Origin: a virus
Virus record (IMG/VR): IMGVR_UViG_3300047585_000037
Coordinates: 1-29,602 of that record
DNA: 29,602 nucleotides
Direction: 5' to 3' (one strand)
The notes beneath the pieces were generated by a model. That model was given only the letters and a program-made list of their open reading frames with translations, ran no database searches and was not told where the DNA came from. Of the stretch, positions 1-29,602 are shown one piece after another. Numbering within the stretch: the stretch's first letter is position 1; the number at the start of each line of letters is the position of its first letter. Both the position numbers and the translations under genes were made by a program.

Positions 1-1
1 T

Positions 2-919
2 TTTCCAAGAACAGGTTCTGCTTACGCTAGCGGTGATGTCACCTTAGCCGTTGGTTCACCAGCTATTAATCAATTAGTTATACCTATCGACACAATCATT
101 CAAACAGTCGGCGGAGCTATTCAATATCAATTAGTCCCTGATACTAATCAGGCTGCGTATAATGCAGGACTTCAGGCATATGTATTGCCAGCAGGTCAAT
201 CAGCTATTTCTGCTACCGCACAAGCATTAGTGCCTGGTTCAGCTAGTAATGTTCAACCAGGGCAATTAATTCAATTTGCTAGTTCATCTGCTAATATCAC
301 TTCCGTAACTAATAACGGACCAATTTCAAACGGTACTGATAGTGAATCAGATTCAGCTTACCGGGCAAGATTTATTCTATATATCAATAGCCTAAGCAAA
401 GGTACTTATGATGCTATTGTAGAAACTTGTGAGACTGTCTATGAAACTTTTACATATGCAATTCTTAGCAATGTGACACCATCCAATGTTGCAACGTTTG
501 GTTGTTTTACGGTTGTAGTTAATAATCCAGGACAAACGGTATCGTCCGGTGAATTAGCAACGTTACAAGAAGCGATTAATTCTATTAGGGCATTTACGAT
601 TGAATTTTTCGTAATGGCTGCTGAAATTCTAACGCCGCCAATCGCAATGAATATCAGTATTTTGTCAGGGGCTAGTTTTGATACTGTAGGACCGGTAGCA
701 CAGACAGCAGCAATTGGATATGTTAATAGTTTGCCCAGTGGCACTAAATTATATTTAAGCGATTTAATGAATGCAGTGATTAATTCCAGTGAAGATATTA
801 CCAGTGTTGATTTCACTTCCATCACTATTAATGGTGTGCAAGAAAACTTTGATGTGGATCAATTCCATATAGTACAGGCTAATGATTTAACAGTTTCAAT
901 CGGTTTGTATGACGGCTAG
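2..919 (+). CDS. Baseplate J-like protein (5' partial)
   Basis: The reading frame is open from base 2, so the gene continues upstream of the window; the TTG at 185 is an internal codon, not the start. The product shows the baseplate J/gp47 pattern: a VPAGQ-like segment, then 'PG...NV..GQL', a 'V.N.....NGTDSESD..YRARF' block (matching the G-x-D-x-E-x-D...R-x-R signature), then an alpha/beta C-terminal part. J-family proteins form the baseplate wedge that links the tail hub to the fibres in contractile-tailed phages. The next gene follows after 7 bases. Family assignment is by motif recall; the missing N-terminus cannot be described. Confidence 0.87.
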   Translation, partial: FPRTGSAYASGDVTLAVGSPAINQLVIPIDTIIQTVGGAIQYQLVPDTNQAAYNAGLQAYVLPAGQSAISATAQALVPGSASNVQPGQLIQFASSSANITSVTNNGPISNGTDSESDSAYRARFILYINSLSKGTYDAIVETCETVYETFTYAILSNVTPSNVATFGCFTVVVNNPGQTVSSGELATLQEAINSIRAFTIEFFVMAAEILTPPIAMNISILSGASFDTVGPVAQTAAIGYVNSLPSGTKLYLSDLMNAVINSSEDITSVDFTSITINGVQENFDVDQFHIVQANDLTVSIGLYDG

Positions 920-926
920 GTGATAT

Positions 927-2984
927 ATGCCCACAGTGCTTGGCTTAACAACCGGCGGTTCAGTATTAGTGACTTCTGGCAATACAGAAATTAATATTCC
1001 TGTATTGTCTCCACCGGAAGATTACCGCTTCTTCTGTCAATTAAATAAAGCTATCAATTGCTGGCAAGAAAGTATTGAATCTACTTCTTTTTTAGTGGGA
1101 CTGGATGAACCTGCTGAAACGAATTGGTATTGCAATTTTTTAGCTATCGATCAACATCTGCCTAATAGTGGACAGGTAGTAGTAGATGCAATGGATACAT
1201 CCGTAATCGTTCCAGTTGATACGGAAGAAGCCGCTTTATTTGTTACCCCAACTTGGGATACTGAATCCTGGTATGTAGTACTAGAAAATGGTACTACGCA
1301 AATCAATTTTTCTACTGCACCAACAGAAGATTCATATTTAAATTACATCTACTTACCATTCCAGTCGGCAGTCTCATTTGCGATACCAGTTACAGAAGGA
1401 CAAACAACTGATTCATTTACATTATTAAATGGTGCATCAAATGTTCCGTTTATTTTATGCAACTGGGAAACGGCAGTTGGCTTATCGGCACAAGTTAGTA
1501 GTAATACTGTTACTGCTGTATTTTCTAATGCAGCTCCAGTAGATGCACAAGTTTTATTAATGACACAATTTGTGCAACCACAATCAGCTGCACCAGTTAT
1601 ACCTACCGTTCCACAACAGCAACCCTGGGTGGTTAATGAATTGTCTACTAGCGTTTTTGCAGAACGTCTAATAGACGAATTCCCACAGTCCTGGACATCA
1701 GATGCCGCTAAAGCTCCTGGCGGTATTGAATATGCCCTAATGACTGCTTTTGCTGAACAATTAGCTTACATTTCAGTACAAACATTATACGGTTGGCAAA
1801 CATCTAGATTAGCAACATCTGTAGGTAGTCAATTAGATATTTTTAGTGAAGATTTTTTCGGTAATGAATTACCAAGATTGCCTAGTGAACCTGACGATCA
1901 TTACCGCAGCAGAATTCAATCGCTATTATTGCAACCGCAAGTCACCCGCCAGGCTATCGTTTCTTTAGTTAAATTCTTTACCGGCGGTATCGTCAGACCG
2001 ATTGAACCCTGGAATCCGTCAGACACCAGCTACTGGGGGACGGATAGCCCGTATATAGGTTCGTATTGGGATTATGACAGCCAAGCCGTTCCTGGGCTGT
2101 GGGGCGATCCTGCTATGCGTTATCAGGGAGCTTTGCAAATACAATTGCCACCAGCAGTTGCAGCAACGTGTCCTATTTGGGGCTTTGATGTTGGCGCAGC
2201 CTGGGATTATATAACAGGTGTCCTGTGGCCTACTAACAACCAATTTTTACTACAAGAGCAAGTAGTTGAGCTACTAATTGCAAATATCATCGCTCAAGGC
2301 ACTACTGCCTGGGTAAAGTTTGTTAGCGGTTTAGTGCTCCCACAAACTGTAGGCGCATCTTTTGTGGTTGCTAACGCCTTAGTCAATATACCTATTAATT
2401 TACCAACTATTGCCGGGCTGTACGTTTTATATGCCCAGATGTCTATTCCGAATCCGGTATATGTTAGCGCAGCCACTGCAACTGGTTTTATCTTGTCTTT
2501 ACAGGCGCCTACATCAGATAACACCTGGCTGAATTACTTAGCTTTAGAAGGCGGAAATCCTGCCAGCAGTACTGCTAATGTTGATGCAGGCGCTATATCC
2601 ACCACAGTTAGTGGAAACTTTGACTTAAACATGATAATCCCCCAGCCGCAGTGGCTAACGCCTGTTTACTACAGTGGGCGTTCAGATACCGGCATAACCT
2701 TCAACTTTGCTTATCCGCCCACCGATTTAACATTGATTAATTATTTAACATCTCCGATTAACCCCAACGTAGGGACACAAAGCATTCCGGCAGATGCGCT
2801 AAGTATTGACATTGTATTAACAACAGATGGCTTCCATGTACCGTTCGCCGTTTGCAACTGGAATGCCGCTGTTGGAGTCTTGCCTAACCCTGAATTAGGG
2901 ATTGTAACATTCAGCTTCAGTATGCCAGCGCCAGGGGATAGTTCTGGTGAAATTATGTTTTTAAATTTTGATATACAGTCTTAA
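927..2984 (+). CDS. Baseplate wedge/tail protein with duplicated outer beta domains
   Basis: 685 residues, ATG start with AGGTGA 4 bases upstream, just after the J-like gene. The middle (about residues 245-400) has a helical region with 'GSQLDIFSEDFFG.ELPR....E.DDHYRSRIQ', the pattern found in baseplate wedge proteins of the gpI/DUF2612 kind that follow J. On both sides lie aromatic beta-rich segments that resemble each other: 'VPFILCNWETAVG' near residue 171 and 'VPFAVCNWNAAVG' near residue 636, each after an acidic 'T.DSFTL' or 'SIDIVL' strand, and several '.NYL/.NYI' segments. This looks like a wedge core carrying duplicated surface beta-sandwich modules. The wedge call rests on position and the central motif; the role of the outer modules is inference. 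Confidence 0.6.
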   Translation: MPTVLGLTTGGSVLVTSGNTEINIPVLSPPEDYRFFCQLNKAINCWQESIESTSFLVGLDEPAETNWYCNFLAIDQHLPNSGQVVVDAMDTSVIVPVDTEEAALFVTPTWDTESWYVVLENGTTQINFSTAPTEDSYLNYIYLPFQSAVSFAIPVTEGQTTDSFTLLNGASNVPFILCNWETAVGLSAQVSSNTVTAVFSNAAPVDAQVLLMTQFVQPQSAAPVIPTVPQQQPWVVNELSTSVFAERLIDEFPQSWTSDAAKAPGGIEYALMTAFAEQLAYISVQTLYGWQTSRLATSVGSQLDIFSEDFFGNELPRLPSEPDDHYRSRIQSLLLQPQVTRQAIVSLVKFFTGGIVRPIEPWNPSDTSYWGTDSPYIGSYWDYDSQAVPGLWGDPAMRYQGALQIQLPPAVAATCPIWGFDVGAAWDYITGVLWPTNNQFLLQEQVVELLIANIIAQGTTAWVKFVSGLVLPQTVGASFVVANALVNIPINLPTIAGLYVLYAQMSIPNPVYVSAATATGFILSLQAPTSDNTWLNYLALEGGNPASSTANVDAGAISTTVSGNFDLNMIIPQPQWLTPVYYSGRSDTGITFNFAYPPTDLTLINYLTSPINPNVGTQSIPADALSIDIVLTTDGFHVPFAVCNWNAAVGVLPNPELGIVTFSFSMPAPGDSSGEIMFLNFDIQS

Positions 2985-3007
2985 GGTAAAATTAGGTAAT
3001 CCAGACC

Positions 3008-3012
3008 GGAGG
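3008..3012 (+). promoter_or_regulatory. Shine-Dalgarno GGAGG that decides an ATT start
   Basis: GGAGG is followed by 8 bases and then ATT at 3021, in frame with the tail fibre. There is no ATG, GTG or TTG at a usable distance. The first conventional start codon (TTG at 3093) has no ribosome binding site and would remove a conserved N-terminus. Confidence 0.65.
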
Positions 3013-3020
3013 ATACAGCC

Positions 3021-4667
3021 ATTAACCGCTCCATTGTTTATAGCCTTCAGCAGATTAGATCCTATGACTACCTAACTGGTAATGAAGACACTTTGATTGG
3101 CGCTGCCAATTACGGGCAGATGCTCTTAGGGCAAACCCAGACCGTAGTTAGTAATCTTATTGCTTCGCCCACATCACCGACAAGTCTGGATTTAAACTTA
3201 ACAACCGGCTTTATTATGCAATTAGTGCCTGTAGACACTACTGCTTACGGTTCCTTGCCAGCAAATACCCAGACAGTAATGCAATTAGGCATTTCAACTG
3301 CAACGGGTGTCACATTAAGCACAGCCGGATTAAGCGCTGGGCAAAGTATGTATGCCTTAATTCAGGCAACTTTTACCCAAATAGACGCTATTAGACCGGG
3401 CGATCCTAACGGCGGCGTTCTACCGTACATTAACGTCAACAACCCAACACAACCTTTTAATGGACCAAACAATTCAGGCACTCCACAAAATACAGTACGT
3501 CAAGGTGTATGCACTATATCAGTAACATACGGCAATCCAGCAACCACTGGTGATGAAACACCTCCTTCGCCAAGCGCTAATAATGTTGGTTTATTCCTGG
3601 TTGATTTGACTTATGGTCAAACAGTTATTACATCCGGTGAAATCTTAAATCCAAACAATGTAGAAGGTGCCGAACAAACACCTGTATTAGCTGGACTTTT
3701 AAATGCACATCATCAAGGTTTCTTAGGACAAGCTCCACAAATCCAACTAAGTTTAGATGGAGATAGTCCGCAGGAAGTACAAGGTGAATTACCTGTTATA
3801 AATATGGTTGCTTCTAATACTAGAGGTGCTGTTTCGGCATTTATATCTGGCAGTGGCGATCCTAATGGAACGCAAGCCGGTAACAATGACGTTAATGGTG
3901 CATCAGATATGTACTGGGATAATGTCGGCATGACATTATGGGTTTGCGATACAACTGGTGATTCTTCTGGAGCGCATTGGACAGAAGCCGGGGCTACTGC
4001 ACCAACTGGACATCCATTTCAATCAATCAATTTACAAGTTTTCGCTTCATCCGGTAGTTACACACCTACAACTAATACAAGATATATCAGGGCCACAGTA
4101 GTCGGTGGTGGTGGCGGCGGGGGTGGTGGTGCATATTCTATCCTGTCTGGTTCATCTAATTCCGGAGGCGGTGGTGGTGGCGGCGGCGGTGGTGTCGTAC
4201 CAATTGAAACAGCTATTGGTAATATAACGTCACCCGTTACAGTCACAATTGGAACTGGTGGAACCGGCGGTGCTGGTGCACCGAATAATTCTTCCACAGG
4301 TACTAACGGTGGTTCCGGTGGTAATACCAGTTTTGGCACTTACGCAGTTGCATATGGTGGTGGTGGTGGAGTACAAGCAACAGCATATGGTCAAGGTGGT
4401 GCTGGTGGTTTAGGAACCTTTACCGGTTCAGGCATACAGGGTATAGTTGCTGGTGGTAATGCGGGGGGCATCAGCGGTAATGATAATGCTGGATCTGGTG
4501 GTGGTAATGCTTACGGCGGTGGCGGTATTGGTGGCACTGGTTTAAGTCACAACGGTACAGCCGGTAATGCCTATGGCGGTGGTGGCGGGGGTGGATATTA
4601 CACAGGCGGCGCTGGAGCTAATGGTGCAAATGGTCTTGTTCTAATTGAAGAATTCATAGGTGCTTAA
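3021..4667 (+). CDS. Tail fibre protein with polyglycine tip, ATT start
   Basis: The proposed start is ATT at 3021, giving 'M-NRSIVYSLQQIRSYDYL', 24 codons upstream of the first conventional start. This N-terminus resembles the 'MNRQIVYPGQ...' opening that I recall from Burkholderia-type phage tail fibre proteins, and those relatives also share the following block with 'GPNNSG..QNTVRQGVC' and 'VGLFLVDLTYGQT.IT.G'. An in-frame TAA lies at 2997. The C-terminal third is extremely glycine-rich (runs of 8-10 Gly) within a 'YIRATVVGGGGG...' to 'NGLVLIEEFIG' domain. This is the glycine-rich fibre-tip fold used for receptor binding in other phages. Its fibre-assembly partner is the next gene. The fibre role is well supported; the ATT start is likely but unproven. 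Confidence 0.8.
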   Translation: MNRSIVYSLQQIRSYDYLTGNEDTLIGAANYGQMLLGQTQTVVSNLIASPTSPTSLDLNLTTGFIMQLVPVDTTAYGSLPANTQTVMQLGISTATGVTLSTAGLSAGQSMYALIQATFTQIDAIRPGDPNGGVLPYINVNNPTQPFNGPNNSGTPQNTVRQGVCTISVTYGNPATTGDETPPSPSANNVGLFLVDLTYGQTVITSGEILNPNNVEGAEQTPVLAGLLNAHHQGFLGQAPQIQLSLDGDSPQEVQGELPVINMVASNTRGAVSAFISGSGDPNGTQAGNNDVNGASDMYWDNVGMTLWVCDTTGDSSGAHWTEAGATAPTGHPFQSINLQVFASSGSYTPTTNTRYIRATVVGGGGGGGGGAYSILSGSSNSGGGGGGGGGGVVPIETAIGNITSPVTVTIGTGGTGGAGAPNNSSTGTNGGSGGNTSFGTYAVAYGGGGGVQATAYGQGGAGGLGTFTGSGIQGIVAGGNAGGISGNDNAGSGGGNAYGGGGIGGTGLSHNGTAGNAYGGGGGGGYYTGGAGANGANGLVLIEEFIGA

Positions 4668-4671
4668 TTAT

Positions 4672-5169
4672 ATGAAGCATATAGCACATATCAAAGACGG
4701 AAAGATCGTTAACATTTCTTTACATAAAGAAATGCCCAAAGGTCAAAATTTTTTAGACGTTTCGGAGACACCCGCTAAAATAGGCGATGAAATCCATAAA
4801 GGACAAGTTATACCTGCTGAAGCATTTCAATCTTTGGATGAAGCCAAAGAAGCTTGTCGTAATATAGAAAAAATGAAACATATGAATGATCGTCTGATTG
4901 ATGGTTTTAAAGTATCTTCATTAACAGAACTCATGGCTATTTATAATTGCACAGATGTTAGTTTAGTCATTACACTGTCTGATGATACAGGCTTAATAAG
5001 GCATTTAGATAGACATCAAATGAACGATCTATTAAATAGACTAGCGGCAGAACGCCAGCTTAGGATGACAGCATACAATGAAAAATTATGCGCCATAGAA
5101 GATCTTAAATCAATTAAAGATTTAATTAAACTTTATTCGGACTTAGTTGTACATCCAAAGGCTAAGTAG
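4672..5169 (+). CDS. Tail fibre assembly chaperone-like protein (DUF4376-like)
   Basis: 165 residues from ATG 4672, which has AGGTG 9 bases upstream. A GTG at 4660 overlapping the fibre stop is the alternative. The N-terminal part reads as a short beta unit ('AHIKDGKIVNISLHKEM'). The C-terminal half is helical: 'LVITLSDDTGLIRHL.R.QMNDLLNRL..ERQLRMTAYNEKL.AIEDLKSIKDLIKLY', the layout of DUF4376/tail-fibre-assembly proteins that follow fibre genes. Such proteins help fold or attach the fibre encoded just upstream. The stop is immediately followed by the ATG of the next gene. Confidence 0.6.
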   Translation: MKHIAHIKDGKIVNISLHKEMPKGQNFLDVSETPAKIGDEIHKGQVIPAEAFQSLDEAKEACRNIEKMKHMNDRLIDGFKVSSLTELMAIYNCTDVSLVITLSDDTGLIRHLDRHQMNDLLNRLAAERQLRMTAYNEKLCAIEDLKSIKDLIKLYSDLVVHPKAK

Positions 5170-6750
5170 ATGAAGAAGCTGTTAGCAATTTTGACTACAA
5201 TATTGTGTACAGTTTTGTACACACCAACCGCTAATGCCCAGGCCGGTGTCTTCGTTCGTCCTAATGCTTCAACGTTAACGTCGCCTATTACTAATAGCAC
5301 ATGGTATTTTAATCAAACAGATGGACATTTATATAGTTTTAATGGTGTAGCCTTTGTGCAAATTGACCCATTACAGGTTAATTTGGTAGCCACTACCGAT
5401 CCAGGGGCTAGTAACGATAGCACTGAAGGATATCAGGTAGGTTCTGTTTGGCTGAATACATCTAATGGTAATACCTGGTTCTGCGCTGACAATACGGCTA
5501 GCGCTGCTATTTGGAATTTGTTCGCTAGTAACAATTTAAGTATTGCCCAATTGCCATTCCAGTTAGTGACAAGTATGGCTTTACAGGATTTTGCGACATC
5601 CGCAATATTACCTAGCCCCGCTTCGGGACTAACCTTAACCTTACCAGCCGGGCAAGCATATGTTAATGGTCAATACTTTAGCATAGCTACAAGTTCCTAT
5701 ACCTATACAGACAATAGTTGGACCTATGATTTCGTAACAAATACTGGAATAATTGCGCATTACAATGTCATGACTGGTGCAAGCGCACCTAGTGTTAGTA
5801 ATGCTGTATTGGCATACAGGGTTGTTGCATCAGGCGGTAATATCACCACAGTGGTTCCGTTTTTTGCGGTGCCAAATGCGTTGCGTAGTTACATGATTAC
5901 GCCGCCAAACAGTGCTAATAAAGTTTTCCAAACTGATCCAACAAATCCATTAGGGGTAAAATACGATACATTCCCTATCGCTGGGTTGTCACCCGGATCG
6001 GCTGCTAACTATAACGCTTTAATATTTAATGGCAGTATATGGACACCCGCTTTTTTGCCTCTTCTAAGCTTAGACACATCCACTGCGTCAACTGGTAATA
6101 CGATTCAATTTGATGGCACCTATTGGTTGGCACAAACTTTATCACCAGCCGGTGGTGGCACTGGGAACGGAACAGCTCCTACGGATGGGCAAGTATTAGT
6201 CGGTAGTACAAGTAGTGGTTTATATGCACCAGCGACAATTAGTAATGGTACAAATATTACCGTTACAGGTGGAGCAAATACATTATCAATAGGACTATTC
6301 GGACAAGTGGCTCCTGCCAATGGCGGGACCGGAAATGCAACCGTACCATCTAATGGGCAAATACCGATTGGTGATGGAACTATATATACACCTGAAACTA
6401 TTACGCCTGGTACTGGTATTGGGATCAATAACGCAGCTCATAGTATAACGATTAGTAATATAGGTTTACCGCCTAATAGTGAAAGTAGCGATTTTAATGC
6501 CGCCGGGGGAAATTCATATTTCTGTACGGGTAGTTTAACTGCTACATTGCCAGATGCAACAGCTTGTGGCGGGCAAGAAATCATAGTCTGGAATACCGGT
6601 AGCGGGACCGTTACTTACGCAGTAACTTCAGCGCAAACTATTAATGGCAGTGCGGCTACATTTACATCCAGTACCCAGTGGGAAATGTATAGATTTATAT
6701 CGGATGGCGCCAACTGGGAAATGACTAAAGCTACTGGCCCGACTAGCTAA
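5170..6750 (+). CDS. Fibre-like repeat protein with a Sec signal peptide
   Basis: 526 residues, ATG directly after the preceding stop. Residues 1-24 are a clear signal peptide: two Lys, a hydrophobic stretch, and A-N-A before Gln. Next come 'G..W.NTSNGNTWFCADN' segments like those in side-fibre proteins. Two about 50-residue repeats follow near residues 325-425, with the common fibre motif 'PA.GGTGN.T.P..GQ..IG'. The C-terminal module contains 'LPDATACGGQEIIVWN' and 'YRFISDGANWEMT', shared with the gene at 7321. The module composition is that of a phage fibre, but a signal peptide predicts export from the cytoplasm, where fibres are normally assembled. It could be a secreted or surface protein rather than a virion part; the sequence cannot settle this. 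Confidence 0.7.
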   Translation: MKKLLAILTTILCTVLYTPTANAQAGVFVRPNASTLTSPITNSTWYFNQTDGHLYSFNGVAFVQIDPLQVNLVATTDPGASNDSTEGYQVGSVWLNTSNGNTWFCADNTASAAIWNLFASNNLSIAQLPFQLVTSMALQDFATSAILPSPASGLTLTLPAGQAYVNGQYFSIATSSYTYTDNSWTYDFVTNTGIIAHYNVMTGASAPSVSNAVLAYRVVASGGNITTVVPFFAVPNALRSYMITPPNSANKVFQTDPTNPLGVKYDTFPIAGLSPGSAANYNALIFNGSIWTPAFLPLLSLDTSTASTGNTIQFDGTYWLAQTLSPAGGGTGNGTAPTDGQVLVGSTSSGLYAPATISNGTNITVTGGANTLSIGLFGQVAPANGGTGNATVPSNGQIPIGDGTIYTPETITPGTGIGINNAAHSITISNIGLPPNSESSDFNAAGGNSYFCTGSLTATLPDATACGGQEIIVWNTGSGTVTYAVTSAQTINGSAATFTSSTQWEMYRFISDGANWEMTKATGPTS

Positions 6751-6775
6751 TATGAAGCTTTTCTAAGGATAGGGG

Positions 6776-6803
6776 TTGTAATCGCTATAGTTTCTGGTAA
6801 TAT
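6776..6803 (+). promoter_or_regulatory. Candidate extended -10 promoter before the secreted small proteins
   Basis: TTGTAA (6776-6781), a 16-base spacer, then TAATAT (6798-6803) preceded by TG-G, an extended -10. It sits in the only sizeable gap (95 bases) in this stretch and would give a leader of about 35 bases before the ATG at 6846. Confidence 0.4.
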
Positions 6804-6845
6804 TAGGTTAGGAATCTTGACAGGACTGGAGTCAAACAAATAATT

Positions 6846-7298
6846 ATGAAAATTACCCTTAAAATAGTAAGTCTTTTAACAGCATTGCTGTTTACGGGAT
6901 CTTTAGCATTTGCCCAAGCCCCTGCGCCAGATTCTTCGGCAGGTGTAGTTGTTCATTTAGTCGGTAATAGCGGCACTCCTACTGTTGCTTTAAATACGGC
7001 AGGTGCTGGTTCTGGTAGTTCAGTAGCTGCATTCGCCGGTACGGATTTAGCCGGTACTGTATCAATCACAACCGCCGGGTCCCCTGGTACAAGTGCTGTA
7101 GTAGCAACCATTACATTTGCTAATCCTTATGGTGCAACGCCACATGTTTTAATGACTCCAGGTAATGCTGCTGCTGCTCATTTGGCAGTCGACGCTATCC
7201 CGGTTGTAACAGTTTCAACTACGGAAATTACGATTACATCAGGCACAACCGCATTAGGAACTACAACCTATATATTCAATTACATGGTTGCAGAATAA
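6846..7298 (+). CDS. Secreted beta-sandwich protein related to fibre modules
   Basis: 150 residues. The first 23 form a signal peptide (K-rich start, leucine-rich core, A-F-A before Gln). The mature part follows a module I recall from phage fibre and surface proteins: 'FAGTDLAGTVSITT', then 'VVATITFANPYG..PHVLMTPGN.AAA', then 'TTYIFNYMV' at the end. No catalytic residues are apparent. GGAG lies rather far (14 bases) upstream of the ATG, so translation initiation is not clear. It is the second of four consecutive signal-peptide proteins. Confidence 0.65.
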   Translation: MKITLKIVSLLTALLFTGSLAFAQAPAPDSSAGVVVHLVGNSGTPTVALNTAGAGSGSSVAAFAGTDLAGTVSITTAGSPGTSAVVATITFANPYGATPHVLMTPGNAAAAHLAVDAIPVVTVSTTEITITSGTTALGTTTYIFNYMVAE

Positions 7299-7320
7299 AT
7301 AACTAATTTGAGAGGTTGAC

Positions 7321-7719
7321 TTGCGTTCCCTTCTAATAGCCTTAGTAGCTTTCTTGCTATTAATAACGCCTGCACAGGCACAAAGTGGCAATATTTCTAT
7401 TGTTAATAACACTGGCACTGTTTCATTAGGCGGATTTATATTCGCCACTGAAAATGCTAATTTTGATGCCACTATCCTAACTGCTTATTCTGTAACAGCT
7501 ACATGCGGCTGTACATTGCCATCTGCGATTGGGGCACAGGGGACAGAGATAGAAGTAATTAATAATGCAGTTTCAACGACTATAACTTTCTTAACAGCCG
7601 GTGGTCAAACTATTGCAGGCTTGACTTCTGGCACATTAACTAGTACAGTGCATTATGAAACTTATCGGTTTATGTCCGATGGTTTGAATTGGCAGATCAC
7701 AGCTCATTACGCACCGTAA
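7321..7719 (+). CDS. Small secreted fibre-tip-like protein
   Basis: 132 residues from a TTG start with GAGG 5 bases upstream. Residues 1-20 are a signal peptide ending A-Q-A. The mature protein is essentially a single C-terminal fibre module: 'SVTATCGCTLPSAIGAQGTEIEVIN' and 'YRFMSDGLNWQIT' correspond to 'LTATLPDATACGGQEIIVWN' and 'YRFISDGANWEMT' at the end of the 526-residue protein at 5170. It is therefore a stand-alone, exported copy of that fibre tip domain. The function is unknown. Confidence 0.65.
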   Translation: MRSLLIALVAFLLLITPAQAQSGNISIVNNTGTVSLGGFIFATENANFDATILTAYSVTATCGCTLPSAIGAQGTEIEVINNAVSTTITFLTAGGQTIAGLTSGTLTSTVHYETYRFMSDGLNWQITAHYAP

Positions 7720-7732
7720 GCAAGGAATATAT

Positions 7733-9115
7733 ATGCATCTGATACCTAAAGTATTGTTAAGCTTAGCAACTGCATTGCATTTATGTAATGCTCCTGTACA
7801 TCAATTTCAGCCACACGCCGAAAATGGTCCTAATATTTCTATTGATAACAATAGTGGTAACTTAGTCTTAAATGGTGGAGCTGCCGTTGGGGCAACATAT
7901 TTAACCGAAAGCGATGAATCAACTTCTATTCCTAGTTCATATCAATTGTTAGCTGGCGAAAATATTACATTAACGCCCGCTTCGGGAACTCCTAATACAT
8001 TAACTGTGGCAGCTACCGGTGGCGGCGGGGGTGGATTACAATTCGGTGGTAGCGGTGCCCAAGGGGCTTTAGATGTCACAGGTGTTACAACTAATACACC
8101 GGGGCAACAACAGAACTGGACCACATTAACGGTAGAAGAAGTTGGAACTTTAAATGTAGTCAGTGGACAAGGAATACATGCGACTGGAGCTGTTGCTATT
8201 AATGGACAAATTAATGTAGCGCAAAATTACAGTGGACCAGGAGCTGGTAATCCAGGCTTTCAATATTTCGATGGCACCAATACTTATATATTAGGTGGTG
8301 GTGGAGGTGGTAATGGTGGATTTGGTGGGACTTCAGGGCATGGTTATAATGCTGCTCAAGGTGGATCACCACTATCCTATAATCAATTTTTTGGCGGAGG
8401 ACCCGGTGGTAATGTTGCTCCTGATCAAACGCTTACTGGTTTAATTGGTTGCGGTGGTGGAGTTTTAATAATAGATGCTATTGGAGATGTTAATGTTGGC
8501 GGTGAAGCTGCATCAGGTTCCATTAGTGCGCAAGGTCAGAATGGATTAGACGCATCTGATAGTGAATCGGAATACGGAATACCATCAGCTACCGGTGGGG
8601 GGGCAGGTGGAACGATTGGTATATATTCACAAACGTCTATTGAAGTACAAGAAGGTAGCGTTATAGCTATTGGTGGTAGCGGTGGAGATGGTAATATCCC
8701 CGGGGGATTGTATGCCGGTGGTGGTGGCGGCGGTGGGCAAGTTGTATTAGTCGCACCAATAATTACTGATTTAGACCCTAGTAATGATGTTCAAGTGCAA
8801 AAAGGTTTTGCAGGTACTGGATATGGAACAACAGGAAATGGACAGAATGGATTAGTCTTTGAAATTACAGCTACTCCAACATTGCCATTGGCGCAATTAA
8901 CATTTCCTGGAATGAAATTATATTCTAAAATTGCTAATGCCAAACAAGAGCAACATTATTTCAAAATTAGCGGTAGAGAATGGATATCGTTTTTAGCTGC
9001 AACCCAAGCGCATAGCAATAAAGAATTCGTACAAATCTGCAATGAGTTATCAAATAACCATCAAATAGCAGAACCTATAGCAGTCGGGGATTTGGTCGAC
9101 TCAAACGCATCATAA
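7733..9115 (+). CDS. Glycine-rich secreted repeat protein with helical C-terminus
   Basis: 460 residues, ATG with AAGGA 6 bases upstream. The N-terminus is hydrophobic (residues 1-20) and could be a signal peptide, though the cleavage site is less clean than in its neighbours. Next come 'LLAGENITLTPASGTPNTLTV', a fibre repeat motif, then several Gly-rich blocks ('GGGGGGNGGFGG', 'GGGAGGTIGIYSQ', 'GGGGGGGQVVLVAP') alternating with 'INV', 'GDVNVGG' and 'IEVQEGSVIAIGGSGG' beta strands. This resembles a beta-helix or polyglycine adhesin. The last 70 residues are charged and helical and lack glycine. It probably recognises a surface; whether in the virion or after secretion is unclear. Confidence 0.6.
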   Translation: MHLIPKVLLSLATALHLCNAPVHQFQPHAENGPNISIDNNSGNLVLNGGAAVGATYLTESDESTSIPSSYQLLAGENITLTPASGTPNTLTVAATGGGGGGLQFGGSGAQGALDVTGVTTNTPGQQQNWTTLTVEEVGTLNVVSGQGIHATGAVAINGQINVAQNYSGPGAGNPGFQYFDGTNTYILGGGGGGNGGFGGTSGHGYNAAQGGSPLSYNQFFGGGPGGNVAPDQTLTGLIGCGGGVLIIDAIGDVNVGGEAASGSISAQGQNGLDASDSESEYGIPSATGGGAGGTIGIYSQTSIEVQEGSVIAIGGSGGDGNIPGGLYAGGGGGGGQVVLVAPIITDLDPSNDVQVQKGFAGTGYGTTGNGQNGLVFEITATPTLPLAQLTFPGMKLYSKIANAKQEQHYFKISGREWISFLAATQAHSNKEFVQICNELSNNHQIAEPIAVGDLVDSNAS

Positions 9116-9149
9116 GATATAGTACAATCAAATAACAGGTGAGGTAATT

Positions 9150-9359
9150 ATGGGTAATTTATTGACAGAACTGGAAGCCGTTAAGTCCATCTTGGCTGCT
9201 TTTCAGGGCGTAGATCTAGCACAGTTAGAAGCCGACGTAGAAGCTCTTGGAACTGACGGGAAAGCTTTGGTTGCTGATGTTAGTGTGGCAGCAACTGCTT
9301 TAGGTAAGCTCTTAACCGATCTAAAGGCGCAATTGCCATCTACTACTCCAAAGGCCTAA
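9150..9359 (+). CDS. Small helical protein near the lysis genes, unknown function
   Basis: 69 residues, ATG with a strong GGTGAGGT ribosome binding site. The protein is mostly amphipathic helix with regular Leu/Ala spacing and acidic residues, ending in a short Pro/Thr tail. It has no membrane segment and no Cys. Its place before two small membrane proteins suggests a lysis-module or late role, but no family is recognised. Confidence 0.6.
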   Translation: MGNLLTELEAVKSILAAFQGVDLAQLEADVEALGTDGKALVADVSVAATALGKLLTDLKAQLPSTTPKA

Positions 9360-9360
9360 A

Positions 9361-9453
9361 ATGTTCGAAACAGTATTGAATTGTATTTTTGCCGTTACAG
9401 GATTCGCAGTCGGAATCATCTTAGGACATTTCACCCTATGTATGCGGGGGTAA
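9361..9453 (+). CDS. 30-residue single-span membrane protein
   Basis: The ORF starts 1 base after the preceding stop and ends 1 base before the next ATG. It has a short N-terminal segment, one hydrophobic span ('CIFAVTGFAVGIILG') and a short basic end. Gap-free packing between two genes and a clean membrane helix support a real small gene. It may be a holin accessory or antiholin-type protein; this is inference from position. Confidence 0.5.
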   Translation: MFETVLNCIFAVTGFAVGIILGHFTLCMRG

Positions 9454-9454
9454 A

Positions 9455-9655
9455 ATGCCTCCTGTAGCTCTTATCATCGCTGTCACCTGTTTATCTATCG
9501 GTGTATTAGCGGCAATCTTTTTACCTTTTATAGCTGCTATGAAGCATGTTACCTACACTTTGGATACCGCAGTCATAAGTGCAGTAACCGGTACATTATT
9601 AGGAGTAATGACTGTTATTATGGTCAATAGTAAAAAAAATGGAACCGGAAGCTAA
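9455..9655 (+). CDS. Holin-like protein with two membrane spans
   Basis: 66 residues, ATG with GGGGG 4 bases upstream. There are two hydrophobic segments (about residues 4-28 and 38-57) separated by a short loop, and a basic tail 'NSKKNGTGS'. Size, two spans, charged C-terminus and position next to an endolysin fit a small two-span holin that permeabilises the inner membrane at lysis. The stop overlaps the stop of the endolysin gene on the other strand by 3 bases. The holin role is inferred, since holins share little sequence. Confidence 0.55.
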   Translation: MPPVALIIAVTCLSIGVLAAIFLPFIAAMKHVTYTLDTAVISAVTGTLLGVMTVIMVNSKKNGTGS

Positions 9656-10287
9656 GAACGAACTACTTTACGGGGACGCCCACCTTTTTTATGCATCTGA
9701 TGTTCCTCCACTGCCGGTGTTACCGGTGCAAGTTCTAACGCAGGAATTACTAATGCAGGTGGTTGAACAACTACGATTGGATGAGCCGTTATATATTGAC
9801 CAATTGCAGCTAAATAAGCATTCATCGGAAATAGCGGGCCAGGGTCCTGATGGTTATTCCCGAATTGCCTAAGCCATGGATCACTATGCCCTAAAATATG
9901 GTTCAACGGAATTTGATACTTAACCGCAATACTGCCAACTAATTCAATAGACTGACTAAGTTGGGGGTTAGTAAGCCATGGAACTGTGCCCATACAGCCC
10001 CCTATAAGCCTGCCTGTGGAATCTTTAAACATATCGGTATGTTCTACCCCTATAGACCGGGGATTGATACCCATGGCGTGCCAAGCGGCATATTTTTCCT
10101 GTACAAACTGAACTATAGAACCGTCCCTGTCTACCATATAATGTGCTGACACTTGGGAAGACGCCCGCTGAAAAGTAGCTATTGTGCCTTCTAGGGTTCC
10201 TAAAGCGGCATGAATAATGATGAATTCAGGCTTAAAAGCTCCCCGCAAGGAGTAATTGGGACTTGGCTTCTGGATGATTGGATTCAT
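9652..10287 (-). CDS. N-acetylmuramoyl-L-alanine amidase endolysin (Amidase_2)
   Basis: 211 residues, on the strand opposite to its neighbours. Amidase_2 hallmarks are present: 'FIIIHAALG' (H26, zinc ligand), 'SAHYMVDRDGSIVQFV' (residues 47-62), 'IGVEH' (E82, likely catalytic), 'HILGHSDPW' (H134, zinc ligand) and 'DPGPLFP' (D148, third ligand). It cleaves the bond between MurNAc and L-Ala of peptidoglycan. There is no signal peptide, so release depends on a holin. A 40-residue Pro/Ala/Val tail ends in a basic 'KKGGRPRK' stretch resembling an AT-hook or a cell-envelope-binding tail. An in-frame stop lies 7 codons upstream of the ATG. Confidence 0.9.
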   Translation of the reverse strand: MNPIIQKPSPNYSLRGAFKPEFIIIHAALGTLEGTIATFQRASSQVSAHYMVDRDGSIVQFVQEKYAAWHAMGINPRSIGVEHTDMFKDSTGRLIGGCMGTVPWLTNPQLSQSIELVGSIAVKYQIPLNHILGHSDPWLRQFGNNHQDPGPLFPMNAYLAAIGQYITAHPIVVVQPPALVIPALELAPVTPAVEEHQMHKKGGRPRKVVRS

Positions 10288-10399
10288 CCTATTATTGTAT
10301 AGTGACTAAGTTTAAGGAACATTAATTAAAACACAGCCTGTACTAGCCTGAACAAATTATAATTAATGTAAATCTTCCGTTATGTCCACCTAAGATTAA
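10288..10399. promoter_or_regulatory. Divergent control region between endolysin and portal
   Basis: This 112-base gap is the only place from which both the leftward endolysin and the rightward portal could be transcribed. It holds TATAAT on + (10358-10363), which overlaps TATAAT on - (10356-10361), and two direct AGCCTG repeats (10335-10340, 10345-10350) spaced one helical turn apart. No good -35 box is visible for either direction, so a phage-encoded or activator-dependent promoter is possible. Confidence 0.35.
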
Positions 10400-12091
10400 A
10401 TGCTCCAAAATATTTTAGAAAAGTATTATAACTTCCCGCAGTGGGTGAAAGACTGCCCCCGCTTTATGAAGCTACAGGTTCATGATGCCTGGTTAGATGG
10501 AACTTTCTACGACAAAATTCCTACACCGTATAGTCAACATACGGGCGGGAATGGCAAAGATATCAAAATGTTCGACCGCAGGCCTGCGGTACAGCATAAC
10601 CTGCCGAAGTTGATGGCGAATTTATCCGCCAGAAAACTATTTGGCGGCAGACATGCGCCTAGACTACGACATCAAAATGAAAAATTTAAATTAGCCGTAC
10701 AAGCTTATATAGAAGAACTGCATTTAACTAGCCGAATGCTGGAAGTAGTTAAACGGGGATCGGTTGGTTCCATTTTAGTTTTGTTCCAATTGCGTAAGCT
10801 GGATGGACGGGTACAAACCCTGATTGAAGTTACGAAGGCCCGTAATGTAACACCGAAATTCGATGCCTTCCAGGAACTAACGTCATTACGTATACATTAC
10901 CCAACGGGCGGTAGATCCTTTAAGGACCAAGGATTCACTACGGATTGCGAAGGTAGACTACTTCAAAACAATGAAAAGTATTGGTTCGTTAGGGATTTAA
11001 ACAAAAATGAAGATTGCGTTTATCATGCAATCCCTGAATCGATGTGGGACCCGGTTAACGGGGACGATCAACGATACATGAAAGAGGCTGTTAAAGTTGC
11101 TAATCCGTTGGGATTTCTGCCTGCGGTGTGGATTCAAAATCTGCCAGGTGGTGAACACCCTGATGGAGATTGTACATTTGCATCAGCATTAAACAACTTT
11201 ATTGAATATGACTATATGTATAGTCAATTAGGTAATGGATTATTTTATCATGCGTCACCTACATTGGTTGTTAAGGGTGGCTTAGTTCAAGACACTAATG
11301 AATTAGATGACGGACCGCAACGCCCAGTCAATAAAGATCCCGCTTATATATTGCAATTACCTGCCGATGAAAAAGATGCAGTTGGCGGCACTATGTCAGG
11401 GCATGACGCCAAGCTATTAGATACCAATGCACAAGGATTGACAACTGGTATTGACTTCTGCGCAAAATTGAAACATGCATCGCTAGAACAAACTTCCATG
11501 GCCCGCAAAGATTTGGAATCTATAAGCGGCAGTATGTCTGGCAAGGCTATGGAATTAATTGACCAGGAATTCCTGGACTTGATACAAGAGCTACGGGTTC
11601 AATATTGTGAATACGGCTTCTTGCCATTGCTGAAGAAATTATGCAAAGCAGCTAAGATGATGGGACACCCGCTATTGATGGATTATAGCGATACAGATAT
11701 TGATGGTTTGTCATTACAATACCCAGCCGCCTATACACCAGACCCACAAGAATTCCTATACTTAGTACAAGCATTGGCGTTAGCTACCGGATTAGGACAA
11801 AAGAATCCAGAAGGCGGCGTTAATGGTGCCGCTGCTCCGGTAGCACCGCATGAAGGATTGCTGACAATAGAAGAGGCTAGTTTATACCTTAAGACACAGA
11901 TGGACTTCTATATGGTCAGTGAAGATGTTCCAGTAATTACCGAAACAGATCCAGTCGGCAGGATAGATGAACCAGAGGCGCCTAAGCCAGACGATACTAT
12001 CGGTGAAGGTGAAAGTAACATAGATGTTACTGAACAATATCCGAAAGGCAATACGCCAACATCTGTAAGAGTCAAAGATATTCCGTTTTAA
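10400..12091 (+). CDS. Portal protein
   Basis: 563 residues. The portal is the dodecameric ring through which DNA enters the capsid; it docks the terminase. Portal-like features are an N-terminal 'RRPAVQHNLPKLMANLSARKLFGG' segment, a beta-rich wing region (residues about 120-260), and the late helical 'SISGSMSGKAMELIDQEFLDLIQELR..Y' segment that corresponds to the stem and long helix of SPP1-type portals ('SG.A...'). An acidic C-terminal tail follows. Terminase subunits lie just downstream. The ATG has no Shine-Dalgarno match and directly follows an in-frame stop, so initiation here looks weak. Family call by motif and context. Confidence 0.8.
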   Translation: MLQNILEKYYNFPQWVKDCPRFMKLQVHDAWLDGTFYDKIPTPYSQHTGGNGKDIKMFDRRPAVQHNLPKLMANLSARKLFGGRHAPRLRHQNEKFKLAVQAYIEELHLTSRMLEVVKRGSVGSILVLFQLRKLDGRVQTLIEVTKARNVTPKFDAFQELTSLRIHYPTGGRSFKDQGFTTDCEGRLLQNNEKYWFVRDLNKNEDCVYHAIPESMWDPVNGDDQRYMKEAVKVANPLGFLPAVWIQNLPGGEHPDGDCTFASALNNFIEYDYMYSQLGNGLFYHASPTLVVKGGLVQDTNELDDGPQRPVNKDPAYILQLPADEKDAVGGTMSGHDAKLLDTNAQGLTTGIDFCAKLKHASLEQTSMARKDLESISGSMSGKAMELIDQEFLDLIQELRVQYCEYGFLPLLKKLCKAAKMMGHPLLMDYSDTDIDGLSLQYPAAYTPDPQEFLYLVQALALATGLGQKNPEGGVNGAAAPVAPHEGLLTIEEASLYLKTQMDFYMVSEDVPVITETDPVGRIDEPEAPKPDDTIGEGESNIDVTEQYPKGNTPTSVRVKDIPF

Positions 12092-12315
12092 TGGTGGCAA
12101 CTATGACAGAAATTAATTTCGTCCGTTCCATTGATTTGTCCGATGTTGCATATAAGGTATGCAGGGAAGTTGATTGGACACCGCTAGAAAAATTAGGATT
12201 GTATCCAGTACAGGTTAATCTATTAGGTTATACGCATGGCGATAAAGATATTCCAGTCAGTATTATTGTGAAATACGATCAGGAATTACATGACGCCGTA
12301 GCAAGACATGAGTAA
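12091..12315 (+). CDS. Small conserved-position protein after portal, unknown
   Basis: 74 residues; the ATG overlaps the portal stop (TAATG), so the two are probably translationally coupled. A second in-frame ATG at 12103 is possible. The protein has mixed alpha/beta character with 'VQVNLLGYTHGDKDIPVSIIVKYD'. No motif is recognised. Its position suggests a head-associated or packaging-associated role. Confidence 0.6.
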   Translation: MVATMTEINFVRSIDLSDVAYKVCREVDWTPLEKLGLYPVQVNLLGYTHGDKDIPVSIIVKYDQELHDAVARHE

Positions 12316-12321
12316 TCAATA

Positions 12322-12747
12322 ATGCAGACACGTTTCCGGGAAATTCCCGTACACTATATAAAGTTGCCACAACCGCCTATCGGCAATAAGATTTTTTGCA
12401 CCACTCAGCAAGGCGTCTTTGTATTAGAAAAGGGTCCTACGATTTGGCGGGCATTAGCAAACACTCATGTAGGCACAGGTTCAGTCAACGTTTATGACGG
12501 CATCCCAGATGAAAACGGCCATTTCCCAGACGCAAATATACGCATGGATGACCCACGTTACGCCACTAGCAATGGACGTTTGCTTTTTCATGCTAACCCT
12601 AGCGTCATGGGTATGTGGATGCTAGATGGCGGATGTCATCATGGACTGACCGTCATCAGTAGTGGTGAATCTAATGTATCAGCAGTATTAACTATTACCT
12701 GGTTGCCATATAAAAAACCGGAACGGCGCATAGTGGATGAAAAATAG
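12322..12747 (+). CDS. Beta-rich protein between portal and terminase, unknown
   Basis: 141 residues with predicted beta character and many aromatic and Gly residues ('GTGSVNVYDGIPDENG', 'NPSVMGMWMLDGGCHHGLTVIS', 'VLTITWLP'). The sequence resembles a beta-sandwich, such as a head-decoration or carbohydrate-binding type protein, but I cannot name a family. It lies 6 bases after the previous gene and 2 bases before terS, in one transcription unit. Confidence 0.6.
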   Translation: MQTRFREIPVHYIKLPQPPIGNKIFCTTQQGVFVLEKGPTIWRALANTHVGTGSVNVYDGIPDENGHFPDANIRMDDPRYATSNGRLLFHANPSVMGMWMLDGGCHHGLTVISSGESNVSAVLTITWLPYKKPERRIVDEK

Positions 12748-12749
12748 TT

Positions 12750-13133
12750 ATGAATCCAGAACGCCAAGATTTACTGGATAAGATTGAAGAAGCCGCCGGT
12801 AATGGACTAACTGTTCCGCAGGTAGTAGTTGAATTAGGTTTAGATTACAACCAATTCATCAGTCAGTGGATGTCTGATACTGAACTTAGACAGGCATATG
12901 ATCGGGGCGTCTTAACCGTAGTCAAAGAAATGGTTGACATTATGTCGACCAATGCTAGAGCGCCGGGGAAGCAACAATTATTAGCTGCTAAAGAATTACT
13001 TAGATACTATCAGGGGCTACATCAGGTAGTAACCAGGGCTAATGAAACGCCAGCACAAAGCAATCTCATCACTGTTAATCCTGAAGTAATCACTGCTATA
13101 GAAAATTATCAGGACAGAAAAGATGCTAAGTGA
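12750..13133 (+). CDS. terS: Terminase small subunit
   Basis: 127 residues. An N-terminal helix-turn-helix-like segment ('AGNGLTVPQVVVELGLDYNQFISQWMSD') is followed by long helices, the layout of small terminases, which recognise the packaging site on phage DNA and regulate the large subunit. The gene overlaps the large-subunit start by 11 bases, the usual coupled pairing. The identification depends mainly on this context and the helix-turn-helix. Confidence 0.75.
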   Translation: MNPERQDLLDKIEEAAGNGLTVPQVVVELGLDYNQFISQWMSDTELRQAYDRGVLTVVKEMVDIMSTNARAPGKQQLLAAKELLRYYQGLHQVVTRANETPAQSNLITVNPEVITAIENYQDRKDAK

Positions 13134-14535
13134 ACAGGAATTACTTAAATGGCGACAAGATTGTCAAAATAGTCTAATTGAATTTGGTCATGCTTGTTAT
13201 CAGGATTATCAATCGCATAGACATATACGGGCATTAGCTAAACAATTGCAAACAGTTGAAAGTGGTGTTTGTCGGCGCATGATGATCAATATGCCACCAC
13301 GTCATGGAAAAACGATTACAACATCTGTTTTATTCGCTGCGTGGTTTATGGGAAAATATCCCAAAAAATATATTATCTTTGCGTCGGCTAATAGCGATTT
13401 GGCCACCAGTCTTGGCGGACAAGTACGGGATATTATGAACAGCGAAATCTATCAGATGATATTCCCTGATGTAAAACTGAAAGATGATACGCAATCAAAA
13501 ACTAAATTCCACACTACTAAAGGTGGACAAGTCAGATTTGCTACGGTGGGTGAAAGAATTAATGGCACAGGGGCGCACTTATTTTTAATTGATGATCCTA
13601 TCGGAAACGCTGAAGATGCAGATTCTTTAAAGAACAAACGAACATTGCGCAGTTGGTATAGTGAAACTGCCTTAACTAGACTTATGCCTAAAGGTGCAAT
13701 GGTAATTATAAACACCCGCTTCAGATATGACGATTTATCCGGCTGGATTTTAGACCCTAGAGAACATACAAAAGTAATGAACTGGACAATTGTGAATTAC
13801 CCAGCTATTGCCGAAGAAGTGGGCGAAGATTGGCGCAGGCCGGGTGAAGCATTATGCCCTGAATGGTATGACGTAGAAGCACTAGAAGAAATTAAACATG
13901 AAATCGGCAGTCGTAATTTTAATGCTTTGTATCAACAAAAACCTGCACCAGATAGCGGTAATCTATTCCAGAAAAATCATATAGTATTAGTAAGAAGTGA
14001 AGACTTGGAAAATCGGCTTGTTGAGCCGAAAATCATCTTCCTGGATACGGCCTACGGTGAAAAACAAACTAACGATTATAGCGCAGCGGTTATGGCTTGC
14101 CGTACTAAGGACGGCTATATATGTATCCTGGATAGTATCCATAAGAGATTAGAATTTCCGAAATTAATCGCTTGGACTAAAGACATCATTGAATTACATG
14201 ATATCAATAGTCTTTATGTGGAAGATAAAGCCAGCGGTATTTCGCTAATACAAATGCTAAAGAAAGAATTGGATATCCCAGTCATTGCATGTAAAGCGGA
14301 AAAAGATAAAGTCTCCAGGGTAAATGCGACTCTGCCAATGTATGAAGCAGGTAAAGTTTTATTTAAAGCTCCTATGAATGGCGACTTAGAACATGAAATG
14401 TTGACATTTCCATTTGCTTCTTTTGATGACTTAGTTGATGCACTAACTGGTGCTGTAACGGTGCTAATGAAGCCACTAAAATCTAGACAGAATCGATTCA
14501 GTGGATTTAGCTATGGCAGCTTCTTCGGTAGATAG
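13123..14535 (+). CDS. terL: Terminase large subunit
   Basis: 470 residues, the DNA-packaging motor and headful or cos nuclease. ATPase motifs: Walker A 'PPRHGKT' (residues 58-64), Walker B 'HLFLIDDP' (152-159), and a likely motif III region 'VIINTRF'. RNase H-like nuclease residues: 'FLDTA' (D308), 'LYVEDKASG' (E367/D368) and 'FDDLVDALTG' (D435, D436, D439). The 'PPRHGK' type and overall length fit the TIGR01630/COG5362 group of large terminases as I recall it. It is complete, and the stop abuts the convergent stop of the next gene with no terminator. Confidence 0.93.
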   Translation: MLSEQELLKWRQDCQNSLIEFGHACYQDYQSHRHIRALAKQLQTVESGVCRRMMINMPPRHGKTITTSVLFAAWFMGKYPKKYIIFASANSDLATSLGGQVRDIMNSEIYQMIFPDVKLKDDTQSKTKFHTTKGGQVRFATVGERINGTGAHLFLIDDPIGNAEDADSLKNKRTLRSWYSETALTRLMPKGAMVIINTRFRYDDLSGWILDPREHTKVMNWTIVNYPAIAEEVGEDWRRPGEALCPEWYDVEALEEIKHEIGSRNFNALYQQKPAPDSGNLFQKNHIVLVRSEDLENRLVEPKIIFLDTAYGEKQTNDYSAAVMACRTKDGYICILDSIHKRLEFPKLIAWTKDIIELHDINSLYVEDKASGISLIQMLKKELDIPVIACKAEKDKVSRVNATLPMYEAGKVLFKAPMNGDLEHEMLTFPFASFDDLVDALTGAVTVLMKPLKSRQNRFSGFSYGSFFGR

Positions 14536-14754
14536 CTATTTTAAAGTCAGTGGAAAATATTTCGGATTGACCAGCTTTTCGAATTTATAAGCATACTGCC
14601 AACTAATTACCTTGACTGTCGTGGCCATAAATTTATTAACGATCAGTGCTGTCGCCCACTTGTTTCGCTCTTGTTCCGTTTTAGCGGGTGTCTTTAACCA
14701 TTGCAAGAATGATTTAGTCCATTGATCATTAGTAGCATATTTTATTTCGTTCAT
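14536..14754 (-). CDS. Small unknown protein, last gene of leftward operon
   Basis: 72 residues, rich in Trp, Lys and Asn, with no Cys or membrane span. It is the promoter-distal gene of the leftward recombination operon. Its start overlaps the stop of the upstream gene by 4 bases, and its stop abuts that of terL. No family recognised. Confidence 0.55.
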   Translation of the reverse strand: MNEIKYATNDQWTKSFLQWLKTPAKTEQERNKWATALIVNKFMATTVKVISWQYAYKFEKLVNPKYFPLTLK

Positions 14755-14966
14755 AGCTTATCTCCCGTTTGGTCTAGCGACCCAAACAACACTTTCACTA
14801 CTGCATCAAATATAGCTTGGTCATTGACCTGATACAGGATTCCATATTCCCCAGTTGCATTATTGAAACCTGCCACCAACAAAGAATCATTAGACATAAA
14901 TTCAGCTTTTGCTTTAGCCTTCTTAAGTCTATTTAATTCCTTTTGATCTGTGGTTTCATTGGGCAT
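14751..14966 (-). CDS. Small unknown protein in the leftward operon
   Basis: 71 residues: a charged N-terminal helix ('ELNRLKKAKAKAEF') and a C-terminal part with 'GFNNATGEYGILYQVNDQAIFDAVV'. It overlaps both neighbours (11 and 4 bases), indicating coupled translation. No family recognised. Confidence 0.55.
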   Translation of the reverse strand: MPNETTDQKELNRLKKAKAKAEFMSNDSLLVAGFNNATGEYGILYQVNDQAIFDAVVKVLFGSLDQTGDKL

Positions 14967-15153
14967 TCTCTACCTGTTGGATTTTATCTTCTAAATGTTC
15001 TTTTAGTCTCTTAGATTCACTGATTCTGGGCGCGGCATTTGTTATGACTAAGTTAATGTAATCATATTCACTTTGTAATGCGTTATCAATTTCAGTGAGG
15101 CGGCGATTTAGTTCATATAAATAATCTTCTTTGTAAGTTCTATGTTTTTTCAT
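14956..15153 (-). CDS. Small coiled-coil-like protein in the leftward operon
   Basis: 65 residues, almost entirely charged helix with Leu/Ile spacing suggesting a coiled coil ('LYELNRRLTEIDNALQSEY', 'KRLKEHLEDKIQQVE'). GGAGG lies 5 bases upstream of the ATG. It follows the MazG-like gene after 1 base. Function unknown. Confidence 0.6.
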   Translation of the reverse strand: MKKHRTYKEDYLYELNRRLTEIDNALQSEYDYINLVITNAAPRISESKRLKEHLEDKIQQVENAQ

Positions 15154-15154
15154 T

Positions 15155-15445
15155 TCATCCTCCTATCGGCACATCTTCTAATGCTGCAATAACATTATCC
15201 ATTTCTTGTTTGACTAATTGTTGATGTTTGAAATTCTTTAATGCACTCATGGCCACTGCTGCCACTTGTACTAATTCTTCTTCATAGTTATCAACATCAT
15301 CTTCTAAGGCGGCATGTGCTGCTTCTCCTACTTCTTCCATTAGAATAGTCATCCACATGGCTTGTGGGTGGTCTTGGATGCCCCATAGTTGCTGTTGCCG
15401 CAACATTTCAGTTTGCACTAAAGCTAATAATTCAGGATTGTTCAT
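15155..15445 (-). CDS. MazG-like nucleotide pyrophosphohydrolase
   Basis: 96 residues. The pattern 'E..RQQQLWGIQDHPQAMWMTILMEEVGEAAHA' followed by 'EEELVQVAAVAMSAL' is typical of short phage MazG-like, all-helical NTP-pyrophosphatase proteins. The EExxE motif (EEVGE) binds Mg2+; the second motif, usually ExxD, reads 'EELVQ', a variant common in phage versions. It may hydrolyse non-canonical or signalling nucleotides during infection. The start overlaps the previous stop by 4 bases (ATGA). Confidence 0.75.
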   Translation of the reverse strand: MNNPELLALVQTEMLRQQQLWGIQDHPQAMWMTILMEEVGEAAHAALEDDVDNYEEELVQVAAVAMSALKNFKHQQLVKQEMDNVIAALEDVPIGG

Positions 15446-15732
15446 ACTGCACCGCTTGGGCTACGTACCCATTCAACAGCATGACTCCAATCTAAAATAT
15501 GACTGGATGCTTGTTGCATATCCACTGTAGGCATATAGCCATCAGATGAATGAACATTAGTATATGATTCTTCAAAAATAGTATTACCTATTTTCTTTTT
15601 ATCTATCCGAAAAGTGCCATGTCTATAACGTATATAGACAAACACTTCATCAATAGTCCAAGCTTCCCATTGTGACGGACAGGCACAGCAGGTTTGTTTA
15701 AAATGATCAATCTTTAAAAGCTTAGTAGACAT
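15442..15732 (-). CDS. Conserved phage protein with CPSQWE/YIRYR motifs
   Basis: 96 residues. The N-terminal segment 'CCACPSQWEAWTIDEVFVYIRYRHGTFRI' matches a pattern ('CPSQWEG...VYIRYRWG') that I recall from many phage hypothetical proteins. No function is established for it. The two adjacent Cys and CxxC-like spacing could bind metal. It overlaps the end of the RecT-like gene by 11 bases. Confidence 0.65.
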   Translation of the reverse strand: MSTKLLKIDHFKQTCCACPSQWEAWTIDEVFVYIRYRHGTFRIDKKKIGNTIFEESYTNVHSSDGYMPTVDMQQASSHILDWSHAVEWVRSPSGAV

Positions 15733-16489
15733 CGCCTACCACCTTTAATGGACCATTTAAGAATTCAGCTAATACTTTATGTTCCTGATGTTTTTTATCC
15801 GCTTCTGTTAGTACGTCCGTTAGTACATTGTTAATACCGGATACAGTAGCTTCTTTTAAGGCTTCTGCAATAATAGGATCTTGCTCTAAAAATTCGGTGA
15901 TCTGTACTCCAAAACCAAGAATTGCAGCTTCGGTGCGAATATCAACTTTCCGGTGATTGAAATCGTCGACTTTAACTGACCTATGGTTGAAATCCATCTT
16001 CGCATCTAATTCTTCAGCGCTAACCATAGCGCCAACAACATCTGTAAACGCTAAGCGTATAGCCATGGATGTAGCCCATTTAGACATGAACATATGTGGA
16101 TATCTTAGATGCGCATAAGAATTGCAATATTCGGAAGCGTAAATAACGTAGCAATACGGCTGTTGTTTGCGATAAACAGTTGCCCTAGCAGTAGATGGCA
16201 CATTAAATTCTTGCCCATCAGCTTTCAGAACGATATCTGGACCAAATAGAATATCGTCAATACCATCTAATTCCTTCGTATTATGAGCCATCATTAAGTA
16301 ACCGGCGGCTGATAATAGAATCTTATCTTGTCCCTTATCTTTAATTACCGTATATGGCTTTTTAATTATATCTAAACCATTACAAGTGCATAATGCTTCT
16401 ATGATCTGCATTGATGAATCGGAAATGTTTGGATAAACATATTTCCTGGCAACGGCTATTGGTGCATTATCTAAAGTAAAATTGCTCAT
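15722..16489 (-). CDS. RecT/Bet-like ssDNA-annealing recombinase
   Basis: 255 residues. The layout matches phage Bet/RecT annealing proteins: 'TCNGLDIIKKPYTVI' early, 'ILLSAAGYLMMAHN..ELDGIDDILFG', 'ATVYRKQQPYCYVIYASEYC', and the diagnostic 'YPHMFMSKWATSMAIRLAFTD....MVSAEEL' block (residues 130-161). These proteins coat ssDNA and anneal complementary strands in phage recombination. A strong GGGAGG lies 5 bases upstream of the ATG, suggesting high expression. A Cas4-like nuclease and a VRR-NUC nuclease on the other strand could supply the resected DNA. No SSB is seen. Confidence 0.75.
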   Translation of the reverse strand: MSNFTLDNAPIAVARKYVYPNISDSSMQIIEALCTCNGLDIIKKPYTVIKDKGQDKILLSAAGYLMMAHNTKELDGIDDILFGPDIVLKADGQEFNVPSTARATVYRKQQPYCYVIYASEYCNSYAHLRYPHMFMSKWATSMAIRLAFTDVVGAMVSAEELDAKMDFNHRSVKVDDFNHRKVDIRTEAAILGFGVQITEFLEQDPIIAEALKEATVSGINNVLTDVLTEADKKHQEHKVLAEFLNGPLKVVGDVY

Positions 16490-16548
16490 AATAACCTCCC
16501 TGACTAGCTTAATGATACCTAATCGCTTTGGTTATGTCTAATTAATTC

Positions 16549-16941
16549 TTACACTGGAACTAATTCATCCATAGACTGCTTATCTGGCATTGGCTCATCA
16601 ATGATCGGTGGCAATGGAAGCGATTCTTCTGAATCAATAACTTCTATAGCACCTTTGCGAATTAAAATAGCAATTCCTAAATCAAAAGCTTTTTCATGAC
16701 ACCAACGCCATCTCCATGCAGATACATACCTTATCGCATCATCGTTCGTATGAGCAATTTGAATAGCATCCTGTCGGGTAAAAACATGAGAAATAGTTGT
16801 TGCATCTCCGATGAGATTTAATCCTAAAACATCTATCAAAATCTTATTTAAAGCACATTTAGTGCCAAAGCTATTTAAATTGCCAACGCAAAATGGCTGC
16901 TGTCTAATATGATTTAATTCGGCCGTTGTGATGCGTTTCAT
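16549..16941 (-). CDS. Unknown protein in the recombination operon
   Basis: 130 residues with a basic N-terminal half, several Trp residues ('SAWRWRWCHEKAF') and a proline/acidic C-terminal tail. There are three Cys but no clear metal-binding pair. The start overlaps the stop of the 29-residue gene upstream (ATGA). No family recognised; by context it belongs to DNA metabolism. Confidence 0.6.
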   Translation of the reverse strand: MKRITTAELNHIRQQPFCVGNLNSFGTKCALNKILIDVLGLNLIGDATTISHVFTRQDAIQIAHTNDDAIRYVSAWRWRWCHEKAFDLGIAILIRKGAIEVIDSEESLPLPPIIDEPMPDKQSMDELVPV

Positions 16942-17027
16942 AGTTTGTTACCCGTTTCTGAATCTATGCCTCTTAATCTATCTAAAAGGGCAGCTAAAAG
17001 ACCCCAAATGACTGAAAAAATCCACAT
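16938..17027 (-). CDS. 29-residue membrane-like peptide linking two genes
   Basis: The ATG (17027-17025) overlaps the helicase stop (TAATG), and the TGA (16940-16938) overlaps the next ATG (ATGA). The peptide begins with a hydrophobic stretch ('MWIFSVIWGLLAALL') and continues 'DRLRGIDSETGNKL', so it may insert in the membrane. Overlap at both ends, filling the gap exactly, supports a real gene used in a chain of coupled translation. Confidence 0.55.
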   Translation of the reverse strand: MWIFSVIWGLLAALLDRLRGIDSETGNKL

Positions 17028-19096
17028 TATACTGCTACGGTACGTCTGGCTAATACTGAATTAGCGAAGCCTTCGGGATTAGCTACATGTGCCTTAACTA
17101 GCACTGCTAAAATCTGTTCTTTAGTACCGGAATCTAATACTGCTTTGTGATCTTTTAGCACAACATTTTGTGCAAACTTTTCAGGATCAGCAATGCCTTT
17201 AGATTGACCAAACTTCAGCATATTTTCGAAACTGCGATCCGGTTGACCTTGCGCAGATACAACCCTATTAGTTGAAGGTACACCAGTAGATTGCGGATTG
17301 CCCCGTTCGGCAATTACCTTATCAGCATACGGTTCTGGACGTTCTACCCTAAGCATCTTAGCCGCTTCAATTACCTGGTCCCTGGTGCCAGAAGTAAATA
17401 CAGCGCTTAAGCGTTTACGCAATACTGCCTTGGCATATTGTTCTGGATTATTCTTTTTCTTTTCAGTCGCATATTGAAGAATTTCTTCAAAAGTACCACT
17501 AGCGAAAACATTATGTTGACTAGTAGCTGCTTCACCGCTGCGTAATTCAGTGCGCTTAGCTAAGGTTTCTTTAGCTTTCTTAGCAGGGTCTGGATTTTTG
17601 CGTTTACTGTACAATGCCACCAATTCGGCTTCGTTACCATTGAAAAATACCCGGTCATCAGCTTCCTTTTGAGCGAAAGCCTTATCAGCCCAGCCTTGTG
17701 GATCGGAATAACCTTTTTCTGTTGCATGTTGTACGAAATCTTCCTTAGTGCGTAACATCTTATATTTCTCCCTGGCTAGAGCCATTCCTGGCGTTATCTT
17801 AACTAATTTCGTCGGAACTACTAATGTAGCTTTCCGTTCCTTCGCCGTTTGAATGAATTCATATTTACATTCAGGGCATGTTCGATATGATGATTGCACA
17901 TAATTACCACAACGTCCACACAATTTTAATGAAACACCATTAGAAGTTGTTAAGGATGGTGCCCCGTAGCTATCTAAGGACCAATACCTATTAAGCCATG
18001 GCAATCCATGCAACGCCGTATTGTTGACGTGATCAATGATGGTGCACTTACTCTTGCCTGTAAGTGGCCGCATAACTCTACCAACTTGCTGTAAATATAT
18101 TGATAAGCTTTGCGTTGGCCGCAAGAGCACAGCGCAACCAACTGACGGAAGGTCAAATCCTTCGGAAATGAGATCGCAGGACATGACGCATTTAATGATT
18201 CCATCTTTAAGTCTCCTTAATATAGTTTTACGTTCATCATCATCCATGGTGCCATCAATAGCTTCTGATGGAATACCGTTTTCTTCAAATTCACTAGCAG
18301 CTTGACGGCAATGATTCACCGAATGACAAAAGACAATAGTAGGTTGGTTATCAGCTAAAGATCTCCAGTGACTAATTGCATCACCATATATAAGTTTATT
18401 GGTTGTAAGGTCTTTTTCTAAGTCCTTATGATTGTAGTCACCCATGGATGTATGCCAGTTATCCCGCATAGATTCAATAGCTGCAACGCTCTTGGGCGGA
18501 ACGTACACTTCTGGTGCACACAACCAGCCACTGTCTATTAATGCCCGAACAGATGGTCCTTGAAGCAGGACATCAAAGAAAGGCTTGAGCGGACGTTTGT
18601 CTAATCGCTTCGGAGTAGCAGTAAGTCCTAATATTCTAGTACCGACAGCATTGCTATATCCTAATAATCTCCAGATATCTTGTAAATAATCAAATAATGA
18701 TTGATAACTTGTACTGACGCAATGATGAGCTTCATCAATAATAACTAAATCTGGTGGTTCTACAGATTTACTATTGATTTTCTTAACTAAAGTCTGTATG
18801 CTGCATACAAAGAAATTAGCTTTTGGATTATATTCCAATCCAGCAGCAATAAAGCTATGGGGTATTTCATGAGTAGTCAAAACATTACTGACTTGGTGGA
18901 GCAACTCCCGACGATGGACTACGAAAAAGACGATACCGTTATCGCTGATTACGCTTTGTGCCAATTTGACGGCCAGTTCTGTTTTGCCGCTGCCAGTCGG
19001 GCTTTGGACCAATACCCGGTCATTTCCGATTCGGAAATTACGAATGATTTCAGACAGCAAGTCGCTTTGATAATTCCTAAGTTGTATAGTATCCAA
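17027..19096 (-). CDS. SF2 DEAH helicase with zinc ribbon and C-terminal repeats
   Basis: 689 residues from TTG 19096, which has GAAGGA 8 bases upstream. A TTG at 19102 is too close to that site, and an in-frame TGA lies just before it. Motifs: Q-like 'LRNYQSDLL', Walker A 'SPTGSGKT' (32-39), DEAH (121-124), 'GLTATPKR' (motif III), 'QQVGRVMRP' (motif VI, 336-344), then a four-Cys zinc ribbon (C393, C396, C407, C410). Residues 449-689 hold about six degenerate helical repeats of 35-48 residues with consensus 'EEIL..A......PE.YA..VL..R..AV..SGT'. The core resembles RecG/XPB-like or restriction-type SF2 ATPases used in phage replication and recombination. The repeat region is not one I recognise. 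It is the first gene of the leftward operon. Confidence 0.85.
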   Translation of the reverse strand: MDTIQLRNYQSDLLSEIIRNFRIGNDRVLVQSPTGSGKTELAVKLAQSVISDNGIVFFVVHRRELLHQVSNVLTTHEIPHSFIAAGLEYNPKANFFVCSIQTLVKKINSKSVEPPDLVIIDEAHHCVSTSYQSLFDYLQDIWRLLGYSNAVGTRILGLTATPKRLDKRPLKPFFDVLLQGPSVRALIDSGWLCAPEVYVPPKSVAAIESMRDNWHTSMGDYNHKDLEKDLTTNKLIYGDAISHWRSLADNQPTIVFCHSVNHCRQAASEFEENGIPSEAIDGTMDDDERKTILRRLKDGIIKCVMSCDLISEGFDLPSVGCAVLLRPTQSLSIYLQQVGRVMRPLTGKSKCTIIDHVNNTALHGLPWLNRYWSLDSYGAPSLTTSNGVSLKLCGRCGNYVQSSYRTCPECKYEFIQTAKERKATLVVPTKLVKITPGMALAREKYKMLRTKEDFVQHATEKGYSDPQGWADKAFAQKEADDRVFFNGNEAELVALYSKRKNPDPAKKAKETLAKRTELRSGEAATSQHNVFASGTFEEILQYATEKKKNNPEQYAKAVLRKRLSAVFTSGTRDQVIEAAKMLRVERPEPYADKVIAERGNPQSTGVPSTNRVVSAQGQPDRSFENMLKFGQSKGIADPEKFAQNVVLKDHKAVLDSGTKEQILAVLVKAHVANPEGFANSVLARRTVAV

Positions 19097-19126
19097 TTGC
19101 AAATTCCTTCAATAGTAGATTCAGAT

Positions 19127-19154
19127 ACTATACTGCCTGGTGCGCCATTTGCAA
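19127..19154 (-). promoter_or_regulatory. Candidate promoter for the leftward helicase-recT operon
   Basis: On the - strand TTGCAA (19154-19149), 16 bases, TATAGT (19132-19127). Transcription would start about 20-25 bases before the helicase TTG. TTGCAA is its own complement and could also serve as -35 for a rightward TATATA at 19172-19177, so this may be a compact divergent promoter. Confidence 0.45.
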
Positions 19155-19183
19155 CTGGAGTTAATCTGCAATATATAAAGGAA

Positions 19184-19603
19184 GTGATTAAACTTCTGTC
19201 ATCAGAACCCTTAGCGGGTGTCGTTTATAAACTACAGAATAAACTAAATACCACACAACAGAATAAACTAAATACCACACAACAGGATAAACTAATAACA
19301 CAGCAGGCTATAGCCTTATACGACCCTGATGTATTGGTGCGCAACTGGGAGCTAATATTCCAAGCGCCAGAAGCCATAGGCTTTGAATCTGCCTGGCAGC
19401 ATCAGCACCAGCGGGGACTAGCCTGGTACTATTGCCAAGATATGCAATTACTTTTGGAGCGTTACGTTTTAAGCGTAATTAAAGCGGCTAAAACAATATT
19501 AATTGACACTAATCATTTAGATTTAATGCGTCAGAATGCTAAAGATAGGCTAAAGTTAGCGCAATTGAAGCAAATCTTAGGAGTTTTAAAAAATGTTCAA
19601 TGA
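19184..19603 (+). CDS. Unknown protein with tandem NKLNTTQQ repeat
   Basis: The frame is open well upstream, but that part is antisense to the helicase and is probably not translated. I place the start at GTG 19184; AAGGA is only 1 base upstream, so CTG 19166 (GGAG 5 bases upstream) or ATT 19187 are alternatives. The product (about 139 residues) has a repeated NKLNTTQQ segment, then a helical part with many aromatic residues ('GLAWYYCQDMQLLLERYVLSVIKAAK'). No family recognised. It overlaps the next small gene by 11 bases and begins the rightward replication unit. Confidence 0.5.
   Translation: MIKLLSSEPLAGVVYKLQNKLNTTQQNKLNTTQQDKLITQQAIALYDPDVLVRNWELIFQAPEAIGFESAWQHQHQRGLAWYYCQDMQLLLERYVLSVIKAAKTILIDTNHLDLMRQNAKDRLKLAQLKQILGVLKNVQ
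19235..19303 (+). repeat. 24-bp in-frame tandem repeat
   Basis: Two perfect 24-base copies (19235-19258, 19259-19282) and a degenerate third (19283-19303) lie inside the unknown gene above. The unit is a multiple of three, so the frame is kept. Confidence 0.85.
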
Positions 19604-19757
19604 CCCAACTGTAGTTGATCAACTTAATAAGCTATTGCCAGAATTAAAGAAAACGCCTAAAAATAAACGATTGAAAAAGCAAATTTTAGATGTAATAGCA
19701 AAAGCACAAACTCCAATGTATTTACCTAAAGAATATATGGCTTTAATTTATCAATGA
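19593..19757 (+). CDS. 54-residue basic helical protein
   Basis: ATG 19593 with AGGAG about 11 bases upstream. It overlaps the preceding gene by 11 bases and the following nuclease start by 4 bases (ATGA). The peptide is Lys/Leu-rich and helical ('LLPELKKTPKNKRLKKQILDVI'). It may bind nucleic acid or a partner protein; this is inference. The overlap at both ends supports a real gene. Confidence 0.55.
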   Translation: MFNDPTVVDQLNKLLPELKKTPKNKRLKKQILDVIAKAQTPMYLPKEYMALIYQ

Positions 19758-20551
19758 CGTATAAATTGATTATTCATGGTAGCCGTTTAGACGACTTCGC
19801 AGATTGCAACCTAAGGGCATTCGCTACGCTAATGAAGCCTGAACTAATAGCGCTTGGCTATCAATTCAATGAAGTGCCTACTTATGTGACACCTAATGTA
19901 GGAAGTGCCATTCATGCCGGTGTTGCAATTTTACATGAAACTAAAGCCGTAGATGTTGCCCAGGATGTAGCAAAGAAAACTTTAACTGAAATAATCAAAG
20001 TTATACCCAATTTAGTATATACAAAGAATTTTCCTGATGTACCTACAATTAATGTGCACATTGATGAGTACGTTAAAGCGTACGCTGAACAAGTGCTGCC
20101 ATTACGTAAAGCTAAATTGATTGAACATAAGTTTGAAGGCTGCTGGACAACGGACATTTGTTACGAAACGACCTTAGATTACTATACTGAAGATAATATC
20201 CTTGGCGATTTAAAATCTGGTGCCAAAATAACACCCGCTAAAAATCAGATGGGCTTCTACCTGCTGCTATTAATGCAACAAGGCTATCAACCTAAAGGTG
20301 TGGTGCTTGACTATATGTTAAGAGAAGATAAGCGCACTAATTCAGGGCTTGTCATTCATACGCCTATTGTGTATGATAAGGACGCTTGCTTGGAAATAGT
20401 TAGAAATACGTTAGTTCACTTAATTAGCGATTTTCGCAAATTTCAGGAAACTAATAACCTGAAGCATATACGGACCAATCCCCGCAGTGAAGGATGTAAT
20501 AACAGGATATGCCCACTTTGGGGGACTTCTACGTGCTCCAGCTGGAAGTAA
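19754..20551 (+). CDS. PD-(D/E)XK nuclease, RecB/Cas4-like with Fe-S cysteines
   Basis: 265 residues. Nuclease motifs: 'GSAIHAG' (H54), D142 in 'TTLDYY', 'LGDLKSG' (D152, K154) and Q165 ('NQMGFYLLL'), the RecB-family order H...D...DxK...Q...Y. One Cys near the N-terminus (C18) and three at the end (C248, C253, C261) match the split four-Cys 4Fe-4S arrangement of Cas4/AddB-type exonucleases. It probably resects phage or host DNA for the RecT-like annealing protein encoded on the opposite strand. No cas1/cas2 genes or repeats are present, so a CRISPR role is not supported. Start by ATGA overlap. Confidence 0.83.
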   Translation: MTYKLIIHGSRLDDFADCNLRAFATLMKPELIALGYQFNEVPTYVTPNVGSAIHAGVAILHETKAVDVAQDVAKKTLTEIIKVIPNLVYTKNFPDVPTINVHIDEYVKAYAEQVLPLRKAKLIEHKFEGCWTTDICYETTLDYYTEDNILGDLKSGAKITPAKNQMGFYLLLLMQQGYQPKGVVLDYMLREDKRTNSGLVIHTPIVYDKDACLEIVRNTLVHLISDFRKFQETNNLKHIRTNPRSEGCNNRICPLWGTSTCSSWK

Positions 20552-20554
20552 ATT

Positions 20555-20719
20555 ATGGATAAAACAATAGCTAATTCAATATCAATACTATTCCTGGTGA
20601 TAGCTATAGCTGTCTGTGCCATACAAATTCATACAAATAGCAATACTATAGCTGATTTAGAAATAACAATTGGTGATATGCAAAGAACGCAACATTTGCT
20701 TTTGGAGGGAACTAGATAA
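20555..20719 (+). CDS. 54-residue single-span membrane protein
   Basis: ATG 3 bases after the nuclease stop. A membrane span ('SISILFLVIAIAVCAI') is followed by a polar tail with helical spacing, giving an N-anchored topology. Its end overlaps the start of a tiny ORF (20719). The function is unknown; small anchored proteins in early phage units sometimes act on the host membrane. Confidence 0.55.
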   Translation: MDKTIANSISILFLVIAIAVCAIQIHTNSNTIADLEITIGDMQRTQHLLLEGTR

Positions 20720-20739
20720 TGGTACAAAATAAATTATGA
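20719..20739 (+). CDS. Possible 6-codon minicistron for translational coupling
   Basis: ATG at 20719 overlaps the upstream TAA (TAATG). GGAGG lies 10 bases before it (20704-20708). After six codons the TGA overlaps the ATG of the next gene (20736). The next gene has no binding site of its own at normal spacing, so ribosomes may reach it by reinitiation. Confidence 0.3.
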   Translation: MVQNKL

Positions 20740-21137
20740 AAGATGCAAATAAATTACCATATAAAGAATTCAATAAAGCCTTTGAATCTGAATGGAAAAA
20801 ATTACGCAGAATAGATAATCTAATGCGCTTCTGGCAACAGTTAACATTCCATTGGACAGAAGGTATAGGCAAAGATATCCATAAAGCTATCATTCATTCT
20901 GCCATTTACAAACGCTTTCTCAATTGGCAGTGGAACCGGGCTATTTTAAAGGCCCAAAAGATTAGACAAGCAGAAGCGGATAAAAGCAATCAGGCTATGC
21001 ACAAATTACGGCAAGCACAAATGAATCCTACGGCACAATTGATCATCATGAATGATAAGTTAGACGGATTGATAGCTACATTGAATAATAATGCCGATCG
21101 TATAGAAGACCTATTAGTCAAGGCGCTTAGAAAATGA
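20736..21137 (+). CDS. Charged helical protein, unknown function
   Basis: 133 residues, basic and helical with a Trp-rich centre ('FWQQLTFHWTEGIGKDIHKAII', 'FLNWQWNRAILKAQ') and a C-terminal amphipathic helix. No metal or nucleotide motif. It overlaps the next gene by ATGA. Its position among nucleases and the D5 helicase suggests a DNA-metabolism accessory role. Confidence 0.6.
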   Translation: MKDANKLPYKEFNKAFESEWKKLRRIDNLMRFWQQLTFHWTEGIGKDIHKAIIHSAIYKRFLNWQWNRAILKAQKIRQAEADKSNQAMHKLRQAQMNPTAQLIIMNDKLDGLIATLNNNADRIEDLLVKALRK

Positions 21138-21388
21138 TAAGTATATATACTCCTAGTAATAAAGAATCCAATCGCTTATTAGATAATGTTGAAACCTGGA
21201 TAAAACATTTACGCAGCCTTAATGTTAGTGCAGATATTGCAGCTTATATTGCCAGGGATTTCTTGTCTCCTATGCGGATTCAATCATTGAATACCGAAGA
21301 AGCTTCGAAAGATCAACAAGATACGCCATCAGAACAAACTAATGCAGCATTTGGCAATGCATTCTATATGCCAAAGGTAGAAGAATGA
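21134..21388 (+). CDS. Small unknown protein of the replication unit
   Basis: 84 residues: a helical N-terminal half ('NRLLDNVETWIKHLRSLNVSADIAAYIARDF') and a polar, probably disordered C-terminal half rich in Gln, Ser and Thr. Coupled to the previous gene by ATGA. No family recognised. Confidence 0.55.
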   Translation: MISIYTPSNKESNRLLDNVETWIKHLRSLNVSADIAAYIARDFLSPMRIQSLNTEEASKDQQDTPSEQTNAAFGNAFYMPKVEE

Positions 21389-21389
21389 A

Positions 21390-21773
21390 ATGCCTAAAGA
21401 TACGCCGGAAAACAAAGTAAAAGAAGCAATAAAGCTGGAGCTAAAAAAGTATCCAGCCCTAAGATTGTTTAGCAATCCACGTGGCACTATGAAAGCGGGT
21501 AATCGTTTTGTATCCTACGGATTAGCGCCTGGTTCAAAGGACTTAGCTTCTGCTGACTTTATAGGCTGGCGCACTATTACTATTACTGAAAATATGGTAG
21601 GTAAGGAGATAGCCCAATTTATTAGCTTGGAAGCGAAAGCGGAAGGCGGAAAGATATCCGAAGCCCAGCAAAATTGGTTTGATTTGGTCAATCGCAAAGG
21701 TGGTTTTGCGGTTATTAGCGAAGATGCGCAAATGGCATTAGATGATTTATCCAGTATAAATCATCTCTCATAG
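21390..21773 (+). CDS. VRR-NUC domain nuclease
   Basis: 127 residues. Motifs of the VRR-NUC group of PD-(D/E)XK nucleases are 'YGLAPGSKDLASADFIGW' (D56), 'FISLEAKAEGGKISEAQQNWF' (E81, K83, Q93/Q94), and 'GGFAVIS'. The length is normal for the single-domain phage versions, which act as structure-specific (Holliday junction-type) endonucleases. It would resolve branched intermediates formed during replication and recombination. It lies upstream of the D5 helicase. Confidence 0.85.
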   Translation: MPKDTPENKVKEAIKLELKKYPALRLFSNPRGTMKAGNRFVSYGLAPGSKDLASADFIGWRTITITENMVGKEIAQFISLEAKAEGGKISEAQQNWFDLVNRKGGFAVISEDAQMALDDLSSINHLS

Positions 21774-21776
21774 TGC

Positions 21777-21887
21777 ATGGTTGTAGGTGATTTTAGTGCT
21801 GTTACAAACTATGATAGATACAAAGACGTTGCCCCCGTAGAAGGAGGTAACTACAGGGGCAACACAACTACCCTATTTGAAGGATAG
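21777..21887 (+). CDS. Possible 36-residue ORF spanning the stem-loop
   Basis: An ATG 3 bases after the VRR-NUC stop opens a 36-codon frame ending at TAG 21885. It has no Shine-Dalgarno match, and the middle is the stem-loop at 21828-21863, so the frame may be incidental. Confidence 0.25.
   Translation: MVVGDFSAVTNYDRYKDVAPVEGGNYRGNTTTLFEG
21828..21863 (+). promoter_or_regulatory. Stem-loop presenting an ideal Shine-Dalgarno in its loop
   Basis: GTTGCCCC (21828-21835) pairs with GGGGCAAC (21856-21863). After one C/A mismatch, GTAG (21837-21840) pairs with CTAC (21851-21854). The 10-base loop is AAGGAGGTAA, an almost full complement of the 16S 3' end, yet no start codon follows at normal distance. 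It lies 55 bases upstream of the D5 helicase gene and could bind ribosomes or a protein, or regulate that gene. The absence of a T-tract argues against an intrinsic terminator. Confidence 0.6.
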
Positions 21888-21917
21888 TGGATTTTATTTT
21901 AACACATAGGCAGACGA

Positions 21918-23360
21918 ATGCAAGAAATCCAGACCATATCATTAGCTAATATTCCTGTTGATTTTAATAGCTATAAAAATCAGGAAGGTGAACTTATGAT
22001 GTCCGCCGACTTGATGACAGCATTTTTAAAGCATTTATTGCGCCCTGAATATCGCTTTGAACCGTACAGCAAGCAGTGGTATAAATTTGATGGACAACGC
22101 TGGGTGGTCAATCATTCTGTCCTTAGTCATATTAGTTATTTAACTTTACAAATCAGGGCTAATATCGGGCCGATATGTAAGCAAACAGATAAAGCATTCG
22201 TCAGTAATTTCAGCGGGAGTCTTAAAACAAAACTGGAAGCTGTACCAGAACTTCAGATAGCGCCTGATCAGTTAGACCAGTTCGGAGATTTATTGAATAC
22301 ACCTGATTACATCGTTAATCTAAAAGACAATTCAACAGCATCACATAATCCTGATTTGTTAATGACACAAATAACGAAAGTTTCACCATGGGACGATGAT
22401 GATGGTAAGAATTGTCCTAACTATATAGCGCATTTAAAACTGGTAACAGGCAACGATGAATCGCTAATAGAATATTTAGAAATGCTATCTGGTTATTTCT
22501 TGTCCGGCATATTATCAATGCAAGAATTTTATTCTTTCTATGGTCATGGCAGTAATGGCAAATCAGTGCTAACCCAGATCTGGATGTATTGCATGGGCGA
22601 CTATGCCTGTATGTCTGTCCCTGGACAATTCGGCTATGATGGCCGACAACAGCATAAAGAAGCCGATATGCGTCTATTAGGTAAGCGCCTGGTCATCAGC
22701 GAAGAAGTGAGCAGCTGGGATATAGCTAAACTAAAGCAATGGACTGATGGCGGGGATGTGGTAGCCCGCAAAATGCATGGTGAATCTGTAGGTTTTAAAC
22801 CGCAATGTAAATTGCTATTTATCAGCAATGTAAAGCCAGCATTAACCAGCAATGATTACGGGCTAGAACGCAGGTTGCGTCTAATACCGTTTGACCAACG
22901 TATTGCTGATGAACAACGGGACTTCTTCTTCTTGGAACAAAAATTAAAACCAGAAGCTGCGTTTATATTGAATCGTATGACGAAGGCTGCGCAGAAGTTC
23001 TTTGTTAATGGAAAAATAGAAACACCAACAGTGGTGGCGGACATTTCTAAAGACTATTTCAATGAAGAAAATATTATTGGTTTGTTTATTGGTGAAAAAT
23101 GTCAGCCGCTAAAAGACCACACTATTATTTTCGGCACATTCTATGATAAGTTAATAACCTGGGGTAATTCAGCAGGCTTTGAAATTCCATCCAAAAAGAA
23201 AATCAGTCAGCTATTGGAAAATATGGGCTATAAACGTGGACGCACAAGTCAGAAATGTTTTATACAGAATATAGAATGGAAAGAAAGTTCAGTGGTGGAT
23301 TATCACCCGCCAGATGGTGGATTATCGCCGGTAGAAGATTGGCATGATAAATATGAATGA
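21918..23360 (+). CDS. D5-like SF3 replicative helicase
   Basis: 480 residues. The D5_N-type segment ('LLNTPDYIVNLKDN', residues 126-138) is followed by the SF3 helicase core: Walker A 'GHGSNGKS' (209-216), Walker B 'RLVISEE' (257-263), motif C 'KLLFISNVKP' (298-307) and the Arg finger region 'LERRLRLIPF' (R318/R319). The C-terminal winged-helix-like tail ends acidic. SF3/D5 ATPases unwind DNA at the origin in phages and plasmids. No primase (prim-pol or TOPRIM) domain is present here or nearby, so primer synthesis must come from the host or from genes outside the window. Weak AGG upstream of the ATG; a stem-loop precedes it. Confidence 0.88.
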   Translation: MQEIQTISLANIPVDFNSYKNQEGELMMSADLMTAFLKHLLRPEYRFEPYSKQWYKFDGQRWVVNHSVLSHISYLTLQIRANIGPICKQTDKAFVSNFSGSLKTKLEAVPELQIAPDQLDQFGDLLNTPDYIVNLKDNSTASHNPDLLMTQITKVSPWDDDDGKNCPNYIAHLKLVTGNDESLIEYLEMLSGYFLSGILSMQEFYSFYGHGSNGKSVLTQIWMYCMGDYACMSVPGQFGYDGRQQHKEADMRLLGKRLVISEEVSSWDIAKLKQWTDGGDVVARKMHGESVGFKPQCKLLFISNVKPALTSNDYGLERRLRLIPFDQRIADEQRDFFFLEQKLKPEAAFILNRMTKAAQKFFVNGKIETPTVVADISKDYFNEENIIGLFIGEKCQPLKDHTIIFGTFYDKLITWGNSAGFEIPSKKKISQLLENMGYKRGRTSQKCFIQNIEWKESSVVDYHPPDGGLSPVEDWHDKYE

Positions 23361-23523
23361 AAATAATTATCAACAGTTACTGAAGCTATATAGACAATTA
23401 TATTGGATGAAAGCACATAAACAATTGATATCTGGTTTCTCTTGTGAAGAAGAATCTGTAATACCAGAAATCAAAGTTACCATAACCGATAATGCAGATT
23501 GTATTGTAGATCAATGTGAATAG
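23344..23523 (+). CDS. 59-residue protein overlapping the D5 helicase end
   Basis: ATG 23344 (alternative ATG 23353) overlaps the last codons of the D5 gene. The product is helical at first ('YQQLLKLYRQLYWMKAHKQLI'), then acidic with three Cys. No family recognised. The end of the rightward unit is close by, and leftward genes converge on it. Confidence 0.45.
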   Translation: MINMNENNYQQLLKLYRQLYWMKAHKQLISGFSCEEESVIPEIKVTITDNADCIVDQCE

Positions 23524-23626
23524 AACACAAGCGGCCCTGTTAACCTATATCCAATTAAGACATTTACTTAGAATGCTAGAAAGATGTAAGTTGAAAATTA
23601 AATTTCGGCAGGGGGCACATCTATAG
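23516..23626 (+). CDS. Possible 36-residue basic ORF at convergent boundary
   Basis: A GTG at 23516 overlapping the previous stop opens a 36-codon frame for a basic, Leu/Arg-rich helix. It runs 29 bases into the convergent gene on the - strand and has no evident ribosome binding site, so it may not be translated. Confidence 0.25.
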   Translation: MNRTQAALLTYIQLRHLLRMLERCKLKIKFRQGAHL

Positions 23627-23876
23627 CTATTAGCTTATAACTGGCCTCCAGGAATGTCTTAGCCGTACCATCTTTGCACATATTATCAATACAGCGCATA
23701 AATGAAAATGAAAACGGGCCATCGTCTTGTGCCCAGCCTTGTCCTAATCCACAACGATCGCATCCATTACTATAGGCGTTCAGTCTTTGGTAGCAATTAG
23801 GGCAGCGATTACGGTCCACAGGGTCAATCCAGGGATAATTATCAGGAAATGCCGGCCAAGTAAAATCATTATCCAT
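23598..23876 (-). CDS. Small zinc-ribbon protein
   Basis: 92 residues with 'CPNCYQRLNAYSNGCDRCG' forming a CxxC...CxxC zinc ribbon, plus two more Cys near the C-terminus. The N-terminus is rich in Pro, Trp and Asp. The last gene of the leftward early unit. Zinc ribbons of this kind bind nucleic acid or proteins; the actual target is unknown. Confidence 0.6.
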   Translation of the reverse strand: MDNDFTWPAFPDNYPWIDPVDRNRCPNCYQRLNAYSNGCDRCGLGQGWAQDDGPFSFSFMRCIDNMCKDGTAKTFLEASYKLIAIDVPPAEI

Positions 23877-23942
23877 GTCAATTATATCCCCAGGCGTATG
23901 CGAAAGTTGTCATTTTGTGATGGTTTATGCGTATGACTGGGG

Positions 23943-24170
23943 CTAATATTCATAGTGAATTTTGAAATGTGTCCATAAAGATGTTTCTGGGTCACTGTCA
24001 TCAAAATCATCTTTAGATAAGCAATTCCAATGAGCCATAAAAAAGTCATTCACACAGCCCATTGGGGTTGTCCCGTTTATATACCACTCATCACCAAAGC
24101 GCTTAGCTATAGGAAGAAGATCGTCCCTGTCGCATTTTGTACATTTAATATACATTCGCTGGTTAGCCAT
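23943..24170 (-). CDS. Small Cys-containing early protein
   Basis: 75 residues with 'MYIKCTKCDRDDLLPIAKRF' (one CxxC pair) and two later Cys, followed by an acidic/aromatic tail. GAAGTGAG lies just upstream of the ATG. It may bind zinc with the later Cys. No family recognised. Confidence 0.55.
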   Translation of the reverse strand: MANQRMYIKCTKCDRDDLLPIAKRFGDEWYINGTTPMGCVNDFFMAHWNCLSKDDFDDSDPETSLWTHFKIHYEY

Positions 24171-24183
24171 AAACTCACTTCAT

Positions 24184-24405
24184 TTAGTTCTTTGGTAATC
24201 TTTCTAATTTCTTGCGACAATTACCACAAGCGAAATAATAAATAATTTCCGCATTAGCCATGTATATCTTCATTATTTGTTCGTCTGGTGTTTCAATATG
24301 GGCATGTGGGCATCGCCTACGGCATAATAGATTGATAGGAACTATAGTATCTTTAATTTTTAAATGCATAATGTAAACGCCTGGAATAGTTTCGAAATTA
24401 GACAT
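24184..24405 (-). CDS. Small Cys-rich early protein
   Basis: 73 residues from ATG 24405, which has AGGTG 6 bases upstream and overlaps the upstream stop by 8 bases. An ATG at 24456 would overlap the neighbour much more and has no binding site. It contains 'LCRRRCPHAH' and 'FACGNCRKKL', two Cys pairs that could form one zinc site. No family recognised. Confidence 0.55.
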   Translation of the reverse strand: MSNFETIPGVYIMHLKIKDTIVPINLLCRRRCPHAHIETPDEQIMKIYMANAEIIYYFACGNCRKKLERLPKN

Positions 24406-24718
24406 CAGGAACACCTGCCCGCTGCGGTGGTGGCGGTAAAGTATTACGACTGGCATATACTGTACAGCCTGTCAAATAAGGCTGTGAATTATCTTTACCC
24501 TGTATAACAGCGTTATCAGTATTATCTATAATACTTCCCATTACATCATCTTCTGATAATTCAATTACAGAAGTTATATCATCATATAACCTACGTAAAT
24601 AATCATGCCCACCATCAACTGCTACAGCGCCACATTTGCACCACCTGAAATCATGCACTGATTTTGATTCAATTATTTGTTTGCATCTTTTGCATTGAAT
24701 AGCGTTACGGGTTATCAC
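24398..24718 (-). CDS. Conserved phage zinc-binding protein (DUF7695-like)
   Basis: 106 residues from GTG 24718 (GTGA overlap with the upstream stop). The N-terminal 'CKRCKQIIESKSVHDFRWCKCGAVAVDGGHDYLRR' pattern, with two CxC/CxxC pairs and 'VDGG.DYLRR', is a domain I recall as widespread in phages (DUF7695 type). Its function is not established. The rest is acidic and then Pro-rich ('LPPPPQRAGVP'). Confidence 0.7.
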   Translation of the reverse strand: MITRNAIQCKRCKQIIESKSVHDFRWCKCGAVAVDGGHDYLRRLYDDITSVIELSEDDVMGSIIDNTDNAVIQGKDNSQPYLTGCTVYASRNTLPPPPQRAGVPDV

Positions 24719-24972
24719 AAATTCACTCCTAATTGTTGCTTTAATTCTTCTATCATTTGTAATAGTTTAGGAATGTCCGTCTTAGCAGTAGCAACAAATT
24801 CTGCGTCCCGTTCGCTAATGAATAAATCAATTAAAGATTGTTCTTTTGCTCTTAATTCTTCATTCTGAACCCAGTAGCCACCAATTAAGTAGTTGGGACT
24901 ATGAAACCATGGTCCTGGCGTTGTATGTTCACAACGGGCTTTGATAACTCTTAATTCTCCATCACTTAGCAT
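24715..24972 (-). CDS. Conserved phage protein with TPGPW motif
   Basis: 85 residues. 'IKARCEHTTPGPWF' near the start and 'DAEFVATAKTDIPKLLQMIEELKQQL' at the end form a pattern seen in many phage and prophage hypotheticals ('R...ATPGPW.........FI..ARTDIP.LL..IE.L'). No function is established. GGGATGG precedes the ATG. It follows an AT-rich, repeat-containing stretch. Confidence 0.65.
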   Translation of the reverse strand: MLSDGELRVIKARCEHTTPGPWFHSPNYLIGGYWVQNEELRAKEQSLIDLFISERDAEFVATAKTDIPKLLQMIEELKQQLGVNL

Positions 24973-24984
24973 CTACTAGACCAT

Positions 24985-25123
24985 CCCTAAAAATTTTTAT
25001 TTTTACCGCAAAACAAATAGTGTGGGATTTAAAAAAGCGGGTGTCTTTTAATCTCCAAAACGTATATGTTACAGTGTGTAACGATAATACGAATATACGT
25101 ATTGTCGAACATACGAATTAACG
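24985..25123. promoter_or_regulatory. Dyad and repeat cluster, operator or origin candidate
   Basis: The stretch between the 38-residue gene and the TPGPW gene holds AATACG-6-CGTATT (25086-25103), CGTAT-8-ATACG (25098-25115), a second ATACGAAT 24 bases after the first (25087 and 25111), GTTACA-GTG-TGTAAC (25068-25082), and an A5T5 palindrome in an AT-rich block (24989-24998). No gene is seen in it. Clustered dyads suggest repressor sites; repeats beside an AT-rich block could also mark a replication origin. Confidence 0.4.
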
Positions 25124-25234
25124 CATAATTAAATGTGCCAATGCAATGACAGTCACTAATGTGGCAAACATTACCGCTCCAATAGTGAATACATCTATTA
25201 CATTTGTATGTATAGGCTCTTGCTTTTGTTGCAT
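25118..25234 (-). CDS. 38-residue membrane protein, first leftward early gene
   Basis: ATG 25234 with GGGGG 5 bases upstream, about 20 bases after the predicted start of transcription. A short polar N-terminus is followed by one membrane span ('VFTIGAVMFATLVTVIALAHLIM') ending in Arg. As the first gene after a strong promoter it is probably made early and in quantity; it may act on the host membrane. Function unknown. Confidence 0.6.
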   Translation of the reverse strand: MQQKQEPIHTNVIDVFTIGAVMFATLVTVIALAHLIMR

Positions 25235-25258
25235 ACAATCCCCCGTTTAAGTGGGTTC

Positions 25259-25286
25259 AGTATATATGATTAAATTTGAATGTCAA
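25259..25286 (-). promoter_or_regulatory. Strong leftward early promoter
   Basis: On the - strand: perfect TTGACA (25286-25281), a 16-base AT-rich spacer, and TATACT (25264-25259). It drives the block of six small genes ending at 23598. It stands 25 bases from a divergent rightward promoter. Confidence 0.75.
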
Positions 25287-25310
25287 TGGCTCATCAGGCG
25301 ATAGACCCTA

Positions 25311-25339
25311 TTGACATAAACCCAAGCGCTTGATAGTAT
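25311..25339 (+). promoter_or_regulatory. Strong rightward early promoter P1
   Basis: Perfect TTGACA (25311-25316), 17-base spacer, TAGTAT (25334-25339), then AGGTACAT across the expected start near 25346. It shares a GCTTG spacer word and the '-10, A-R-GTACAT' arrangement with the promoter at 28125. Confidence 0.75.
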
Positions 25340-25349
25340 AGGTACATGA

Positions 25350-25414
25350 AGCCGGTGACTAAGAAGTCAAGCTTTCAGTGATGAAAGACATCAGGAGCAT
25401 TACCTGACCTGGCT
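25350..25414 (+). ncRNA. Branched 5' leader RNA: closing stem plus three hairpins
   Basis: AGCCGG (25350-25355) pairs with CTGGCT (25409-25414). Inside are three perfect hairpins: TGACT/AGTCA with loop AAGA (25356-25369), CTTTCA/TGAAAG with a GTGA (GNRA-type) tetraloop (25372-25387), and TCAGG/CCTGA with a 7-base loop (25391-25407). Only 6 bases join them. The predicted transcription start (about 25346) is 4 bases before the first stem, so this fold would form the very 5' end of the early mRNA. It does not fit a tRNA (loops of 4, 4 and 7, no anticodon arm). Roles in mRNA stability, protein binding or riboswitch-like control are inference. Confidence 0.6.
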
Positions 25415-25440
25415 AACAATATAAGAAGTAAGGGGGATTT

Positions 25441-25638
25441 ATGTTTAAAGCAATTATTTTCAAAGATAATATTAAACAATGCCAAAAGGCTTATAAAAGT
25501 TATGCCCGTTTAATACAATGGATTGAAAAAACTTTATGGGACAAAGGCGGTACTTATGTTGAATTATACGGCAATGATAAGTTAATAAATACTGGACACA
25601 ATAGACTTACTGGATTGTATTGGAGATATACAGCATGA
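25441..25638 (+). CDS. First rightward early gene, unknown
   Basis: 65 residues, basic, with aromatic residues and no Cys besides one. GGGGG lies 4 bases before the ATG in the sequence GGGGGATTTATG, which recurs at two other early genes. Its stop overlaps the next start (ATGA). No family recognised; being first after a strong promoter and a structured leader, it may be an early host-takeover protein. Confidence 0.6.
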   Translation: MFKAIIFKDNIKQCQKAYKSYARLIQWIEKTLWDKGGTYVELYGNDKLINTGHNRLTGLYWRYTA

Positions 25639-25925
25639 AAATTCCAAAAGAAGATCTTATGAGCTGGTCATTACCCAGAACATATACAGAATACGACATG
25701 ATTAAAGATGTTCTTCGTACCGCAAGAGTCTTGCATATGGTTGACGATGCCTTGGCATTTGATTTACAAGAAGTCTTAAATTATGATATGTCAAATAGGA
25801 TAAAAGCCGAAACATGTCAAGGCATTAAAGATGTACTTATCAATGTTTATACTATGAAACATGTACGGGTAGGAAAGTGGCTAATTAAACAATTGGTAGA
25901 TCTAACGGATTATTTTGGGGGTTAA
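25635..25925 (+). CDS. Unknown helical early protein
   Basis: 96 residues from ATG 25635 with GGAG 9 bases upstream, coupled to the previous stop. A longer TTG start (25620) is possible but has no binding site. Mostly helical ('MIKDVLRTARVLHMVDDALAFDLQEVLNYD'). No family recognised. Confidence 0.6.
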   Translation: MKIPKEDLMSWSLPRTYTEYDMIKDVLRTARVLHMVDDALAFDLQEVLNYDMSNRIKAETCQGIKDVLINVYTMKHVRVGKWLIKQLVDLTDYFGG

Positions 25926-25929
25926 GAAC

Positions 25930-26190
25930 ATGGAACCATTTACGGGTAGGAATATAACAATTAGTTATACCGAAGGAAAATATAACGTCTTAGTAGGAAG
26001 CAATCCTGTTCAAGCGCCAACTGTAGACCGTAGTAAAGCGCTTTTATATGCAAAAGCTTTGTTTGACGAAGCGAAAGCACCGGCTAATGCCTATTTTTGG
26101 AATAGTGAAACGGATACTGCTGTATTAATTGGTGAAAAGTATGCAGGACATTTGGAAAGCGCTTTTCAGTTAGAAAAAATAGGGGGATAA
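25930..26190 (+). CDS. Unknown small early protein
   Basis: 86 residues from ATG 25930 with GGGGG 8 bases upstream; TTG 25915 is a less likely start. Beta hairpin-like start ('ITISYTEGKYNVLVG') then helices ('KALLYAKALFDEAKA'). No family recognised. Confidence 0.6.
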   Translation: MEPFTGRNITISYTEGKYNVLVGSNPVQAPTVDRSKALLYAKALFDEAKAPANAYFWNSETDTAVLIGEKYAGHLESAFQLEKIGG

Positions 26191-26195
26191 CAATA

Positions 26196-26699
26196 ATGAA
26201 ACGTAATAATAAAGGATCAATCATTGAATATGTAGCAGGCACAATGCTATTGGTATTCATAGGCTTATTTTTAGTTGACGTTGGAGCATTAGTATTTGTC
26301 GCTGATACTAACCATATGTTATGTCAACATGCGGCCGTAGCAGCAGCACAAATACCTAATACTGGTACTAGTCCAGCAAGCCAGGCGCAAACAACGGCAC
26401 AAAGTATTATTAGTAATACGCCAGTAACACCATTATTGGAAAATGTGCAGATGACAAGCTTTGTTTATGGCGCTGCTATACCTAATAGTACGGTGACACA
26501 AGTATTACTATCAACTACAGCGGTATGTCAATTACCATTTGAAGTGCCCTTAATACATATTATGTATGTTAATTTATCATCTAGCGCTAGTTGGCCAATA
26601 GCATCTGCAATTAGTACCAGCGGTACTAGTGGCGGGGGTACATCAGGTGGCGGTAGTAGTAGTGGTAGTAGTAGTGGCAGTAGTGGCTGTGGTAATTAG
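26196..26699 (+). CDS. TadE/pilin-like membrane protein
   Basis: 167 residues, ATG with GGGGG 9 bases upstream. The N-terminus has a short basic leader (KRNNKG), then 'SIIEYVAGTMLLVFIGLFLVDVGALVF': a Gly before the processing point, Glu at position 11 and a single hydrophobic helix, as in TadE-type pseudopilins and Flp-like prepilins. 'NHMLCQHAAVAAAQ' after the helix also resembles the Ala-rich end of TadE-like N-termini. The middle is Thr/Ser-rich beta-type sequence with two Cys (43 and near 113), and the end is a Gly/Ser low-complexity tail with one Cys. No other Tad genes are near. It would be inserted in the inner membrane, possibly cleaved by a host prepilin peptidase. A role in blocking or mimicking host pili is inference. 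Confidence 0.6.
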   Translation: MKRNNKGSIIEYVAGTMLLVFIGLFLVDVGALVFVADTNHMLCQHAAVAAAQIPNTGTSPASQAQTTAQSIISNTPVTPLLENVQMTSFVYGAAIPNSTVTQVLLSTTAVCQLPFEVPLIHIMYVNLSSSASWPIASAISTSGTSGGGTSGGGSSSGSSSGSSGCGN

Positions 26700-26707
26700 G
26701 GGGTTTT

Positions 26708-26962
26708 ATGTATAAATATTCTATTACTTACAATGATCAATTAATTAGTCATGGCGATCGAATGACATTAAAAGACGCTTTGGATACGGCATCAAAAATA
26801 GCTTATGAAAGATTGCCTTATGGCGATATTGTCAGTATGACAGTTGAAGAACCGACAGGTTTAGTTTGGAGCCGAACGGTACCTAATTACAAAAATGAAA
26901 GGGACCGGGCGGGCTGGCATGTAACCAAAATAGACTGGCAACAAGCTATAACAGGGGGTTAG
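26708..26962 (+). CDS. Unknown small early protein
   Basis: 84 residues, ATG with GGGGG 4 bases upstream. Beta strands at both ends ('YSITYNDQLISHGD', 'WSRTVPNY') around a helix. Its stop lies within the first copy of a 55-bp tandem duplication. No family recognised. Confidence 0.6.
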   Translation: MYKYSITYNDQLISHGDRMTLKDALDTASKIAYERLPYGDIVSMTVEEPTGLVWSRTVPNYKNERDRAGWHVTKIDWQQAITGG

Positions 26963-27059
26963 AAACATGCCAGAATTATACGAAACATTAAAACCTAATA
27001 CATAAACAGGGGGTTAGAAACATGCCAGAATTATACGAAACATTAAAACCTAATACATA
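26950..27059 (+). repeat. Perfect 55-bp tandem duplication
   Basis: 26950-27004 and 27005-27059 are identical and adjacent. Each copy holds the GGGGG binding site, an ATG and the first 12 codons of the next gene; copy 1 also contains the stop of the previous gene. The perfect identity suggests a recent slippage event. Confidence 0.95.
26967..27005 (+). pseudogene. Duplicated 12-codon 5' fragment of the next gene
   Basis: Copy 1 of the duplication carries ATG and the same first 12 codons (MPELYETLKPNT) as the gene at 27022, but runs at once into TAA because the second copy begins there. It could be translated as a short decoy with the same binding site as the intact gene. Confidence 0.75.
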
Positions 27060-27303
27060 TGGTGATTGCTATGAATGCTGGTTTAGGTTTAATAAATATT
27101 GTGAACATATCTGGAATAGTGACGGTGAAATAATTGACGAAGATAATCTATCAGATAAAGATTATCAGGCGTATATGAGAATGTCATCTGATATTAAGGA
27201 ATTAAATAAACGTACCGATCCGGCATATTTACAATGGCAGATAGATTATAAAGTAGCTCTGGAAAACAATATCAAAGCATATGCAAGGATAAACATAAAA
27301 TGA
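27022..27303 (+). CDS. Unknown early protein with duplicated start region
   Basis: 93 residues. 'DCYECWFRFNKYCEHIW' has three Cys and a His that might bind metal; the rest is acidic and helical. GGGGG lies 8 bases upstream. The start is the second copy of the 55-bp duplication. The stop overlaps the next start (ATGA). Confidence 0.6.
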   Translation: MPELYETLKPNTYGDCYECWFRFNKYCEHIWNSDGEIIDEDNLSDKDYQAYMRMSSDIKELNKRTDPAYLQWQIDYKVALENNIKAYARINIK

Positions 27304-27470
27304 TAGATTTATTAGACCTAAAAATGACGACAATTGTTGAGCAAATAACAGTAAGGCAAATTAGTCAAAATACATTATTTGTAGTGATTAAATCTACTAA
27401 CGATACAGAACCAAGAATATATCCAATTTATTTAAATCAGAAGAAAAGGAGCAAAGTGACATATGAATAA
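27300..27470 (+). CDS. 56-residue unknown early protein
   Basis: ATG 27300 overlaps the previous TGA; the TAA at 27468 overlaps the next gene by 8 bases. The sequence is beta-rich ('TIVEQITVRQISQNTLFVVIKS') with a basic end. Continuous overlaps on both sides support it. No family recognised. Confidence 0.5.
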   Translation: MIDLLDLKMTTIVEQITVRQISQNTLFVVIKSTNDTEPRIYPIYLNQKKRSKVTYE

Positions 27471-27651
27471 TTTAGCAGTGGGAGATTTTGTAGTAGTTGA
27501 AGGTTTTAAAGCTAAGCTATTGGTTATTGATATCAATATCAATAAACATGAGGCTTTAGTTAGTTATCCATTCCCAATAGGTATTGTATATAGACCTATT
27601 AATTTTCCGGTTAGCAGGTGGGTACCTATAGCGCATTTACAATACGCTTAA
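27463..27651 (+). CDS. Small beta-rich early protein
   Basis: 62 residues with a barrel-like pattern of short strands ('VGDFVVVEGFKAKLLVIDI', 'HEALVSYPF', 'WVPIAHLQY'), reminiscent of small SH3/KOW-like folds. AAGGAG lies about 10-15 bases upstream. Assignment of a fold is tentative; function unknown. Confidence 0.55.
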   Translation: MNNLAVGDFVVVEGFKAKLLVIDININKHEALVSYPFPIGIVYRPINFPVSRWVPIAHLQYA

Positions 27652-27668
27652 TATCAGGAGTAAATTTT

Positions 27669-27929
27669 ATGAATAATGCAAGTGAATTATTCCGATTAGT
27701 GACAAGCTTTCAAAATGCAGAATTATGCCGAATACATGAAATAAGCGTATGTAATATAACTGCCTGGCATAGGGACATTCTAATAAATGCCAATGGTATG
27801 AATGTCAGTAAATGGAAAGAATGTAGTCATCTATTAACATCATATGCTTCATCGCTGGAATTGACTAACCACTTTGTAACATGTGGATATAGAAGTTATC
27901 CTAATCAGGTGCAATATGAAAGTAAATGA
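27669..27929 (+). CDS. Unknown small early protein
   Basis: 86 residues from ATG 27669 with AGGAG 8 bases upstream; the frame opens earlier, but no binding site supports a start there. Mixed helix and loops with three Cys ('AELCRIHEISVCNITAW'). It overlaps the next start by 14 bases. Confidence 0.6.
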   Translation: MNNASELFRLVTSFQNAELCRIHEISVCNITAWHRDILINANGMNVSKWKECSHLLTSYASSLELTNHFVTCGYRSYPNQVQYESK

Positions 27930-28128
27930 CATCACTGTCCTATGTAATAAATGCGACAAAAGAGCTAATTATTTTATGACTACATATCAATCTGGTATTC
28001 CGGTGAATATGATGCCTATGTGCAATTATCATTCTGCCTGGACTGTCGCTATGGGATGGTATTCTATGGGTACCATATTTGAAAAACAATATATAGAATT
28101 TTTGGAAAAGAATAGTTATAGCCATTGA
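27916..28128 (+). CDS. Small zinc-finger-like early protein
   Basis: 70 residues from ATG 27916 with AGGTG 4-5 bases upstream. 'VLCNKCDKRANYF' and later 'MCNYHSAW' give CxxC plus C/H, a possible zinc site. A similar 'C..C...A......G....Y.C..H' layout occurs in small phage zinc proteins. Its TGA falls within the -35 box of the next promoter. Confidence 0.6.
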   Translation: MKVNDITVLCNKCDKRANYFMTTYQSGIPVNMMPMCNYHSAWTVAMGWYSMGTIFEKQYIEFLEKNSYSH

Positions 28129-28153
28129 CATATCTTACCGCTTGGGTTATTAT
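28125..28153 (+). promoter_or_regulatory. Strong rightward early promoter P2
   Basis: Perfect TTGACA (28125-28130), 17-base spacer containing GCTTG, TATTAT (28148-28153), then AAGTACAT across the expected start near 28160. It matches P1 (25311) in -35, spacer length, GCTTG word and initial transcribed bases. Confidence 0.75.
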
Positions 28154-28172
28154 AAGTACATAGGGGATCGCA

Positions 28173-28222
28173 ATTCAGGCAAGAGTAGATAAGCCTAGAC
28201 ATTAAACGAATAGGCGCTGAAT
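28173..28222 (+). promoter_or_regulatory. Structured leader downstream of P2
   Basis: ATTCAG (28173-28178) pairs with CTGAAT (28217-28222), enclosing GCCTA (28193-28197) paired with TAGGC (28211-28215). It occupies the same position as the branched leader after P1, just before a GGGGGATTTATG start, but has a different fold and sequence. Confidence 0.45.
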
Positions 28223-28236
28223 ATAAAGGGGGATTT

Positions 28237-28338
28237 ATGTTAAGACACTTATATAATGTAAAAATATTAATTTCTTTGCAAGCTTACTGGACTATGAAAG
28301 AATTTATTGATTATTCCAATTCTTTCCTTTATGAATAA
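28237..28338 (+). CDS. 33-residue early peptide
   Basis: ATG with GGGGG 4 bases upstream, directly after the P2 leader. The peptide is aromatic and partly hydrophobic ('VKILISLQAYWTMKEFIDY'). The strong promoter and the binding site identical to two longer early genes support translation. Function unknown. Confidence 0.5.
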   Translation: MLRHLYNVKILISLQAYWTMKEFIDYSNSFLYE

Positions 28339-28352
28339 AATAAGGTGAACTA

Positions 28353-28454
28353 ATGAAAAGTAAGATATCAATAATATTAGCAACATGCTATTTATTCAAT
28401 AGGCTGTGGACGGAATTACAATTATCAAAAGGGGATTTTTATCAAATCAGATAA
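28353..28454 (+). CDS. 33-residue early peptide
   Basis: ATG with AAGGTG 5 bases upstream. A short, moderately hydrophobic N-terminal half ('SKISIILATCYLFNRLW') is followed by a polar end. It could be membrane-associated. Function unknown. Confidence 0.45.
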   Translation: MKSKISIILATCYLFNRLWTELQLSKGDFYQIR

Positions 28455-28465
28455 AGTAGGTAATT

Positions 28466-28570
28466 ATGTCAATCAAATTAAATACTTTAGTAGAATTGCT
28501 ATCGTTACTGCACAGTAAAGCAAAGTGTAAACATGGTGTATGTACAGTGACTTGGAGGCCAAGTAGATAG
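28466..28570 (+). CDS. 34-residue early peptide
   Basis: ATG with weak AGG upstream. A Leu-rich helix ('LNTLVELLSLLHSKAK') is followed by 'CKHGVCTVTW'. The TAG provides the first G of the next GGGGG binding site, so termination and reinitiation may be linked. Function unknown. Confidence 0.4.
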   Translation: MSIKLNTLVELLSLLHSKAKCKHGVCTVTWRPSR

Positions 28571-28578
28571 GGGGAATT

Positions 28579-28863
28579 ATGTTAAAGAATAGCGACAATC
28601 AAACTATGTTTGACGTACTAACAGAACAAAAATATATCAAAGAAGCATTAGGAATTTACGAAGGGGGCGCTTGCAATCCGATAGCATTAGTAAATTTTCT
28701 ACATCGTTTCGTAGACATTCACAAAGACTATTTTGATAGTCAACAATTATCAGAACATGTAGTAATGCGATTAGTATTAGCACAATTAAGCAGTCTAGCA
28801 GGTATTGGTATAGGCAAATGTGCTGATGCTGATAAACATGCGCATATGCTTCTGGGGGAATAA
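28579..28863 (+). CDS. Unknown early phage protein (YEGGACN type)
   Basis: 94 residues, GGGGG 4 bases upstream. 'IYEGGACNPIALVNFLHRFVD' resembles a pattern I recall from phage hypotheticals ('..GACN..A....L'), followed by helices. The stop overlaps the next start (TAATG). Function unknown. Confidence 0.6.
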   Translation: MLKNSDNQTMFDVLTEQKYIKEALGIYEGGACNPIALVNFLHRFVDIHKDYFDSQQLSEHVVMRLVLAQLSSLAGIGIGKCADADKHAHMLLGE

Positions 28864-29048
28864 TGGAAACACGTAATTATCAACTAGAAAAATTATTAAG
28901 AAGGTTACGGCAAAGAATATTTGATTATTCACCTATGCAAGAATTGAAGGCCAAGAGAATAATGTATAAAATTAAACATAGATTATTCGCTTATTGGGAG
29001 TCTAGCAATATTGAACAATATCATACTGTTACTAGCAATTTATATTAG
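28863..29048 (+). CDS. Basic helical small protein
   Basis: 61 residues, strongly basic ('LEKLLRRLRQRIFDY', 'KAKRIMYKIKHRLF'), with GGGGG 4 bases upstream of an ATG overlapping the previous stop. It probably binds nucleic acid or an acidic partner; this is inference from charge. Confidence 0.55.
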   Translation: METRNYQLEKLLRRLRQRIFDYSPMQELKAKRIMYKIKHRLFAYWESSNIEQYHTVTSNLY

Positions 29049-29056
29049 GGGGATTT

Positions 29057-29392
29057 ATGGATATTAATCATGACCGTTACTATTGGCATACTTACAACCT
29101 TATAGATGCCACATTGCAAAATGCAGATAGATTGCATATAAAGCTTGAACAATTAGAAAATGCCTATAAGGAACTAGCGCTGATTGATATTGCTGGTCAT
29201 GGTATGTGGCGGGTAGCATGGGAAAATTCTAATAGAACGTATGGACTACAATGTATTGGTGATAATCAGTTATTAGCCATGCTTATCTTAAATGGCAATT
29301 GTAATTGTGAACTAAAGATTATGAATGAAAATAATACCTTTAAATGCACTTATCCGTTATTGCTAGGTGACATTACATGGAAACTTTATTAA
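29057..29392 (+). CDS. Unknown early protein
   Basis: 111 residues; start within the recurring GGGGGATTTATG. An N-terminal helix ('LHIKLEQLENAYKELALIDI') is followed by beta-rich sequence with three Cys ('NGNCNCELKIMN...FKCTYP'). No family recognised. Confidence 0.6.
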   Translation: MDINHDRYYWHTYNLIDATLQNADRLHIKLEQLENAYKELALIDIAGHGMWRVAWENSNRTYGLQCIGDNQLLAMLILNGNCNCELKIMNENNTFKCTYPLLLGDITWKLY

Positions 29393-29406
29393 AGGGGGAC
29401 AAGATA

Positions 29407-29602
29407 ATGACAGGTTTAGAATTATTAGCAATAGCTTAAGCAGAAAAACCGCATATTAAATATGTATTGAATAATACAGGTACGGTCATTGGTGCTTGGG
29501 ATGAAAAGCAAAGCCGCTTTGTAGCAGTCGCTAGTCAAACATTAGACGGCAATCAGTGGATCAGTGGTAAGCATGAATTGTGGATTAATGATAAGCCAAT
29601 AG
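29407..29602 (+). pseudogene. Early ORF interrupted by TAA, runs off the window
   Basis: GGGGG then 8 bases to ATG 29407. After 10 codons (MTGLELLAIA) an in-frame TAA occurs at 29437, but the frame then stays open to the end of the window with good protein-like content ('YVLNNTGTVIGAWDEKQS', 'DGNQWISGKHELWIND'). A single CAA-to-TAA change would explain it. It may be a real nonsense mutation, a sequence error or readthrough; the 3' end is missing. Confidence 0.5.

Follow-up and report, generated by a model that had tools for sequence, protein, structure and literature searches.

A Tandem Array of Fibre-like Genes with Predicted Sec Signal Peptides between Phage Tail and Lysis Genes

Introduction

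Do tailed phages make fibre proteins that leave the cytoplasm? Tail fibres define host range, and they are assumed to be cytoplasmic parts of the virion. The virus record IMGVR_UViG_3300047585_000037, of which we analysed a stretch of 29,602 nt with 48 gene calls (the window), raises the question with four consecutive plus-strand open reading frames (5170-6750, 6846-7298, 7321-7719, and 7733-9115; genes 1 to 4 below). An earlier note on this DNA had read all four as fibre-like proteins with Sec signal peptides that may be exported during infection, perhaps covering receptors, adhering to surfaces, or holding phage near hosts. Here we examine the signals, the fibre content, and the recurrence of such genes in other phages.

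Organization of the Array

The array is preceded by a tail fibre gene and a gene for a 169-aa protein, and followed by a lysis region with a holin-like gene and an amidase gene. The features are as follows.

3093..4667, plus strand: canonical, non-exported tail fibre with a glycine-rich tip, context gene (PF21722, E 2.3e-9; phrog_863 tail, E 3.8e-25)
4660..5169, plus strand: 169-aa protein directly 3' of the fibre, context gene; possible fibre chaperone, from position alone
5170..6750, plus strand: gene 1, fibre-like protein with predicted export, 526 aa
5170..5238, plus strand: predicted Sec signal peptide of gene 1, aa 1-23, cut between ANA and Q (rule-based)
6127..6489, plus strand: GGTGN-type fibre repeats of gene 1, aa 320-440 (phrog_31660 tail fibre, E 2.1e-6, aa 302-374)
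6448..6741, plus strand: C-terminal tip domain of gene 1, aa 427-524 (gene 3 paralogue; family scan)
6846..7298, plus strand: gene 2, small protein with predicted export, 150 aa (signal peptide by rule)
6846..6914, plus strand: predicted Sec signal peptide of gene 2, aa 1-23, cut between AFA and Q (rule-based)
7321..7719, plus strand: gene 3, stand-alone fibre-tip domain with predicted export, 132 aa, TTG start (paralogue of the gene 1 tip)
7321..7380, plus strand: predicted Sec signal peptide of gene 3, aa 1-20, cut between AQA and Q (rule-based)
7733..9115, plus strand: gene 4, glycine-rich fibre-like protein, 460 aa (hydrophobic N-terminus, no good cleavage site)
9455..9655, plus strand: holin-like small membrane protein of the lysis region 3' of the array (two hydrophobic stretches; adjoins the amidase)
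9652..10287, minus strand: N-acetylmuramoyl-L-alanine amidase (endolysin; PF01510, E 1.3e-25)

The fibre at 3093..4667 also matches phrog_21412 and phrog_6202 (tail fibre) and has no signal peptide by the rule described below. The 169-aa protein gave no significant match in protein family and phrog profile searches; the stop codon of its gene directly abuts the ATG at 5170. Around the array, sites resembling promoters or terminators occur no more often than in shuffled sequence.

Scans of viral contigs with genes 2, 3, and 4 and the portal, and of genome contigs with the terminase, returned no close relatives. In tblastn searches of 50,697 phage records, genes 2 and 4 found no match and gene 3 a single weak one.

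Predicted Signal Peptides

Signal peptides were called by a Sec/signal-peptidase-I rule that passes 26 of 28 well-known signal peptides of E. coli and 0.75% of N-termini whose residues were shuffled; its background in phage genes is about 1-3%, with a base rate of 3% in the comparator phages. The rule replaced a von Heijne-type scoring matrix derived from 28 E. coli signal peptides, on which gene 1 scored poorly (1.67), because that matrix was too small and too position-specific. Exactly three of the 48 window genes pass the rule, those starting at 5170, 6846, and 7321, and all are adjacent (P ~0.0013 for a run of three among 48 genes at a 3% base rate). Each has a positively charged n-region, a hydrophobic core of about 9-13 residues, and an A-x-A site; the predicted cuts fall after MKKLLAILTTILCTVLYTPTANA in gene 1, MKITLKIVSLLTALLFTGSLAFA in gene 2, and MRSLLIALVAFLLLITPAQA in gene 3, with Q as the following residue in every case. 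The N-termini of genes 1-3 are occupied by a predicted signal peptide and not by a cytoplasmic segment that attaches to the baseplate, unlike those of most relatives.

Gene 4, whose signal the earlier note had called weaker, is not among them. Its N-terminus, MHLIPKVLLSLATALHLCNA followed by P, is hydrophobic and fails the rule, because the residue at +1 is proline and the following site, PHA, lies too far beyond the hydrophobic stretch; this N-terminus may act as a signal anchor. No cysteine in genes 1-4 fits a lipobox at the end of the signal peptide (gene 1 has Cys at 13, in TILC, gene 3 at 62 and 64, and gene 4 at 18, in LHLC; gene 2 has none).

Fibre Domains of the Mature Proteins

Fibre content is established for genes 1 and 3, and for gene 4 by composition only. 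Gene 1 carries a pair of GGTGN-type repeats and ends in a tip domain, and its repeat region has relatives in 12 viral contigs. Gene 3 is this tip alone behind a signal peptide of its own (34-38% identity, E ~1e-12). Its AlphaFold (AF2) model (pLDDT 85.6) matches phage domains in the PDB from CBA120 TSP4, Acinetobacter phage Solidus gp83, T4 gp10, and T4 gp9, the comparison of its mature domain with these tailspike and baseplate domains giving VIA Z values of 10-14 and Foldseek E values down to 3e-6. At the level of sequence and predicted structure, the mature proteins of genes 1 and 3 contain a receptor-binding-type tip fold. The four phage proteins are virion proteins made in the cytoplasm without signal peptides; gene 3 differs from them in carrying one. 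The model also resembles a domain of the secreted bacterial protein StcE (4dny; Z 7.7, within the unspecific range of the tool) and a chain of the chaperone-substrate complex 6o38 (Z 9.2), both as fold likeness only.

All matches of gene 2 are below threshold (H_lectin, E 0.02; phrog_14342 lytic tail fibre, E 0.08), and its single-sequence model is uninformative (pLDDT 36). Gene 4 has polyglycine blocks (20% Gly) and matches phrog_13336, of unknown function (E 5e-4). Searching the solved structures by sequence yielded no meaningful match for gene 1 or gene 4. The fibre modules that the earlier note had seen in all four genes are therefore narrowed to two, with a compositional case in gene 4.

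Recurrence in Other Phages

Many unrelated phage contigs also carry fibre-like genes with signal peptides, often in tandem and in the tail or structural module, and the same gene type is found in MAG contigs of Acetobacteraceae, Rhizobiales, Terriglobia, and Opitutaceae. Among 78 loci encoding relatives of one exported fibre, 13 have a signal peptide and the remainder ordinary N-termini; a scan with a second exported fibre recovered only its two source loci. Tandem arrays are present in L043, L048, L052, L059, L065, L090, and L093, in G003 (six genes) and G009, and in L122, where four exported genes in tandem are followed by holin-like and endolysin-like genes. An exported fibre is the neighbour of 9 of 23 exported genes versus 3 of 122 ordinary fibres (Fisher p 2e-6). 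Stop/start overlaps in several arrays support the start codons of these genes. The search for the same cluster in related phages that the earlier note had proposed thus led to comparable arrays in unrelated phages, and not to close relatives of the window genes.

Pairs from the comparator loci (not window genes) show conservation that starts directly after the predicted cleavage site, while the signal peptides diverge. Between G009 and L050, 4 of 17 signal-peptide residues are identical versus 18 of 26 in the mature N-terminus; the contrast is weaker in L042/L043, G009b/L043b, and phiAO1/phiAP1. G009b and L043b share the mature N-terminus and have exchanged the C-terminal part. A candidate Tat-to-Sec signal swap between L048 and L065 was dropped because the mature proteins are not significantly similar. 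Comparison of exported with ordinary fibres of the same phage, for which fragments alone were available, gave no significant match between tips.

Three induced phages of vinegar bacteria, phiAO1, phiAP1, and phiAX1, encode tailspike- or fibre-like proteins with signal peptides in the structural module. These genes are annotated as hypothetical proteins, not as fibre-like, and one exported gene of phiAX1 as a glucanotransferase; the deposited gene calls of phiAX1 and phiAP1 cut off or miss the signal-peptide part. No sequence homology was detected between them and the exported genes of the window. All three phages are temperate (PMC8566455), and the main text of that paper contains no virion or structural-protein terms.

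Discussion

Export of fibre proteins is, on the comparative sequence evidence, very probably real. Recurrence, divergent signals before a conserved mature N-terminus, and tandem clustering argue strongly for export over ordinary virion-fibre biogenesis in three of the four genes; gene 4 falls outside this support. That the cluster is a late-operon array of Sec-exported fibre proteins acting as free, non-virion proteins is a reading we consider evenly balanced. The late operon would encode the array, and the signal peptides, judging from the comparisons, would be used and then cleaved by signal peptidase I, so that folding of the mature proteins would take place in the periplasm or at the surface, and they would not be assembled into tails within the cytoplasm. 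In the least certain step, they would act at the end of infection as free adhesins that attach, on the infected cell, its neighbours, or its debris, to the envelope or to extracellular glycans; such binding could curb superinfection and the re-adsorption of progeny, or it could retain or alter the polymer around them. Simple receptor masking, which predicts a tip common to the exported and the virion fibre, is weakened by the lack of detectable tip sharing with ordinary fibres in the same phage fragments.

The strongest alternative, which we nevertheless consider unlikely, is that the exported fibres are receptor-binding proteins of the virion that mature in the periplasm (with chaperones and disulfides) and are loaded onto tails at lysis. 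A conserved mature N-terminus with exchangeable tips resembles an anchor with a variable receptor-binding tip, the tips are homologous to those of virion fibres, and the genes directly follow baseplate or fibre genes, in several cases ahead of lysis genes. Against this, fibres of tailed phages are known to attach in the cytoplasm, the window already holds a canonical fibre, and no chaperone or attachment partner was identified for the exported fibres.

Less probable still are surface adhesins or enzymes of lysogenic conversion (moron-type), by which a prophage alters the surface of the lysogen. The lambda protein Lom, made in lysogens from a gene flanked by those for tail spike and tail fibre, is an outer-membrane protein with a signal peptide (PMC12309495). 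The window genes are likewise phage-encoded, with predicted signal peptides, among tail genes; their mature parts would be a tandem series of fibre or tailspike modules, unlike the integral outer-membrane beta-barrel of Lom, and the gene 3 model, the only usable one among the four genes, matches tailspike and gp10 domains. The temperate lifestyle of the three Acetobacter phages, the several relatives in bacterial contigs, and the glucanotransferase annotation favour conversion; however, the window genes lie in a late tail-lysis run with no convincing promoter or terminator of their own, and no integrase was noted in the fragment.

The earlier note had itself allowed for an uncleaved N-terminal anchor in the membrane or virion. 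This fits gene 4, which lacks a good cleavage site, but is very improbable overall given the A-x-A sites after a short hydrophobic core in genes 1-3 and, in relatives, a conservation boundary at the predicted cleavage site. Hydrophobic N-termini arising by chance or wrongly assigned start codons, to be expected at the background rate of the rule, are the least credible source of these signals in view of their adjacency, the neighbour enrichment, independent recurrence that includes isolates, and the stop/start overlaps at these starts.

Among known systems, T5 Llp, a small receptor-masking lipoprotein exported to the envelope and encoded near the gene for the receptor-binding protein, is the like of an envelope-directed phage protein near a receptor-binding gene, and would share its working mode if the fibres cover receptors; genes 1-3 differ in having no lipobox and, for genes 1 and 3, in being built from fibre modules. 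One paper describes phage DGR target proteins as having no signal peptides (PMC6199706).

More broadly, it is possible, though we put this somewhat below the free-protein reading of the window cluster, that many environmental tailed phages carry a second fibre set deliberately routed through Sec, with a conserved exported N-terminus and interchangeable receptor-binding tips, arranged in tandem after the baseplate genes; such fibres would either work as secreted adhesins apart from the virion or join virions no earlier than lysis. To our knowledge, neither secreted-adhesin fibres nor lysis-loaded fibres have been described for tailed phages. In agreement with the earlier note, literature searches, which covered mainly openly accessible papers, found no report of tail-fibre arrays bearing signal peptides.

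Recurrence in unrelated phages, including three of vinegar bacteria, suggests that fibres also serve, in a way not yet described, outside the virion. Three of the Acetobacter phages with such genes are inducible, which makes the question of export directly testable. Should export hold for a recurrent class of fibres, phages would possess a layer of activity in the periplasm or outside the cell whose proteins are at present annotated as tail fibre or hypothetical protein.

Predicted Signal Peptides and Gene Layout

The 29.6-kb virus record encodes baseplate J-like, tail, fiber, lysis, portal, and terminase proteins, and the row of four consecutive fiber-like genes described in an earlier note is present:

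5170-6750, + strand: gene 1, 526 aa
6846-7298, + strand: gene 2, 150 aa
7321-7719, + strand: gene 3, 132 aa
7733-9115, + strand: gene 4, 460 aa

A canonical fiber gene (3093-4667) and a gene for a 169-aa protein (4660-5169) lie upstream, and the lysis region (9455 and 9652-10287) lies downstream. Signal peptides were predicted by a home-made rule (positive n-region; uncharged hydrophobic core of mean hydropathy ≥1.9; residue -1 A/G/S, residue -3 small or aliphatic, and residue +1 not proline). The rule recovers 26 of a set of 28 signal peptides from E. coli and passes 0.75% of N-termini after shuffling. Only three of the 48 window genes pass, namely genes 1 (ANA↓Q), 2 (AFA↓Q), and 3 (AQA↓Q); gene 4 is rejected. 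At the 3% rate of comparator genes, a chance run of three has P ~0.0013. The gene 1 signal is scored low by an alternative small matrix built on few training sequences, and the gene 3 signal depends on a TTG start (GAGAGG motif 5′ of the TTG). Fibers with such predicted signals are termed exported here, and those without, ordinary.

Near-consensus sigma-70-like hexamers (TTGACA-16-AATAAT, 6817-6844) end just 5′ of the 6846 ATG, leaving too little room for a normal promoter of that gene; the number of such sites around the array is within chance expectation. Elsewhere, a 167-aa protein (26196-26699; MKRNNKGSIIEYVAGTMLLVFIGLFLVDVGALVFVADTNHMLCQHAAVAAAQ...) resembles a TadE/pilin-like membrane-anchored protein, unusual for a phage.

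Mature Proteins

Fiber modules, previously proposed for all four proteins, were found in genes 1 and 3; gene 4 is fiber-like in composition only (20% glycine), and gene 2 has sub-threshold family matches only and an uninformative predicted model. The GGTGN-type repeats of gene 1 match a tail fiber family (phrog_31660, E 2.1e-6), residues 68-129 form a module also found in virion/tail proteins of Pseudomonas and Roseobacter phages, and the C-terminus is a tip domain. Gene 3 has its own signal peptide followed by nothing but this tip domain (34-38% identity, E ~1e-12); many ordinary phage fibers end in domains of the same family. An AlphaFold2 model of mature gene 3 (19 relatives, mean pLDDT 85.6) matches two tailspikes, CBA120 TSP4 (Z 13.8) and the depolymerase of Acinetobacter phage Solidus (Z 13.6), as well as baseplate proteins of Klebsiella phage KP1 and T4 gp10/gp9. 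Among predicted viral structures it has 392 matches at E≤0.001, and a domain of bacterial StcE is a weaker match (Z 7.7).

Recurrence in Other Contigs

For the window itself, scans of viral and genome contigs and phage records found no close relatives; the search for the same cluster that the earlier note proposed showed that the arrangement recurs in unrelated contigs, where gene calls are mechanical and many loci are fragments. Gene 1 repeat relatives with signal-peptide-like N-termini occur in three unrelated contigs (L008, L009, and L012), the L012 record having six signal-peptide-like proteins between the capsid gene and tail-completion genes. The tip-domain family has signal peptides at two of 19 loci, one being G009, a myophage fragment with the gene order of the window (baseplate J, tail protein, fiber, two exported fibers). 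The 694-aa exported fiber of G009 recovered 79 loci; the matching gene has a signal peptide in 13 of the 78 assessed and an ordinary N-terminus in the remainder, and tandem exported relatives are frequent (L043, L048, L052, L059, L065, L090, and L093). An Acetobacteraceae metagenome-assembled genome (MAG; L122) has four exported genes and, after them, holin-like and endolysin-like genes; similar genes occur in bacterial contigs of Rhizobiales and Terriglobia, and in Opitutaceae (L121) signal peptides were recognized by eye, an arginine making the rule miss them; host names from MAG contigs are leads, as binning can err.

Two exported proteins of the L012 record (L013; 10253-10831 and 8601-9173) are paralogues within one phage (28% over 201 aa, E 5e-9). 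Twin-arginine-like N-termini near the terminase region of the L009 record (4051-5005 and 6168-7964; MNNLKRRDFLKLIGITITAPMA; MIEYRYTRRQVLKAGIGGASLL) suggest Tat-exported proteins in a phage genome, and Tat-like signals (MKLSRRHLLATASAAAL; MLNRRRLLTGAAALAA) are found on genes adjoining exported fibers at L048 (9049-11628) and L074 (3497-4570).

Isolated Acetobacter phages have similar genes. phiAO1, whose record also holds host-metabolic-like genes so that its boundaries need care, encodes two proteins with signal peptides after the baseplate genes, one tailspike-like (820 aa) and the other small. phiAP1, which is infectious (PMC8566455), has at the equivalent position an unannotated short signal-peptide ORF (LC644972 36304-36447; L131 6282-6425) with an ATGA overlap with the upstream CDS and a mature start in common with phiAO1 (A↓QTRPNHDLPQFKKLGQ in phiAO1, A↓STRPNHLLPQYQALGQ in phiAP1); the remainder of the protein is encoded in a different frame, and the gene may be split. 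phiAX1 has two adjoining exported genes, one encoding a 321-aa fiber-like protein and the other annotated as a cycloisomaltooligosaccharide glucanotransferase (LC644973; L133 27387-29312), whose annotated start (27492) cuts off a clear signal peptide (MKKIIILALLLLAPCVHA). Signal peptide, tail fiber, and virion are all absent as terms from the main text of PMC8566455.

Evidence for Export

Several lines of comparison suggest that the predicted signals are functional. Paired relatives diverge in the signal peptide and keep the residues that directly follow the predicted cleavage site, most strongly in G009/L050 (identity 4/17 versus 18/26) and less markedly in L042/L043 (8/15 versus 15/26) and in the second exported fibers of G009 and L043 (7/17 versus 15/25); phiAO1/phiAP1 has no net difference (9/19 versus 12/26), and there the motif TRPNH-LPQ--LGQ starts one residue past the predicted site. 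Exported genes occupy 9 of 23 positions neighboring exported fibers versus 3 of 122 for ordinary fibers (p 2e-6, approximate since some loci are near-duplicates). Stop/start overlaps in several arrays indicate that translation begins at the signal peptide. Finally, the second exported fibers of G009 and L043 have signal peptide and mature N-terminus in common, and their C-terminal parts are a tip domain in one and glycine-rich in the other, which is the pattern of a receptor-binding protein. Export of the signal-peptide fibers is well supported by comparison, and we consider it highly probable.

Possible Functions

Exported fibers may be loaded onto virions at lysis, which would account for a conserved mature N-terminus with a variable tip, and lysogenic conversion is possible for temperate examples. 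Simple receptor masking, which predicts a tip in common with the virion fiber, is a possibility disfavored by same-phage comparison, among fragments, in which exported and ordinary fibers had no common tip. In the literature library searched, no description of this class was found. Our first choice is that the exported fibers would be free adhesins, because they have binding-type modules, lie in the tail-lysis gene run, and are predicted to be routed out of the compartment of tail assembly; as such they would act on the envelope or on extracellular polymer.
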